61,548 bases of DNA from Nostoc sp. FACHB-152 (GTDB taxonomy: Bacteria > Cyanobacteriota > Cyanobacteriia > Cyanobacteriales > Nostocaceae), in the NCBI RefSeq assembly GCF_014697475.1, contig NZ_JACJRV010000042.1:1-61548 (forward strand). Direction: 5' to 3'. The position numbers and the translations under genes are program-made. The stretch's first letter is position 1. Each line of letters opens with the position of its first letter. The notes under the pieces were generated by a model. That model did not search any database, was not told where the DNA came from, and was given only the letters and a program-made list of their open reading frames with translations. This document shows positions 1 through 61,548 of this stretch, piece by piece.

Positions 1-65
1 GGCATGGGCGACTAGTGGTTTTTGAGTTGTCGTTGTGAGAGACAACAACTCTACTACGAAACGCC

Positions 66-374
66 CTACCTCTTCATGCTCTTATTTTGGCAACGGTATT
101 GATCAGTGTAGCCAGTTAAAATAATCCGGATGATATCGGGATATTGAGTGGCTGTCAAACTCAAAAATTCGGTTCCACTCATGATTGGCATTCGCTGATC
201 GGAGATAATCACTGCGACCTCTCCTTCTTGTGCCAGCAGATCTAGCGCCGCAGGCCCAGAGGTTGCCCTCAGCACCTTATAATCTCGATAGAAGGTGCGG
301 TAAAGCAAATCTAGGTTGTCGGGTTCGTCGTCAACAACCAAAATTTTAGGCTTACTTTTTACTTGAGATTTCAT
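66..374 (-). pseudogene. Truncated response-regulator receiver domain (C-terminus lost)
   Basis: The 102-residue product starts with a good CheY-like receiver: KPKILVVDDEPDNLDLLYRTF holds the acidic pair, SDQRMP the phospho-acceptor Asp, and IILTGYTD the conserved Thr region. Homology stops right after GYTD. In receivers of this kind the chain normally continues into the beta5/alpha5 part with the conserved Lys-Pro, but here it ends after 11 unrelated residues. No reading frame of positions 1-110 restores the missing part. The RpfG/HD-GYP or HK-linked receivers with this sequence style are usually followed by a long output domain. I therefore read it as a gene cut by a deletion or insertion with a breakpoint near position 112. 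A short but expressed decoy receiver cannot be excluded. Confidence 0.6.
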
Positions 375-1507
375 GCACCGCTTTCCTGCTGCAACGGCAG
401 TTGGATAAAGAATAATCTGATCAAAAAGAAATTTTTCTTCCTCAGGTAAGAGCAGAGCATTTTAACTAATATGGCTGTTGGCCTAGATGACTGATGAGTG
501 TAATATTTGTTACTCATAGCAATTAGCCTCAATAGTTTGTAATGGTTGCCACTTGCTCTGACATAGCACAATTGCTTTGCTGGTTAGTTGTTTGGTGACA
601 TAGCTGATGCTTGCCAAGTTTGTTCTTACCTCCAGTGAGAGCTTTACATTACTACATACAGCATCTGGTCTGGTTGAAAAACACGACTTAAGCTGCATAT
701 TAAGTTTGCCCTTTGTAACAGTTGTACTAACATTTGCAGGTAAATTTTCTTTATTTTGGTCTTGGTGGAGTGAGCCATATCACAACAATACGTTTTAAAA
801 GCAAAGTATACTATTAGACCATGAGTTTTTTCTAATTTAGCAGGCATAACCATCAGTTGCACAACTATATGGTGATAATTGCAAATTAATTTTTCTTTAA
901 TTAAGATATTGTGTACTGGGTTAAGGTCACTAGCTAACTGCAACTAAGTAGAATGAACACTAAAAGTTATTTTGCCTATAAACCATAGTGAAAATACTTA
1001 GAGCATTGTTTTCCTTAAACCTTCTCAGGTTTGGGAGTTATAATTATCCTTTAGCTAGTCAAAGCCATGACTGCCGACAGAAGTCGCTTTCATTTGGCCA
1101 TACACATCTAATTGCCAGTGTAAGTAAGTAGGTGGGAAAAAACAAAACTATGTTAAGAAAGGTTAATCAGGCAGAAACCCTGTTTTCTCCAGCATAGCTG
1201 CCCCCTGCCTCCTGCCTTTTCCCAACTACAAATATTTACGCCGTTCTACTTAGTTGATTTTATTAATCGTACAGATTTAAAGAACTGGGTTACAATCCCT
1301 TGTTACTGTACCTCATACGTTTGCAATACGCTGTAAGTTCTGAAGTGGATGTGGTTGCTTGTGACGATTGATGTGATTTATTGTGCAGAAAGATGCTGAG
1401 TGTGTTATCCACTTACAGAAGAACCTACAACACCTATAATGATTTCTTGAAATTTTAAGTATATAAAAATAATTGTATTTACAGTAGCAAAAGGTGTTTT
1501 AGGATAT
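375..1507. other. Intergenic, 1.1 kb, no convincing gene
   Basis: AT-rich spacer. Short open frames on both strands lack recognisable domains and overlap one another. Around 1198-1222 there is a C-rich CTGCC-type low-complexity run typical of cyanobacterial spacers. Loosely inverted sequences with GTTCTG and GTGGAT are seen at about 1338-1430. No tRNA, terminator or clear promoter was identified. Confidence 0.5.
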
Positions 1508-2167
1508 TTGAGAAGATTTTCGTTAAATGCAATTCATACTAAACTAACCTTGACATCCTGGTTTTTTAACTCATACCACGAACAACCAATCACATCCGCC
1601 GCTAATCAAGTTGCCAAACAATTCCATATTCGTGCGGCTACACCTGCTGATTTGGCTGGTATTGCTCAAATTATTGCCGAAAGCTTTCACTCTCAAAATG
1701 GTTTCTGGGGATGGGCTTTTCCGTTACTACGTTTAGGAATTTATGAGGACTTCAGACAGCGTTTGTCATCATCTGCACCACATCATATTTGTTTAGTTGC
1801 GGTTGACGTTACTAATGCTGGGGTTCATAAGTTAGTAGGAACCGTAGAACTGGGCTTGCGTTTCCATGAATCTTGGAAACAAGGTGGTAAAAGTTTTCTT
1901 TATCTGTCTAACTTAGCTGTTGACCAACAATACCGTCGGCATGGTGTGGCCTCAAGATTACTGACTAGCTGTGAAAATATCTGCCAAGAGTGGGGTTATC
2001 AAGACTTATATCTCCATGTTTTGGAAGATAATCATCAGGCGAGGCAACTTTATTTTAAATTAGGATATCGGATGCACAAAGTAGAATATAATTGGAATTT
2101 ATTTTTTCTCAAAAGTCCTCGTCACTTATTCTTACACAAGCACCTGGCTGTTGATTCAATCAGCTAA
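1508..2167 (+). CDS. GNAT-family N-acetyltransferase
   Basis: This 219-residue protein carries a GNAT fold from about residue 40 to 190. FHIRAATPADLAGIAQII is the N-terminal beta1-alpha1 segment. LAVDQQYRRHGVASRLL is motif A, the acetyl-CoA pyrophosphate loop of the Q/R-x-x-G-x-A type. YLHVLEDNHQARQLYFKLGY is the C-terminal motif B region with the usual N-x-x-A-x-x-x-Y. The family transfers acetyl groups from acetyl-CoA to amines; the substrate cannot be told, and the closest style is RimI-like or amino-acid acetyltransferases. The start is a TTG with AGGA a few bases upstream; there is no ATG before the domain, so the first ~38 residues are uncertain. It stands alone, flanked by long AT-rich spacers. 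Confidence 0.82.
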   Translation: MRRFSLNAIHTKLTLTSWFFNSYHEQPITSAANQVAKQFHIRAATPADLAGIAQIIAESFHSQNGFWGWAFPLLRLGIYEDFRQRLSSSAPHHICLVAVDVTNAGVHKLVGTVELGLRFHESWKQGGKSFLYLSNLAVDQQYRRHGVASRLLTSCENICQEWGYQDLYLHVLEDNHQARQLYFKLGYRMHKVEYNWNLFFLKSPRHLFLHKHLAVDSIS

Positions 2168-2892
2168 GTTATTGGGTATGGCTCAAAATTATGATAAGGC
2201 GATCGCACCAACAAGCTTGACTCAAAACTCAGGTAATTAAAAACTAAAATAATATTTGAGTACGATAAAAATGTGTTTTTAATCCAATTTTGGTTGCAGG
2301 CTAAAACTTGGGTTCGGCACTTTTTGACTTTAATTCCAACATTCTCTCATTAATCGTTACTATTTAGGTGGTTAAGTAGAAATACTATCTTCAATTTTCT
2401 GTATTTCCACATTTAGGGAGATTTTAAAAAAATCAACTACTAGTCATAGAGTAGCTAACATCCAAAAATTTTAATCATGTAACTGATGAAAAATATAAAT
2501 ACGTCTATTTTATTTGTAAGGAAAAATAACATACATACAATTTATTTAATCTTCAAAGTTTTAAAATTAATTAATATAAAATATATAATATGATAAAGTC
2601 ATCAGTGAAATTACGCTGGTAGGTAAAATCTACCTCATAATAACTTTGCATTTGATTTATTCATCTTTATAAAAACTTTAATCTTTTTTTAGAATAGTTG
2701 GCAGACAAATTACGCTAAATCTCATAAAATATAATCACATAAATTGCAGATTAATAATAATTTGTCCTTTATCATAACTAAACTGACAAAAAAGTTTAAC
2801 AATAAAAAACACAAAGATTTTAATTTCGTTTAATTCAAAGTTATCGCTTGAAGTGCAAACAACTACTAAATTATTCAAAATTTATAGAAAAC
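2168..2892. other. Intergenic, very AT-rich
   Basis: About 0.7 kb of AT-rich sequence with one HIP1-like GGCGATCGC near 2199. No open frame of note, no RNA gene and no clear hairpin terminator were seen. It probably contains the promoter and leader of the gene starting at 2893. Confidence 0.5.
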
Positions 2893-3441
2893 ATGGATAG
2901 CGAAAAGCGACTACGCTATCAAACTACTATGGTTTCAACTTATTACCCCGACACTAGTTTCCTTGACCATTTTGTGATGCTAGATGGAACTGAGCAATCG
3001 TGCGGCTCGGATATCCTCACACTGCTGAACAGTGGGAAGGTTTTTATTATCAACAGTCGGAAGCGAAATGGATTAATACTTTTTAAACGTTACCATGCAG
3101 AATTTGCTGGGCCGGGAGCAGCCGTAGGTGGGGACTACGATAGTGATTGTCAAATCGCTCTGCCTATTGGTAATTTATCTTTATTAACTCCCGAATCCTA
3201 TGAAGAGCGTCAAAAAGCTTATTTAATACGCCGACAATGGATTCGGTTGATCAAACAGATTACTGAAAACTCAGTTCCTCAACAGCGAGTTCAAAAGATT
3301 TTAGATCAGTTTGAACAGTATTTTCCCCCAGAGGTGGTGGCTCATTTGCCGGATAAAGCTTTTGCCCTTTTAGTAGGAGTATTGCCACAGACTGTAAGTA
3401 TCGTACGCCGTTTGGGCGGCGGAGCAGATATTCGATATTAA
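2893..3441 (+). CDS. Conserved-type hypothetical protein with HTH-like C-terminus
   Basis: I do not recognise this protein. The ATG start gives 182 residues; an in-frame TTG at 2848 would add 15, with no better ribosome-binding site. The N-terminal half is mixed beta, with segments such as GKVFIINSRKRNGLILFKRY. There is a glycine-rich stretch AEFAGPGAAVGGDYDSDC, and then an amphipathic helical region from about residue 120 that is rich in Arg and Gln. The last 30 residues, PDKAFALLVGVLPQTVSIVRR, resemble the helix-turn-helix of Crp/Fnr-type regulators (A-x-x-x-G-V-x-x-x-T-V-S), but the protein ends just after the putative recognition helix. There is no signal peptide or membrane segment. A DNA-binding role is inference only. 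Confidence 0.6.
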   Translation: MDSEKRLRYQTTMVSTYYPDTSFLDHFVMLDGTEQSCGSDILTLLNSGKVFIINSRKRNGLILFKRYHAEFAGPGAAVGGDYDSDCQIALPIGNLSLLTPESYEERQKAYLIRRQWIRLIKQITENSVPQQRVQKILDQFEQYFPPEVVAHLPDKAFALLVGVLPQTVSIVRRLGGGADIRY

Positions 3442-3549
3442 TTACTAATACAGCGTTTTTCGTTTGAGTGCAGTACAAGTAGATAAGGAAAAGCGGCTCT
3501 TAGGCTAGAGTAATGTAACTTATTGGGGCGAAAACTGCTGTATATATAG

Positions 3550-4698
3550 TTAAGATTCAAGATTCGCTAAAGCGGCTTGTATTCGTTCCAAGGTACGGTT
3601 ATTTTCCTCTGCCGTCCCAACAGTAATTCTCAATCCTCCTGGAAGTAATCGCACAAGTGTGCCAGAGCTTGTGAGTTTTTGATGTATGCTTTTTAAAGCA
3701 GTATCTGGTGAGTTATAAGTATTGGGTTTAAGACGCAGATAAAGAAAGTTAGCAGCACTTTCTGTAACTTGTAATGCTTGATATTGCGACAAAACTGTGA
3801 CCAATTTGTCTCGTTCAGTGAGTGTTGGTGAAATTGCACTGAGTAAGAGTTGACGGTTTTGCAAAGCTGTCTTAGCTGCGATTAGCGAAAAACTAGGAAG
3901 ATTGTAAGGCAAGCGAACTTTTTCTAAAATAGCGATCGCTTCTGGATGAGCAATACAATATCCTACACGCAGTGCAGCTAAACGAAATGCTTTAGAAAAT
4001 GTGCGTAAAATTATCCAATTAGGACGCTGTGCCAATTCACCGACTAAGGTATCTTGGCTAAATTCAAAGTAAGCTTCATCAATTACTACTAAAATCTGTT
4101 CTGGCAAACTTTTCAGCCATGTCAACTCAGCCTTAGTTAGCTTATTCGCCGTTGGAGAGTTGGGGTGGACAACAAAAACTACCCGAATAGGTGGATGTTG
4201 AGTTTGTTCTATTGCAGACTTTGAAGCTTTTAAGTCTATTTCAAAATTGGTTTCGTCTCTGCCTACAGTCACTACTGGAATGCCCAAAGTTTGCGCTAAA
4301 ATCCCGTACATAGAAAAAGTGGGATTAGCTACTAGAATTGAACCTTCTCCTCCCAGACAAGTAGCGATTAATAAAGAGCGAATTAGTTCATCTGAACCAT
4401 TCCCTACAGAAATATTGGCAGATGTAAATACTGCTGGAGAGAGATTAGCCGATTCATTCACGTACTCGGCGATCGCTTCTTTTAGTTGCTCATGTCCGCC
4501 ATCAGGATAGCGATTGGTTTCTATGACTTCTTGATATGTCCAGGCTAGTTTTTCTTTTAATTCAGGTGGTAAATCATAAGGACTTTCATTTGTATCCAGT
4601 CGGTCAAACTGTGTGGTGACTGGTTCAGATGTATTACTGCTGGGGTGAGGTTTGTAAGCAGTGAATTGGGCTAAATCTGAGCGGATAAAAGGAAGCAT
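3550..4698 (-). CDS. hisC: Histidinol-phosphate aminotransferase
   Basis: HisC is a PLP enzyme that converts imidazole-acetol phosphate plus glutamate to histidinol phosphate in histidine biosynthesis. The 382-residue length fits a fold-type I class II aminotransferase. Visible motifs are [11 protein letters not shown] near the N-terminus, [16 protein letters not shown] for cofactor phosphate and substrate binding, [12 protein letters not shown] with the PLP-contacting Asn, VIDEAYFEF with the PLP-pyridine Asp, and [16 protein letters not shown], where Lys236 is the Schiff-base lysine. The C-terminal [10 protein letters not shown] holds the substrate-carboxylate Arg. Other aromatic aminotransferases share this fold, but the N-terminal NESP-type motif and the length favour HisC. 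It is monocistronic in this view, separated from the esterase by 80 bp holding TAGTCAA/TCATTA-type repeats. Confidence 0.93.
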
Positions 4699-4778
4699 AA
4701 TTTTTAGTCAATAGTCATTAATTAAAATTACGAATGACTATGTTATTGAATAATGGGAGAGTTCCATATTTTACCGCG

Positions 4779-5414
4779 TTACGGTAACTGACAGAACAGG
4801 CAAATTGCTTGCCAAATTTCTGTTGTGACATTTGCTAAAGCATGATCGCTATCGAGTTCTATCAACTTTACCCAAGGACGATATCGCGCAAAGTCTCTAC
4901 TAGCGGTAATTGGAATAACCTCATCTTCCATACCATGCAAAATCAGCGTTGGAATAGGACGTTGTAACTTATCCTCTTGGTATTGTTGTGCATCTGTAAC
5001 GAAATCGTAACTCAAAGGTAGCGATCGCTTTTCCCCGTAATGGTAGACCATAAGATAATTTTCATCTTGCCAACGCTTGACTGCTTCATCTCCTAGCTTT
5101 GGCAACCAATGTGATAAAAAACCAAAGGCTGGTGCTAATAGAATTAAGAGTTGCACTTGTTGGTATTGCTGTCCTAAATGAGCCGATACTAGGCCGCCTA
5201 AACTTGAGCCGATTAAGGTGACTGGTGCAGAATCATCTGGAAATTCTGCCGCAATTTGATTGATTTGACGCGTGATTGTTAGCTGAGAAAAGTCAGCAGT
5301 ATTTAGGTCTGGAATTTTTAGCTGTGTCTGAATTTTAGCAAAGCGATCGCATATAGCCTGTGCTTTGGCAGATTTAGGCCCAGAAGCAAAACCATGAAGA
5401 TAAATGTATTGCAA
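4779..5414 (-). CDS. YqiA/YcfP-like alpha/beta-hydrolase (esterase)
   Basis: The 211-residue alpha/beta-hydrolase has the UPF0227/YqiA signature. MQYIYLHGFASGPKSAKAQA is the HGF-x-S-x-P-x-S start. LIGSSLGGLVSAHLG is the nucleophile elbow G-S-S-L-G with the catalytic Ser near residue 69. LILHGMEDEVIP carries the catalytic Asp, and LDSDHALANV carries the terminal His. The length matches the family. The family has short-chain acyl esterase activity in vitro; the natural substrate is unknown. The start Met is immediately before the conserved core, so it is secure. It is soluble, with no signal peptide. Confidence 0.85.
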   Translation of the reverse strand: MQYIYLHGFASGPKSAKAQAICDRFAKIQTQLKIPDLNTADFSQLTITRQINQIAAEFPDDSAPVTLIGSSLGGLVSAHLGQQYQQVQLLILLAPAFGFLSHWLPKLGDEAVKRWQDENYLMVYHYGEKRSLPLSYDFVTDAQQYQEDKLQRPIPTLILHGMEDEVIPITASRDFARYRPWVKLIELDSDHALANVTTEIWQAICLFCQLP

Positions 5415-5457
5415 GGCTGTAATTACTAAAGAGTAGATATTTCTAAATTACGAGGAA

Positions 5458-5502
5458 GAAACTAAATCGATAACTATAAATTACCGATTTAGTTTCTTTT
5501 TT
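5458..5502. terminator. Hairpin terminator downstream of the FecR-domain gene
   Basis: A 12-bp perfect inverted repeat, GAAACTAAATCG at 5458-5469 and its complement at 5485-5496, is followed on the plus strand by a T run. On the minus strand it lies just past the stop codon of the gene ending at 5510, so it probably ends that transcript and may act in both directions. Confidence 0.7.
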
Positions 5503-5509
5503 AAGAATT

Positions 5510-7108
5510 TTAAGGAGCAGGATATTCGTTTTCTCCTGGGTTATGGCCAGGATTCCCGCCTGGATTATTCCCCGGATTATTATCTGTGGGATTGCCGGGA
5601 TTCCCGCCTGGGTTGTTACCAGGATTATTACCGGGATTACCGGGGTTACCGCCTGGGTTATTGCCGGGATTATTATCTACGGGATTACCGGGATTTCCGG
5701 GATTCCCGCCTGGATTGTTACCAGGATTACCGGGGTTACCGCCTGGGTTATTGCCGGGATTATTATCTACGGGATTACCGGGATTTCCGCCTGGGTTGTT
5801 ACCAGGATTACTACCGGGATTACCGGGATTTCCGCCTGGGTTGTTACCAGGATTACTACCGGGATTACCAGGGTTCCCACCTGGGTTATTGCCGGGATTA
5901 TTATCTACGGGATTACCGGGATTTCCGCCTGGGTTGTTACCAGGATTACTACCGGGATTACCTGGGTTATTGCCGGGATTATTATCTGTGGGATTGCCGG
6001 GATTACCACCTGAGTTGTTACCAGGATTATTACCGGGATTACTGGGGTTCCCGCCTGGGTTATTCCTCGGATTATTACCTGTGGGATTACCGGGATTACT
6101 GGGGTTCCCGCCTGGGTTATTCCTTGGATTATTACCTGTGGGATTGCCAGAACTCCCACTTGGGTTGTTCCCCGGATTATTACCTGTGGGATTGCCAGAA
6201 TTATTATCTGGAATTGGCTGATCAGGATTTATGATGTTGTCATTATTGTTTGGTTCATTAAGCGTATCTGGTAAAAATTGTCCTGTTTCTACCAAGGAGT
6301 TAACTGGAGAATTATCAGAAGCAGTACTTTGGGTGGAAGAACTTGGAGAATTAGCGGATAATTCTAGAAAAGATGGGTTTTCAATCACACCTTGACCAAC
6401 TACAGGCGACTGTACTGCTAAAGCTGCCGCAGTTTCAACTTGAACACTGGCGATCGCTGGATCTGGATTGGGTGTAATATTTTGCTTGGTTAAATTTAAG
6501 CCTTCAACTAAATCACTATTTTTATAAAAAGTTCTCAGATCAAAATCGTATAAACCTTGAAATTGACCTTTAACTATCACCATCAGTTGTCCTGCTGCCA
6601 AAACCTGACTTTGAGAACCTTCTCGGTTAAAGACTTCAATACCGCTATTTGTAAGTGCGCCAACAACTGTGATGTCTGTTTGTTGGTCGTAGCGGACAAA
6701 TAAGGCTGAACCTCGAATTGCAGCAGCAGCACTTGGTGTTTGTATCCTTGTCTGTCCTCTTCCTGGTGGAATCAGCAACAATACCGTTCCATTTGACAAC
6801 CTGAAATTCCGAACCTTAGGTAAGAATTGAAATACCGCCCTTTCCCCAACTCGTGCTAAAGAACCATCGTTGAAACGCAAATCTGCTAGAGATGATCTAC
6901 CGGTGGCTAATCCATCACCAGGAACTATTGGATCTAATTTGCGTGCTGGGCGTTTTTTGTTGTTTCTAGGTAGCAGTTGTACGAAATTTTGCAAGTTCTG
7001 AATTTCAGCGCGCGTTAGGGGAGTCGTCGCATTTGCCTGATTGGGCAAAGGTATGAATATAACTCCCAATAAACTAAATATCAAAAAGCGGAAAGATTTC
7101 ATATACAT
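5510..7108 (-). CDS. Secreted FecR-domain protein with long Asn-Pro-Gly repeat tail
   Basis: The 532-residue protein has a signal peptide (MYMKSFRFLIFSLLGVIFIP, cleavage likely after the Ala-Asn-Ala near residue 27). A FecR domain follows at about residues 60-165, seen in GSLARVGERAVFQF, RLSNGTVLLLIPPG and IQTPSAAAAIRGSALFVRYD. A linker then runs to about residue 290. The last ~235 residues are a nearly pure tract built from NPGNNPGG, NPGNPG and TDNNPG/VDNNPG units. FecR domains in cyanobacteria are often periplasmic or surface proteins of unknown role; FecR proper is an inner-membrane signalling protein of iron uptake, and that role should not be assumed. The neighbour at 7371 is divergent and encodes a barrel-like outer membrane protein, so a shared envelope function is plausible. 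The repeat DNA is prone to length change. Confidence 0.85.
   Translation of the reverse strand: MYMKSFRFLIFSLLGVIFIPLPNQANATTPLTRAEIQNLQNFVQLLPRNNKKRPARKLDPIVPGDGLATGRSSLADLRFNDGSLARVGERAVFQFLPKVRNFRLSNGTVLLLIPPGRGQTRIQTPSAAAAIRGSALFVRYDQQTDITVVGALTNSGIEVFNREGSQSQVLAAGQLMVIVKGQFQGLYDFDLRTFYKNSDLVEGLNLTKQNITPNPDPAIASVQVETAAALAVQSPVVGQGVIENPSFLELSANSPSSSTQSTASDNSPVNSLVETGQFLPDTLNEPNNNDNIINPDQPIPDNNSGNPTGNNPGNNPSGSSGNPTGNNPRNNPGGNPSNPGNPTGNNPRNNPGGNPSNPGNNPGNNSGGNPGNPTDNNPGNNPGNPGSNPGNNPGGNPGNPVDNNPGNNPGGNPGNPGSNPGNNPGGNPGNPGSNPGNNPGGNPGNPVDNNPGNNPGGNPGNPGNNPGGNPGNPGNPVDNNPGNNPGGNPGNPGNNPGNNPGGNPGNPTDNNPGNNPGGNPGHNPGENEYPAP
5536..6215. repeat. In-frame tandem repeat coding for Asn/Pro/Gly units
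   Basis: About 680 bp of degenerate tandem repeats with units of 9-27 bp, recognisable as recurrent CCGGGATT(A/T) and CCGCCTGGGTT blocks on the plus strand. It encodes the C-terminal repeat tail of the FecR-domain protein on the minus strand. Long open frames on the opposite strand are by-products of the repeat. Confidence 0.9.
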
Positions 7109-7370
7109 AAATATATCAAAACTGGGATAATTTATTTAATGTCGCATAAGGGGCTATATGTACCGCAGTATTATACTTTTGACATTGTTAACTTTATAAC
7201 TTAAATTAAATTAAAGTAAATTTAATTAAATATTTTAGTCATTAAGTTATTAATAAATCTACAAGTATTAAAAAATAATATCAAAATTAACTAATTTGTT
7301 TCGATGAATATACTTTCTAGATTTTTAATCATAAAACTGAATTGTGAGATTTTTTGTATATCAAGCATAA

Positions 7371-8699
7371 ATGTTAATGCAACCAAAGGACTGGAAAAAT
7401 TTTTTTTCTGTAACTTTCTTAACTTTGAGTGGTGCAAGCAATTTTTGTATTGGAGAAAATGCAGCGTGGGGTATTAAATTACATGACTTTAATGAACAAA
7501 TACGGCAGCCTCATTATTTAGTAACAGCAGAAAATATACCCTCAAAATTACTACAAATAAAAGCACTTACTGCCCAATCTAATCCCGCATCACCAACAAC
7601 TCCAGATAATCAACCATTACCCCAGCCACAAGATACTAATAGAGATACTGATCTACCACAAATAGAAGGACAGCCAAAAGTATTTCCTGAGTCTTCGCCA
7701 ATACCAGTAATTATAGAAGAACTTTTTAATGAACCTTCAACCGATAGATCACAAAGGTTAGAGCGATTAAGGCAGCTATTGCAACAAAGAAGATCAAATC
7801 CTAGTAATAATAAACGTCAGGAACTTAACCTACAGGTAAGACCTCGACCTTTGCCACAAACACAGCCAAGAACTGAGGCTAATGACCTTCAAGAACTTGA
7901 ATTACTGATTAAGCCAAGACCTTGGCCACGACAGCCAACCCCACCAATACAACAGCCAGTAGCTAAGTTTAAACCTATAGGTTCTCTACAAGCTCAGGTA
8001 GGCTATTTCTATTCAAGTAACATTTTTTCGTCTGAGTTTTTCCCCACAGAAGATGGCTTAATGTTTTATGGACTCAGATTGGCATCGGCCTATTTTCCTT
8101 TAACATCCAAGACTTATATCAACGGTTCAATTGATGGTAACTTAATTCGCTATACAGAGCAATCGAAATTCAATTACAACCAACTCAGTTTTAACATTGG
8201 ACTTTATCAACAATTTTCGTCAAGGATGTACGGGGAACTTGCTTGGAGTAACCAACAATTTTTCTATGCTAGGAATAGCAACAGTTTTGCCGCAGGCGAT
8301 CGCTTTTTAAATGAAAACTCACTACGGCTGTCTTTGGGAAGGCGAGACCCATTGAATTCTAAATTATCACTAGATAGCTTTTACCAATTTAGTGCCAATT
8401 TTTCTGAACCTGATAACCGTAGCCGGATAATTAATTCTGTTTGGGTTTCATTAAATTATAAGGTACAACAACCTCTCCAAGTTGGGATAAATTATCAGTT
8501 TAACTTGTCAGACTTTACGCAACGGCAAAGAGACGACGAGTACCATCGCATATTTGGACATATTTTTTACCGTGTTTCTGATGCCAGTAGTTTAAATTTA
8601 CAAAGTGGCATCAGTTTTGGTGACTCTACAGACAAAAATATTGATTTTGATGGTTGGTTTTTGACTGTTTATTACAATTTGAAGCTAGGAGAATTCTAG
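7371..8699 (+). CDS. Putative outer-membrane beta-barrel protein
   Basis: 442 residues. The N-terminus has a hydrophobic stretch (FFSVTFLTLSGASNFCIG, about residues 11-28) that could be a signal sequence. From about residue 65 to 200 the chain is Pro/Gln/Arg-rich and low in complexity, with repeated (K/R)PRPLPQ/KPRPWPRQP segments. From residue 205 onward it alternates aromatic and polar residues as in transmembrane beta-strands (AQVGYFYSSNIF, FNIGLYQQFSSRMYGELAWS, VGINYQFNLSDF), and the last strand FDGWFLTVYYNLKLGEF ends the protein as in barrels. ATGs at 7371 and 7377 are alternative starts. It is divergent from the FecR-domain gene, with 262 bp of AT-rich promoter region between. Substrate and function are unknown; the barrel call is from pattern only. 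Confidence 0.65.
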   Translation: MLMQPKDWKNFFSVTFLTLSGASNFCIGENAAWGIKLHDFNEQIRQPHYLVTAENIPSKLLQIKALTAQSNPASPTTPDNQPLPQPQDTNRDTDLPQIEGQPKVFPESSPIPVIIEELFNEPSTDRSQRLERLRQLLQQRRSNPSNNKRQELNLQVRPRPLPQTQPRTEANDLQELELLIKPRPWPRQPTPPIQQPVAKFKPIGSLQAQVGYFYSSNIFSSEFFPTEDGLMFYGLRLASAYFPLTSKTYINGSIDGNLIRYTEQSKFNYNQLSFNIGLYQQFSSRMYGELAWSNQQFFYARNSNSFAAGDRFLNENSLRLSLGRRDPLNSKLSLDSFYQFSANFSEPDNRSRIINSVWVSLNYKVQQPLQVGINYQFNLSDFTQRQRDDEYHRIFGHIFYRVSDASSLNLQSGISFGDSTDKNIDFDGWFLTVYYNLKLGEF

Positions 8700-8734
8700 A
8701 ATTTATTATTTGTCTTTAGCCATTAGTCCTTATT

Positions 8735-8805
8735 TTTTTGTTTCGCACAAAGGCGAGGCAGAGCGCGATCGCGGGTTTCCCGACTTGTAGACGCGCTTTG
8801 CGCTG
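8735..8805. repeat. GC-rich dispersed-type repeat in AT-rich spacer
   Basis: A short GC-rich block with GAGCGCGATCGCGGG and ACGCGCTTTGCGCTGC sits between the convergent genes ending at 8699 and 8835. This composition is typical of dispersed cyanobacterial intergenic repeats. It contains a HIP1 octamer. No function is assigned. Confidence 0.4.
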
Positions 8806-8834
8806 CTTCTTGACCAATAACAAATAACTAATTG

Positions 8835-9656
8835 CTACATATAACTAATCCAATCGCTCCAGCTACCAGCATAAAGTTTACCTGTACGAATGCCAGCTAA
8901 TTCTAAAGAAAGCAAATTCACACAAGCAGTTACACCAGAACCACAGTAAACTAAAATTTCTTCGGCTGTGGCGATGTTTCCCCATCTTTGTTGTTGTTCT
9001 AGTTGAGAAAGTAAATTTCCTGATGAATCTGTAACTTCTTGCCAAGGATAGTTAACTGCGCCAGGAATATGACCAGCTATTTTATCAATTGGCTCCCTTT
9101 CACCCCGGTAGCGATCGCTCTCTCTCGAATCTACTAATACTACCTGTGGTAAATCTTTGCGGCTTTTTATTACTTCAATATCTACTACCAGTTCGTTTTT
9201 AATTTGAGGAATAAAATTACCTGTTTCGGGTTTTGATATGACATCTGTAACTGGATAACTGGCTTGTTGCCATGCACTAAAGCCTCCATTCATCACAACT
9301 ACGCGCTCATGACCTAAATAACGTAGTAACCACCATAGACGAGATGCAAAAGCCAAGCGAGAATCATCATAAGCTACAACTAAAGTTTCTGGAGAATTTA
9401 CCCCCATTGCTGATAATTTCTGAGCTAGATGGTTAATATCCGGTAAAGGGTGCCTGCCACCATGTTTCCCTACAGGGCTGGAGAGATCTTGATTTAAATC
9501 TAGGTAAAATGACCCTGGGATATGACTTGTTTGATATTGTTTTTGTCCTAATTGTGGATCAGCCAAAGAAAAGCGACAATCCACAATCACAACTTGTGAA
9601 TCGTTAAGATGTTCAACAAGCCATACTGGGGAAACAAAAAGTTGGATATCAACCAT
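8835..9656 (-). CDS. sseA: 3-mercaptopyruvate/thiosulfate sulfurtransferase (two rhodanese domains)
   Basis: 273 residues with two tandem rhodanese domains. The N-terminal one (about 8-125; VIVDCRFSLADP, HIPGSFYLDLNQDLSSP, LVVAYDDSRLAFASRLWWLL) is catalytically inactive, as the active-site position lacks Cys. The C-terminal one (about 150-270; VLVDSRESDRYRGEREPID, HIPGAVNYPW) ends in the active loop VYCGSGVTAC, with Cys238 as nucleophile. The CGSGVT loop is the mercaptopyruvate sulfurtransferase type; thiosulfate rhodaneses have CRKGVT. The enzyme moves sulfane sulfur from 3-mercaptopyruvate to acceptors. It is divergent from the MnmD-like gene, with 53 bp between start codons. Confidence 0.9.
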   Translation of the reverse strand: MVDIQLFVSPVWLVEHLNDSQVVIVDCRFSLADPQLGQKQYQTSHIPGSFYLDLNQDLSSPVGKHGGRHPLPDINHLAQKLSAMGVNSPETLVVAYDDSRLAFASRLWWLLRYLGHERVVVMNGGFSAWQQASYPVTDVISKPETGNFIPQIKNELVVDIEVIKSRKDLPQVVLVDSRESDRYRGEREPIDKIAGHIPGAVNYPWQEVTDSSGNLLSQLEQQQRWGNIATAEEILVYCGSGVTACVNLLSLELAGIRTGKLYAGSWSDWISYM

Positions 9657-9709
9657 AAAAACTCAAAGCTTTAATTACATTTATTAGCTACTAATTAATA
9701 AAAAATCTG

Positions 9710-10663
9710 ATGCCAGAATTTGATAACTTTATACCACAAGTAACTGCGGATGGTTCTTTCACCTTTTTCTCACAAGAGTTTGGCGAGTCATTTCACAGTC
9801 ATTTTGGAGCTAAACAGGAGAGTTATTTTAAATTTGTGGAACCGACGCAATTGGCTCAAGCTGCGGAAAAACCAGTTGTGCGGTTACTAGATATTTGTTA
9901 TGGTCTAGGATACAACACCGCAGCCGCTTTACAGACAATTTGGGCAATAAATCCGAGTTGTCATGTGGAATTAATCGGTTTAGAACTAAATCCGGCTGTA
10001 CCCCAGGCGGCGATCGCCAATCACTTATTTGATAACTGGAATTACGAATACTCAGACATTTTGACTCGGTTAGCGTTTGCAGGGGAAATACAAACACAAT
10101 GCCTCAACGCTAAGTTAATGATCGGTGATGCCAGAATCTCGATTGTAAAGTTAAATCAATCGGGTTTCCAGGCAGATGCAATTTTTTTAGATCCTTTTTC
10201 CCCGCCTCAGTGTCCTCAGCTATGGACTGTTGAATTTCTGAAACAAGTTTCACTCTCTTTACACAAGAATGGCTTGCTGGCAACTTATTCTTGTGCTGCG
10301 GCTGTTCGCACAGCACTAATATTGGCTGGTTTACAAATAGGTTCTACTCCTCCTGTTGGCAGGCGATCGCCAGGTACCTTAGCCGCATACCCTAGAGATG
10401 AAGGAGGTAGAAAAATCAATGATCATTCCCTCTCATCCGAACTCCCTCCTCTCTCCTTAGAAGAACAAGAACATTTGCAAACTCGTGCGGCTATTCCTTA
10501 CCGCGATCCGCAATTAAAAGATTCTGCCTCTGTAATCATCACGCGGCGACAACAAGAACAAAAATCCTGTTCGTTGGAACCTACCTCCCATTGGCGGAAA
10601 CGTTGGTTATTGAATAACCAACCCAATGATTTTATTAGCCGTAATTCTTCGTTGAGTCGATAA
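9710..10663 (+). CDS. MnmD-like tRNA (mnm5s2U34) methyltransferase-domain protein
   Basis: 317 residues with the MnmC N-terminal-type methyltransferase domain and no FAD oxidase domain. Signatures are LLDICYGLGYNTAAAL (SAM-binding loop, D-x-C-Y-G-L-G-Y-N), VELIGLELNP (acidic end of beta2), LMIGDAR, and DAIFLDPFSPPQCPQLWT, which matches the D-P-F-S-P-x-x-x-P-x-L-W-T motif of this family. In E. coli MnmC this domain methylates nm5U34 in the tRNA wobble position; stand-alone MnmD proteins do the same step. About residues 210-260 form a low-complexity linker. The C-terminal Arg/Trp-rich segment (SHWRKRWLL) may bind RNA. It shares a promoter region with the sulfurtransferase gene, suggestive of sulfur/tRNA modification but not proof. 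Confidence 0.82.
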   Translation: MPEFDNFIPQVTADGSFTFFSQEFGESFHSHFGAKQESYFKFVEPTQLAQAAEKPVVRLLDICYGLGYNTAAALQTIWAINPSCHVELIGLELNPAVPQAAIANHLFDNWNYEYSDILTRLAFAGEIQTQCLNAKLMIGDARISIVKLNQSGFQADAIFLDPFSPPQCPQLWTVEFLKQVSLSLHKNGLLATYSCAAAVRTALILAGLQIGSTPPVGRRSPGTLAAYPRDEGGRKINDHSLSSELPPLSLEEQEHLQTRAAIPYRDPQLKDSASVIITRRQQEQKSCSLEPTSHWRKRWLLNNQPNDFISRNSSLSR

Positions 10664-11286
10664 CTGTGATCGTTAAATTTTTCTTTTGTGATCTGATCCA
10701 TATTAATGTCATAATTTTTAATTTAAATTTGTGTAATGTAATGAGGTAGTTACAATGTTGCCCAATTAAGGTAATTACGGTTAATAGCTAGGAGAATGAC
10801 CAAACGAAGGCTTATATTATCAACCAAAACCATTAGTTAACACCTTTACTCAGTTGAAAACTTTTGCTATTAAATAATATATGTTAAGCAATATTAAATT
10901 AAGTAAATTTTTAGTCAGTGAAAATTTTTGACAAAAAACTTACTCTTTCTAAAATTTAATGAAACTATTAAAATATAACTTAGGCAATTTAAATGAGTTC
11001 AAGTTAATATTGTAACGCCTGTAATTTTAAAAAATACTCAAGAAAAACTGAGTCAAATCTTGTACTAAATTAGTATTTTCAAATCAAGACTTAGGAAGTT
11101 TGATAACAAAATTTATCTAAATATTTATTTTATTTTTGTAAAAAAATATAATCTGCGTTATTTACAATATTAATCTAATGTTAGTACAGAAATCTTGGAG
11201 AAAGACAAAGTAAACTATAGTAACAGACATAAAATTAATTTCGTAGAGAAAGACTGCTCACTTATTATAAAAAATGGGGTGCCTTT
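10664..11286. other. Intergenic, AT-rich
   Basis: About 620 bp, strongly AT-rich, with no coding frame and no RNA gene that I can recognise. It must hold the promoter of the HD-GYP regulator; no clear -35/-10 pair stands out. Confidence 0.5.
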
Positions 11287-12519
11287 GTGATTCACTGGAG
11301 TTCCAAGTTGATCAACAATAATGAACAGAGTTTTAGTGTATCAAATAACATAAAAAATATACATAAGAATGTAGAAGAAAATCGCAAAATAGAATGGCAA
11401 AACTCAGATAATTATCCACTCAGCTTATCTCAGGAAGAAGTAATACTTGATCCTGCTCAAGTAGGATCTGCATGGAAAAAACCGGAGATTAATTGTGGAT
11501 TCAATACATCAATATCAAAAACATTACAAAGTAAAGGCTCCAAAGTGAATGGCGTTGATGCTGAAGCACCAAAAATTTTAGTGGTAGACGACCATACTGC
11601 TAGTAGAATGACAGCTGCGGCTTTGTTGTCAATGGAAGGTTATGAAGTAATTGAAGCAGATAGCGGTGCTACTGCGGTGGTAATGGTAAAACAACAACAG
11701 CCAGATTTGATTTTGCTGGATGTAATGATGCCAGGAATGGATGGATTTGAAGTATGTCAGTTGCTCAAGCAGGATGAAAATACTAGACTAATTCCAGTAA
11801 TTTTTATTACAGCATTGAATGATCGGCGATCGCGTATTCGCGGCATCGAAGTTGGGGCAGATGATTTTCTCACCAAACCCTTTGACCGTGTAGAACTAGC
11901 AGCGCGTGCGAAGTCTCTAGTAGGACAAAAGCGGTTAAATGAAGACTTAGACCACGCTGAACAAGTCTTATTTTCTATTGCTAGAGCCATTGAAAGCCGT
12001 GACCCTAATACAGGCGACCACTGCGAACGGTTGGTCAAGATAGGGCAAGCTTTTGGGGAATATCTTAATCTTTCTCGCTCTCAAATGCGAGATTTAATCT
12101 GGGGTGGTTATCTTCACGATATTGGTAAAGTGGGTATTTCTGATGCAGTGTTGCTGAAAAAAGGGCAACTTACTCCAGAAGAGTGGGAGATGATGCGTCA
12201 GCACGTGATTATTGGGGAAAAAATTTGTCAACCACTGCGTAGTATGCGGGGTGTAATTCCCATTATTCGCCATCACCACGAAAGATGGAATGGTTCAGGT
12301 TATCCCGATGGATTAAAAGGAGATGAAATTCCTTACCTGGCCCAAGTTTTCCAAATACTTGATATTTATGATGCTCTAACTAGCGAACGTCCTTATAAAA
12401 AAGCTTTTACCACCGAAGAAGCTTTAGCCGTAATGCAAGAAGAAACTAACGCAGGTTGGCGTAATCCTGAATTGATGCAGCAATTTGCTAAATTTATTCG
12501 TGCTTACAACAGTAAATAA
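11287..12519 (+). CDS. Response regulator with HD-GYP output domain (c-di-GMP phosphodiesterase type)
   Basis: 410 residues. Residues 1-95 are a polar N-terminal extension with no known domain. A receiver domain follows at about 96-215 (KILVVDDHTASRM, LILLDVMMPGMDGFEV with phospho-acceptor Asp145, GADDFLTKPF). An HD-GYP domain occupies about 225-400: HDIGKVGI with His277-Asp278, HHERWNGSGYPDGL, and YDALTSERPYKKAF. HD-GYP enzymes hydrolyse cyclic di-GMP to GMP or pGpG, and the metal ligands and the GYP motif are present, so it should be active. The start is GTG; there is no ATG before the receiver, and the extension could be shorter. The domain order equals that of RpfG. No cognate histidine kinase is adjacent. 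Confidence 0.92.
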   Translation: MIHWSSKLINNNEQSFSVSNNIKNIHKNVEENRKIEWQNSDNYPLSLSQEEVILDPAQVGSAWKKPEINCGFNTSISKTLQSKGSKVNGVDAEAPKILVVDDHTASRMTAAALLSMEGYEVIEADSGATAVVMVKQQQPDLILLDVMMPGMDGFEVCQLLKQDENTRLIPVIFITALNDRRSRIRGIEVGADDFLTKPFDRVELAARAKSLVGQKRLNEDLDHAEQVLFSIARAIESRDPNTGDHCERLVKIGQAFGEYLNLSRSQMRDLIWGGYLHDIGKVGISDAVLLKKGQLTPEEWEMMRQHVIIGEKICQPLRSMRGVIPIIRHHHERWNGSGYPDGLKGDEIPYLAQVFQILDIYDALTSERPYKKAFTTEEALAVMQEETNAGWRNPELMQQFAKFIRAYNSK

Positions 12520-12568
12520 TAGAAAAGTCTGAAAAACATAGCAGTAAAAGCATAGTTTAGACATCAAT

Positions 12569-12757
12569 AGGACTTACGCAAAATATCTCTCAAACTCTTA
12601 TTTCTCCGTGACGCACCAGTTGCTACAAGTCAGCAAAGCCGCGCAACGCACTGGCTTCTCTGCGTCTTTGTGGTACTCTACCCTTCTCCCAAAGAGAGAA
12701 GGAGTACGGGAAGCCGCTAGCGCGTCTAGGTTATTCCGTAACTCATGCGTAAGTTCT
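12569..12757. mobile_element. MITE-like element with short terminal inverted repeats
   Basis: AGGACTTACGCA at about 12569-12580 and TGCGTAAGTTCT at 12746-12757 are inverted copies matching at 11 of 12 positions. They enclose about 165 bp without a real gene. The interior is GC-richer than its surroundings and has a hairpin (CCTTCTCCC...GAGAGAAGG, about 12681-12704). I recall this terminal sequence as common in Nostoc-type spacers. Size and structure fit a non-autonomous element; a parent transposase is not seen here. Confidence 0.55.
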
Positions 12758-12879
12758 AAAATACTTTCCAGCCAGTTCCCCGCTATAAAGGCTGTACTTT
12801 CAGGTAAAACCTGTAGATAGGCAGGGATAGGATAGCGTGAAATCCTATACTTTATACTTTATAGTTCATAGCTTTGATT

Positions 12880-14229
12880 ATGGTAGTTGTAGCAATTCTA
12901 GCGGCAGGACGCGGCACAAGAATGAAATCAAGCTTACCCAAAGTTTTACATACTTTAGGTGGGCGATCGCTAGTAGAAAGAGTTCTTGAAAGTGTAGAAC
13001 CGCTTTCACCCTCACGACGAATGGTGATTGTCGGGTATCAGTCTCAAGAAGTGAAAGCCGCTATGCAGTCAGACTCCAGCTTGGAGTTTATCGAACAGAC
13101 AGTTCAATTGGGAACAGGTCACGCCATCCAGCAATTACTCCCTCATCTGGAAGGCTACACCGGAGATTTACTTGTACTGAATGGTGATGTGCCACTGTTA
13201 CGTACCGAAACTCTCAAACAGCTATGGCAAACTCACCAAGAACATCAAAACTCCGCCACTATCCTTACAGCCCAGTTACCTGACCCTAAAGGCTACGGGC
13301 GAGTTTTTTGTAATAGTGAAAATATAGTCCAACAAATTGTAGAAGACAAAGATTGTACTCCTGCCCAAAGGCAAAATCGACGGATTAACGCAGGGGTTTA
13401 CTGCTTCCGTTGGCAGGACTTAGCCAAAGTATTACCTCATTTAGAAGCTAATAATGCCCAGAAAGAATACTACCTCACCGATGCTGTGACTCAAGTCGGG
13501 AAAGTTATGGCCGTGGATGTCGCAGATTATCAAGAAATTTTAGGAATAAACGATCGCCTACAATTAGCCACAGCTTACGAAATTTTGCAAAAGCGCATCA
13601 AAGAAAAGTGGATGATGGCAGGTGTGACTCTCATCGACCCGAACAGCATCACCATTGATGACACTGTAGAATTACAACCCGATGTGATTATTGAACCCCA
13701 AACTCATCTACGGGGAAACGCCACCATTGGAACAGGCTGCCGTATTGGGCCGGGAAGTTTAATTGAGAATAGCCAGGTGGGTGAAAACGTTACAGTCCAA
13801 TATTCTGTGGTGACTGATAGTATTGTGCAATCAGGAACTCGGATTGGCCCCTACGCTCATTTACGCGGTCATGCCCAAGTCGGTAATAACTGCCGGATAG
13901 GTAACTTTGTGGAGTTAAAAAATACCCAGTTAGGCGATAAGACCAATGTAGCCCATCTCTCTTATTTAGGTGATGCGACTACTGGCACACAAGTCAATAT
14001 TGGTGCAGGTACAATTACTGCTAACTATGACGGCGTGAAGAAACACCAAACTAAAATCGGCGATCGCACCAAAACCGGTTCTAACAGCGTGTTAGTAGCT
14101 CCAGTTACCTTAGGTGATGATGTCTACGTGGCTGCTGGTTCTACTGTCACCGAAGATGTTCCCAATGATAGCTTAGTAATTGCCCGTAGCCGTCAGGTAG
14201 TCAAACCAGGTTGGCGAAAAAACAAGTAA
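12880..14229 (+). CDS. glmU: Bifunctional GlmU: GlcNAc-1-P uridyltransferase / GlcN-1-P acetyltransferase
   Basis: GlmU makes UDP-N-acetylglucosamine for peptidoglycan and envelope polysaccharides. The ATG at 12880 gives 449 residues, beginning [17 protein letters not shown], the pyrophosphorylase loop G-x-G-T-x-M-x-S; an in-frame TTG two codons upstream is less likely. The uridyltransferase domain covers about 1-230 ([27 protein letters not shown]). The C-terminal left-handed beta-helix acetyltransferase covers about 250-445, with hexapeptide repeats and [32 protein letters not shown] and [14 protein letters not shown]. Length and all catalytic blocks are normal. It ends 27 bp before the convergent asparaginase gene. 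Confidence 0.97.
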
Positions 14230-14250
14230 AGACGTTGCGATGCAACGTCT
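14230..14250. terminator. Hairpin between convergent glmU and asparaginase genes
   Basis: AGACGTTGC, loop GAT, GCAACGTCT: a 9-bp perfect stem in a 27-bp gap between two stop codons. It probably ends transcription on both strands, though a T tract is lacking. This palindrome type recurs in cyanobacterial genomes, so it may also be a dispersed repeat. Confidence 0.6.
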
Positions 14251-14256
14251 CTAACG

Positions 14257-15213
14257 CTAGTTTATACAGCCAATTTGTGTGCCAACAGGCATTTCTAAAG
14301 TGTCGCCAAACTTTTCGCCGTCGTGGTAGGCGGCGAGTAAGACTTGGCTAGTTTTACCCCAAGCGATCGCACCACTGGCATCTAAGGCGATCGCCCCTAA
14401 ATCTCTTTGATGTTCGTGGGCTTCAGCAAAGGAACGTTGCATCGCATCTTTGAGCGACATCCCATCCGTAACCCGCACGACAATCCTGGGTGCTAAACAC
14501 TCATCGATAATATCTTCGCCAATCCCAGTACAGCTAACAGCCGCATGACCAGTAGCATAATTCCCGGCTGGCATTGCTGAATCACTAACCCGACCGATGC
14601 GTTCAAAGCCTTTACCGCCAGTGGAAGTACCTGCGGCCAGACCACCATGACTATCTAACGCTACTACGCCAATCGTACCGCGCCCAGCATTGCTAGTTTC
14701 CAATAACTCTGGCTCGGCTACTACCCCAGCCATAGCTCTTTTAAAATTATCTTGACGCTCTTGAATCCACTCTTGCAAGCGCAACTCAGTTAAAGCATTG
14801 TAACTTGGAACTTGTAACTCCCGTGCTAGTTCTGCTGAACCGTAATCTGATAGCACGCGATCTGGAGAGGTTTGTAAAAATTGAGCTAACTCAATGGGAT
14901 TTTTTACTCGTGAAACATTAATCACACCACTAAAACGCCCTGACATCCCATCCATCAAAGCTGCACTCATCCGAATTTGACCGTCAGATTGCAGCACCGA
15001 ACCAGTACCAGCATTAAAGCGGGGGTTATCTTCTAACAGTTGACAACCCCGTACCACTGCGGTAGGAGCATTTGCTCCCGACAATAACAAAGCATAAACT
15101 TCTTCTATAACTGCTTGGAGCGATTGGCGTACTGATTCTACGCCTCCTTTGCCGTGGAGAGAACTACCAGCCCCTCCATGAATAATTAATTTAGGTTGCA
15201 CCTGTACCTTCAT
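14257..15213 (-). CDS. Isoaspartyl peptidase / plant-type L-asparaginase (Ntn hydrolase)
   Basis: 318 residues of the type-2 (plant-type) asparaginase family, which hydrolyses isoaspartyl dipeptides and asparagine. The precursor cleaves itself in front of a Thr, here Thr180 in GRGTIGVVALD; this Thr becomes the N-terminal nucleophile of the beta subunit. IIHGGAGS at the N-terminus and NPRFNAGTGSVLQ, DGSM-type DGMSGRFSGVINV, and GRVSDSAMPAGNYA with ATGHAAVSCTGIGE in the beta subunit are all family motifs. It is likely cytoplasmic, with roles in turnover of cyanophycin-derived beta-Asp-Arg and of damaged proteins. In cyanobacteria isoaspartyl dipeptidase completes cyanophycin breakdown; no cyanophycin gene is adjacent. 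Confidence 0.93.
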   Translation of the reverse strand: MKVQVQPKLIIHGGAGSSLHGKGGVESVRQSLQAVIEEVYALLLSGANAPTAVVRGCQLLEDNPRFNAGTGSVLQSDGQIRMSAALMDGMSGRFSGVINVSRVKNPIELAQFLQTSPDRVLSDYGSAELARELQVPSYNALTELRLQEWIQERQDNFKRAMAGVVAEPELLETSNAGRGTIGVVALDSHGGLAAGTSTGGKGFERIGRVSDSAMPAGNYATGHAAVSCTGIGEDIIDECLAPRIVVRVTDGMSLKDAMQRSFAEAHEHQRDLGAIALDASGAIAWGKTSQVLLAAYHDGEKFGDTLEMPVGTQIGCIN

Positions 15214-15295
15214 TTATATATATGCGCTATTTGCGTCTGATTTACAGTTGATTTTACACTTCACACTTTATACTTCATACTTCAGCCTTTACCTC

Positions 15296-15454
15296 TTATT
15301 CTGTTTTTGCATCAGAACGGCGACGACGGCAACGTTCTGAGCAGTATTTCACCTCGTCCCAGCAATCTTGCCATTTTTTCCGCCAAGTAAAGGGACGTTG
15401 ACATACCGGGCAGATTTTTGTAGGTAGGTCAGATTTAGAACGATAACGCCCCAT
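15296..15454 (-). CDS. DUF2256-family small zinc-ribbon protein (52 aa)
   Basis: A short gene read on the minus strand, ATG at 15454 and TAA at 15296. The protein begins MGRYRSKSDLPTKICPVCQR and has a C-x-x-C knuckle (ICPVCQRPF), a WRKKW-x-x-CW segment and a second C-x-x-x-C (YCSERCRRRR), followed by a basic tail. The W-rich core between two cysteine knuckles is the DUF2256 pattern, small proteins often found near photolyase/cryptochrome or alone. It probably binds one zinc; function is unknown. The ATG is the only sensible start. Confidence 0.85.
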   Translation of the reverse strand: MGRYRSKSDLPTKICPVCQRPFTWRKKWQDCWDEVKYCSERCRRRRSDAKTE

Positions 15455-15656
15455 ATAAATACAGTGAATATTTCAAATTAATTTGCGATTCAGACGGAAA
15501 ATAATTATAACCAGTTTCCTACAAATTTGTTGTCGTTAGGCAACATTTAAGAATTTATAATTTTTTCGTGACAATTTATATCGGCAATATCCGCCTAGCA
15601 CACCCTACAGCCATTTCATTTTTACTTTATAAATAACTTCTAAATAATTGCACTAT

Positions 15657-17771
15657 TCAAGAAATCTGCAAACCTACCTGTTGAATTGGAATTTTAATCA
15701 CAAATTCTGTTCCCTGCCCTGGTTTGGAGTGGCATTCTAATTTGCCTGCGTGTTTTTCGGTAATGATTTGATAACTGATGGACAATCCCATACCTGTCCC
15801 TTTGCCTATAGGCTTGGTGGTAAAAAATGGATTAAAAATTCTTTGTTTAACTTGCTCCGGCATTCCCATACCGTTGTCAGCGATCGCAATTTTTATCCAA
15901 TTAACATCAATTACCGAAGTAGTAATTGTAATTGTCGGCAGTTTGTCTTTCCCTATTCCCACTTCTAAGGCATCAATAGCATTAGCGAGAATATTCATAA
16001 ACACCTGATTGAGTTGTCCGGCGTAGCATTCTACTAACGGTAATGAGGTGTATTCTTTGATTACTTGAATTTCAGGGAATTGGGGCTTTTCTTTGAGGCG
16101 ATGTTGCAAAATCATTAAAGTACTGTCTATCCCTTCGTGGATATCCACGGCTTTAAATTCAGCTTCATCCATGCGTGAGAATGTACGTAGCGATAGCACA
16201 ATCTGCCGGATGCGCTGAGTTCCAACTTTCATAGACCTTAATATTTTTGGTAAATCTTCTTGAATGTACTCTAAATCAATTTCTTCGCATAACATTTCAA
16301 ATTCGGGTAGATTATTAGATCGATATAAATTAATTACGCGCAATAAATCTTGAGTATGTTCTTCAAGATGACTGAGATTACCATGAATAAAATTGACAGG
16401 GTTGTTAATTTCATGAGCAACTCCGGCAACTAGTTCTCCCAAACTCGACATCTTTTCTGCTTGAATCATTTGTGCCTGAGTGCGCTGAAGTTCTTCTAGA
16501 GTTTGGGCTAAATCTTCTGCTTGTTGTCGCAGTTGCACTTCAATTTGTTGGCGATCGCGAATATCACGGGCAATGGTTGAGAAGAATTCTATTTCTCCCT
16601 GTTCATTTCTATGGGCAATTATCACCTGAGAGACTGGAAATGCTTCTCCAGTACGACTGCAAAATATAGATTCTCCCGACCAAATTCCTTCTTTAATTAC
16701 GGTAGGCATAATCTCAGTCTGGAAGTTGTCTGATATTGATACCTCACTAATATGAAACTTGTTGGTTTCTGAAGCGGGAATGTTTAAAATTTTCTGACCT
16801 GCTTGGTTGAGATAGCAACTATTGCCGTCGGCATCAGCCATACCTACAATATCAGTGGTTGCTTCTAAAATAGCTAATAGTCGGCGTTGCTCTTTTTCTG
16901 CCTGTTTACGCTCACTAATATTTCGCACTACCGAAAGTGCATGAGGCTTGCCATTGTAGTCAAAAAGTTTCCCTGTGACTTCTATATCAAAATAAGTTCC
17001 ATCTTTGTGGATATCTACAGATTGAGTGTGAAATTCACCTCCCATCTTGATGGTATTGATAAATTCTCCAAATTGCGAAAAAGAGTTGGGATGAACAAAG
17101 GCTGTGGGGTTTAAGTAGGAAAATTCTTCTTGAGTATAGCCATGCATCTGGCAAAAAGCAGGATTAGCAGCAACAATTTTACCAGTATCTAAATCAACAA
17201 CACTAATACCATCATTAACAGTCTCGAAGATACTACGATATTGGGCTTCTTGTTGACGTAAAGCCGCTTCCGTGGCTTTGCGATCGTTAATATCTCTGGC
17301 TGCCCAAACTACCGTATTCTCGTTCATAACGGCAACACTAGCCTCAAACCAAACTTCTTGATTACCTAAAGGCAAGCTGTATTCTATCTTTACAGTCTTT
17401 TTAGTTTTAAGTACCTGTTGAATACAGTCGAGGAAAGAGTCAGCTAGGTCAGGAGGTAAGACTTCATGACCAGTTTTACCTAATATTGCTGCAGAAGGTT
17501 TGTACAGTGACGGCGCACAACTAGGAGCAATCTTCAAGTATCGCCCCTCAGCATCAACAACCAGAATTACATCTTCTATGGCATTAAACATTGCCAGTAA
17601 TTCTGCTTGAGAAGTATTGCTTTCTAACTGGAGTTGAGATGCTTGCAGCTTTTGTTCTAGTTTGGCAATCTCTGCTTGAAATTCACTGGTAGATTTTGCT
17701 ATTTTTTGCTTTAAAATAGCGTTTTCCTGACGTAAAAAAAGTATTTCTTCTTCGAGCGATTTGTTGTACAT
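15657..17771 (-). CDS. PAS-domain sensor histidine kinase
   Basis: 704 residues, soluble. Residues 1-58 are a coiled coil. Three PAS domains follow at roughly 60-170, 178-292 and 295-415 (YRSIFETVNDGISVVDLDTG, CQMHGYTQEEF, RNISERKQAE and similar PAS/PAC joints). The kinase core has the phospho-acceptor in LVAGVAHEINNP (His453), then N-box ANAIDAL, G1 IADNGMGMP and G2 GKGTGMGLSISYQI, so it should be active. The H-E-I-N-N-P H-box is the class common in large cyanobacterial kinases. The gene begins 18 bp after the hstK-like gene on the same strand, so the two are very probably co-transcribed. No response regulator is adjacent, so phosphotransfer must go elsewhere. Confidence 0.93.
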   Translation of the reverse strand: MYNKSLEEEILFLRQENAILKQKIAKSTSEFQAEIAKLEQKLQASQLQLESNTSQAELLAMFNAIEDVILVVDAEGRYLKIAPSCAPSLYKPSAAILGKTGHEVLPPDLADSFLDCIQQVLKTKKTVKIEYSLPLGNQEVWFEASVAVMNENTVVWAARDINDRKATEAALRQQEAQYRSIFETVNDGISVVDLDTGKIVAANPAFCQMHGYTQEEFSYLNPTAFVHPNSFSQFGEFINTIKMGGEFHTQSVDIHKDGTYFDIEVTGKLFDYNGKPHALSVVRNISERKQAEKEQRRLLAILEATTDIVGMADADGNSCYLNQAGQKILNIPASETNKFHISEVSISDNFQTEIMPTVIKEGIWSGESIFCSRTGEAFPVSQVIIAHRNEQGEIEFFSTIARDIRDRQQIEVQLRQQAEDLAQTLEELQRTQAQMIQAEKMSSLGELVAGVAHEINNPVNFIHGNLSHLEEHTQDLLRVINLYRSNNLPEFEMLCEEIDLEYIQEDLPKILRSMKVGTQRIRQIVLSLRTFSRMDEAEFKAVDIHEGIDSTLMILQHRLKEKPQFPEIQVIKEYTSLPLVECYAGQLNQVFMNILANAIDALEVGIGKDKLPTITITTSVIDVNWIKIAIADNGMGMPEQVKQRIFNPFFTTKPIGKGTGMGLSISYQIITEKHAGKLECHSKPGQGTEFVIKIPIQQVGLQIS

Positions 17772-17789
17772 GAATTTTCCTCTAATTGA

Positions 17790-20700
17790 CTATTTAATTG
17801 GAATTAAGATGACAAATTCTGTACCTTGCCCTGGAGAAGAATTACATTGAATATAACCACCGTGTTTTTCTACTATAATTTGACGAGCGATCGCCAGGCC
17901 TAAACCTGTTCCCTTTCCTACAGTTTTCGTAGTAAATAGATGGTCAAATATTTTTTGCTTTACTTCTTCATCCATCCCAACACCATTATCTGCAATTTTA
18001 ATTGCAACGCTTTTATCCTGCACCGATGTTTGAAGAAAAATTTGCAGCTTTAAGACTCGATTTACTTTCAAGCTCAATTCATCTAAAGCGTCAATTGCAT
18101 TGGCTAATATATTCATAAATACCTGATTTAATTGCCCAGGAAAGCATTCAATCTGGGGTAGATTGCCATATTCAGTTATAACTTCTATAGCTGGGCGTTG
18201 GTCATTAGCTTTGAGGCGATGCTTAAGAATTAAAATTGTGCTATCTATACCTTCATGAATATTAAATAGTACCTTGTAATCTTGATCAGCGCGGGAGAAA
18301 GTGCGGAGACTGGTGCTAATATTTTTCAGGCGATCGCAAGCGATAATCATAGAATCAATTACTTTGGGTAAGTCTTCTAAGCTGTAATCTAAATCGATTT
18401 CTTCAGCATGGTCTTTAATTTCATCACTAGGGTTAGGTAAACTTTCTTGATAAAGTTTCAAGTGTTCAACAATATCAGCTATCGTAGGTTGAGTTTGTTT
18501 AAGACTGGCTGAAATAAAACCCAAAGGATTATTCATTTCGTGAGCAACGCCGGCAACTAAATTACCTAAAGCAGACATTTTTTCATTCTGTACCATTTGT
18601 AATTGGGTGTTTTTTAAATCTTCTAAAGCTGTAGCGAGTGCTTGAGATTTTTCTGTAACGGCTTTCTCGGCTTGCCGGCGATCGCTAATATTAATAGTTG
18701 TTCCAACTAAGCGATAAACTTTGCCAGCCTCGTCTTTTAAGGGGCTAAGTGTAGTTAACCACCAAGTCTCCTGTCCATGCAATTGCAGACATTCTTCATA
18801 GGTAAGTGGTATTCCATTGTGGCAGCAATGCAGATACTTTTGATATACTTTCTCACCTTCATTAACACCTAGTAATTCTTGTGGAGTTTTACCCAAAGCT
18901 TCAGCAAGAGAAATACCACTTGCTAGTTCGCTAGATTTGCTCCATCCTGTGTACTCAAACCTACCATTATCTCGGACATCAGCCACAAAAATAGAGCAGC
19001 CAATACCTGCGTAAATACTAGTGAGAAACTTTTCTCGCTCTTGGAGATGATTATATAATTGGGCATTTTCTAAAGAAATTGCGGCTTGTGTGCAGAAGAA
19101 ATTTAAAATAGAAAGGCGATCGCTCGTAAATACCCCAGAAGTTAACTTATTTTCGAGGTAGAGCATACCCACCAAATGCCCTTGATTAACTATTGGCGTA
19201 CACAGTACACTTTGGGGTTGATGTATTAGCATATATTGCCCAATTACCCCTGGTATATCTGTTTTGCCATTATCTATGACAACTGTTTGCTGGGTATTTC
19301 TAACGTAATGGATGAGTTTGACAGGAATATCTTGGCAAGTTTCTAGTAATTGTGTTTCAAGAATAGTCTCTATTTCTCCATCTTTGATCAAAGCAGTGGC
19401 TCGAACTTGCCAAGTAGAATCTTGAAGTAGTAGTACAGCTTTTTTCGCGCCAGAGTTTTCCAGGATAATTTGAAGCAGACTGGCAATGAGTTCGTCTAAT
19501 TTCAGAGAACTGGAAATTGCTTGAGTGGCTTTAAAGATAGAGGCAAAATCCAGAACGTTAGAATAACTAGTGCTGTCGCTAATAGAAGTCCGATTTGATG
19601 AAACGACTGGATGAAAGGCGATAGTTTCTAGGGGGTTAAAGTTCAGTTTTTGCTGTTGCAGAATCAATTGCAACAGTTGAGGATAGCGGTTTTCTAAGTC
19701 GTTAGTTTTAGCTTTAGCACCCCAACGAGCATAACAGTAATAAGCTTCTTGCATATAACCTGCCGCAACTTTATCTTTACCCCAATTGAGGTAGAATTTA
19801 GCTGCAAGTTCGTTAGCTATAGCTTCTTCTTGGATGTAACCGTTGGCTTTAGCTCCAAAAATGGCGCGATCGTAATAATCTGCTGCTTCATATAGCAATC
19901 CTAATACCCGATATTTCTCTGCTTCTACCAAATCAACCTTATGTTGGTGATTCATCGGCGCATAGTACGCCCAATGCTGTAGTTGCGTTTGATTTTCTGC
20001 TATACGCCGGAATGTTTCTGATTTCTCGTCGGGAATTGAACTCAACTGTGATAAAACAATCAGAGAATCGTAAAAATAAAACGCAGGTTCACCAACAAAT
20101 CCAGCACCAGCAATTGCATAACGTCTAACTTCGACTGCGTAGTTTGTCGCTTGCTCAATTTCTCCAAGCCAAAAGCAGAGTGTCAGCTTACTCAAATAGA
20201 ACCAATACACTCCAAATAAGTCGTTGGTAGACAGCAGCATGGGGAGAAATTCTGTTTCTTGAACAGCTTCACCTGATAAAATGGTGGGATTTTCTGACAA
20301 ATCTAATAAATTTAAGACAAATTGCCAAAAAATGTGACAGCGATTCGCTGTGGTCAGTTGGTGCAGTTGTAGCAACTCATGACAATAGGTGCTAATCTCC
20401 TGTTCTAAAGTGACCAGTGGTTGACCACACCAAAGAGAATTAAGACAAAAATTAATAGCGTTATTTCCAGCGAACTCGATGTTTCCTACTTCCAGTCCAG
20501 TCGCGTAACCTTCATGAGAAAGTAGTAAGGTGTCTTTGATATGAGAGTTGCGGTGCAGAAGAAATGCTTCCAGTACCGCTAAGACTTCAGATTTAGTTTC
20601 TTTAGCATCCAATTTGTAGACGAGTTGCAGTGCTAACTGACCAAATTTGACTGCTTTATCTACATCTTTCAGCATATTGCACAGCATAATGCCATACATC

Positions 20701-23570
20701 GCATAGTTAAAGGCTGAAACAGATGTATTGCCATGTTGAATTGATAGTTTCACTGACAACGCAACGAGTAATGGTAGCAAAGGGGAACCCGTGAGATGCG
20801 CCGCAGAGATAATGCTACTGGCAATTTGCACAATTGCAAGTTTTACCTCATCCGTCATTACAGGTAGGTTAACTAAATCTTCAATCTCCCGCTTGCCAAT
20901 TAGTTGGGCGAGTTCTTGAAATACCTGTTGAATATCTGTGGGTGTGGGTGTTTCAGGAAAGGTAACGCCAAGCTGTTGCAGGATGCTTTGAGCGATCGCG
21001 ATCGCTTCAGTAAATTTATATTGGGATATGTAAGATTGAATTTTAATGCAGTGAACCTTAACCTGTTCGGGTAAGGAGTGCGCTTGTTGGATGACAATAT
21101 TAATGAACTGTTCCATCGTCTCAAAGTCACCGCAGAGCATTGCTAGTTCAGCCGCTAGTTCGTGCAGCGCGAGGGTCATATCATACTGTTGTTGCCAAGC
21201 TGTTTCGCCTAACAGTGATATTCCCACTGTGATGTATTCACGAGCCGCTTGATAAGCAGTGGCGGCTTTGGCTTTACGACAGGCGGTGAGGTTAAGTTGT
21301 GCAAGTTGCTCTCGCTCTGTTTGTTGTGTAATTAAACTAGTCCCGTGATTTAATTGATTGACCAGTTCAAAAATGCGGTCAACTCTGGCTGCGGGTGAAA
21401 TCTGTTTTAGCAGTAGTTGTCCAATCTGATAATGAGTTTTCTGTTTTTGGCGATCGGGAATTAAAGAATAAGCCGCTTGTTGGACGCGATCGTGTAAAAA
21501 TCTGTATTTGGCTAATTGTTGATTGTTATGGTCATTTTTTCCTACTAATCTGTCATTTGTGTTTCCTTGATAAAACTTATAAATGTCACTGATTGGTAAA
21601 ATCAACCCTTCCTGCAATGCTTTCCATAAATTAGTAGCTGTTTCGATTTCTGATGCTTGCGAAACAATGGCTAAAGTTGCCAAATCAAATTCACTACCAA
21701 TACAAGCTGCTAACTGTAAAATGTTTTGAGTTGAGAAAGGCAGTCTTCGTAATTGAAATGCCATAAAATCTACAACTTCATCTGTAACTGCTTGCTGAGT
21801 TACTTGTGTAATATCACATTCCCAACCGCCTAACTCAAAGTTAAATTTGATAAGTTTATCTTGATGCAATGCTTTGAGAAACTGTGTCACAAAAAACGGA
21901 TTACCTTGGGTTTTTTGAAATATTAATAATCCTAAAGGCAATGCCAATTTTGTTGTACATTTAAGTGTGTCAGCAACTAATTGATTGATTTGCCCTTGGC
22001 TTAAAGGTGCTAAGGTAATTGTATTAATTGTTGCTTGTGTTTTTTCAATTTCACCCAAAGTCAATATTAATGGATGTATTGGTGTGACTTCATGATCACG
22101 ATAGGCACCAATTAACAATAGATGCTCTGTATCAGCCATTAATAGTTGGATTAACTTTAATGATGCCGAATCTGCCCATTGCAAATCATCTAAAAAGATG
22201 ACTAAGGGGTGTGATTTGCTGGTGAAGACGGCGGTAAATTTATGAAATATTAAATTAAACCTATTTTCGGCTGCTGTTCCTGAGAGTTCTGGGACTAATG
22301 GTTGTTTACCAATAATGCGTTCTAATTCAGGAACTACATCAATAATTACTTGTCCACTGTCGCCAACAGCATTTAATATCTTGTTTTTCCATTGCTGAAT
22401 TTGAGTATCGCTTTCTGTTAACAATTGCCCCATTAAATCGCGAAAAGCTTGGACAAATGCTAACAAAGGAATATTCCGGTTAAATTGGTCAAATTTACCC
22501 TTAATAAAATAACCACGCTGTTTAACAATCGGTTTATGAACTTCGTTAATTACAGCAGTTTTTCCAATGCCAGAAAAGCCTGCTACCAGCATCATTTCTG
22601 TTGCCCCTAAGCTAACTCTGGCAAATGCTTGTAATAAAGTATCTACTGCTGCTTCTCTGCCATAGAGTTTATCGGGAATGATGAAGCGATCGCACAGATC
22701 CCTTTGAGCAATTTCAAAACTGTTAATCTTATTAGTTTCTTTTAGCTGATGCCAACAATGTTCTAAATCAAATTTTAGCCCTAATACACTCTGATAACGG
22801 TCTTCAGCATTCTTTGCCATCAATTTCATGACGATATCAGAAAGCACATGAGGAATATTTTTACTGTTAATTGCCGGAGGTGTTTTCGCAATATGAGAAT
22901 GTATCAACTCCATTGCATCGTCTGCTTGAAAAGGTAATTCTCCTGTGAGTAATTCGTAAAAAGTGACTCCTAAAGAATAAAAGTCAGTTCGGTAGTCAAT
23001 TCCTCTATTCATCCGGCCTGTTTGTTCTGGAGAAATATAAGCCAGTGTTCCTTCTAAAACATTGGGACTGATTAGAGTTTGGGTTTCTCTTGGTAACAAA
23101 GATGCAATACTAAAGTCAATTAATTTAATTTGTTTTGTTTGTGGGTTGATTAAAATATTGCTGGGTTTAATATCTTTATGGATAATCTGCTCGCGGTAAA
23201 GTATTTCTAAGGTGTTACATAGCGCGATCGCTATCGGTAAAAATTCTGTTAAAGATTGCAAGTTTCTGGCTAATACCCATTCCTGAAGAGAAATTCCCCC
23301 AAAGTCTTCCATCACCAAGACATAGCCATTTTGATAAGGTTCTAGGCTGTAGGTTTGGATAATTAACGGTGAGTTGAGATTTTTGGCGATGGTGTACTGG
23401 TTGCGGAACTGTACCAATTCACTAAAACTAGGGAAAGGGTTTTTCAGCAGTTTGACCACTACAGGTAATGAGTCATTTTGCCGATACCCCCGATAAACCT
23501 GGGTTCTTGAACCGTTGTACAGTTCTTCCGTTATGTGATATCCGGGAATGGTGACTCTTAGGCTGACCAT
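17790..23570 (-). CDS. hstK-like: HstK-type hybrid: Ser/Thr kinase - AAA ATPase - GAF - PAS - histidine kinase
   Basis: 1926 residues. The Ser/Thr kinase domain (about 8-275) has VVVKLLKN (beta3 Lys), HKDIKPSNIL near residue 129, and LIDFSIASLL, where DFG is DFS. An AAA-type NTPase follows at about 300-560, with Walker A AGFSGIGKTAV near 327-334 and Walker B LVIFLDDLQWAD. A long helical, TPR-like region covers about 700-1360. A GAF domain (about 1390-1530) and a PAS domain (about 1545-1650) lead to a histidine kinase with GVAHEMNNP (His1677), ANAIDAL, IADNGVGMDE and GKGTGLGLAIARQI. This architecture matches the HstK family described in Anabaena. It heads an operon with the PAS kinase and is 67% or so identical by eye in the first 300 residues to the paralogue at 38901, an impression rather than a computed value. 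Confidence 0.93.
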   Translation of the reverse strand: MVSLRVTIPGYHITEELYNGSRTQVYRGYRQNDSLPVVVKLLKNPFPSFSELVQFRNQYTIAKNLNSPLIIQTYSLEPYQNGYVLVMEDFGGISLQEWVLARNLQSLTEFLPIAIALCNTLEILYREQIIHKDIKPSNILINPQTKQIKLIDFSIASLLPRETQTLISPNVLEGTLAYISPEQTGRMNRGIDYRTDFYSLGVTFYELLTGELPFQADDAMELIHSHIAKTPPAINSKNIPHVLSDIVMKLMAKNAEDRYQSVLGLKFDLEHCWHQLKETNKINSFEIAQRDLCDRFIIPDKLYGREAAVDTLLQAFARVSLGATEMMLVAGFSGIGKTAVINEVHKPIVKQRGYFIKGKFDQFNRNIPLLAFVQAFRDLMGQLLTESDTQIQQWKNKILNAVGDSGQVIIDVVPELERIIGKQPLVPELSGTAAENRFNLIFHKFTAVFTSKSHPLVIFLDDLQWADSASLKLIQLLMADTEHLLLIGAYRDHEVTPIHPLILTLGEIEKTQATINTITLAPLSQGQINQLVADTLKCTTKLALPLGLLIFQKTQGNPFFVTQFLKALHQDKLIKFNFELGGWECDITQVTQQAVTDEVVDFMAFQLRRLPFSTQNILQLAACIGSEFDLATLAIVSQASEIETATNLWKALQEGLILPISDIYKFYQGNTNDRLVGKNDHNNQQLAKYRFLHDRVQQAAYSLIPDRQKQKTHYQIGQLLLKQISPAARVDRIFELVNQLNHGTSLITQQTEREQLAQLNLTACRKAKAATAYQAAREYITVGISLLGETAWQQQYDMTLALHELAAELAMLCGDFETMEQFINIVIQQAHSLPEQVKVHCIKIQSYISQYKFTEAIAIAQSILQQLGVTFPETPTPTDIQQVFQELAQLIGKREIEDLVNLPVMTDEVKLAIVQIASSIISAAHLTGSPLLPLLVALSVKLSIQHGNTSVSAFNYAMYGIMLCNMLKDVDKAVKFGQLALQLVYKLDAKETKSEVLAVLEAFLLHRNSHIKDTLLLSHEGYATGLEVGNIEFAGNNAINFCLNSLWCGQPLVTLEQEISTYCHELLQLHQLTTANRCHIFWQFVLNLLDLSENPTILSGEAVQETEFLPMLLSTNDLFGVYWFYLSKLTLCFWLGEIEQATNYAVEVRRYAIAGAGFVGEPAFYFYDSLIVLSQLSSIPDEKSETFRRIAENQTQLQHWAYYAPMNHQHKVDLVEAEKYRVLGLLYEAADYYDRAIFGAKANGYIQEEAIANELAAKFYLNWGKDKVAAGYMQEAYYCYARWGAKAKTNDLENRYPQLLQLILQQQKLNFNPLETIAFHPVVSSNRTSISDSTSYSNVLDFASIFKATQAISSSLKLDELIASLLQIILENSGAKKAVLLLQDSTWQVRATALIKDGEIETILETQLLETCQDIPVKLIHYVRNTQQTVVIDNGKTDIPGVIGQYMLIHQPQSVLCTPIVNQGHLVGMLYLENKLTSGVFTSDRLSILNFFCTQAAISLENAQLYNHLQEREKFLTSIYAGIGCSIFVADVRDNGRFEYTGWSKSSELASGISLAEALGKTPQELLGVNEGEKVYQKYLHCCHNGIPLTYEECLQLHGQETWWLTTLSPLKDEAGKVYRLVGTTINISDRRQAEKAVTEKSQALATALEDLKNTQLQMVQNEKMSALGNLVAGVAHEMNNPLGFISASLKQTQPTIADIVEHLKLYQESLPNPSDEIKDHAEEIDLDYSLEDLPKVIDSMIIACDRLKNISTSLRTFSRADQDYKVLFNIHEGIDSTILILKHRLKANDQRPAIEVITEYGNLPQIECFPGQLNQVFMNILANAIDALDELSLKVNRVLKLQIFLQTSVQDKSVAIKIADNGVGMDEEVKQKIFDHLFTTKTVGKGTGLGLAIARQIIVEKHGGYIQCNSSPGQGTEFVILIPIK

Positions 23571-23644
23571 ACTGCTAAATCGTTACAATCTACAGATTTA
23601 GTTTTCCCAAATATGTTAAGTTTTTTGTTAATCAGAGTAAAAAT

Positions 23645-23764
23645 TTACACAGGAATTACAATTGAAAGTTCCGTTCCTACGCCGAACACAGAGTTAAAGT
23701 ACAATTTGCCATTGTGGGTTGATTCTACAATCTGCCGAGCGATTGTTAAACTAAAAAACAACCC
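23645..23764 (-). pseudogene. Fossil C-terminus of a histidine kinase ATPase domain
   Basis: Read on the minus strand between in-frame stops, this segment encodes SLTIARQIVESTHNGKLYF followed by NSVFGVGTELSIVIPV and a stop codon. That is the G2-box to C-terminus of a HATPase_c domain, as in cyanobacterial hybrid kinases (compare IARQI-VEKHGG and GQGTEFVILIPI in the adjacent hstK). The expected G-T-G-L-G-L is degraded to GLFFSL and a TAA lies just before it. It is a remnant of a kinase gene that once lay upstream of hstK in the same direction. Confidence 0.8.
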
Positions 23765-23786
23765 TTATCCCTGCAAAGGTAGCTCT

Positions 23787-24572
23787 ATGACCTCTGCAAT
23801 TAATCAATCAACGGAACTTACTCCTTTTCCAGACCATACACAGCTACCGGAATCAGACGGTAAATTTGTGAAAAATTGGCAAGAACATCCCCAAAGCATT
23901 GTACTAACTGACTCGATTACGCCAGTTCTCAAACAATTACATCCTGATGGTCAATATTGTATTGGTCAGGATTTAGGTATTTACTGGTCTTTAACCGACC
24001 CCCTAGAGAAAGGCGCAGAAGCACCAGATTGGTTTTATGTACCAAATGTGCCGCCTTTGCTTGATGGTTTAACACGCAGGTCTTATGTATTTTGGAGAGA
24101 ACATATCGCTCCGTTAATTGTTTTAGAATTTGTCTCTGGAGATGGCAGTGAAGAGAGAGATAAAACTCCTTGGCAAGGTAAATTCTGGATTTACGAACAG
24201 GTAATTCGTCCGGCTTTTTACGGTATTTATGAAGCGAAAAAAGCCAGTATAGAAGTTTATGAATTAATTGGTGGTAAGTATCAATTATTAACAGCAAATG
24301 AACGTGGGCATTATCCAATAGAATCTATGAGGGTTGAAATAGGTATATGGCAGGGAGAATATCAAAACGTGGAATTACCTTGGCTGCGCTGGTGGGATTT
24401 ACAAGGAAATTTATTGTTGAGTGGTGATGAAAGAGCCGAACGGGAATCCCAGCGTGCAGAACAAGAGCGTCAACGTGCCGAACAGGAATCCCAGCGTGCA
24501 GAACAAGAACGTCAACGCGCCGAACGCCTAATTGCCCAATTGCGCTCGCTCGGTGTTGAACCAGATGCCTAA
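23787..24572 (+). CDS. Uma2-family (DUF820) endonuclease-like protein with coiled-coil tail
   Basis: 261 residues from the ATG at 23787. In-frame sequence further upstream (from 23613) is an antisense reading of the kinase fossil and should not be included. The central region (about 60-200) matches the Uma2/DUF820 restriction-endonuclease-like fold: PDWFYVPNVPPLL, APLIVLEFVSGDGSEERD and YGIYEAKKASIEVYEL place the D...E-x-K type acidic residues. Proteins of this family are very abundant in filamentous cyanobacteria and have no settled function. The C-terminus (about 218-250) is a repeated coiled coil of ERQRAEQESQRAEQ units, ending LRSLGVEPDA, a tail seen in many cyanobacterial Uma2 proteins. 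Its stop codon abuts that of the convergent GAF gene with no spacer. Confidence 0.87.
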   Translation: MTSAINQSTELTPFPDHTQLPESDGKFVKNWQEHPQSIVLTDSITPVLKQLHPDGQYCIGQDLGIYWSLTDPLEKGAEAPDWFYVPNVPPLLDGLTRRSYVFWREHIAPLIVLEFVSGDGSEERDKTPWQGKFWIYEQVIRPAFYGIYEAKKASIEVYELIGGKYQLLTANERGHYPIESMRVEIGIWQGEYQNVELPWLRWWDLQGNLLLSGDERAERESQRAEQERQRAEQESQRAEQERQRAERLIAQLRSLGVEPDA

Positions 24573-27464
24573 TCAAATTTGCTCAACAGCTAATGGTAAT
24601 AGTAAACGACTAACTACCCGATGATCTGGTAACTGATAGAACTGTAACTCTCCTGCTAACTGCTGCATTAGCTGTTGGCAAATTAGCAGATGTAAACCCG
24701 GTGGTTGGTTAAGTGGTGAAACCGCTAGTATATCTTTGGATTGATGATTTTGTAGTGCTGCTAATAGGTGCGGTTCAATAATGCCATTGTCTGTAATTGA
24801 CAGTTCTAACTGCTTATCATCTAAGCGGCGACACCAGATATCTATTCTGCCACCACTTTGAGAACGGTTCCCGGCGGCAACTAATACTTCATACAGTACT
24901 AATTCAAATTTCACTATATCGCCAGCGATCGCTAAGGATGATGGATAACTAGAAGGTTGCAATCCTTTGAGAAATATCCCAGTGTTTCCGGAATCTGCAT
25001 CTGTAGCGGATTGTCCTAAACCATGCACACCTGCCCAAAGTTTACGTTGTTTCAGTAGATTGTCAACTCGTTCAAGCGATCGCTTCAGCAAGGTGGCTAT
25101 GGGCATTGTCTCATGACTCTGATGCAACTGCCACTGCTCAAGTTTGACTAGGGCGGTCATGGCAGCTGTTGTATGGTCTAATTGCCGCAGTAATAGCTTA
25201 TAGCGGCTTTGTGTAAGTTCATTAGTGGGAATCCCTAAATCATGTATCTGGGTTAATAGCTGTGTTGCTGTTCTTTGAATTTCTTCTAGCCGACGATGTT
25301 TGTACCAATTGAGTTGTCGCAATTCTTGGTTTGCAGACTCTAGTAGTTTAGTAATTTGCTGTTGACGACGCGACCAAGCTAACTGTGTCACCAACATTTC
25401 TGTAGCATTCAGGCTTTGTGATGTCCAATGTCTGTCTCGACGATCGCCAACTAATAATATAGCTGTAGGTGCATAATCAGCATGAGTCCGAAGTGCGATC
25501 GCTAAAACTTGACCAATGCTTTGACCATTTAACCATTTTCTCGTTTCTAGTGGTAAATCATCTGCATACACACACACATAATCATCTTTGGATAATGCCC
25601 ACTGAATTAAAGCCTCAGTCTCAATCGGGATTAGTTTGTCTGCTACCACCCCAAACCGACTATCATGAATGACTCCGGGAATAATTTCTGCACAATTCTC
25701 ACCCGGCAACCACGATAACAGCACAGCCAAAGGAGAATTAAGAATATGGGCTATTTGCTCTAGGGCTATGCGTTCTAGATGTTTTTTTCCTGACTGAGTT
25801 GTGGGGTTTTGAGCTTTTTCCAGGATACTTAAGCATTGCTGAACACTATGCAGAATTTGCTGCTGTTGTACAGTATCAGATTGGAGTTGCCACTGTCGTG
25901 CAATCACGCCAATTTGTTGACCGACAGCCCATAACAATTCTTTTTCCAAAGTTGACCAACTACGATTGGTTTCATGGGCAATTACTAAAAGTATGTTTGG
26001 TTTATGACCTTGAGCGCAGTTACAAACTAACAGCGATCGCATTCCATGTTCTAATAAGACAGGTCGCCAGTTAAAAAACCGCAAATCTTCTTCTACTTTT
26101 TCTACCTCTACCGCCGTTTTTGCTAACTTCAACATCTGCTCATCCATATCTTTGAGAGCATTTAAGGTCAATGTTAAAGGTCGGCGATTTTGTGGCTGAC
26201 TTTGAAAAATAATTTGATAGTTATCTAAATCAGAATTGTATTGTAATAGTAAAAAGCGAGTAGCCGAGCAACGCGTTAAAACTTTAGTCGCACAATTGCG
26301 TAAAGTTGCATCCAGGTCATCATCGTTATAAATAGCTTGGGCAACTTGGCTAGTTAATTGGGCATCATCTTGAATTTGCTTGACGGTATTTTCCATAGTT
26401 TCGGTGGGCGCAACTAAAGAAATTAACCCGGCGGCACTCTGAACAAAGTTTTTGTCTGCTTCCGTCCAGATGCGGGGTTCATTAGCTTCCACCGCCAGAA
26501 AACCTAATAGTTCCTTTTGCCAGAGAATAGGTGCGGCTAACAGCGATCGCACCTGTAAGCGTTCCAGTACCTTGGCAGTAAAATGGCTTTTTAGGGAACT
26601 GCGCTCATCACCAATCAACACAATTTGATTGACTGACAAAGCATAATAAAATTCGCTTAAATCCTGAACTGTCATCCCCGCAGCTATTTGCTGCTGACTG
26701 TTTTGCCTACCAATATTAGCCAGATGATTACTCATCCGACACCAAAAATAACGTCCTTGTCGCTCAAACCAGTAAATATTTGTTCGGCTAGGGTAGACAA
26801 ATTGATGTGTTGTCTGGACAACTGCTTTCAGCTTTTGGTCTAAGTTATTGAGAGTACGTAAATTTTCTAGTAAGTATAATAATGGTTCATCAAGATGCTT
26901 AGTTTGCTGTTGCTGCAAATTCACTTCTTTTTGATGAAGCACTGCCCCTAATTCGCCTAAAACCATTAATAAACGAGCTTTGGCTTCGCCTGATAACAAA
27001 TATCCCCAACGTTCCGAACCAAATAATAACAAGCCTAAAAAACGGTCTTTGTAGCGAATAGGTAAAACAATCGTTCCCTGAATACTAAATTTTTTGCCAA
27101 TTTCCTGCCATTCGGCGGCACGAGGTTCCAGCCGCAAATCTGCAACACCCAAGGGACGTTGTTCAATCACTACCTGTTCTAAAAGGTCGCCAGGGCTAAG
27201 TGGAACTTGTTTGCGTAAAAATTTATTGTCACCATCAGGTGCAATGCCGCCTTTACCAATCAATGTATGTTTTAGACGGTCATATAAAGCAATCCAAACC
27301 AGATTGTAGTCAAACTGCTCTTTAATATAAGAAATAGTCGTATCAATCAGAACGTCAATATTATCCTCTTCTCTGATAGTTTGGAGGACACGTCCTAAAG
27401 CAATGATCTGTTGTTCGGCGGCTATTGGTCTTTGTGGCTGCCCCATTGGATTTTTGGTTAACAT
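24573..27464 (-). CDS. Multi-GAF protein with degenerate histidine-kinase ATPase domain
   Basis: 963 residues. GAF-like domains are seen at about 35-185, 205-360, 385-545 and 570-700 (for example FDYNLVWIALYDR, FSIQGTIVLPIRYKDRFLGL, QVRSLLAAPILWQKELLGFL). Two of them contain the I-V-x-P-I/AAPI-x-W/Y strand typical of phytochrome-like GAFs. Around residue 760 there is a helical segment where a DHp should be, but no H-E-x-x-x-P box. The C-terminus resembles HATPase_c (LELSITDNGI, PPGLHLLICQQLMQQLAGEL), without a proper G2 glycine run. It is therefore likely a sensory or scaffold protein rather than an autophosphorylating kinase. I see no chromophore cysteine that I would trust. It is convergent with the Uma2 gene and divergent from pyrD. 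Confidence 0.78.
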   Translation of the reverse strand: MLTKNPMGQPQRPIAAEQQIIALGRVLQTIREEDNIDVLIDTTISYIKEQFDYNLVWIALYDRLKHTLIGKGGIAPDGDNKFLRKQVPLSPGDLLEQVVIEQRPLGVADLRLEPRAAEWQEIGKKFSIQGTIVLPIRYKDRFLGLLLFGSERWGYLLSGEAKARLLMVLGELGAVLHQKEVNLQQQQTKHLDEPLLYLLENLRTLNNLDQKLKAVVQTTHQFVYPSRTNIYWFERQGRYFWCRMSNHLANIGRQNSQQQIAAGMTVQDLSEFYYALSVNQIVLIGDERSSLKSHFTAKVLERLQVRSLLAAPILWQKELLGFLAVEANEPRIWTEADKNFVQSAAGLISLVAPTETMENTVKQIQDDAQLTSQVAQAIYNDDDLDATLRNCATKVLTRCSATRFLLLQYNSDLDNYQIIFQSQPQNRRPLTLTLNALKDMDEQMLKLAKTAVEVEKVEEDLRFFNWRPVLLEHGMRSLLVCNCAQGHKPNILLVIAHETNRSWSTLEKELLWAVGQQIGVIARQWQLQSDTVQQQQILHSVQQCLSILEKAQNPTTQSGKKHLERIALEQIAHILNSPLAVLLSWLPGENCAEIIPGVIHDSRFGVVADKLIPIETEALIQWALSKDDYVCVYADDLPLETRKWLNGQSIGQVLAIALRTHADYAPTAILLVGDRRDRHWTSQSLNATEMLVTQLAWSRRQQQITKLLESANQELRQLNWYKHRRLEEIQRTATQLLTQIHDLGIPTNELTQSRYKLLLRQLDHTTAAMTALVKLEQWQLHQSHETMPIATLLKRSLERVDNLLKQRKLWAGVHGLGQSATDADSGNTGIFLKGLQPSSYPSSLAIAGDIVKFELVLYEVLVAAGNRSQSGGRIDIWCRRLDDKQLELSITDNGIIEPHLLAALQNHQSKDILAVSPLNQPPGLHLLICQQLMQQLAGELQFYQLPDHRVVSRLLLPLAVEQI

Positions 27465-27688
27465 CGCTTTTTATATATAAGATGCCCAAAAAAGCAGCCT
27501 AAGTTATATATGGCTGGGCAAAAATCAGGATGAAAGAGGGACTAGAGGCTAGAGACTAGTATTTTTACTCAGCACTTTCAAGGAGGGAGGTGAAAAAATT
27601 AGTGTTCCTGACTTTTACGCTCTCAAAATGTCCTAATCTATATTTTCTTGGCTTATCTAGTCAACAAGTTTTCTACTCCCTTCTTCAC

Positions 27689-28813
27689 ATGGATATTTAT
27701 CAAGTTGCACTTCGTCCGCTACTGTTCAACTTTCTGAAAACAGATGCAGAGTGGTTACATCAGCAGGCTATTCGCAGTTTAAATTGGTTATCACAGACAA
27801 ATAATGCTCCTGCTGGCTTAATCAATCACAGTTTACAGCAGTCTTTGTGTCTGCGCGATCGCCGTCTCGAACAAAATTTGTTTGGGTTAAATTTTCCCAA
27901 CCCGCTCGGTTTGGCAGCAGGTTTTGATAAAGATGGGGTAGGAGCAAAAATTTGGTCTAACTTTGGTTTTGGCTTCGCAGAGTTAGGGACTGTCACTTTT
28001 CATCCACAACCCGGTAATCCTCAACCCCGATTGTTTCGCTTACCCTTAGATCAAGCTGTTCTTAACCGTATGGGCTTTAATAATCAGGGTGCAGCAGCAA
28101 TGGCGGCTAGGCTAACTGAAAACAAGGAGTTCAATCATTCGATACCCATCGGCATAAATTTAGGCAAATCTAAAATTACACCTTTAGAAACCGCCGCCGA
28201 AGATTATCTCAACAGTTTTCGCTTACTTAAAGAATTAGGCGATTATTTTGTGGTGAATGTATCTTCACCCAACACTCCCGGATTGCGATCGCTCCAAGAT
28301 GCTGCCATGCTAGGTGCTATCTTGGACGTACTACAAAAAGAAAACAATACATATAAACCAATATTTGTCAAGATAGCACCTGATTTAGAATGGGAAGCGA
28401 TCGCCGACATTATTGGATTGGCTAAAACCTATCAGTTAGCAGGAATCATAGCCACAAACACCACAATCCGCCGTGATGGACTGAAAACAGAGATAATTTA
28501 CCCAACTGGTAAACCACCGCAAGAAGAAGCTGGCGGGATTAGTGGTGCGCCATTGTGCGATCGCTCCACAGAAATAATTAAGTTTATTTGGCAGCAAACC
28601 CAAGGGCAAATTCCCATTATCGGGGTTGGGGGCATATTTTCCCCAGAAGATGCTTGGGAAAAAATTACTGCGGGAGCCAGCCTAATTCAAGTCTATACGG
28701 GCTGGATTTATGAAGGCCCAATGATGGTGCGTCGAATCTTGACTGGTTTGCTATCCAAGTTAGAACAAAACAAATTAAATTCCATCACCGAAGCGGTTGG
28801 GTTAGAAGTATGA
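27689..28813 (+). CDS. pyrD: Dihydroorotate dehydrogenase (quinone), class 2
   Basis: PyrD oxidises dihydroorotate to orotate in pyrimidine synthesis; class 2 enzymes are membrane-associated and pass electrons to quinone. From ATG 27689 the protein has 374 residues and begins [19 protein letters not shown], the usual class 2 amphipathic N-terminus. FMN and substrate motifs include [56 protein letters not shown] with the class 2 catalytic Ser, ATNTTI and [22 protein letters not shown] at 27590 with AAGGAGG three bases upstream would add 33 hydrophobic residues; its Shine-Dalgarno is strong but too close, so I prefer the ATG and note the alternative. It is divergent from the GAF gene. Confidence 0.95.
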
Positions 28814-28869
28814 AGTCTAAAGTGTGAAGTCTGAAGTTTTATTCTTTAGCCTTCACTCTTAATTATTCA

Positions 28870-29598
28870 TCACTCTTCTACAGGAAAGAATTCCTTAGTT
28901 TTTTCCGAGAAAGTCCAAGCTATACCATCAGGGTCGCGGTTGCGACTCCATTCCGGAAAGTCTGGATCGTTACGTCGTTTGTACACAGTGCTGGAATAAA
29001 CATTCAACCGTTTCGCCAGTTCCGATTGAATCAGCGAGCCGAACATTAATTGTTTTGCTAAATTTGGTTTGACTGCTTCATGAGTCGCTACTGGTGCTAA
29101 TTCAACTTCTGATTCTGGTTCGGCGGCTACTGGCTGAGGTTCTGGCGGTGCTAAAAGCGATCGCGCCGCCGTAGTCACAGGTTGAGGGGATAATACTTTG
29201 ACAGGTTCGCTACTGTCAAGGATATTACCCAGAATACTAGCTGTAATAAAGTAATACACTTCATTGCCTGAGCCAGCATTCACTATACTTGCACCAAACT
29301 CGGAAGCTTTGCCATCGAGATAGCGTTTTGCCGTTGGGCCAGGAAAACCACCTCGAATTGCCAAATCCATCGGTGTAAGTTTTCCCTGGTTTTCCCGAAC
29401 CAACTGATGGAAAACCGGGTTAACTCGCTGACACCACTGTTGCCATTGATATTGCTGCCAAATATTGAAACCAATAATCAAAACAACTAGCGCCAGCAAA
29501 AATCTCCAGGTAGAAACCAGGAAAACTATTAAAAACGATATTGGCAAAAGTAGAACGAGAAAACCTTTCCCGCCACTTTCCATTGTTTTTTCACTCAT
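28870..29598 (-). CDS. Membrane-anchored protein with two HTH-like segments
   Basis: 242 residues from ATG 29598 (an upstream TTG at 29613 is possible). The N-terminus has a hydrophobic pair, GFLVLLLPISFLIVFLV and FLLALVVLIIGFNIW (about residues 12-48), suggesting two close membrane helices or a hairpin anchor. A cytosolic segment LTPMDLAIRGGFPGPTAKRY (about 75-95) resembles a winged-helix or HTH. A Pro/Glu-rich linker (about 145-180) is followed by LIQSELAKRLNVYSSTVYKR (about 190-210), a clear HTH-like pattern, and WTFSEKTKEFFPVEE. I do not recognise a named family; proteins of this build occur in cyanobacteria. It may be a membrane-tethered regulator, which is inference. It is divergent from the Y-RNA/rsr locus. 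Confidence 0.65.
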   Translation of the reverse strand: MSEKTMESGGKGFLVLLLPISFLIVFLVSTWRFLLALVVLIIGFNIWQQYQWQQWCQRVNPVFHQLVRENQGKLTPMDLAIRGGFPGPTAKRYLDGKASEFGASIVNAGSGNEVYYFITASILGNILDSSEPVKVLSPQPVTTAARSLLAPPEPQPVAAEPESEVELAPVATHEAVKPNLAKQLMFGSLIQSELAKRLNVYSSTVYKRRNDPDFPEWSRNRDPDGIAWTFSEKTKEFFPVEE

Positions 29599-29602
29599 GC
29601 CG

Positions 29603-29653
29603 ATTTTTGCCAAGCGAATTTTTTGGGAAATAATATATTATATTGGCAAAAAT
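29603..29653. promoter_or_regulatory. Possible operator: inverted TTGGCAAAAAT boxes
   Basis: ATTTTTGCCAA at 29603-29613 and TTGGCAAAAAT at 29643-29653 form an 11-bp perfect inverted repeat. A third partial copy, TTGGCAAAATT, lies near 29674. They sit directly before the ATG of the HTH-like membrane protein and in the intergenic region shared with the Y-RNA locus. They could be a regulator site; no direct proof. Confidence 0.35.
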
Positions 29654-29994
29654 TGGGACGTGTTTTTGTATCTTTTGGCAAAATTACGGAAAAATACAGG
29701 AGTGCGATCGCCAATCTAAACCTTTTAACACTCAACCAACCCATATTTTCGGCAAAAACAAGCAAAAAATTTTTGCCATATCAACAAATCCTCAGCCAAG
29801 ACAAAAATTTTACACAAACATTAAGAAATATTTCCCTACACAAACTCCGCGTCAATCTCCGCACCCCTTTGCGTTTAAAAATATATCCCTCGCTTCCCCT
29901 CAAGAAAAAATCACCTAACCTATTGACGTTTAATACTACATATACTACATTAAATACTACAAGCTGATTTTCCCAAAGGAGTTAGCCCCAAACT
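29654..29994. other. Intergenic upstream of Y-RNA cluster
   Basis: About 340 bp, A-rich on the plus strand, with overlapping short frames but no supported gene. It should contain the promoter for the first Y RNA and possibly the whole cluster; I cannot assign -10/-35 with confidence. Confidence 0.4.
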
Positions 29995-30129
29995 GTAGCG
30001 GATAGCTCAAATACCAGAGCGCCCACCTTGCCTGTAAAGGCCGACATATCGAGGGTTATCGCAAATAATTTAAAACACCCTTGAGAAAAATTTCTGGAGG
30101 TGCAGGTGAAAATCCTGCTCCGCTACACC
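29995..30129 (+). ncRNA. Y RNA 1 (YrlA-like), degenerate tRNA-like shell
   Basis: An 8-bp outer stem (GTAGCGGA at 29995-30002 with TCCGCTAC at 30119-30126), D-arm-like GCTC/GAGC at 30005-30020, and a T-arm-like hairpin GCAGG/CCTGC at 30102-30118 make a tRNA-like shell. In place of an anticodon arm is the core CCTTGCCTGTAAAGGCCGA, a 6-nt spacer, then GAGGGTTATCG. GGCCGA and GGTTATC correspond to the GGUCCGA and GUUAUC elements of Ro-binding Y RNAs, and the core recurs in three other RNAs around rsr. The shell is worn: the D-loop (AAATACCA) lacks GG and the T-loop is TGAAAAT, not TTCRANN. Confidence 0.8.
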
Positions 30130-30225
30130 TAAACAAAATGCTGAGTCTAAATCTCATAATTCTTAATGAAAAAATCCGTAAAAACCCTTTAGGCAAAGCT
30201 TAAATTTTAAATTCACAATCTTATA

Positions 30226-30362
30226 TGTGGCGGGTGGCGAAATTGGTAAACGCACTTGAAAATAGCCTTAATTCATACCTTGTCTGAAAAGGCCGAAGAG
30301 TTGAGGGTTATCGGATCTAGCAACGTAAGTTTTGCGGGTTCAGGTCCCGCCCCGTCACACCA
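30226..30362 (+). ncRNA. Y RNA 2 (YrlA-like), tRNA-Leu-like shell with encoded CCA
   Basis: An outer stem GTGGCGGG (30227-30234) pairs with CCCGTCAC (30351-30358) over 8 bp with one G-U. It is followed by TG, a D-arm GCGAAATTGGTAAACGC with the conserved GG, and a perfect T-arm GCGGG-TTCAGGT-CCCGC (30334-30350). The 3' end reads ACCA, so the CCA is encoded at 30360-30362. The D-arm wording is close to that of cyanobacterial tRNA-Leu. The Ro-type core ACCTTGTCTGAAAAGGCCGA then GAGGGTTATCGG lies at about 30277-30314. No anticodon arm can be folded, so it is not a normal tRNA. Confidence 0.85.
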
Positions 30363-30383
30363 AACCTACTTTTAAATTCTCAT

Positions 30384-30510
30384 GTGGCAGGTAGCTCAAT
30401 GGTAGAGCGCCAAAAACATCTTTGTTCACTCCTTGCCTGCAAAGGCCGACGAATGAGGGTTATCGACTCATAATCGGGAGGGCTGTAGGTTCGATTCCTA
30501 CCCTGCCACC
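30384..30510 (+). ncRNA. Y RNA 3 (YrlA-like), well-formed tRNA-like shell
   Basis: An 8-bp perfect outer stem (GTGGCAGG 30384-30391, CCTGCCAC 30502-30509), linker TA, D-arm GCTC-AATGGTA-GAGC, and T-arm GTAGG-TTCGATT-CCTAC (30485-30501) are all canonical. The core CTCCTTGCCTGCAAAGGCCGA, in part at 30430-30449, is followed by GAGGGTTATCGA, and ATGAG/CTCAT can pair around it. A small hairpin CAAA/TTTG joins D-arm and core. It ends 37 bp before the rsr start codon, so it may be processed from the rsr mRNA leader. Confidence 0.88.
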
Positions 30511-30546
30511 TTTCATTTTTGCCCGCAAGGGCTGGGAGATGAAGCC

Positions 30547-32148
30547 ATGAACTATAAGTTCTTCACTAAAAACAAGACAACCACCCCACAAAATCAGCCC
30601 ATCCCCGGACGGGAATCCGAGATGATTCAAGGACGTTCTGGTGGCTGGATGTTTGATGCTGGCATTTGGCAAATGCTGCGGCGTTGTCTGTTAGTTGGGA
30701 CAGCCCAAAGCACTTACTATGCTGGTAAACAAGAATTAACTGAAGATTTTGTAGCGGTTGTCAACCAAGCTGTTGCCGAAAATCCCAGCCGTGTCGCCGA
30801 AGAAATTCTCTATGCTAGCGATGGACGCGCTATTAACAACAGCGCACCTATCCTTGCTTTAGTGTTGCTATCAATGGGTGAAACAGGGGAAGCAAAACAA
30901 GCTTTTGGTGAAATCTTTCCTCAAGTTGTTCGCACAGGTAGTCACTTCTACGAATGGCTGAACTACACCAAATCTCTGCGGGGCTTTGGTAAAGTTGTGC
31001 GGGAAGCAGGTAAAACTTGGCTATCACGGGAAGATGTCAAGGGTTTAGCTTATCAACTGTTGAAATATCAACAACGCCAAGGCTTCACCAACCGCGATGC
31101 TTTGCGTTTATTCCACGTCAAACCACCCACAGAAAATCACCGTCAATTATTTGAATGGGTTGTCAGAGGTTGGTCAGAATTACCAACAGAGATACCCTCA
31201 CAAGCGTTAGCGCAGATTTGGTGGTATGAATGGCTCAAGCGCAACCCTGAGCAAACTCATGAAGCCATTTTGCAAGGACGCTTAACCCACGAAATGGCTG
31301 CACCCGTGGGCAATATGGATAAGCAAGCTTGGCAGTTGCTATTTCAAGAAATGCCTATCGGTGCAATGTTGCGTAACCTGGGTTCATTAACTGAACTGGG
31401 TGTATTACGTGCTGACGAAAGTGCAAACTTAGGGCGTGTGGAAGGAGTTCTCAACAACAAAGAACATCTGCGTAAAGGTCGCATTCACCCAATCGATGTT
31501 TTGAAAGCCCTCAAAACCTACGAGTCTGGCGGCAGACTTGGACGCAGCAAGAAAACTTGGAACCCAGTTCCTCGCATTGTAGACATCTTAGAAAAAGCTG
31601 TTGAGTTGTCTTTTGATGTCGTAGAACCCACAGGCAAAGTCTTCATGCACGCCGTAGACGTTTCCGGCTCGATGGGTAGCTTAGTTGCAGACATGGGGCT
31701 AAGTTGCTGTGAAATTGCCACCACAATGGCACTTGTCACAGCCAAAGCCGAGAAAAACTACATGATTCGCGGCTTTGCTACCGAATTCCGGGACTTAGAT
31801 ATCACTGCCAAAGATAGTTTTAGTTCGGCTGTGCGTAAAGCCAGCAACCAAAACTTCGGTGGTACAGATGCGTCGGTAGCTTACGACTGGATGATTAAAA
31901 ACAAGTTCAAAGCTGATGTAGTCTGCTTCTGGACTGACTCAGAAAGCTGGGCTGGATATAAGCATCCTAGTCAAGCCTTGAAGGAGTATCGCAAAAAAGT
32001 GAATCCAGATGTGAAGGCTGTATACGTCACCTTGACACCATATCGCATCACCTTGGTAGATCCCAAAGATCCACTGTCTTGGGATTTAGCAGGATTTGAC
32101 CCTGGTACACCTCGCATCATCCAAATGCTAGCGACAGGTGAACTGTAA
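30547..32148 (+). CDS. rsr: Ro60 orthologue (TROVE + vWA), Ro sixty-related protein Rsr
   Basis: 533 residues, close to the length of animal Ro60. The N-terminal TROVE domain (about 20-360) is a ring of HEAT-like helices; visible family segments are MLRRCLLVGTAQSTYYAGKQ, LYASDGRAINNSAPILAL, RRFL-type KYQQRQGFTNRDALRLFH and GAMLRNLGSLTELGVL. The C-terminal von Willebrand A domain (about 365-533) has the MIDAS D-x-S-x-S in AVDVSGSMG near residue 370 and NFGGTDASVAYDWM for the MIDAS Thr/Asp. Ro60 rings bind misfolded RNA ends in the cavity and Y RNAs on the rim; in Deinococcus, Rsr with Y RNA couples to PNPase. Four Y RNAs flank it, strongly supporting the call. A Shine-Dalgarno-like GGGAG lies about 10 bases upstream of the ATG. 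Confidence 0.97.
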   Translation: MNYKFFTKNKTTTPQNQPIPGRESEMIQGRSGGWMFDAGIWQMLRRCLLVGTAQSTYYAGKQELTEDFVAVVNQAVAENPSRVAEEILYASDGRAINNSAPILALVLLSMGETGEAKQAFGEIFPQVVRTGSHFYEWLNYTKSLRGFGKVVREAGKTWLSREDVKGLAYQLLKYQQRQGFTNRDALRLFHVKPPTENHRQLFEWVVRGWSELPTEIPSQALAQIWWYEWLKRNPEQTHEAILQGRLTHEMAAPVGNMDKQAWQLLFQEMPIGAMLRNLGSLTELGVLRADESANLGRVEGVLNNKEHLRKGRIHPIDVLKALKTYESGGRLGRSKKTWNPVPRIVDILEKAVELSFDVVEPTGKVFMHAVDVSGSMGSLVADMGLSCCEIATTMALVTAKAEKNYMIRGFATEFRDLDITAKDSFSSAVRKASNQNFGGTDASVAYDWMIKNKFKADVVCFWTDSESWAGYKHPSQALKEYRKKVNPDVKAVYVTLTPYRITLVDPKDPLSWDLAGFDPGTPRIIQMLATGEL

Positions 32149-32155
32149 AAAGGCT

Positions 32156-32191
32156 GAAGTATGAAGTATAAAATTTCATACTTCATACTTC
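32156..32191 (+). other. 14-bp hairpin between rsr and Y RNA 4
   Basis: GAAGTATGAAGTAT at 32156-32169 and its exact complement at 32178-32191 form a 14-bp stem with an 8-nt loop. It is made of TGAAGTA heptamers, the STRR style. It sits 8 bp after the rsr stop and 9 bp before Y RNA 4. No T tract follows, so it may be an RNA processing or stabilising element rather than a terminator. Confidence 0.6.
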
Positions 32192-32200
32192 ACACTTCTC

Positions 32201-32310
32201 GGCGGGTTATCCCTTGTTCGCAACTTGCCCTTTGGGACGAAGAATTTAGGGTTATCGGTTAACGTCTCCACCATCTCCGGGGACTAGCGGGTTCAATTCC
32301 CGCACCCGCC
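32201..32310 (+). ncRNA. Y RNA 4 (YrlA-like), shell without a D arm
   Basis: A 7-bp outer stem GGCGGGT (32201-32207) / ACCCGCC (32304-32310) and a T-arm GCGGG-TTCAATT-CCCGC (32287-32303) are tRNA-like. The segment after the 5' strand, TATCCCTTGTTCGCAA, does not form a D arm. The core is CTTGCCCTTTGGGACGA, spacer AGAATT, TAGGGTTATCGG (about 32223-32256): the small hairpin here is CCC/GGG, a changed version of CCTT/AAGG in the other three. It is downstream of rsr and followed by a strong terminator. Confidence 0.82.
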
Positions 32311-32336
32311 TTTATCCATTCACATAATTAATTAAA

Positions 32337-32363
32337 AAACCCGTCTCGGCGGGTTTAGTTTTT
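32337..32363 (+). terminator. Rho-independent terminator after Y RNA 4
   Basis: AAACCCG (32337-32343), loop TCTCGG, CGGGTTT (32350-32356), then AGTTTTT. It is a compact stem with a T tract on the plus strand, placed 26 bp after Y RNA 4. It probably ends the whole Y RNA/rsr transcript. Confidence 0.85.
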
Positions 32364-32524
32364 GGCGATCGCCTCTAATTTTCATAGGCTTCTTGCATCA
32401 AGACTCTTGCTCCACACGTTAAAAATCAATATTTGTGCAAGTAGTCTACCGACCTAATTAATTGAACAACATCCCTAAAAAATTCACAATTGGTTTCCAA
32501 AAAAAGCCTGTTAATACATAAGGC

Positions 32525-32985
32525 GCATATTCCAAGAGTTGGACTTCACTACTCTCACTGGAAAAGTGATTACCGCTTCCGGTGTTAAACCTACTGTTGA
32601 GGTGAAATGGCCACGGGATAAATGCGTGGATTTATGGTGCAATTGAACCATTGACTGGAGACCACAACATTATGAGTACCCAAAACTGGATGGCGAATGT
32701 TTTCAACAGTTCTTGGACTGGCTATCTCAACAATTAGGCTCGGATTACGCTATCTTACAGGTTGACCAAGCACCTGCTCATACAAGTTCAAAGATCTGTT
32801 GGCCAGAAAATATTATTCCTCTGTTTCAACCAGCATCAGCCCCTGAAATCAACCCGATTGAGAGACTTTGGCAACTCCTCAAGAAACCACTTAAAAATCA
32901 ACTTTTCTCTTCTTTACAAGCTTTACGCGAACGCATCCAAGAAATCTTCGACCAACTCACATTTGAGCAGGTAATTTCTATTTAA
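32525..32985 (+). pseudogene. IS630-family transposase remnant
   Basis: Pieces of one transposase lie in three frames: LDFTTLTGKVITASGVKPTV (from about 32536), then YGAIEPLTGDH, then YEYPKLDGECFQQFLDWLSQ and the long C-terminal part DYAILQVDQAPAHTS, IIPLFQPASAPEINPIERLW. The D...E part of the DDE triad is visible as QVDQAPAH and NPIERLW, the IS630/Tc1-mariner style. At least two frameshifts and a missing N-terminus show it is dead. No terminal inverted repeats were found. Confidence 0.87.
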
Positions 32986-33132
32986 AGACTTATCATTAAG
33001 GCCGCAGGGTGGCAGATGGGCAGGGGAGAGAGTTTTGCCGTTTCTGCACAGATGTATGGAATCAGAAATGATTAGCTGGATATGATATAATAGGGTTTAT
33101 TCAATGTGCGATCGCTACTAACTTTTTTATTT

Positions 33133-35451
33133 TCAACTGCCTGGCCAAGGTGTAGTCGGTGCGTCTGAATCATCAAATGTATTGATCAAAGATTTATCTG
33201 TCGGCACAGTATTAATATTCTGATAACTTGTCAATTCATCAAGCACTGCTAACACTTCTAATGCTGACTGATATCGCTGCTTAAAATCATCCAAGACCAT
33301 TTTGCTGAGAATCTCAGCTAGGGTATCGCTGACAAAAGCCTTATGTCTCCATTGCCACTCTTCATCTTCACTTCTGCTGATTTCATGGGGTGGAATTCCA
33401 GTTAAGGCTCGAATACCAATCATCGCGATCGCATAAATGTCACTACTATATTGGGGACGACCAAAACATTGTTCGCTGGGTGCATAACCCTTAGTACCAA
33501 TCCCAATAGTAAATGGGGTTTGATCTATATTTTCAATTTGAGGTGTGGATAGTTCTTTAACCGCACCAAAGTCAATCAATACTAGCTTGTGATCAATATC
33601 TCGGCGGATGATATTGCTGGGTTTTATATCTCGGTGAATGACACCGTTTTCATGAACAAATACTAATATTTGCAATAATTCCCTGATAATTTGGATGACT
33701 ACGATTTCTGGCAAACCGTAACCTAAAGGTAGTTCCTTAGCTAAGGAATGACCCACTATATATTCTTGTACTAAATAAAATTCATTATCTTGTTCAAAAT
33801 AAGCCAGCAGTTGGGGAATTTGGTTGTGATTACCTAATCTTTCCAGGGTTTGTGCTTCTGAGTTGAATAAACGTCTAGCTAGTTCTAAACTTTTGGATTG
33901 CGTGTTGGCTGGTTTGAGTTGCTTAACAACGCAGTGGGGATAACTAGGTCGTTGCAAATCTTCAGCAATGTAAGTTTCGCTGAACCCTCCAGAACCTAAA
34001 ACTTTGACAATTTTGTAGCGTCCGGCGAGGATTTTTCCTGATACGGCTAAATCTCTTTGCTGGAGTAAATCTTGCAGGTCATTCTGTTGGCTAATAATTT
34101 CTTGGACAACAGGAGATGTTTTATATTTTTGAAAAATAGTTACTAATTGGCGGGTTCTCATCTTTTCTCTGGCCATTTCCGTTCCTAGAAAAGACAATCC
34201 ATTAAATGCGATCGCTATCATTGGTATAGCCGTCGGGAAAATTAACTGACCATAGATGAAGCTGAAATAGCTAATTCCTCCCCAAATGCAGGCTACAGCC
34301 ATACTTGCCAAAAATCTTTTGAGATTGTTCTTAGTTTTACTAACAACATAGACTGTACCGCCTACTAAAATCAACACAAATAAACCTGCCAAACCAGGGC
34401 TAGAAATTGCTTGAGCGATCGCTTTATTCTGCATTAAAGTAGCGATCGCATTGGCATGAATTTCCACCCCAGACATCCGTTCGGCTATATTAGCAACAGC
34501 TACCGGATGATAATCATTGTTTAACTTATCTGTTGAGCCAATCAAAACTATCTTGTCTTGAAAAACTCGGCCTTGTTGCAAATAGTTATTCCAGTTTTGT
34601 GAATCAAGGACGTACCATAAAGGGATATGTTCAAATGTTCCCGCCGACCCCCAAAAATAAATGCGATCGCCTTTTGGCTGGGGATATTTTATTTGTGCTG
34701 TGCTTAAAACTGCTTCATCAAAAGAAGCTACTTTCTCTGTCAAAACATTATCTGTTGCTAAAAGTTTAGAAAATTCACTTGCCAATTTGTGAACTTTGCC
34801 ATCTGCCTCTAGAGGGAAATTTACTGACCCATAAGCAACTGAACCTACTTGAAATATGTCTTGCGGTAAAGTCAGTTGCATAAACGTGCCTTGATGGCTT
34901 TCAGAATTTTCGTAGAGTGCTGCTAATGTCACTTTACTACCATATTTTTTTAATACAGCTTGGAGTTGGAGATCGTCCTCGCTACTATAGCTACTTGGCG
35001 TATCAAAAACTACATCAACGGCAACAGCCTGCGCCCCAGATTTGACTAATTTTTCGATAATTTGAGCATAAGCAGCACGTTTAAACGGAAAAGATTTCAG
35101 TGGTTCTAGGTAGGCATACTGTTGTGGATTTAAATTATAGTACTGTTTGGGAACTGAAATTGATTGATCATCAATAGCCAAAATTACGATATCGGCTGGC
35201 GGTACTATCGTTCCCCGCAGTTGAAAAAATGCAGAAATTGTCTGACTCTCCATCAAATTAACCCAGCCCCAACCAGAAGCAGCCATTAATGCTGCTCCAA
35301 TTGTGGAAGCAGCCACTAAAAAATGGTTGAAGCGAGCCACGAGTTGAGATTGGTTAGATGCTGTGAGAGTTACTTTTGTGGGTTTGCCTGACGCTATATT
35401 GGCAGTAGAGACATATTTTTTATTCGCGCTAGATGTAGGTTCTTCTGCCAT
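33133..35451 (-). CDS. CHASE2-domain membrane Ser/Thr protein kinase
   Basis: 772 residues. One N-terminal membrane helix (FLVAASTIGAALMAASGWGWV, in part, about 45-66) leads to an extracytoplasmic CHASE2 sensor at about 75-335 (IVILAIDDQSI, AVAVDVVFDTPS, DKIVLIGST, MSGVEIHANAIATLM). Three membrane helices follow at about 345-425. The kinase domain (about 465-740) has YKIVKVLGSGGFSETYIAED, VVKQLK, HRDIKPSNII near residue 604 and LIDFGAVKEL, with a complete catalytic set. CHASE2 plus Ser/Thr kinase is a known cyanobacterial signalling architecture; the ligand is unknown. The gene stands alone; its start codon is followed upstream by 830 bp without genes. Confidence 0.94.
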   Translation of the reverse strand: MAEEPTSSANKKYVSTANIASGKPTKVTLTASNQSQLVARFNHFLVAASTIGAALMAASGWGWVNLMESQTISAFFQLRGTIVPPADIVILAIDDQSISVPKQYYNLNPQQYAYLEPLKSFPFKRAAYAQIIEKLVKSGAQAVAVDVVFDTPSSYSSEDDLQLQAVLKKYGSKVTLAALYENSESHQGTFMQLTLPQDIFQVGSVAYGSVNFPLEADGKVHKLASEFSKLLATDNVLTEKVASFDEAVLSTAQIKYPQPKGDRIYFWGSAGTFEHIPLWYVLDSQNWNNYLQQGRVFQDKIVLIGSTDKLNNDYHPVAVANIAERMSGVEIHANAIATLMQNKAIAQAISSPGLAGLFVLILVGGTVYVVSKTKNNLKRFLASMAVACIWGGISYFSFIYGQLIFPTAIPMIAIAFNGLSFLGTEMAREKMRTRQLVTIFQKYKTSPVVQEIISQQNDLQDLLQQRDLAVSGKILAGRYKIVKVLGSGGFSETYIAEDLQRPSYPHCVVKQLKPANTQSKSLELARRLFNSEAQTLERLGNHNQIPQLLAYFEQDNEFYLVQEYIVGHSLAKELPLGYGLPEIVVIQIIRELLQILVFVHENGVIHRDIKPSNIIRRDIDHKLVLIDFGAVKELSTPQIENIDQTPFTIGIGTKGYAPSEQCFGRPQYSSDIYAIAMIGIRALTGIPPHEISRSEDEEWQWRHKAFVSDTLAEILSKMVLDDFKQRYQSALEVLAVLDELTSYQNINTVPTDKSLINTFDDSDAPTTPWPGS

Positions 35452-36281
35452 ATCATGTTAATAATTGGTTTACGTACAACTTTAATTTATTTATTCAGTC
35501 CCCTTTATTAGTAAAAACACATTGATATCAAAGTTAAATGAGAAGCTTATACATTTGTAATCTATTGTCTGTTAGTCTGCACAGTTGGTTAAGCCAACCC
35601 AAACTTAGCACTCTCTCAGCCCACCTAATGTCTGGCTGACTCTTGAATTAACATCCCTGTAGAGATTATGCCCTTGAGTGGAGCCGGAAATATTCCGACT
35701 CTATATTGCTTTGCGGTAAAATTCTCATTTCTGGAGACACAGTAAGCTTCCTAGAAATAATATCCAGAAAGCTTACTTTTAGGTGACTTCCACCTTTAAC
35801 CTTAAGTTCTATATCTAAAAATCTGAGCTTTTGTTAACAGTAAAACCTATATGTGGATTAATATACTTGAAATCTCTCTTGTACTTCCCTGCTGCTATGA
35901 TTTCCCTAATTGCCTTAACCGATAAGTTAACTTAACTCAACTTTATTCATATCTGTCCAACAGTAAATATCTTCCTTTCAGACCTATGCCTTACCTCTTT
36001 AGGAGTAAAATTGACACTTATATAACTAACTATGCTGTTACTCAGTCAACTTTATTGGTAGATTTTGATCAGAGGACGTATTTATATAGTGATAGAGGTT
36101 AAACTGTTGAACACCCAACAGCTTGGGTTTATGTTAGTGCCAAATTTATGCTTTGAAAGAGGTAGGATAAAAGCCATACATGAAAAGTTACTTCAGAGAT
36201 ATTAAGAATTTTATGTTTTAAGAGTTGCTATAATTTATTGTTCAATCTAAATTCATTTCTATATATTAGGTGTAAATTTTT
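35452..36281. other. Intergenic, 830 bp, with one hairpin
   Basis: AT-rich divergent spacer between the CHASE2 kinase and the LabA-like gene. The only structure I see is an inverted repeat AGTAAGCTT near 35742-35750 with AAGCTTACT near 35772-35780. No supported gene. It is long enough to hide a small RNA or a leader, but nothing was recognised. Confidence 0.45.
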
Positions 36282-36812
36282 ATGGGTTCCCCTATGAATC
36301 GTCTGTCTATTTTTGTAGACGGAAATAATATGTTCTATGCTCAACAAAAAAATGGTTGGTTTTTTGATCCACGGCGAGTTTTAGAATATTTTAAACACGA
36401 GCAATCAGAAACAACTTTAATTAATGCATTTTGGTACACTGGCTTAAAAGACCCTCAAGATCAACGAGGTTTTCGAGATGCTCTCATCAGTTTAGGATAT
36501 ACAGTCCGAACGAAAATTCTCAAAGAATATTATGATGATACTTCCGGACGCTATTCACAAAAAGCTAATTTAGATATAGAAATTGTAGTAGATATGTTTA
36601 ATACTGTAGACCAGTACGACCGGGTGGTTTTATTTAGTGGTGATGGGGATTTTGAAAGAGCTATTGAATTATTAAGATCTAAAAATACACATATTACAGT
36701 AGTGTCTACAGAAGGAATGATCGCTAGAGAATTGCGTAATGCTACGGATAGATATATAGATTTAAATGATATTAGAGACCGAATAGAAAAAGTAGATGGT
36801 CAAGTGCCTTAG
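36282..36812 (+). CDS. LabA-like NYN-domain protein (DUF88)
   Basis: 176 residues covering one NYN/PIN-like nuclease domain. LSIFVDGNNMFYAQ is the first acidic motif (D-G-x-N), DIEIVVDMFN the second (K-x-x-D-x-x-I/L-x-x-D-x), and VVLFSGDGDFERAIELL the third (S-G-D-x-D-F). All metal-binding acidic residues are kept, as in LabA of Synechococcus, a negative-feedback factor of clock output, and in related RNases. A ribonuclease activity is likely by fold but unproven for most LabA-like proteins. ATG codons at residues 1 and 5 are alternative starts. leuA follows on the same strand after 91 bp. Confidence 0.88.
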   Translation: MGSPMNRLSIFVDGNNMFYAQQKNGWFFDPRRVLEYFKHEQSETTLINAFWYTGLKDPQDQRGFRDALISLGYTVRTKILKEYYDDTSGRYSQKANLDIEIVVDMFNTVDQYDRVVLFSGDGDFERAIELLRSKNTHITVVSTEGMIARELRNATDRYIDLNDIRDRIEKVDGQVP

Positions 36813-36903
36813 CAATAAATATTTACAAAAATTAGAGTAAAACCCTAAGGTGACAAATATTTAAAGCAAAATAAGAATTACAACTAAACAACGAGCTAAA
36901 AAG

Positions 36904-38499
36904 ATGACTAAACCAGAGCGAATTATCATTTTTGATACTACACTCCGAGATGGCGAACAATGTCCAGGCGCAACGCTGAATATAGATGAAAAGCTGGCGA
37001 TCGCCAAGCAACTAGCCCGCTTAGGAGTGGATGTTATTGAAGCTGGTTTTGCTTTTGCTAGTCCTGGAGATTTTGAAGCAGTCAGCAAAATTGCTCAAAT
37101 TGTCGGCACAGAGAATGGCCCGGTAATTTGTAGTTTGGCAAGAGCTAGACACGATGATATTAAAACAGCCGCAGAAGCAATTAAAGGGGCAGCGAAGGGC
37201 AGAATTCATACATTTATTGCAACTTCTGATATTCACCTGCAATACAAACTGAAAAAAACGAAGTCAGAAGTAATTGCGATCGCGGAAGAAATGGTCGCAT
37301 ATGCTAAAAGTTTCACTGATGATGTGGAGTTTTCCCCAGAAGATGCGGGACGTTCCGATCCGGAGTTTTTGTATCAAGTATTAGAACGGGCGATCGCAGC
37401 TGGTGCAACCACAGTTAATATTCCTGATACAGTTGGTTACACAACTCCCAGTGAATTTGGTGCAATAATTAAGGGCATTAAAGAAAACGTCCCCAACATT
37501 AATCAAGCAATTATTTCCGTTCACGGCCATAATGATTTAGGCTTGGCAGTTGCTAACTTTTTAGAAGCAGTAAAAAATGGCGCACGGCAATTAGAATGCA
37601 CCATCAATGGTATTGGTGAACGTGCGGGTAATGCGGCTTTAGAAGAATTAGTAATGGCATTACACGTCCGCCGACAATACTTTAATCCCTTCTTAGGACG
37701 ACCAGTTGAATCTGAAGAATCATTAACCAATATTGACACCCGACAAATTTACAAAACCTCCCGTCAAGTCTCTAGTTTGACAGGAATGCTCGTACAACCA
37801 AACAAAGCAATTGTTGGTGCCAATGCCTTTGCTCATGAATCTGGTATCCATCAAGATGGGGTATTAAAAAATAAACTTACCTACGAAATTATGGATGCCC
37901 AATTGATTGGGTTAACAGACAATCAAATAGTATTGGGTAAACATTCTGGCAGAAACGCTTTTCGCACGCGCTTGAAAGAATTAGGCTTTGAACTATCAGA
38001 AACCGAACTAAACAAAGCCTTTGTTCGGTTTAAGGAAGTTGCAGACAAAAAGAAAGATATTTCTGATTGGGACTTAGAAGCAATTGTGAATGATGAAATT
38101 CAACAAGCTCCCGATTTATTCCGCGTCGAATTAGTGCAAGTTTCCTGCGGTAGCAACGCTCGTCCTACAGCTACAGTCACCCTCCGCACCCCAGATGGCG
38201 AAGAATTAACCGATGCAGCCATCGGTACTGGGCCAGTAGATGCAGTTTATAAAGCAATTAACCGTGTAGTAAACGTACCCAACCAGCTAATTGAATTCTC
38301 TGTGCAGTCAGTAACCGCAGGGATTGATGCAATTGGGGAAGTAACTATTCGTCTACGCCATGAGTCGAGAGTCTTTTCCGGCCATGCAGCCAATACAGAC
38401 ATCATAGTTGCATCAGCGCAAGCATATGTTAATGCGTTAAATCGTCTTTATGCATCCTTGCAAACCAAAGAAAAGCAAGAAGAAATGAACAGGGTATAG
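36904..38499 (+). CDS. leuA: 2-isopropylmalate synthase
   Basis: LeuA joins acetyl-CoA and 2-ketoisovalerate in the first step of leucine synthesis. The 531-residue protein has the DRE-TIM catalytic barrel (about 1-290): [17 protein letters not shown] with the R-D-G-E-Q site, [14 protein letters not shown] and [18 protein letters not shown] with the H-x-H metal ligands, then [32 protein letters not shown] and [10 protein letters not shown] mark the linker subdomain. The C-terminal LeuA dimer domain (about 385-520) that binds leucine for feedback inhibition is complete. Length and motifs are normal. TAG overlaps the start of a GGGTGTA-type repeat. Confidence 0.96.
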
Positions 38500-38669
38500 G
38501 GTGTAGGGTGTGGGGAACTCCATTCTAAAAAGCAGGGGTTTCAAGCAAGGACGCTGTGTTTTGAGCATCGACGTGTCTTGAAATACATCTTTTTTGTTTC
38601 CATGATTAAAATCAGGGGCTTGTACCTTCATCTTTGGGGCTGAATTCTCTTTCCCTACACCCTACACCC
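38499..38669. repeat. Inverted-repeat-bounded spacer after leuA
   Basis: The 18-bp sequence GGGTGTAGGGTGTGGGGA (38499-38516) and TCCCTACACCCTACACCC (38652-38669) are inverted copies with one mismatch. They are built from GGGTGTA heptamers and enclose about 135 bp without a gene. It could be a large hairpin or a small non-autonomous element. The rest of the spacer to 38900 is AT-rich and empty. Confidence 0.5.
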
Positions 38670-38900
38670 GTTCCCATTGCGGGCTTGGTCAAAAATTCTG
38701 ACTCTACACCCTTGATCTCTTTATATAATCTCAACAATTAATACTTGTGTGCCAGTGCTAAAGGTGCTGAATTAATTCTATTTAAGTAATAATCTGGAGT
38801 CATCAATTAAAGTTTTATATCACTACTTGACATTTCTAGATTTGTGTAAACCTTTTGGGAACACTAAGTCTATAAATCTTCAAACTTTAATGTTGTACTT

Positions 38901-41900
38901 ATGACTCCAGTCAGTATTTACGGATATCAAATCAGTGAAGAACTTTACAATGGTTCCAGAACCCTTGTTTATCGGGGATATCGAGAAGCTGACTCACTAC
39001 CTGTAGTTATTAAATTACTCAAAAATCTTTATCCGAGTTTTAGTGAACTTGTACAGTTCCGCAATCAATATACTATTGCCAAGAATATCAACTCACCCCT
39101 AATTATTCAAACTTATAGCCTAGAACCATATCAAAATAGCTATGCGTTAGTAATGGAAGACTTTAGGGGAATTTCCTTGAAAGAATGGTGTGTAGAGACA
39201 CAATTTATCACATCTCTACAAGAATTTTTACAAATAGCGATCGCTCTCTGCAATGCCTTAGATATACTTTATCGCCATAACACTATTCATAAAGATATTA
39301 AACCGAGCAATATATTAATTAATCCAGAGACAAAACAAATTAAACTTATTGACTTTAGCATTGCAACTTTATTAACAAGAGAAACTCAAACTCTTGTTAG
39401 CCCTAACATTTTAGAAGGAACACTTGCTTATATTTCTCCAGAACAAACAGGTCGGATGAATCGGGGTATTGACTACCGCAGTGATTTTTATTCTTTAGGC
39501 GTAACTTTTTACGAATTACTTACAGGAGAATTACCCTTTCAAGCAGATGATGCAATGGAATTAGTACATTGTCATCTGGCGAAAACGCCTCCTTCCGTTA
39601 AGAATAAAAATATTTCTCAAGCTCTTTTGAATATTGTCATGAAATTAATGGCAAAAAATGCTGAAGACCGCTATCAAAGTGCATTAGGTCTTAAGTATGA
39701 CTTAGAAAAGTGCTTGGTACAACTAAAAGAAACAGGCTCAATTGAAGACTTTCCCCTTGCTCAAAGAGATGTGTGCGATCGCTTCATCATCCCTGATAAA
39801 CTCTATGGTCGAGAAGCTGAAGTAGAAATCTTACTCCAAGCTTTTGATAGAGTCAGCCAAGGTGCAACAGAAATGATGTTGGTAGCTGGCTTGTCTGGTA
39901 TTGGTAAAACAGCAGTTGTCAACGAAATTCATAAACCCATCGTTAGACAACGTGGGTATTTTATTAAAGGCAAATTTGATCAGTTTAATCGGAATATTCC
40001 GTTCAGTGCATTTGTGCAAGCATTTCGAGATTTAATGGGTCAATTATTAACAGAAAGCGATACCCAAATTGAGCAATGGAAATGCAATATATTAGATGCT
40101 GTAGGAGACAACGGGCAAGTAATTATTGATGTTATACCCGAATTAGAACAAATTATTGGTAAACAACCACCCGCACTCCAATTATCAGGAAACGCTTCAC
40201 AAAATCGCTTTAACTTATTATTTCAAAAATTTACTCAAGTATTTACTACCGTCACACATCCGTTAGTCATATTTTTAGATGATTTGCAATGGGCAGATTC
40301 GGCATCATTAAAGTTAATGCAGCTATTAATGGCTGATACCCAGCATCTTTTATTAATTGGTGCATATCGTGATAACGAAGTTAACTCAGCACATCCATTC
40401 ATATTGGCTTTGAGTGAATTGCAAAAAACAGGAGTAACTATTAACTCAATTACTTTAGAATCCCTGAGTCAAATCCAAATCAATAAGTTAGTAGCTAATA
40501 CTCTAAAATGCCCAGAAGAGATAGCATGGAACCTTTCTACTCTAATATTTAGAAAAACCCAAGGTAATCCATTTTTTACCACACAGTTTCTCAAAGCATT
40601 ACATCACGATGGATTAATTCAATTTAATTTAGAATTAGGCTGTTGGCAATGTGACATTTCACAAATTACTCAGCAAGCAGTTACAGATGATGTTGTCAAT
40701 TTTATGGCACTTCAACTGCAAAAATTGCCACTATCAACGCAATATGTATTGCAACTAGCTGCTTGTATTGGTGATCAATTTGATTTAGCAACTTTGGCGA
40801 TTGTTTCAGAACAAGATGAGGTAGAAACAGCGGCTTGTTTATGGAAGGCTTTACAAGAAGGGCTAATTTTACCTAGAGATGATATTTATAAATTTTATGT
40901 TGGACAAGAAAGACAAACAGTTACTTCCGGAATATCTCAGTCTGTTACATATAAATTTCTGCACGATCGCGTCCAACAAGCAGCATATTCTTTAATTCCC
41001 AATGAACAGAAACAAGCTACTCATTTAAAACTAGGTCAACTACTAATCAATAATATTTCTGAAACTGAAAAAGAAGAAAAAATATTTCAAATAGTTAGCC
41101 AATTAAACATAGGTTTGAACTTAGTTACTCAACAGCAAGAACGAAATCAACTAGCTCAATTGAATCTGTTGGCTGGACGCAAAGCCAAGACCTCTACCGC
41201 TTACACTGCTGCCGTTGAATATCTCATGGTAGGCATAAAAATGTTAGCAATAGATAGCTGGCAAAGTCAGTATGGGCTTACCCTAGCACTGTATGAAGAA
41301 GCGGCAAACGCAGAATATTTAAACACTAACTTTGAACAAGCACTGAACCTTACCCAGATAATATTACAGCAAACCACACAGATATTAGACAGAATTAAAG
41401 CTTATGAACTGATAGTTCAAATATATATTGCTCAAGATGAACAAGTTAAAGCTATTGAAACTGGAATTAAAGCCCTAGAACAGTTAAAAATTTCTTTGAT
41501 ATCACTTGATTTATCACAGGTAAATTCTTGGTATCAACTACCATCTTTAGAAAAGTTAGTTGATATTCCCGACATGAGCAATCCCGAATCTCTAGCTGGG
41601 ATACAGTTGCTCATGAGTATTACGCCTGCTGTTCATCATGTGAAACCAGAAATGTTTCCATCGGTAACACTAACAATGCTCAATCTTTGTCAGGAACAGG
41701 GAAATTCATCTTTAGCTGCTTTTGTTTATGGGTGTTATAGTGTACTTCTTTGTGCGGTAATCAAAGACATTGATAATGCTTATCATGCTGGCTTGATATC
41801 TTTAATGCTTTTAGAGCAACATCAAAGTCAAGCGGTGAGTGCTAGAGTTTATATGATTTTTGGTGTTTTTATCTGTGCTTATAAAGAGCATGGTGAAAAC

Positions 41901-44276
41901 ACACTTAAATTTTTACAAGACAGTATACAAAGTGGGCTTGAATTTGGAGATATTGAACACGCCGCCTATTCGATGATGGCTGAGTGTACCCATTTATTAC
42001 TGATTGGGGAGGATTTAGATACTGTTGAAAAAAGACAAGCACAATATATCAATATACTTGTAGAACTTAAACAAAAGCATTGCCTTGACTATGCCAAAAT
42101 TTGGCGACAAGTTACTTTAAATTTATTGGGCAAATCATTTAATAAATGTAAGTTAACTGGTTGGGATGTGGAGGAAATAGAGACATTATCGCATCTTCAT
42201 AATACACACAATCATCAGTCGTTATTTACAATTTATCTTGCAAAAACTATTACTACTTACACTTTCGGCAACTATAAACTAGCTGTAATTAATGCAGAGC
42301 AAGCCATTGAGTATAGCGATGGAGCCTTTGGTTTATTAGTAGTTGCTGCTCATAATTTTTATTATTCCTTGTCCTTGCTGGCTCAATATTCTGAATGCGA
42401 TCGCCCTCAACAAGAGCATTATTTAAATCAAGTATTAGCCAATCAAGAAATCATGGAATTTTGTGCTAGTCATGCTCCCATGAATTTTCAACACAAGTAT
42501 GATTTAGTTACAGCAGAAACCGCGCGAGTCATGGAAGATATGCTCAAAGCAATTGAGTATTATGAACGTGCTATTTCAGCAGCTAAAAAAAATAAATATC
42601 TTCAAGAAGAAGCATTAAGTAATGAGCTAGCAGCAAAATTTTACTTAAATTGGGGCAAAGAAAAGATCGCCCAAACCTATATGCAAGAAGCTTACTATTG
42701 TTATGCTCGCTGGGGAGCGAAAGCAAAAACTGATGATTTAGAAAAAAATTATCCGCAACTGTTGCAACCAATTCTGCAACAACGTCAACTTAACATTAAT
42801 CCTCTGGAAACAGTTACTCATCACAGCGTAACGAATCATAAAAATCAAACATCAGTTTCATCCTCTGGTTCTCATAGTTCCAGTGTTACCGCACATCTCG
42901 ATCTAGCTGCTATTTTGAAAGTTTCTCAGGTACTTTCTAGAGAAATTGATTTAAATAGCTTGATTACCAGCTTCATGCGAATTTTGTTACATAATTCGGG
43001 AGCTAATAAAATTGCTTTAATATTGCCAGAAGAAAATATTTGGAGAGTTACAGCAATTGCAACAGCAGAAGACTTAGAAACAGAACAACCGATTCCTTTA
43101 ACAGCAATTGCTTTAGATAGTAGTCAAGAGGTTCCTAGTAAATTAATTTATGCAGTTAGACAGACTAGAGAAACTCTATTAATTGATGACATCGCCCAAA
43201 ACGTAAATTGGGTAGCAGACAATTACATTGCTACTTATCAACCAAAGAGTGTTTTGTGTAGTCCTATTTTGAATCAAGGTAAATTAATTGGAATTTTATA
43301 TTTAGAAAATAGTTTAGTTAGTGGAGCGTTTACAAGCGATCGCCTCAGCGTTATTAACTTATTATCGTCCCAGGCTGCTATTTCCCTAGAAAATGCTAGG
43401 CTTTATCAACAAGCTGGGCAAGCATTACAAGATTTACAACAAGCACAATTACAAATTGTCCAAAGTGAAAAAATGTCTGCCTTGGGCAATTTAGTTGCTG
43501 GTGTGGCTCATGAAATGAACAATCCGTTAGGATTTATTTATAGCAGCCTTAAACAAACTCAACCTACCATTGCAGATATTGTTGAACACTTAAAACTTTA
43601 TCAAGCAAGTCTACCCAATCCTAGTGATGAAATTTTAGATCATGCAGAGACAATTGATTTAGATTTTAGTTTAGCAGACTTACCCAAGGCTATTGATGCC
43701 ATGATTATGGCTTGCGATCGCCTGAAAAATATTAGCACTAGTTTAAGAACTTTCTCTCGTGCTGATAAACAATACAAAGTCTTATTTAATATTCATGAAG
43801 GTATTGATAGCACAATTTTAATTCTCAAACATCGGTTGAAAGCTAATGAACAGCGTCCAGAAATTGAAATTGTAACAGAATATGGCAATTTATCAGAGAT
43901 TGACTGCTTTCCTGGTCAATTAAATCAGGTATTTATGAATATTCTAGCTAATGCTATTGATGCATTAGAAGAAGCGAATAAAGAACGAATGTTTGAGGAT
44001 ATTCAAGCCAATCCCAACCGAATTACAATTACGACTTTATTAAAGGAAAACCAAGTAGAAATTACCATCGCTGATAATGGAATTGGCATGACTGAAGAAG
44101 TCAAACAAAAAATATTTGACCATTTATTTACTACTAAAGCAGTCGGAAAAGGCACGGGGTTAGGACTCGCGATCGCTCGGCAAATTGTTGTCGAAAAACA
44201 CAGTGGTAAAATTGCAGTTAACTCTACACCAGGTCAAGGTACTGAATTTGTGATTCAGCTACCATTATCGGCATAA
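38901..44276 (+). CDS. hstK-like: Second HstK-type hybrid Ser/Thr - histidine kinase
   Basis: 1791 residues, paralogous to the 1926-residue protein at 17790. Kinase domain about 5-275 (VVIKLLKNLYPSF, HKDIKPSNIL, LIDFSIATLL, again DFS). NTPase about 300-560 (Walker A AGLSGIGKTAV near 330, Walker B LVIFLDDLQWAD). Helical TPR-like middle. GAF domain about 1330-1480. Histidine kinase with LVAGVAHEMNNP (His1537), ANAIDAL, IADNGIGMTE and GKGTGLGLAIARQI. Unlike the first copy it has no PAS domain between GAF and the H-box, which accounts for the length difference. Both kinase activities look intact except the DFG change. It is followed after 52 bp by a Uma2 gene and then the dapF-like gene on the same strand. 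Confidence 0.93.
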   Translation: MTPVSIYGYQISEELYNGSRTLVYRGYREADSLPVVIKLLKNLYPSFSELVQFRNQYTIAKNINSPLIIQTYSLEPYQNSYALVMEDFRGISLKEWCVETQFITSLQEFLQIAIALCNALDILYRHNTIHKDIKPSNILINPETKQIKLIDFSIATLLTRETQTLVSPNILEGTLAYISPEQTGRMNRGIDYRSDFYSLGVTFYELLTGELPFQADDAMELVHCHLAKTPPSVKNKNISQALLNIVMKLMAKNAEDRYQSALGLKYDLEKCLVQLKETGSIEDFPLAQRDVCDRFIIPDKLYGREAEVEILLQAFDRVSQGATEMMLVAGLSGIGKTAVVNEIHKPIVRQRGYFIKGKFDQFNRNIPFSAFVQAFRDLMGQLLTESDTQIEQWKCNILDAVGDNGQVIIDVIPELEQIIGKQPPALQLSGNASQNRFNLLFQKFTQVFTTVTHPLVIFLDDLQWADSASLKLMQLLMADTQHLLLIGAYRDNEVNSAHPFILALSELQKTGVTINSITLESLSQIQINKLVANTLKCPEEIAWNLSTLIFRKTQGNPFFTTQFLKALHHDGLIQFNLELGCWQCDISQITQQAVTDDVVNFMALQLQKLPLSTQYVLQLAACIGDQFDLATLAIVSEQDEVETAACLWKALQEGLILPRDDIYKFYVGQERQTVTSGISQSVTYKFLHDRVQQAAYSLIPNEQKQATHLKLGQLLINNISETEKEEKIFQIVSQLNIGLNLVTQQQERNQLAQLNLLAGRKAKTSTAYTAAVEYLMVGIKMLAIDSWQSQYGLTLALYEEAANAEYLNTNFEQALNLTQIILQQTTQILDRIKAYELIVQIYIAQDEQVKAIETGIKALEQLKISLISLDLSQVNSWYQLPSLEKLVDIPDMSNPESLAGIQLLMSITPAVHHVKPEMFPSVTLTMLNLCQEQGNSSLAAFVYGCYSVLLCAVIKDIDNAYHAGLISLMLLEQHQSQAVSARVYMIFGVFICAYKEHGENTLKFLQDSIQSGLEFGDIEHAAYSMMAECTHLLLIGEDLDTVEKRQAQYINILVELKQKHCLDYAKIWRQVTLNLLGKSFNKCKLTGWDVEEIETLSHLHNTHNHQSLFTIYLAKTITTYTFGNYKLAVINAEQAIEYSDGAFGLLVVAAHNFYYSLSLLAQYSECDRPQQEHYLNQVLANQEIMEFCASHAPMNFQHKYDLVTAETARVMEDMLKAIEYYERAISAAKKNKYLQEEALSNELAAKFYLNWGKEKIAQTYMQEAYYCYARWGAKAKTDDLEKNYPQLLQPILQQRQLNINPLETVTHHSVTNHKNQTSVSSSGSHSSSVTAHLDLAAILKVSQVLSREIDLNSLITSFMRILLHNSGANKIALILPEENIWRVTAIATAEDLETEQPIPLTAIALDSSQEVPSKLIYAVRQTRETLLIDDIAQNVNWVADNYIATYQPKSVLCSPILNQGKLIGILYLENSLVSGAFTSDRLSVINLLSSQAAISLENARLYQQAGQALQDLQQAQLQIVQSEKMSALGNLVAGVAHEMNNPLGFIYSSLKQTQPTIADIVEHLKLYQASLPNPSDEILDHAETIDLDFSLADLPKAIDAMIMACDRLKNISTSLRTFSRADKQYKVLFNIHEGIDSTILILKHRLKANEQRPEIEIVTEYGNLSEIDCFPGQLNQVFMNILANAIDALEEANKERMFEDIQANPNRITITTLLKENQVEITIADNGIGMTEEVKQKIFDHLFTTKAVGKGTGLGLAIARQIVVEKHSGKIAVNSTPGQGTEFVIQLPLSA

Positions 44277-44328
44277 CTTACAAAATTGTAGTTGTTGTAG
44301 GATAAAAGTAAACTTTACTGCCATAACT

Positions 44329-45018
44329 ATGATTCCACGTTTGACAGTTCCTCCATTAGAAAATGGCGATCGCTTGACGCGCTTTGAATTTGAACGTCGC
44401 TACAATGCGATGCCCAAATTAAAAAAAGCTGAATTGATTGAAGGAACTGTTTATATGGCCTCACCTCTGCGTTTTGAACCCCATGCTGAACCTCACGCCG
44501 ACTTAATCGGTTGGTTATGGAATTACAAAATTGCTACCCCAGGAGTGCGTCTTGGTGATAATCCAACTGTTCGCCTTGACTTAGACAACGAACCCCAACC
44601 CGACGCGGTATTATTGATTGATTCTCAAGCAGGTGGGCAATCACGGTTTAGCCAGGATGGATACGTAGAAGGCGCACCAGAACTGATTGCCGAAATTGCC
44701 GCTAGTAGTGCCACAGTTGATTTAGGTGACAAAAAACGTGCTTATCGACGCAATGGAATTAAAGAATACATTGTGTGGCAAGTGTTTGAGCAACGTCTTG
44801 ATTGGTTCTGCCTCGAAGCAGGAGAATATATCAATATTCAAGCCAATGAAGCAGGTATATTTCAAAGTCAAGCCTTTCCAGGATTGTGGTTAGATGCCTC
44901 TGCATTGCTAGCTGGTAATATGCAACAGGTATTAACTATATTACAAACTGGGCTAAATTCTACCGAACATCAAAGCTTTGTGCAGCAGTTAGCCCAAGCC
45001 ATAGAATCGAATGGATAA
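44329..45018 (+). CDS. Uma2-family (DUF820) endonuclease-like protein
   Basis: 229 residues. RLTRFEFERRYNAMPKLKKA and ELIEGTVYMASPLRFEPHAE are the typical Uma2 N-terminus. LDNEPQPDAVLLID, PELIAEIAASSATVDLGDKK and YRRNGIKEYIVWQVFEQRLD give the P-D...E-I/A-x-S...D-x-x-x-K-x-x-x-Y pattern of a PD-(D/E)XK-like fold. No coiled-coil tail, unlike the Uma2 protein at 23787. The function of the family is not established, and nuclease activity is inferred from fold. It lies between the second hstK-like gene and the dapF-like gene, 6 bp before the latter, probably translated from one mRNA. Confidence 0.9.
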   Translation: MIPRLTVPPLENGDRLTRFEFERRYNAMPKLKKAELIEGTVYMASPLRFEPHAEPHADLIGWLWNYKIATPGVRLGDNPTVRLDLDNEPQPDAVLLIDSQAGGQSRFSQDGYVEGAPELIAEIAASSATVDLGDKKRAYRRNGIKEYIVWQVFEQRLDWFCLEAGEYINIQANEAGIFQSQAFPGLWLDASALLAGNMQQVLTILQTGLNSTEHQSFVQQLAQAIESNG

Positions 45019-45024
45019 GTTGAG

Positions 45025-45882
45025 ATGAAGTTTTACAAATATCATGCTTTAGGCAATGACTATCTAGTAATCAATCCCCAAGATTTATCGTTTCCCTTAA
45101 CCCCTGAACAAATCAAAATAATTTGTCATCGAAATTTTGGCATTGGATCTGACGGTATCTTGTTGGGGCCGTTAGCCTCAGAAAAAGCACAGTTTGCTTT
45201 ACGTATCTTCAATCCAGACGGAAGTGAAGCAGAAAAAAGTGGTAATGGACTGCGGATTTTTTCGCGTTATTTATGGGATAAAGGACTAGTTAATGAAGCA
45301 CCATTTTCTATAGAAACAGTAGGCGGAGTAGTGCAATCAGTTATCAAAGATGGAGGGAGAACAGTTCAGGTAGAAATGGGACGAGTTAGCTTTTGGAGTA
45401 ATGATATCCCAGTAGTTGGCGATCGCCGAGAAGTAATCCAAGAACAAATCAATCTTGACGATGCAACTTTTACTTTCTGTGCAGCCACAATTGGCAATCC
45501 CCATTGTGTTATTCCTTTAGCTGAAGTTGATGCAGCGATCGCTAAAAAGTATGGACCAATATTAGAAACTCATCCCCTCTTCCCCAATCGCACTAATGTT
45601 CAATTCATGCAAGTACTAAATCGCAACACCATCAAAATTGAAATTTGGGAAAGAGGTGCTGGCTACACTTTAGCTTCAGGTAGTAGTAGCAGCGCGGCGG
45701 CGGCTGTTGCCCATAAACTTGGTTTATGTGATTCCTCTATTACCGTACAAATGCCTGGAGGAGAAATTTTAATTCAAATCAAAGATGACTTTAATATCTC
45801 TATGACGGGTTCTGTTACAAAAGTTGCCCAAGGAGAATTATCAGCAGAAATATTTGCCATAGAAAATATCAGCGATATCTGA
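45025..45882 (+). CDS. DapF-family epimerase-like protein with both catalytic Cys replaced by Ser
   Basis: 285 residues with the full DapF fold: KFYKYHALGNDYLVI at the start, FGIGSDGILL, IFNPDGSEAEKSGNGLRIFS, IGNPHCVIP, THPLFPNRTNVQFMQV and ERGAGYTLASGSSSSAAAAV. In true diaminopimelate epimerases the segments read C-G-N-G and A-C-G-T/S-G, with two cysteines as acid and base (Cys73 and Cys217 in E. coli). Here these are Ser72 and Ser218. The substrate-binding Asn and Glu/Arg residues (N...NPDGS, ERGAG) are kept. It is thus a DapF paralogue whose epimerase activity is doubtful; another racemase or isomerase reaction is possible. The genome should have a canonical dapF elsewhere, if so. Preceded by a Uma2 gene at 6 bp. 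Confidence 0.85.
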   Translation: MKFYKYHALGNDYLVINPQDLSFPLTPEQIKIICHRNFGIGSDGILLGPLASEKAQFALRIFNPDGSEAEKSGNGLRIFSRYLWDKGLVNEAPFSIETVGGVVQSVIKDGGRTVQVEMGRVSFWSNDIPVVGDRREVIQEQINLDDATFTFCAATIGNPHCVIPLAEVDAAIAKKYGPILETHPLFPNRTNVQFMQVLNRNTIKIEIWERGAGYTLASGSSSSAAAAVAHKLGLCDSSITVQMPGGEILIQIKDDFNISMTGSVTKVAQGELSAEIFAIENISDI

Positions 45883-45996
45883 AAACATTAAACCTCTGGT
45901 ATAAAAAAATTCTACCTAATAGACAAGTGAATTTTAAATCTTGGCGGCTTTGCGCCTTTGCGCGAGACAAGAAATTATTGTTATCAATACTATTAT

Positions 45997-46413
45997 TTAT
46001 TCAATATAATCGTCTGGTAATGCACCTATATCATCAATATATTTAAATAATCTTTCTGATGAAATACTCAGCGTTTTAGAAGGTTTTTCCTTCATTACAA
46101 TCCAAAGTAAAACTGCACAGCCTCTTAAAACAGCATATTCAAAGTCTGGATCATCAGTAAATTCTTGATAGCGTCCCTGTTGAATCCATTGCAATACAAC
46201 TCTGCTCAGTATGCGAGATGGAAAAAGCTTCGCAGAAAGCAGATTAGCAATTTTACCTGCATTATGTATATTCTCTATAGCTGAAAATTGGGCAAGGTTT
46301 TCCTTAAAAACACTACATATTATCTCTAAAGCTTCTTCAACTGTTAAAGAGTTAGTATAAAGATTTTCCAGAGCTTCGAGTATTGTATGCTCACCTGTAA
46401 TTTTTTCAATCAT
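45997..46413 (-). CDS. Hypothetical protein, 138 aa
   Basis: I do not recognise this protein. It is all-alpha by pattern: ITGEHTILEALENLYTN, VEEALEIICSVFKENLAQF, AGKIANLLSAKLFPSRIL and the hydrophobic YAVLRGCAVLLWIVM (about 95-110), which is too short and mixed for a sure membrane helix. The C-terminus is acidic (DDIGALPDDYIE). There is no signal peptide. The ATG start is preceded by AT-rich DNA. It is convergent with the dapF-like gene and divergent from recQ. Codon use is like its neighbours, so it looks genuine. Confidence 0.6.
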   Translation of the reverse strand: MIEKITGEHTILEALENLYTNSLTVEEALEIICSVFKENLAQFSAIENIHNAGKIANLLSAKLFPSRILSRVVLQWIQQGRYQEFTDDPDFEYAVLRGCAVLLWIVMKEKPSKTLSISSERLFKYIDDIGALPDDYIE

Positions 46414-46640
46414 AATAAATTTTTTATGTGTTTAATAAATAGGCAATAATGACTACTTTAATTTGCTGCATATTTCAACAGTTATTCAACAATGTTATGA
46501 ATAACTAAAATAGGACTTGAATGCTTGTGCAATAAAATAATGATGAAATTACTGAAGCTTATGTTCAATAACAGCAGTTATATTCACAATTAGGGCATAT
46601 TCAAGATGTATAAACAAGGGCGCATCTACTATTTCTCATT

Positions 46641-48083
46641 ATGAATCAACCCGTAAAAACATCTTGGCAAGATGTTCGTGCAGCCTTCCAAAAAATCTGG
46701 GGTTACGAAGATTTTCGCCCACCACAGGGAGAAATAATCAGCAGTTTATTAGCACAAAAAGATGCACTAATTATTATGCCGACAGGTGGAGGTAAATCGA
46801 TTTGTTTCCAACTGCCAGCACTATTACAAACAGGATTAACATTAGTAGTTTCTCCCTTGGTGGCACTGATGGAAAACCAAGTAGAAGAACTACGTCAACG
46901 CCATCTTAGTGCAGCACTTTTGCATAGCGAACTGTCTTCATCCCAACGTCGTGCAACACTGCAAGCACTAGAAAGACAAAAACTGCGATTACTTTATTTA
47001 TCACCAGAGACTTTATTAAGTCCACCAGTTTGGGAAAGATTGTGTCAGCCACAATTGCAAATCAACGCTTTAATTCTTGATGAGGCGCATTGTTTAGTGC
47101 AATGGGGAGAAACATTTCGACCAGCTTACCGCAGATTAGGAGCAGTAAGGCCTGCATTACTCAAATCAAAACCACCAGGAACAAAAATTAGTATTGCTGC
47201 TTTTACTGCTACCGCAGATCCCTTAGCTCAAAATATTATTCAAACAGTTTTACAATTACAAAAACCTGAAATTTTTCGTCTTAATCCCTACCGTGCTAAT
47301 CTGCATCCTAGCGTCCGCATAGCTTGGACACCACGAGGAAGACAACAACAATTACTCCAGTTTATTCAAAAGCGATCGCAACAATCTGGCTTAATTTATG
47401 TTCGTACCCGCCGAGATAGCGAAGATTTAGCAGCATGGTTAACCCAGATGGGTTATGCTACAGCCAGTTATCACGCTGGACTAGGTGCAGCCGAACGCCG
47501 CGCAGTCGAAGCAAGCTGGTTAGGTGGCAAAATCCCCTTTGTAGTTTGTACCTGCGCCTTTGGAATGGGGATAAATAAACCAGATGTTCGTTGGGTTATC
47601 CACTATCACGCACCACATTTACTATCTGAATATGTGCAAGAAATAGGCCGCGCAGGACGAGATGGTAAACCAGCAGAAGCACTAACACTGGTGAGTGAAC
47701 CTACAGGATGGTTAGATTCAGGAGATAAACAAAGACAAAAGTTTTTTGCTGAAAAAATGCGATTGCAATTACAAACAGCACAACAATTAGTTAAAAAACT
47801 GCCAAAACAAGGCGATATTAATACAGTAACGCGGCAATTTCCCGATGCATCTGTAGCACTGGCATTACTCCACAGTAGCGGACAGCTAAAATGGCTCGAT
47901 CCTTTCCATTATTCTATTGAATCAAAACTGCAAAAACAACCGCCTACACAATTACACGCTACCAAACAAATGCAGCAATATTTAACAACTAAACAATGTC
48001 GTTGGCAGTTTTTATTAGAAGCCTTTGGTTTCACTCAAGAAGCAGCTAACTGGCATTGTGGAAATTGCGATAATTGCTGTTGA
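46641..48083 (+). CDS. recQ: RecQ-family ATP-dependent DNA helicase (short form)
   Basis: 480 residues. Superfamily 2 helicase core: FRPPQGEIISSLLAQKD (motif 0), MPTGGGKSICFQLPAL (motif I), ILDEAHCLVQWGETFRPAYR (motif II with the RecQ aromatic-rich loop), AAFTATADP (III), YVRTRRDSEDLA (IV), VVCTCAFGMGINKPDVR (V) and QEIGRAGRDGKPAEAL (VI). The RQC zinc-binding part is reduced to a C-terminal WHCGNCDNCC after about 100 residues, and there is no winged-helix or HRDC domain, so it is much shorter than E. coli RecQ (609). This short type is common in cyanobacteria. The role is 3'-5' unwinding in recombination repair. Confidence 0.93.
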   Translation: MNQPVKTSWQDVRAAFQKIWGYEDFRPPQGEIISSLLAQKDALIIMPTGGGKSICFQLPALLQTGLTLVVSPLVALMENQVEELRQRHLSAALLHSELSSSQRRATLQALERQKLRLLYLSPETLLSPPVWERLCQPQLQINALILDEAHCLVQWGETFRPAYRRLGAVRPALLKSKPPGTKISIAAFTATADPLAQNIIQTVLQLQKPEIFRLNPYRANLHPSVRIAWTPRGRQQQLLQFIQKRSQQSGLIYVRTRRDSEDLAAWLTQMGYATASYHAGLGAAERRAVEASWLGGKIPFVVCTCAFGMGINKPDVRWVIHYHAPHLLSEYVQEIGRAGRDGKPAEALTLVSEPTGWLDSGDKQRQKFFAEKMRLQLQTAQQLVKKLPKQGDINTVTRQFPDASVALALLHSSGQLKWLDPFHYSIESKLQKQPPTQLHATKQMQQYLTTKQCRWQFLLEAFGFTQEAANWHCGNCDNCC

Positions 48084-48278
48084 TAAAACCTCCGCGCACC
48101 TACCCTGCGGTAACGCCTGACGGCGAATGCGCTAACCTCAGAGTACCTTTGCGTTAAAAAAGCTAGGATTTACGGAGTTGTGTACTAATATTTTAAGCAA
48201 TCACCTATTCAGTTAAATTTAGTTTTCCATTGATAGTAATTGAGTATTTGCTAGACTAAAACTAATAAATTTGTGTAG

Positions 48279-48329
48279 AGTCAATAATCAAAAATCTAGT
48301 CAATAGCTACTTGATTTTGACTATTGACT
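48279..48329. terminator. Hairpin between convergent recQ and pheS
   Basis: AGTCAATAATCAAAA (48279-48293) and TTTTGACTATTGACT (48315-48329) pair at 14 of 15 positions. The arms are STRR heptamers (AGTCAAT). It lies 17 bp from the pheS stop and may end transcription from both sides. Confidence 0.55.
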
Positions 48330-48346
48330 ATAGACTCTTGACTATT

Positions 48347-49339
48347 TTAAAACTGCCGTAAAAACCGCAAATCGCTAGCATACAAACGGCGGATATCATC
48401 AATTTGGTGTAACACCATTGCAAAGCGTTCTACACCAAAGCCAGCAGCAAATCCAGTGTAAATTTCTGGGTCATAGCCTACAGATTTCATGACATTGGGA
48501 TCAACCATCCCGCAGCCCATAACTTCTAGCCAACGCCCGTTCCACTGTAAATCGACTTCAGCCGAAGGTTCAGTAAACGGGAAGTAACTGGCACGGAAGC
48601 GAATCGGCAAATCACCAAACATGGCTTGCAAAAACATCTTAATTGTGCCTTTGAGGTCTGTAAAAGTTAGCCCCTCATCAATGGCTAAAAGTTCTATCTG
48701 ATGGAAAACTGCTGAGTGCGTTGCGTCTACATTATCACGCCGATAAACTCGCCCTGGAGCCACAACGCGAATTGGTGGTTCTTCTTTTTCCATATAACGG
48801 ATTTGCACTGAGGAAGTATGAGTCCGCAGTAAATTACCGTCTGGCAGGTAAAAGGTATCCTGCATATCACGGGCAGGGTGGTCGGGTGGCGTATTGAGAG
48901 CCTCAAAATTGTAATAGTCGGTTTCCATTTCTGGCCCTTGAGCTACGGTGTAGCCCATACCGACAAAAATATCGAATGCTTGGTCGATAATGCCATTGAG
49001 GGGATGAATGCGACCTTGGGGACGGAAAATTCCGGGCATTGTCACATCTAGCGTTTCTGCTTCTAGCTGTGCCTGAATTTTGGCGGCTTCTAAAGCGGCA
49101 CGTTGCTTGTCTAGACTAGTTTGCAAGGATTCCTTAACTGTATTGGCGATCGCACCAATTTTCGGTCTTTCCTCTGCACTCATCTGCCCCATACTTCGCA
49201 ATAGCGCCCCTAGCTGCCCCTTTTTCCCCAGATAGCTAACTCTGAGTTCCTCTAGGCCTTCTAGGGTATCTGCGGCAGCGATCGCTTGTTCTCCTTCCTG
49301 CTGTAATGCTAAAAGTTGAGCTTCTAAATTGCTAGTCAT
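48347..49339 (-). CDS. pheS: Phenylalanyl-tRNA synthetase alpha subunit
   Basis: PheS is the catalytic subunit of the (alpha-beta)2 enzyme that charges tRNA-Phe. The 330 residues show an N-terminal coiled-coil arm (about 1-85; [20 protein letters not shown], typical of PheS), then the class II core: [37 protein letters not shown] (motif 2 region), [58 protein letters not shown] and motif 3 [20 protein letters not shown]. The length fits. pheT is not in the window. Upstream lies a cluster of TAGTCAA/TAGTCAT heptamers. Confidence 0.97.
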
Positions 49340-49425
49340 TAGTTAATAGTCAATAGTCAATAGCCATTGGTCAATAGTCATTAGTCATTAGTAAAGGACA
49401 AATGACAGAGGACAAATAACCATAT
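49340..49425. repeat. STRR-type heptamer repeats (TAGTCAA/TAGTCAT)
   Basis: At least six tandem or near-tandem copies of TAGTCAAT / TAGTCATT lie directly upstream of pheS, followed by GGACAAATGACAGAGGACAA. This is the short tandemly repeated repetitive sequence class known from Anabaena and relatives. Confidence 0.75.
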
Positions 49426-49553
49426 TTCTTTTTACCAGTTTAGAGGCGATTGAGCATGAGAGCATGAATTTTATTTTCTAAGTTGTGATATTAAACACTG
49501 ACAATCGGTCTTTAAGTGTTGACCATTAACAGTTGACTGTAAATTATTAGCCT

Positions 49554-50351
49554 ATGAGATTACTCATTAGCAATGATGACGGTATTTTTGCTTTAGGTAT
49601 TCGTACCCTAGCTAATTGCTTGGCAGAAGCCGGCCATGATGTAACTGTAGTTTGTCCAGATAGAGAGCGATCGGCAACGGGGCATGGACTAACCATGCAC
49701 CAGCCAATTCGCGCCGAAATTGTCGAATCAATTTTTCATCCCGCAGTTAAAGCTTGGGCTTGTGATGGTACTCCTTCAGACTGCGTAAAACTCGCACTTT
49801 GGGCTTTACTAGAATCTCCGCCCGACTTGGTGCTTTCTGGTATTAATCAAGGTGCTAATTTGGGAACTGAAATTCTCTATTCAGGAACCGTTTCGGCAGC
49901 AATGGAAGGGGTAATTGAAGGCATTCCCAGTATTGCTTTCAGCCTTGCCAGCCACACCTATAAAGACTTTCTCCCAGCTGCTAAGTTTGCCAAAATCCTG
50001 GTAAACCAACTCGCAGCTAAACCTTTACCAGATTTAATGTTGCTGAATGTTAATGTGCCTGCTGTCAAGTGGGAAGAAATTGCTGGAGTCACTTTTACCC
50101 GCCAAGGTGTCAGACGCTATGTAGATGTGTTTGACAAGCGTACAGACCCACGTGGCAAGACTTACTACTGGTTAACAGGTGAAGTTTTAGAGGATATAGA
50201 GCCTCCAGAAGGTCTTAATTTACCGCAAAATATTCCCGTTGATGTGCATATCATTCGCCAAAACTACATCAGCATTACGCCATTGCAATACAATCTCACC
50301 TATCCAACAGGACTTGAGAAATTATCTTATTGGGAAATTCCTCTAGACTAG
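49554..50351 (+). CDS. surE: 5'/3'-nucleotidase SurE
   Basis: 265 residues. The N-terminal [20 protein letters not shown] holds the N-D-D-G metal-binding motif. [16 protein letters not shown] has the R-S-A-x-G-H signature, and [28 protein letters not shown] the G-x-N-x-G-x-N...Y-S-G-T-V-x-A-A-x-E-G block with the second metal ligand Asn. SurE removes phosphate from nucleoside monophosphates and short polyphosphate in stress and stationary phase. All catalytic residues are present. The C-terminal extension beyond residue 215 is the usual dimer-swapping arm. It is 349 bp before the MBL-fold gene on the same strand, probably not one operon. Confidence 0.96.
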
Positions 50352-50700
50352 ATTATTTTATACACATTTTAGCTAAAGGCAAATACGGAATGAATCTGAT
50401 CAACCAAAACCTAGAATATCTATCTATGCTCTCCTACCTGCTTTTACAAATTAATGCATAACAGCAAAATTTAGGCTATAAAGTAGGAGCAATTTGATAA
50501 CACTGATACATATAGTCTCAGAAAAAATCACATAACTGCTTTGCAGTATTCCTGTTAAGCTTACACAATTTACCCTAAACAGGGTATGCTGTTCTACCAA
50601 GAAACACATTCTCTACCAAATGTGGTAAGACAGCATAGACTAAACCAAACTAAGAACATTTTTGTTCTTAATCGCCCGCTAAGTCCAGCAAGCAACACCC
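50352..50700. other. Spacer between surE and MBL gene, with hairpin
   Basis: No supported gene. An inverted repeat TATGCTGT (about 50585-50592) / ACAGCATA (about 50630-50637) with partial inner pairing could form a hairpin in the leader of the MBL-fold gene. The rest shows nothing recognisable. Confidence 0.4.
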
Positions 50701-51597
50701 ATGTCCAGGATAGAGAAACATTTTACCGTGCAATTTTGGGGCGTTCGCGGCAGCATCCCCAGTCCAGGTCCACACACTGTCCGCTATGGCGGCAATACCC
50801 CTTGCATTGAGATGCAAGCGGGCGGTAAACGCTTAATTTTCGATGGTGGTACAGGGCTGCACGTTTTGGGGCAATCGTTATTGCGCCAAATGCCGATAGA
50901 CGCACACTTATTTTTTACCCATTCTCACTGGGATCATATGCAAGGGTTTCCCTTTTTCGTCCCAGGCTTTGTCAAGGGTAACAACTTTCATATTTATGGC
51001 GCGATCGCACCTGATGGTTCAACTATAGAGCAGCGTCTCAACGACCAGATGCTGCACCCTAATTTCCCTGTGCCGTTGCAGATTATGCAAGCTAATTTGC
51101 ATTTCCACGATGTCAAACCAGGGCAACCAATCCATATTAATGACATTACCATAGAAACAGCATCACTCAATCATCCAGGCGAAGCTGTTGGATATCGAGT
51201 TAACTGGGGTGGTGGTGCGGCTGTTTACATTACCGATACCGAGCATTTTCCCGACAGATTAGATGAAAATGTTTTATGGCTATCACGTAATGCGGATATT
51301 CTCATTTACGATTGTACTTACACTGACGAAGAATATTATTCGCCAAAATCACCCAAAATTGGTTGGGGACACTCCACATGGCAAGAAGCGGTGAAAATCG
51401 CCAAAGAGGCTAACGTCAAAACGCTGGTCATCTTCCACCATGATCCTGCTCACAATGATGATTTTCTGGATGCTGTAGGAAAAGAAGCATTACAGAAGTT
51501 TCCCGATGCAATTATGGCACGGGAAGGAATGGTTCTCCAAGTGCCTGTGTCAGTCCCCTTATCCGAATCTTTTTCTGTGAGTAAATCTGCTGGGTGA
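50701..51597 (+). CDS. Metallo-beta-lactamase-fold hydrolase
   Basis: 298 residues. FWGVRGSIPSPGPHTVRYGG is the start typical of the RNase Z/PhnP-like or phosphodiesterase group. FFTHSHWDHMQGF is the H-x-H-x-D-H metal motif with Trp in the variable place. LNHPGEAVGYRVN, YITDTEHFP, DILIYDCTYTDEEY (bridging Asp) and WGHSTWQEAVKIA with LVIFHHDPAHNDD complete the metal ligands. Such proteins hydrolyse phosphodiesters, including cyclic nucleotides and RNA-like substrates; the true substrate is unknown. A Ser-rich C-terminal tail (VPLSESFSVSKSAG) is not part of the fold. Conserved in cyanobacteria near surE and ribF. Confidence 0.87.
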   Translation: MSRIEKHFTVQFWGVRGSIPSPGPHTVRYGGNTPCIEMQAGGKRLIFDGGTGLHVLGQSLLRQMPIDAHLFFTHSHWDHMQGFPFFVPGFVKGNNFHIYGAIAPDGSTIEQRLNDQMLHPNFPVPLQIMQANLHFHDVKPGQPIHINDITIETASLNHPGEAVGYRVNWGGGAAVYITDTEHFPDRLDENVLWLSRNADILIYDCTYTDEEYYSPKSPKIGWGHSTWQEAVKIAKEANVKTLVIFHHDPAHNDDFLDAVGKEALQKFPDAIMAREGMVLQVPVSVPLSESFSVSKSAG

Positions 51598-51881
51598 AAG
51601 TTGTCTGCCAAGCAATTGTAGATTTTAGATTAGATTGGTGATCAAGAGCTATCAGCGCGAGATTTTACCTCCAGAGTAAGCCGCGACAACTTGAGGACAA
51701 ACCTATGGGTTGATCAAAGTGCAGACCGACACATAGAAAATTAATGGTAGAAGCTAGTTTCTAGGCTTCAAATGTGGGGAATTCCTACAGCCCAGTCCAT
51801 ACAGTTTGTCTAACTTTAAGCGGTGTACCATGAGGTTACTTGTGGCGAATAGCTAAATAAACCTCAAATTCCAGAATCTAC
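51598..51881. other. Leader region of ribF
   Basis: No gene. No FMN-riboswitch pattern was found. There is a small imperfect hairpin GAAGC-TAG/CTA-G-GCTTC near 51751-51770, and the sequence GCCGCGACAACT (51680-51691), which recurs in the rRNA leader at 61295. It could belong to a transcribed leader or small RNA; this is not established. Confidence 0.35.
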
Positions 51882-52949
51882 GTGCTAAATTTGTCTCAAA
51901 ATGGATGTTCTGTGTGGGTTGCTTCTTCAACCGCATCGATTCTAACGCCAACTACTGTTGCGCTGGGCAAATTTGATGGCGTGCATCTTGGCCATCAAAA
52001 GGTGATTCAGCCAATTTTACAGTCAGCTGGCAGCAAAGATGAGGAGAGCCAGAAAAGGCAAGAGAGCGGCATATCAACAGATTCCCAAAACTTAATCGCT
52101 CCACAAACCCAACCACAAGAACGTACATATTCGACAGTTGTCACTTTTCATCCGCACCCGCAGGAGTTTTTTACGGGTAAGCCCCGTACTTGGTTGACTC
52201 CACTGGATGAAAAAGTTCAACAATTGCGATCTTTTGGAGTCGAACAGTTAGTATTACTACCTTTCGACAAAGAACTGTCAGCTTTGTCTCCTGAAGAATT
52301 TGTCGATAAAATTCTTGTACAACAATTGCGATGTCAGCGAATTAGCGTTGGGCAAGATTTTTGTTTTGGCAAACAGCGTCAAGGTACCGCTCAAGATTTG
52401 CAATTATTCGCAGCCAAGTACAACATTCCTGTCACCATCGTTCCATTACAGATTCACGCTGATCATCCGACTTTGGAGGCTCCTATTAGCACTTCACTGA
52501 TTCGTAAATCTCTCGAAAGTGGCGATATCAAAACAGCCAACCTATGTTTAGGAAGACCTTACACCCTCATCGGTGTTGTGATTCAAGGTCAACAACTAGG
52601 TAGAACGATTGGTTTTCCGACTGCGAACCTCCAAATTCCTAGGGATAAATTTTTACCCCGTCAAGGTGTCTATGCTGTGCGGGTGAACATTGTAAGTGAA
52701 ACACCAGACACAACTACGCCACCGTTGATTTTGGGAGTTATGAATATTGGTAATCGCCCTACAGTTAATGGTGCTAATTCATCTGTGGAAGTACATCTGT
52801 TTGATTGGGCTGGCGATTTGTACGGTAAAACACTTGCTGTGCAACTGATTGATTTTTTACGACCAGAACAAAAATTTCCGTCTTTAGAAGCTCTAAAAAC
52901 CCAGATTCAAAAGGATTGTACTATCGCTCGGAAAATTTTGAGTGAGTAA
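51882..52949 (+). CDS. ribF: Bifunctional riboflavin kinase / FAD synthetase
   Basis: RibF makes FMN from riboflavin and then FAD. The 355-residue protein starts at GTG 51882. The FAD synthetase (nucleotidyltransferase) domain has VALGKFDGVHLGHQKVI with the H-x-G-H motif, VVTFHPHPQEFF, and ISTSLIRKSLESGDI (S-S/T-x-x-x-R-x-x-x). An insertion of about 30 polar residues (QSAGSKDEESQKRQESGIST and on, about 45-85) separates the first two blocks. The C-terminal riboflavin kinase domain has VIQGQQLGRTIGFPTANL with the G-x-P-T-A-N motif, QGVYAVRV, GVMNIGNRPTVNG and VEVHLFDW. Slightly long for the family because of the insertion. The MoxR gene follows after 113 bp. Confidence 0.95.
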   Translation: MLNLSQNGCSVWVASSTASILTPTTVALGKFDGVHLGHQKVIQPILQSAGSKDEESQKRQESGISTDSQNLIAPQTQPQERTYSTVVTFHPHPQEFFTGKPRTWLTPLDEKVQQLRSFGVEQLVLLPFDKELSALSPEEFVDKILVQQLRCQRISVGQDFCFGKQRQGTAQDLQLFAAKYNIPVTIVPLQIHADHPTLEAPISTSLIRKSLESGDIKTANLCLGRPYTLIGVVIQGQQLGRTIGFPTANLQIPRDKFLPRQGVYAVRVNIVSETPDTTTPPLILGVMNIGNRPTVNGANSSVEVHLFDWAGDLYGKTLAVQLIDFLRPEQKFPSLEALKTQIQKDCTIARKILSE

Positions 52950-52988
52950 TGGTAACTTCCAATGATGGAATGGGAATACTGTAAGTCA

Positions 52989-53024
52989 GGAATGGAGAAT
53001 AAGGCATAGGTTGTTCTCCATTCC
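52989..53024. terminator. 11-bp hairpin after ribF
   Basis: GGAATGGAGAA (52989-52999) and TTCTCCATTCC (53014-53024) are exact complements with a 14-nt loop. It lies between ribF and the MoxR gene. There is no T run after it, so it is only a possible terminator or attenuating hairpin. Confidence 0.45.
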
Positions 53025-53062
53025 AGTTCCTATTAGCCCATTCCTTACTTATTCTGTGGTGC

Positions 53063-53968
53063 ATGAGAGAACAAATTGAAGTTTTAACACAAAATCTGGC
53101 TCGTACCATTGTTGGCAAAAATGAAGCAATTCGCTTGGTTCTAGTTGCCTTGTTAAGTGGTGGTCATGCATTATTAGAAGATGTGCCTGGAGTTGGTAAG
53201 ACGCTGCTGGCTAAATCCCTGGCTCGTTCTTTAGATGGCAAATTTCAACGGCTGCAATGCACTCCTGATTTGCTACCTACAGATATTACTGGGACTAACA
53301 TTTGGAACCCTAAAAGCGGTGAGTTTACATTTCTCCCTGGGCCAGTTTTTGCCAACGTACTCTTAGCTGATGAAATTAACCGCGCCACACCCCGCACCCA
53401 GTCGGCTTTACTGGAAGTGATGGAAGAACATCAGGTAACAGTAGATGGTGTTTCGCGTCCAGTTCCCCAGCCATTTTTTGTGATTGCTACCCAAAACCCG
53501 ATTGAGTATCAAGGTACTTTTCCCTTGCCAGAAGCTCAAATGGATCGGTTTATGCTTTCTTTGAGTTTGGGTTATCCTTCAGCGCAAGAAGAATTAGAAA
53601 TGCTGCAAAATCTCCAGCAAGGTAGAAATAATGAGTTGCACCCCTGCATTACTTTGGCAGCATTACAGGAATTGCGCCAAATTTGTTCTCAAGTAAGAGT
53701 AGAAACTTCTTTGCAACAGTACATTCTGGAATTGGTAAGGGCTACACGACATGATGAGGAAATTACTTTAGGTGTGAGTCCTCGCGGTACTGTGGCATTA
53801 CAAAAAGCTAGCCAAGCGTTAGCTTTTATTTCTGGGCGTGATTATGCAATTCCTGATGATGTCAAATTTCTTGTGCCTTACGTTCTTTGCCATCGCCTAA
53901 TTCCTAGAGGTGGACGTAATGCTAGAAGTGTAGTGGATAGGTTATTACGGTCTGTGCCAATTCCTTAA
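53063..53968 (+). CDS. MoxR-family AAA+ ATPase
   Basis: 301 residues. TIVGKNEAIRLVLVALLSGG and HALLEDVPGVGKTLLAKSLA carry Walker A, VFANVLLADEINRATPRTQSAL carries Walker B and the MoxR-specific signature, VIATQNPIEYQGTFPLPEAQ is the sensor 1 region, and DRFMLSLSLGYPS the arginine-finger stretch. The C-terminal lid has GVSPRGTVALQKASQA. MoxR ATPases act as chaperone-like partners of vWA or DUF58 proteins, often encoded next door; here the downstream gene is on the opposite strand, so no partner is in this window. Start ATG close to the domain, so secure. Confidence 0.94.
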   Translation: MREQIEVLTQNLARTIVGKNEAIRLVLVALLSGGHALLEDVPGVGKTLLAKSLARSLDGKFQRLQCTPDLLPTDITGTNIWNPKSGEFTFLPGPVFANVLLADEINRATPRTQSALLEVMEEHQVTVDGVSRPVPQPFFVIATQNPIEYQGTFPLPEAQMDRFMLSLSLGYPSAQEELEMLQNLQQGRNNELHPCITLAALQELRQICSQVRVETSLQQYILELVRATRHDEEITLGVSPRGTVALQKASQALAFISGRDYAIPDDVKFLVPYVLCHRLIPRGGRNARSVVDRLLRSVPIP

Positions 53969-53992
53969 TCTTCCAAAAACAGAACAAGTACA

Positions 53993-54880
53993 TCAATTAT
54001 CCTGAACTAATAAAACTGATTTTACAGGTCGCTTGATAGGATTTCCCTGTAAATCAACTTTCCCATAAAAGGTTTTACCTTTGAAATAAAGCGAAGAAGA
54101 ACTACCACCGTCCAGGTTCATCGCTTCTTCCGCACCAAGAGTTTTCATTAAGTCTGCTAGTTGTGGTAGAGATATACCAGAATTGGGTTTTGCAGGTTTT
54201 TGGGCTACCATCACTAAAATAATATTGCCATCACGAGTAATACCTACAGCAGTTCTAGCGTTGGGCTGTTTACTCCCTAGTGCATCGCGTCCTGTGGCAT
54301 TATCGACAAAACCCTCTGATAATGATGTCAGTTGTGGTAAAAGCCTTGGGCCAGCACCAATAGCATCAACTATGCGACAAGTTGCTGGCGGTGATTGGTT
54401 ATGCAAAGCGATCGCATAACGCGTAATTTGTCCACATAAATAGCGACGAAATTCGGTACGATTAAAAATTAAATTCAGGTAGGGCTTTAATTTGGGATTG
54501 TTTACTAAACGCTCATTATCTTTAGGATTAGCTACCAATTGACCATTGACCACCACGTAAGATGTAGATTTTTGGTTGGCTGGGTCAAAAAAGCCAGCAT
54601 TTAAGATAGCGATCGCTTGACGTTTTTGGGCAAATTCTTCTACAGTGTTTACCTTCTGTGATATTGCTGAAGTTACTACAAATCTGCTATTGCCTGGAAT
54701 CACCAAAATATGAGCTATACCTTGGGGTAAATTGCGCTCAAAGTAGCGAATGGTTTTGGGTGGGGATGGTGTAACTGTTGGTATAGCAGAAGATATTGAA
54801 TTTGGAGAAGAACGCACACTTAGCCAAAACAGCGATGTCCCTAAACTGGCTATTGCTATCAGCAGCTTAATTTTTAGCAC
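53993..54880 (-). CDS. Phosphodiester glycosidase-family (NAGPA/DUF2233) exported protein
   Basis: 295 residues. The N-terminal KIKLLIAIASLGTSLFWLSV is a signal peptide or membrane anchor. The domain (about 50-290) shows AILNAGFFDP, LVANPKDNERL, GAGPRLLP, NARTAVGITRDGNIILVMV and EAMNLDGGSSSSLYF, the N-L-D-G-G-G/S-S-S-x block of the NAGPA (uncovering enzyme, phosphodiester glycosidase) family. In bacteria the role is tied to envelope polysaccharide or cell-wall glycans. Likely periplasmic. It is followed on the same strand by nothing; it is preceded by the TPR gene at 21 bp, hence probably one transcript with it. Confidence 0.87.
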   Translation of the reverse strand: MLKIKLLIAIASLGTSLFWLSVRSSPNSISSAIPTVTPSPPKTIRYFERNLPQGIAHILVIPGNSRFVVTSAISQKVNTVEEFAQKRQAIAILNAGFFDPANQKSTSYVVVNGQLVANPKDNERLVNNPKLKPYLNLIFNRTEFRRYLCGQITRYAIALHNQSPPATCRIVDAIGAGPRLLPQLTSLSEGFVDNATGRDALGSKQPNARTAVGITRDGNIILVMVAQKPAKPNSGISLPQLADLMKTLGAEEAMNLDGGSSSSLYFKGKTFYGKVDLQGNPIKRPVKSVLLVQDN

Positions 54881-54901
54881 TTTTTACTCTAAAAAATTTA
54901 A

Positions 54902-56743
54902 TTAAATATCTTGCTGATATCGCATCAACAATTGTGGGATGTAATCATACCCATCAACGCCAATAATCGCAATGATTTTTGCACGCTGTTGTTGCCAGAA
55001 ATTTTGGAATGCTTCTTTGCCTATTTGTCCTTGCAAAATTGTTAATAAACCTGCTGGTTGCCGCCATTCATTTGATGCAATCTGCTCTAAAAGATACATT
55101 CCCAAGCCACCAGTGTAAATGGCTTTCTCTGCATTTTGTAAATGATAATACGCTTCGGATAAGGAAGCTAAATTGCGTCCTTGAAGATATAAATCTCCTG
55201 AAATCTGGGCTGTTTTAAAACCTTCTTCTAAATATTTGATAGCGGTTTGGGCTTCACCAATTACTAAATAGGCAATACCTAAACTACTTAAACACAAGCC
55301 TTTACTTTGAAGATCGCCTAATTTTTCTAATAACTTTAATCCTTGTTCTAAATAATTAATTGGCATTTCATAAGTTTCTGGTTCAATTTGTTCCAACTGT
55401 TGTGCTTGCATGACTTCGCTGTAACCTAAATTGACCAGCGCATTGGCTTCACCAGTGCGATCGCCTGCTTGCCGACTCAATATTAATGCTCGTTGGCTAT
55501 GGTTAATCGCCTCAGCATAATCTTTTTCTTGTACATAAGTCCGGCTGAGGTGGTTGAGATTGGCAATTTCACAAGGGCGATCGCCTGCATTTCGCGCTAT
55601 TTCCAAAGCTTGCAGGTGAAATTTAATAGAGCGTTGATATTGTCCTAATGCGCGTTGTGAATAGCCTAAAAGTGTAAATATTCTTGCTTTTTCTTGGGTT
55701 CCCTCGACTTTTCGTAGAGGTTCATCTAAATAGTCCAGGGCATTTCGCAAATAACTACCCGAAAATGAAGCGAAAATCCCACCGTAAAGAGGGAAATATG
55801 GACGTTGGGCAAAGTTTCGCAGAATTTGCAGCATCATTTGCGAACCACCATTACCATACACCGCCGCAGTATTACCAAAACCACTTGCTAACTGACTCCA
55901 AACCACGGCAAAAGTCAAGTAAGTAGAAATTGATAATTTTGACCCTGCTTGCACATTATATGGTTGTTGATCAAACCAACTAACTAACCCTCGTTGCAAA
56001 TACTGTAAAATCAACGCCATTTCTACCCAATCACTCAGGGTAATACTACGTTGTTCGGCAAATTCAATTGCTGATTGTTCTCCTGCTAGGCTACGAAACA
56101 AAGCTTGCGGTAATTCACTGTTAACTTTCTTTGCCCAAGTTGCCCAAGGGCCGTTTTCTCCAGGTACACCGCCAAAACCTAGTTCCCGATTTTGTTCGTA
56201 CATCCAACTTATCAAGTGGTCTTGAAGTCTTTGCCAAGCAGCCAAACCACGAGTAATACCTTGTGAGATTTGTTCTATATCAGTATCTAATTGGGCAAAT
56301 TGTAGTAAAGCTTTAGCTAGTTGCTGTAATTGAGATGAATTAAAAGGTTGCTTTTGATTAGGGTCAGTCAAACGCAGGAATGTAGCTAGGCGTTCATCGG
56401 CTGCGGCTGTGGTGATATCTCTAACTGCTAAAGCGATCGCTTCTGTGGCTTGATTTTGTTCATAATATCGCTGCCATTGAGTTTGAATTGTTTTAATTGC
56501 TCTCAAACTCCGATTAGCCTTAGCTTTCTTCAGTTCGTCCTTCTCGCTATCAACTTGACTTTGGATGGTACTCAAGCGATCGCTCACAGCTAGCTCAAAT
56601 ATTTCTCCTGTACCAGATGTTATGCCTTTTTGCAACATTTGGTACACCATCTCCACAGAGCTAATCTTGCCCTGGAGGGTAAGTTGCACAATTTCATCAA
56701 TTAAACTGAGGTAGCGATCGCGCAATGGCAGAGAGTCTGACAC
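54902..56743 (-). CDS. Large TPR-repeat protein
   Basis: 613 residues. The N-terminal part (about 1-330) is alpha-helical with no known domain. From about 355 to 560 there are tetratricopeptide repeats: RIFTLLGYSQRALGQYQRSI, IANLNHLSRTYVQEKDYAEA, ANALVNLGYSEVM, LCLSSLGIAYLVIGEAQTAI and GRNLASLSEAYYHLQNAEKA. Each has the W/L-G/A-Y-A-P pattern of TPRs. It is probably a scaffold for protein contacts; similar long TPR proteins are widespread in cyanobacteria and unnamed. No signal peptide. The stop codon is 21 bp before the glycosidase start on the same strand. Confidence 0.88.
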   Translation of the reverse strand: MSDSLPLRDRYLSLIDEIVQLTLQGKISSVEMVYQMLQKGITSGTGEIFELAVSDRLSTIQSQVDSEKDELKKAKANRSLRAIKTIQTQWQRYYEQNQATEAIALAVRDITTAAADERLATFLRLTDPNQKQPFNSSQLQQLAKALLQFAQLDTDIEQISQGITRGLAAWQRLQDHLISWMYEQNRELGFGGVPGENGPWATWAKKVNSELPQALFRSLAGEQSAIEFAEQRSITLSDWVEMALILQYLQRGLVSWFDQQPYNVQAGSKLSISTYLTFAVVWSQLASGFGNTAAVYGNGGSQMMLQILRNFAQRPYFPLYGGIFASFSGSYLRNALDYLDEPLRKVEGTQEKARIFTLLGYSQRALGQYQRSIKFHLQALEIARNAGDRPCEIANLNHLSRTYVQEKDYAEAINHSQRALILSRQAGDRTGEANALVNLGYSEVMQAQQLEQIEPETYEMPINYLEQGLKLLEKLGDLQSKGLCLSSLGIAYLVIGEAQTAIKYLEEGFKTAQISGDLYLQGRNLASLSEAYYHLQNAEKAIYTGGLGMYLLEQIASNEWRQPAGLLTILQGQIGKEAFQNFWQQQRAKIIAIIGVDGYDYIPQLLMRYQQDI

Positions 56744-57051
56744 TTTGACTATAAAATAACGTCACATTAATTCTCATTCTAATGTTAAGAGCAGAAGTAA
56801 GAAGAAATTTGGCGAGGCTAGTTTTGTTACTAACCTAACTATTGCCTGTTGCCTATTCCCTCTTGCCTATTAAACCGAGTTCATCCCATAGATTTTTTGG
56901 TAACTTTTGGCAACATATAAAAATGACAAGGGATAATAAAAAGTGAGCATTTTCCGAGATTCACGTAAATGTATAGAAATATACAAGTGCAAAAAACTAC
57001 CATTTGACAACTATTTGAGCAACTGATAAAACTCAACAGTTAAAAACCTTG
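56744..57051. other. Divergent promoter region
   Basis: About 300 bp between the TPR gene and the zinc-ribbon kinase. It contains a TTGCCTATT repeat near 56842-56875. No gene or RNA recognised. Confidence 0.4.
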
Positions 57052-58803
57052 ATGCACGGCAATGTAGCGGTTCACTGCATAAATCCTGATTGTCAACGAC
57101 CTTATCCCCAACCTTGGGGAAACAAATTTTGTAACAGTTGTGGCGCATTGCTACAGCTGCTAGACCGCTACGTGCCATTACAGCCATTAGGTTCCGGTGG
57201 TTTTGCTCAAATTTACACAGTTTGGGATGAAAAGACCCAGACAGAAAAAGTATTAAAAGTGTTGGTGGAAGATTCACCAAAAGCCCAAGAATTGTTTACG
57301 CAAGAGGCAGCTGTTTTAATTAGTTTGCAGCATCCCGGTGTTCCGAGAGTTGAGGCTGATGGTTTCTTTCAGGTAAATTTGTCCAGTCCCAAACAGCGTC
57401 AATTAGCTTGCTTGGTGATGGAAAAAATTAATGGGCCGACTCTTGATGAAATACTAGATAGCTATCCTCAAGGCTGCCCTGAAAACTTAGTATTGAATTG
57501 GTTTACCCAAGCCGTCAAGATTTTACAAGAATTGCACAAATGCCAAATTATTCACCGCGACATTAAACCTTCTAATCTAATGTTGCGGATACCAGCATCA
57601 ACTGCACCACCAACTCAAGCTAGAACAGGTTGGGAACAATTGGTGTTAATTGATTTTGGCGGAGTAAAACAATTTAATTCTGCAAGCCAACGTCGAGAGT
57701 CAAGTTCAACGCGATTATTTTCGTCTGGTTACAGTCCGCCAGAACAAGTAACAGGGAGTAATGTGGGGCCTGCTGCTGATTTTTATGCTCTCGGTCGCAC
57801 AATGATTGAATTACTCACAGGTAAGTATCCGCCAGAGTTGGAAGATTTACAAACTGGGGAACTCCGTTGGCGAAATAGGGTGACTGTAAACCCACAATTT
57901 GCCGATTTATTAGATGAGATGGTTAAGGAAGACGTGCGATCGCGTCCAGCCAATGCCGCTATAATTCTCAAACGCGTGGCGAAGATTAGCCGTCCGACCA
58001 AACTGGGCTTTTTCTCACAGCTACAAAACTTCGTAAATCAAACCTCAAACCAAACTAACAATAACTTATCACTGCTCACACAAACCATTGAGCGAGCTTT
58101 AGCTACTTGTGTGCAAGCTGTGGGCAAGACAATCTTGTTTATAGCTAAAGCATTTCTCAAAATTATCCAAGCCTGTTTAGCGACAATTTGGGCAATGTTG
58201 TTATCTGGGCTAGGAGCTTGTGTAGGTACAATTGTCGGTTTCTTTTTGGCATACCGCACAATTCTAGGCGATCGCATTGTGGAATTGATTTTAAGTCAGC
58301 TACCCGAAGTAGTTGCCAATTCGCAAAATAAAATTGGTGCAAATCTGTTATTATTTGCGATCGCTGGCTTAGGAACTGCTTGGGGACTGACAACATCCGG
58401 GTGTTTTGGTCAAAGGCGGCGATTTTTAGTAGCCTCAATTATGGGTATCATCAGCTATGGGTTCGGCTGGTTATTTTGGGAACTACTGTCATCAAAACAA
58501 AGTAGTGACGGCTTGGTAGCAATGATTGCCGTTTCCGTATTTTTGCTATCTCTCAGTTTTCGATTTCGCAGCCATCACATAGTTTATGCCTTAGTTGCTG
58601 CCTTTGGTACTGCCAGTATTTTTTCTGTCTTATTTATTGTCGGCTTCCCTACTACAGTTTTACAGTTTTCTAACCAACCACTTTGGTCAGAATTAGGTTT
58701 ACCCTTGGCTTTGTTTGGTTTTGTCGCAATATTAATGAGCTTTTGGCTAGGAATCAGTCACTATCTAATCGTTCCTGGCTTGCGCTTTTTGGGATGGCGC
58801 TAA
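57052..58803 (+). CDS. Zinc-ribbon Ser/Thr protein kinase with C-terminal membrane domain
   Basis: 583 residues from the ATG at 57052 (a TTG one codon earlier is possible). Residues 7-35 form a zinc ribbon (HCINPDCQRPYPQPWGNKFC and C-x-x-C, four cysteines). The kinase domain (about 40-300) has LGSGGFAQIYTVWDE, KVLKVL, IIHRDIKPSNLML with catalytic Asp near 170, LIDFGGVKQF and PPEQVTGSNVGPAADFYALG, so it should be active. After residue 330 there are five to six hydrophobic segments, for example AMLLSGLGACVGTIVGFFLA and ATIWAMLL, FLVASIMGIISYGFGWLFWE, and ALFGFVAILMSFWLGISHYL. The mix of cytosolic kinase and glycine-zipper membrane domain is typical of cyanobacterial Pkn kinases. Confidence 0.93.
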   Translation: MHGNVAVHCINPDCQRPYPQPWGNKFCNSCGALLQLLDRYVPLQPLGSGGFAQIYTVWDEKTQTEKVLKVLVEDSPKAQELFTQEAAVLISLQHPGVPRVEADGFFQVNLSSPKQRQLACLVMEKINGPTLDEILDSYPQGCPENLVLNWFTQAVKILQELHKCQIIHRDIKPSNLMLRIPASTAPPTQARTGWEQLVLIDFGGVKQFNSASQRRESSSTRLFSSGYSPPEQVTGSNVGPAADFYALGRTMIELLTGKYPPELEDLQTGELRWRNRVTVNPQFADLLDEMVKEDVRSRPANAAIILKRVAKISRPTKLGFFSQLQNFVNQTSNQTNNNLSLLTQTIERALATCVQAVGKTILFIAKAFLKIIQACLATIWAMLLSGLGACVGTIVGFFLAYRTILGDRIVELILSQLPEVVANSQNKIGANLLLFAIAGLGTAWGLTTSGCFGQRRRFLVASIMGIISYGFGWLFWELLSSKQSSDGLVAMIAVSVFLLSLSFRFRSHHIVYALVAAFGTASIFSVLFIVGFPTTVLQFSNQPLWSELGLPLALFGFVAILMSFWLGISHYLIVPGLRFLGWR

Positions 58804-58821
58804 GTATACCTCCCAAAACAA

Positions 58822-58860
58822 GATCCCTCCAGCTACTTTGTTCGTCTAGCCGGAGGGATC
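58822..58860. terminator. Hairpin after the kinase gene
   Basis: GATCCCTCC (58822-58830) and GGAGGGATC (58852-58860) make a 9-bp stem, extended by inner GCTA/TAGC. It lies 19 bp after the stop codon. No T run follows; a terminator role is likely but not certain. Confidence 0.6.
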
Positions 58861-59087
58861 GCATATGTGGTAGTCTATAATTCGTTCTGTATAGTTCCTT
58901 ACGAATCGATTTTAAAACCTAATTTTGGTTTTGGCTAGTGTAAATATTGGAATTTATAGGATTTTTATAGCTTCTTCATCACCACTTCATTGCTAGAATT
59001 TGCAGAGCAAGCTGTATATGTGTATATGTTAAGTATGACAGTAGATTAACGCTTAACTGCTCACCTATATAAGTATCCGTAAACACT

Positions 59088-59651
59088 ATGAAACTCCAGA
59101 TTGCCAGCCTTGTTGCCCTAATAGTTTGTACGGGGTTAACAGAAAAAGCCTTTGCGCTGAATCAGCAAGACCTAGAACAGTTAAAAGCATCTGGTACTTG
59201 TCCTAGGTGCGAATTAAGTGGTGCTGATCTCACTCAACTTAACTTGACTGGTGCAAATTTGCGTGGGGCTAACTTAAAGGGAGCAAATTTATCGCAGGTG
59301 AATCTGACAAATGCAGATTTGACAGGTGCAAATCTAGAGAACGCAGTTCTTCAATCTGCTAATCTTACAGGTGCATCCCTAACAGGCACAAATTTAAAAT
59401 CAGCATCCCTACAAAATGCTGATCTTTCATTTGCAGGTTTCATTAGTGCCAATTTAGAGGGTACTAGCCTGCAAGGTGCTAACGTGCAGTTTGCAAATTT
59501 CCGTGGAGCAAATTTTCGCCTCACAACCATGCCTGTGGGTAACGTAACTTCAGATAGACCCTATTGGTGGTCATCAGATCGTTTAATTCCCAAACAATGT
59601 AACAAGTTTCAGGCAGGAAATACACGGGGTACAACTTGCTACACAGAATAA
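59088..59651 (+). CDS. Exported pentapeptide-repeat protein
   Basis: 187 residues. The signal peptide KLQIASLVALIVCTGLTEKAFA ends near residue 23. After a short C-x-x-C (TCPRCEL, residues 37-43) there are about 19 pentapeptide repeats A(D/N)LXX, for example LSGADLTQLNLTGANLRGAN and LKGANLSQVNLTNADLTGAN, up to residue 145, forming a right-handed quadrilateral beta-helix. The tail holds Trp-Trp (YWWSSDRLIPKQC) and further cysteines, perhaps for a disulfide in the periplasm. The function of most such proteins in cyanobacteria is unknown; no gyrase-type evidence here. Confidence 0.92.
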   Translation: MKLQIASLVALIVCTGLTEKAFALNQQDLEQLKASGTCPRCELSGADLTQLNLTGANLRGANLKGANLSQVNLTNADLTGANLENAVLQSANLTGASLTGTNLKSASLQNADLSFAGFISANLEGTSLQGANVQFANFRGANFRLTTMPVGNVTSDRPYWWSSDRLIPKQCNKFQAGNTRGTTCYTE

Positions 59652-59673
59652 ACAGCTTTTAATCAGACAAATT

Positions 59674-59715
59674 ATTAGGGTGGGCATCTAGCTCTCCACC
59701 CTAATCAAATTTTTG
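59674..59715 (+). terminator. Rho-independent terminator after pentapeptide gene
   Basis: ATTAGGGTGG (59674-59683) and CCACCCTAAT (59696-59705) form a 10-bp perfect stem with a 12-nt loop, followed by CAAATTTTT. Position 23 bp past the stop codon fits. Confidence 0.85.
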
Positions 59716-59863
59716 ACACGAAAGTAATAATTAAATTGAGATTAAATTTTACAGCTTAAAAAATAGTGAGTTATAAGTAAGTAACCGAACTTGATATTAA
59801 GAGCATTTTCTTCCTTAACACTTCTTTATCATGAGAACAAAGCCCGCAAACCTAAATTGATTG

Positions 59864-61039
59864 ATGCTAACCCGTATAAAAGACTTAACCACAAAACTAG
59901 CTCCTCGTTTAGTTGAGATTCGTCGTCATATTCACTCTCATCCAGAACTCAGTGGTCAAGAGTATCAAACCGCAGCGTTTGTCGCTGGAGTTTTGTCTTC
60001 CAGTGGAGTTCAGGTACAAGAAGGAATTGGCAAAACTGGTGTGATTGGTGAATTGCAAGGTACAGGTAAAGATAATCGTTTATTAGCTATTCGGACTGAC
60101 ATGGATGCTTTGCCCATCCAAGAACGCACAGGTTTAGAATATGCCTCCCGTACAGACGGAGTGATGCACGCTTGTGGTCACGATGTTCACACCACAGTTG
60201 GGTTAGGTACAGCAATGGTATTGTCCCAAGTGGCAGATGAATTAAGTGGTAAAGTTAGATTTTTATTTCAGCCAGCAGAAGAGATTGCCCAAGGAGCGCA
60301 TTGGATGGTAAAAGATGGCGCAATGGAGAACGTCTCCGCCATCTTAGGAGTCCATGTTTTTCCCTCAATACCCGCAGGTTCGATTGGGGTACGCTACGGA
60401 GCGTTAACAGCAGCAGCAGATGATTTAGAGATTACTATCATCGGAGAATCGGGACATGGAGCGCGTCCCCACGAGGCAGTTGATGCGATTTGGATTGCCT
60501 CTCAAGTCATTACTGCTTTGCAACAAGCAATCAGCCGAACGCAGAATCCCTTGCGTCCTGTAGTACTAAGTATCGGCAAAATTAATGGTGGGAGAGCACC
60601 AAATGTTATTGCCGATAAAGTTCAGTTATGGGGAACCGTGCGATCGCTTCATCCTGAAACTCGCGCCCATCTGCCCAATTGGATCGAAAATATTGTTAGC
60701 AATGTTTGTCATGCCTACGGTGCAAGTTATCAAGTTGATTATCGTCAAGGTGTACCCAGCGTCCAGAACGATTATTCTCTAACACAGCTATTGCAATCAG
60801 CAGCTGAAGAAGCTTGGAGTAGCGATCGCGTCCAAGTCCTACCCGAATCCTCCCTTGGTGCTGAAGATTTTTCCGTTTATCAAGAACACGCACCTGGTTC
60901 AATGTTTCGCTTGGGAGTTGGCTACAAAAATAGAATTGTGAATCAGCCATTACACCATCCCGAATTTGAAGTCGATGAATCAGCGATTATCACCGGAGTA
61001 GTCACGATGGCCTATGCAGCCTATAAATACTGGTTGTAA
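59864..61039 (+). CDS. M20-family amidohydrolase (HipO/IAA-amino-acid hydrolase-like)
   Basis: 391 residues from ATG 59864 (TTG 59861 is also possible). The M20D type zinc peptidase fold: EIRRHIHSHPELSGQEYQTA at the start, IRTDMDALPIQERTGLEYAS, MHACGHDVHTTVGLGTAMVL with metal ligands Cys/His, FLFQPAEEIAQGAHWMVKDG with the catalytic Glu pair, and HGARPHEAVDAIWIASQVI in the lid (dimerisation) domain. SLGAEDFSVYQEHAPGSMFR and the C-terminal PLHHPEFEVDE give the last ligands. Such enzymes release amino acids from N-acyl or N-aryl derivatives; the exact substrate is not clear from sequence. Monocistronic, with a hairpin 57 bp after its stop. Confidence 0.92.
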   Translation: MLTRIKDLTTKLAPRLVEIRRHIHSHPELSGQEYQTAAFVAGVLSSSGVQVQEGIGKTGVIGELQGTGKDNRLLAIRTDMDALPIQERTGLEYASRTDGVMHACGHDVHTTVGLGTAMVLSQVADELSGKVRFLFQPAEEIAQGAHWMVKDGAMENVSAILGVHVFPSIPAGSIGVRYGALTAAADDLEITIIGESGHGARPHEAVDAIWIASQVITALQQAISRTQNPLRPVVLSIGKINGGRAPNVIADKVQLWGTVRSLHPETRAHLPNWIENIVSNVCHAYGASYQVDYRQGVPSVQNDYSLTQLLQSAAEEAWSSDRVQVLPESSLGAEDFSVYQEHAPGSMFRLGVGYKNRIVNQPLHHPEFEVDESAIITGVVTMAYAAYKYWL

Positions 61040-61096
61040 GCAAAATCAATAAATTATCCAACTTAAAAATTGAGACAACAGCAATCTACCAAATAT

Positions 61097-61130
61097 AGGT
61101 GACAGTAATACAGCACACCTGCTGTCACCT
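61097..61130. terminator. Hairpin after the amidohydrolase gene
   Basis: AGGTGACAG (61097-61105) pairs with CTGTCACCT (61122-61130), 9 bp with a 16-nt loop, about 57 bp past the stop codon. It separates the gene from the rRNA promoter region. Confidence 0.6.
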
Positions 61131-61237
61131 CATCATTTATCCACAGGAGAAGTTGCTGGATCAAGATATTGGTGCGTTCTTCAAGTCATGCAAAATATGG
61201 CTTCAGCCAGAGCTAAAAAAACTTTTTCTGTTACCCC

Positions 61238-61266
61238 TTGACAATCCAGTTGTGGGTAGTTAACCT
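61238..61266 (+). promoter_or_regulatory. Putative rRNA operon promoter
   Basis: TTGACA at 61238-61243, 17-bp spacer, TAACCT at 61261-61266, about 185 bp before the 16S 5' end. Consensus -35, near-consensus -10 with ideal spacing. The leader that follows has GCCGCGACAACT (61295) and a TTTTGGG/CCCAAAA hairpin (61370-61387). Confidence 0.65.
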
Positions 61267-61448
61267 AGATAAAGTGTCAAGGCGAAAGACAAGCGCCGCG
61301 ACAACTGAACCGCGACAAACAAATACTTTGAAAGCTTAAATTAAAACCAATCCTCGTCAAACAAATTGGTTTTGGGACAACCCAAAAACATAATAAATTA
61401 TAGCAAGGAATCTGAAGAACGAGTTTTTTCAGATGACAAACTCAAAAC

Positions 61449-61548
<100 letters not shown>

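Follow-up and report, generated by a model that had tools for sequence, protein, structure and literature searches.

Y RNAs are defined by a Ro-binding helix, in which a GGCCGA-type and a GUUAUC-type strand pair around an unpaired C, and the classic examples are those of animals and D. radiodurans. In the bacterial YrlA RNAs, the Ro stem is joined to T, D, and acceptor arms in the order Ro stem 5' strand, T arm, closed acceptor hairpin, D arm, Ro stem 3' strand. An excerpt of PMC8394870 describes binding of the YrlA tRNA-like domain to PNPase and modification of YrlA by DusA and TruB, and an excerpt of PMC7790460 proposes that YrlA competitively inhibits an anticodon nuclease. None of the papers listed by literature searches on this question describes the architecture reported below in its title or abstract opening.

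The window analyzed here is a 61,548-nt stretch of Nostoc sp. FACHB-152 (contig NZ_JACJRV010000042.1, forward strand). It contains an intact rsr gene (30547-32148, + strand) for a 533-aa Ro60 orthologue with a TROVE (Pfam, 58.5 bits) and a vWA domain (vWA_Ro60, 131.3 bits). The product matches the structures of Rsr (2nvo; E, 7.2e-73) and Ro60 (1yvp; E, 5.7e-72), and residues K170, R174, and H187 of 1yvp, which we take to have a role in RNA binding, align with its K173, R177, and H190. The gene is flanked by four Ro cores of the pattern CTTG(C/T)C...GGCCGA / GGGACGA...(G/T)AGGGTTATCG, at 30027-30060, 30279-30312, and 30432-30464 upstream (RNAs Y1 to Y3) and at 32224-32256 downstream (Y4). Each core is enclosed by a 7-bp acceptor-like stem and a 5-bp T stem with a 7-nt T loop. 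The original prediction of an rsr gene clustered with four Y-type RNAs, with cores inside a tRNA-like outer stem and T arm, is borne out in all its elements. The RNAs carry the defining Y RNA motif beside a Ro60 orthologue, and their binding by Rsr is predicted.

Across both strands of the 8.6-Mb genome, AGGGTTATCG occurs 18 times and the reversed control pattern 35 times, indicating no overall enrichment. The clustering of the cores is nevertheless nonrandom, because four of the eight forward-strand copies fall within 2.2 kb at the rsr locus. Downstream of Y4, a terminator scan found an intrinsic terminator-like hairpin of eight pairs followed by AGTTTTT (32337-32356, + strand), in a region with nine such sites on both strands versus 3.2 expected. 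A weak σ70-like promoter match (9/12; 29923-29951, + strand) lies upstream of Y1, with promoter matches in the region at chance level (5 versus 4.1 expected). We infer that the four RNAs are transcribed, processed, and bound by Rsr, with PNPase or another protein as a putative partner.

The four RNAs, all on the + strand, differ in the way the Ro module is accommodated. Y3 (30384-30509) is a cloverleaf with the Ro arm in the anticodon stem and a G-1:C73 pair. The outer pairs of this stem (30410-30411 / 30477-30478) and its inner pairs (30464-30466 / 30474-30476) enclose the 7-nt loop CTCATAA (30467-30473). Y3 scores 123.9 bits on our covariance model R1, being itself among the 33 model sequences, and also exceeds the cut-off of the Rfam tRNA model RF00005 (35.4 versus 29 bits; span 30386-30507); the 93 matches listed, drawn from 150 scored out of 587 candidates, do not include Y1, Y2, or Y4. 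After removal of the Ro arm, ARAGORN calls Y3 as tRNA-Met(cat). Y2 (30227-30358) resembles tRNA-Leu, with an extra variable arm, a C-ACCA 3' end, and the Ro core placed in a Leu-type anticodon loop; it scores 77.6 bits on R1 and is called as tRNA-Leu(tag) without the Ro part. In Y1 (29995-30126), an acceptor stem (29996-30002 / 30119-30125) encloses a D arm (30005-30020) and the lower Ro hairpin and core (30027-30060), with the upper Ro strand CCCUUGAG placed 3' of the core. This second strand order of the Ro helix defines class D. The T arm of Y1 is present with a loop that is not of the TTC type, a G-1:C73 pair is possible, and the R1 score (45.9 bits) is below that of the best ordinary tRNA. 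Y4 (32201-32310) comprises the acceptor GGCGGGT/ACCCGCC, the core, a variable-arm-like hairpin, and a T arm, lacks a D arm, and reaches 54.3 bits on R1, where the highest-scoring ordinary tRNA in the genome has 49.6 bits. Single-sequence fold z scores of Y1 to Y4 are -4.73, -0.52, -1.85, and -2.13, with Y2 no better than shuffles; for Y2 and Y3, the fold of minimum energy is not the structure proposed here.

Several different RNAs per Ro protein, as originally envisaged, proved to be a conserved arrangement, and it is plausible that the four RNAs form a set of alternative scaffolds. At least one Ro core is present in 78 of 80 cyanobacterial rsr loci, with up to six per locus; near rsr, these loci hold 258 cores in sense and 0 in antisense orientation. 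A tRNA-like frame was found for 303 of 321 cores, a count that includes at least five loci read in the wrong orientation and later dropped. Units scoring at least 22 were kept from loci L034 to L113 and the window (n = 237; 13 of 236 not parsed). When 292 genomes of the phylum were searched with R1 (12 candidates per genome scored, stricter filters), 23 reached at least 56 bits, a line chosen after the scores were known, and all 23 have an rsr match. Ordinary 71-nt tRNAs peak at 55.5 bits, which no rsr-negative genome exceeds. Of the 31 genomes in which rsr is matched, eight lack an R1 match of at least 56 bits; one of them (G126) has Ro cores, and the other seven have distant or partial rsr matches.

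The main class (class U), formed by Y3 and its relatives, is a normally ordered tRNA cloverleaf that keeps a 5-bp anticodon stem and carries the Ro helix inserted in the 5' strand of that stem. In the alignments, it runs from the 5' acceptor strand through the D arm, the Ro helix, and then the anticodon arm to the T arm and the 3' acceptor strand. Alignment A1, the basis of R1, started from 124 units picked for their length and a 5' sequence resembling that of tRNAs; thinning left 34, and dropping L112:3378-3510 gave 33 class-U rows. Over the whole structure, 97.0% of 1187 cells are paired and 25 of 36 pairs show two-sided changes; none of 500 shuffles attains the paired fraction or covariation score, and slid structures pair 39.7-55.7%. 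Since the acceptor and T stems had served to delineate the units, the count was repeated without them. This left 95.4% of 791 cells paired and two-sided changes in 14 of 24 pairs, which 0 of 500 shuffles reach (23 of 500 for the number of pair types), with slides at 30.9-58.4%. Covariation independent of the acceptor and T stems supports the D, anticodon, and lower Ro stems and the tertiary 15-48 pair. When all column pairs are ranked by covariation, 13 of the top 14 are structural, including anticodon pairs and the Levitt pair 15-48. The anticodon stem alone is 90.9% paired versus 22.6-45.1% when slid; of 500 shuffles, 87 equal its number of doubly changed pairs, 248 its number of pair types, and none its covariation score. 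Unguided RNAalifold left this stem unpaired. The upper Ro helix has little covariation support because its pairs are mostly near-invariant.

For class D, alignment A2 holds 27 sequences, including Y1, after L065 was dropped from 28. RNAalifold recovers the acceptor, the D arm, the lower Ro hairpin, the upper Ro helix with its downstream strand, and the T arm, with two-sided changes in 12 of 27 pairs. For 25 sequences including Y4, the helices are kept and just 3 of 31 pairs show such changes. The predicted tRNA mimicry is supported, with the corrections that no D arm is present in Y4 and that the Ro module lies in the anticodon-arm region; the original prediction had overlooked the strand order of Y1, the permutation relative to YrlA, and the anticodon arm that is retained. 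Compared with tRNAs, the RNAs share the cloverleaf helices, U33, and the Levitt pair, with Y3 above the RF00005 cut-off, but differ in an insert of ~50 nt carrying the Ro helix in the anticodon arm, in a drifting triplet, in U1-A72 (27 of 33 class-U rows, regardless of anticodon), and in a likely 8-bp acceptor in most units of both classes: an eighth pair, G-1:C73, is possible in 129 of 138 units of class U and 32 of 34 of class D. An acceptor of this length would be expected to enter translation poorly.

Similar to YrlA, these RNAs join a Ro-binding helix to T, D, and acceptor arms and are encoded beside rsr; the tRNA-like arms are evident in the class-U and class-D alignments, in Y2 after excision, and, without the D arm, in Y4. 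The Rfam YrlA model (RF02553), proposed as a check alongside the original prediction, did not detect them. Its one match in the window is partial (27.4 bits versus a cut-off of 69), straddles the T arm of Y2 and the D arm of Y3, and recognizes none of the four RNAs, and 0 of the 292 phylum genomes score over the cut-off. A score below the cut-off is a weak argument by itself, because the YrlA-like RNAs beside phage Ro genes also fall below 69 bits (36.1-52.1 bits at five of six genes; no match at E up to 0.01 at the sixth); the difference from YrlA lies in how the arms are ordered. The 27.4-bit match was itself dropped as evidence, since it reads across two tandem units and ordinary tandem tRNA genes give a similar weak match (G000:C176:26450-26563).

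The termini of YrlA are paired in the Ro stem, whereas those of the cyanobacterial RNAs lie in an open acceptor stem. Judged from sequence comparison, the cyanobacterial order is a circular permutation of YrlA. With a profile of the cyanobacterial RNAs as query and six YrlA-type RNAs as targets, all under the Rfam cut-off, three of the six were matched as two swapped pieces. When the targets were doubled, four gave a near-full-length match across the joint, one a partial match, and one none; any match at all was found in 1 of 300 shuffles (maximum, 3.9 bits). The RNAs look like a rearranged relative of the known bacterial Y RNAs. An early idea, that YrlA might have originated when the reading of a tandem array slipped in register, is speculation.

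We consider it likely that the locus encodes one Rsr and four tRNA-hybrid Y RNAs that serve as Rsr-bound, tRNA-like tethers or gates. Each RNA would present a tRNA-shaped body with the Ro-binding helix in the anticodon region, and Rsr would hold this helix with its conserved Ro60 surface. Maturation by tRNA enzymes (RNase P, RNase Z, the CCA enzyme, and T-loop and D-loop modifiers) would be made possible by the free acceptor end and the tRNA elbow. As a handle, the tRNA body could then either gate the Rsr ring or connect the ring to another protein, for which PNPase is a candidate by analogy with YrlA, and several bodies per locus would provide a set of interchangeable handles. The analysis itself establishes the sequence, the covarying structure, the conservation, the co-occurrence with rsr, and the order permuted relative to YrlA.

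The behavior of the anticodon loop bears on a second reading, in which Rsr holds the RNAs as decoys or sensors of nucleases that cut tRNAs. The RNAs would display a loop with a preserved fold and a varied triplet, such that Rsr or RNA repair would be engaged when these nucleases act. We regard this reading as possible but unlikely. In a fixed register, 102 of 103 units have U33 and 100 of 103 have a purine at position 37, with 34 different loops; these counts replace earlier ones (126/130 and 125/130), for which the choice of register had rewarded those bases. Among 316 cross-locus unit pairs that are otherwise 93-97% identical, position 33 never differs, while position 34 differs in 37% and position 32 in 34%, and 46 rsr-proximal units display 18 loops. 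Such a pattern would suit a bait, as would the anticodon-nuclease inhibition proposed for YrlA in the excerpt of PMC7790460. However, relaxed selection on an unused triplet would yield the same drift, and the 316 pairs are not independent of one another. In addition, Y1 and Y4 have no canonical anticodon loop, and loop-insertion types such as Y2 disrupt it. RtcB, present in 53 of 60 relatives, does not track rsr, present in 24 of 60, and its co-occurrence was dropped as an uninformative clue.

The decoy reading also draws on rsr accompanied by such an RNA on a viral contig (L222, IMG/VR) and in a tRNA array (L212). In the viral RNA (3246-3391; R1, 77 bits), the anticodon stem likewise carries the Ro arm and is closed by the loop CTTGAAA; by inspection, the same rsr locus also holds two YrlA-like and two classic-type Y RNAs. 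A viral scan with the Rsr of genome G098 as query returned two loci; scans with the window Rsr and with the cyanobacterial core pattern returned no relative and 0 matches, respectively.

If the Ro module were instead an intron-like insert, its excision would yield a working tRNA and a free Ro-binding RNA. Insertion in the anticodon stem or loop is reminiscent of tRNA introns, and removing the module in silico gave a tRNA call in 33 of 33 A1 rows, compared with 0 of 33 uncut rows, 30 of 33 uncut rows with the intron option, and 0 of 660 shuffles. ARAGORN also accepts misplaced cuts (11-33 of 33 rows), which therefore provide no splice-site mark and leave the insertion boundary to rest on covariation. 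No anticodon can be read in five of the 33 calls, and triplets differ among close relatives, with types including AAA and AGG, which argues against a fixed decoding anticodon. Together with the U1-A72 and possible G-1:C73 pairs and with the 14 Rfam matches at the locus (E up to 10), none of which is to a group I intron family, these features make excision very improbable. That the units are decaying tRNA genes beside a Y RNA locus, without a shared function, is scarcely credible given the compensatory changes in the D, anticodon, and Ro stems and the 15-48 pair and the constant strand and place in 78 of 80 loci, even though the bodies resemble several different tRNAs and Y2 folds no better than shuffles.

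The RNAs arrange the same two modules as the bacterial Y RNAs differently: their acceptor end is open, and the main class has a full anticodon arm. What the tRNA end, the elbow, and the anticodon loop each contribute thereby becomes separately testable. R1 now provides a covariance model for RNAs missed by Rfam, and the design may offer a concrete link between Ro60 and tRNA damage. A bolder proposal, which we hold to be rather doubtful, is an undescribed class of arrayed whole cloverleaves with a Ro60 arm built into the anticodon stem, permuted relative to YrlA and present in cyanobacteria and at least one viral contig, whose drifting anticodon loops would be displayed on Ro60 to bait or sense enzymes that cut tRNAs. 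If true, Ro60 would act in tRNA surveillance or defense.

Like the classic Y RNAs, the RNAs have GGCCGA/GGCCGGA-type and GGGTTATC Ro-helix strands. Unlike in the classic type, the two strands are swapped and capped where the classic termini lie, and the opposite end of the helix is taken by the tRNA body, which suggests that Ro proteins tolerate permuted Ro-helix strands. Two further loci, L213 and L214, encode classic Y RNAs by pattern, and the neighbors at L213 are rtcA and rtcB (Pfam).

The rsr gene in the window (30547-32148, forward strand) is intact and encodes a Ro60 orthologue with TROVE and vWA_Ro60 domains. In agreement with the original prediction, it is flanked by three RNAs upstream (Y1, Y2, and Y3) and one downstream (Y4). 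The protein resembles the solved Rsr 2nvo (E value, 7.2e-73) and Ro60 1yvp (E value, 5.7e-72). Alignment with 1yvp shows that the vWA motif DVSGS is retained and that K173, R177, and H190 of the window Rsr correspond to K170, R174, and H187 of 1yvp, which we take to be its RNA-binding residues.

Ro cores were then counted at 80 cyanobacterial rsr loci, the best of 168 Rsr relatives from a scan of genome contigs. At least one core is present at 78 of these loci, with a maximum of six per locus; none was found near rsr at L063 and L091. The 258 cores near rsr (217 upstream, 41 downstream) are all in the sense orientation, with no antisense core.

In the main class of these RNAs (class U, the Y3 type), the Ro arm lies in the anticodon stem of a tRNA-like body. 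Y3 is recognized by the Rfam tRNA model (35.4 bits; cutoff, 29), and single-sequence folds of the window RNAs gave a mixed outcome. We analyzed 33 diverse class U RNAs (alignment A1), delineated by a script demanding an acceptor and a T stem and picked for a tRNA-like 5' sequence. Over the whole structure, 97.0% of 1187 cells are paired, a figure to which the acceptor and T stems contribute partly by construction, because both were used to delineate the units and the 5' sequence to choose them. Two-sided change occurs in 25 of 36 pairs. Pairing is 39.7 to 55.7% when the structure is slid; the paired fraction or covariation score was matched in none of 500 shuffles and the pair types in one. 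In an all-pairs covariation ranking, the structure accounts for 13 of the top 14 pairs. The D, anticodon, 15-48, and Ro pairs played no role in finding the units. Without the acceptor and T stems, 95.4% of 791 cells are paired (30.9 to 58.4% when slid), with two-sided change in 14 of 24 pairs and no match among 500 shuffles, except for pair types (23/500). At the Levitt tertiary pair 15-48, 25 of the 33 RNAs have GC, five have AU, one has GU, and two are unpaired.

The Ro arm splits the 5' strand of the anticodon stem, with pairs 27-43 and 28-42 before the arm and 29-41 to 31-39 after it. This stem alone is 90.9% paired over 164 cells, versus 22.6 to 45.1% when slid; pair 28-42 alternates between CG and UA, and 31-39 occurs as four pair types. 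Its covariation score was never matched by shuffles; its doubly changed pairs were matched in 87 of 500 and its pair types in 248 of 500. Unguided RNAalifold left the stem unpaired. Pair 29-41 is broken in six rows, four of which have a G immediately 5' of the Ro module that is able to pair with the C, as if the insertion were shifted one base further on. In Y3, the stem is perfect (CC/Ro arm/CGA CUCAUAA UCG GG). Run on the 33 sequences without a cut, ARAGORN detected no tRNA, or 30 when its intron option was on; once the Ro arm was removed, it detected 33 (five without a readable anticodon; shuffles, 0/660). Misplaced cuts still yielded a tRNA in 11 to 33 of 33, and the result therefore shows tRNA-likeness, not the insertion boundary.

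The other window RNAs differ in design. Y2 resembles tRNA-Leu, including an extra variable arm, and carries the Ro module inside the anticodon loop; it is not the only loop-insertion type. In the Y1 class (class D), unguided RNAalifold of 27 sequences places the upper Ro strand downstream of the core. Y4 is without a D arm, has an extra hairpin, and shows little covariation. The T loop starts with TTC in 200 of 237 units; Y1 and most other class D units are exceptions.

Covariance model R1, which includes Y3 among its 33 sequences, was run on 292 genomes of the phylum with a line at 56 bits, the top score of 71-nt tRNAs being 55.5 bits. In the host genome, Y1 (45.9 bits) scores below and Y4 (54.3 bits) just above the best ordinary tRNA (49.6 bits); R1 is therefore a class U model. 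Matches of at least 56 bits occur in 23 genomes, every one with an rsr match. Among the 31 genomes with rsr matches, 23 have a full-length Rsr of at least 70% identity, and 22 of these reach the line; the exception, G126, has Ro cores with R1 scores of 45.5 to 51.5 bits. G098 (38% Rsr) also reaches it, and no R1 match of at least 56 bits comes from the seven others, whose rsr matches are distant or partial.

An eighth acceptor pair, G-1:C73, could form in 129 of 138 class U and 32 of 34 class D units, in 3 of 25 loop-insertion units, and in none of 40 Y4 units. CACCA comes next in 52 class U and 12 class D units. Judging from these sequences, a putative and unusual 8-bp acceptor may keep most of the RNAs out of translation. 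In the anticodon loop (103 units in fixed register, 34 distinct loops), 102 units have U33 and 100 have a purine at position 37; 18 loops occur among 46 rsr-proximal units. Position 33 differs in none of 316 unit pairs drawn from separate loci and 93 to 97% identical elsewhere, position 34 in 37%, and position 32 in 34%; the pairs are non-independent, and their orthology is not settled pairwise. This drift argues against decoding of one fixed codon. The pattern fits either conservation of the loop's shape while its triplet varies or a relaxation of selection on that triplet.

The known bacterial YrlA RNA has a different order: its Ro stem encloses, from 5' to 3', a T arm, an acceptor hairpin, and a D arm. 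We compared the A1 sequence profile with six full-length matches to Rfam YrlA, each next to a Ro gene (L144, L147, L212, L225, L230, and L231) and each under the 69-bit cutoff. Three matched in two pieces with the order swapped; three ordinary tRNAs gave pieces in normal order. When doubled, four of the six gave a single near-full-length match spanning the joint (e.g., L225, 5-117, 34.8 bits), L147 gave a partial match over it, and L230 gave none. Among shuffled and doubled controls, 1 of 300 matched (3.9 bits). On this profile evidence, the cyanobacterial Ro-arm tRNA design and YrlA are circular permutants.

By analogy, Rsr would most likely grip the Ro arm, with the tRNA body serving as a handle, since the YrlA tRNA-like domain reportedly binds PNPase and undergoes modification by tRNA enzymes (PMC8394870). 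In Chlorogloeopsis fritschii PCC 9212, a TROVE gene, possibly this rsr, is reported to rise dramatically after erythromycin (PMC6424891). C. fritschii PCC 6912 (L076) carries Ro-core RNAs of these kinds.

Classic-type cores were found by pattern in the phylum relatives G095 (L213, with rtcA and rtcB as Pfam-assigned neighbors) and G076 (L214), and YrlA-type matches under the cutoff adjoin weak Rsr matches in G087 and G093. Viral contig L222 has a Ro-arm tRNA (77 bits) beside one rsr; as judged by eye, its region 3000-4060 holds five Y RNAs of three topologies with that single rsr, among them two YrlA-like and two classic. More divergent rsr genes lie amid many tRNA genes at L217 (G174:C31:41500-50000) and L212 (G098:C179:8500-16000), the latter with a Ro-arm tRNA at 1799-1919 on the reverse strand (69 bits). 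In Gordonia phage GMA2 (L231), a Ro60-similar gene is directly followed by a cluster at 4210-4987 of a tmRNA (94.6 bits), a YrlA-type match (43.1 bits), and a Pistol ribozyme (56.8 bits; cutoff, 34.5). Ro-like proteins are encoded in 350 phage records, chiefly under the names of Mycobacterium (195) and Streptomyces (115) phages, with identity below 60% throughout.

Between the rsr stop codon and Y4, the window contains a near-perfect inverted repeat (32147-32200; TGAAGTATGAAGTATAAAATTTCATACTTCATACTTC), on which Rfam mir-5856 matches are far under the cutoff; a similar TGAAGT-rich sequence lies at about 28785-28860. Just 3' of the Y RNA locus, a 90-amino-acid ORF (32713-32985) matches the end of the DDE_3 transposase domain (36.3 bits), and a CHASE2 and protein kinase gene follows downstream on the reverse strand (33133-35451). 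Elsewhere in the host genome, contigs C143, C24, and C176 carry dense tRNA gene arrays, some with weak model scores.
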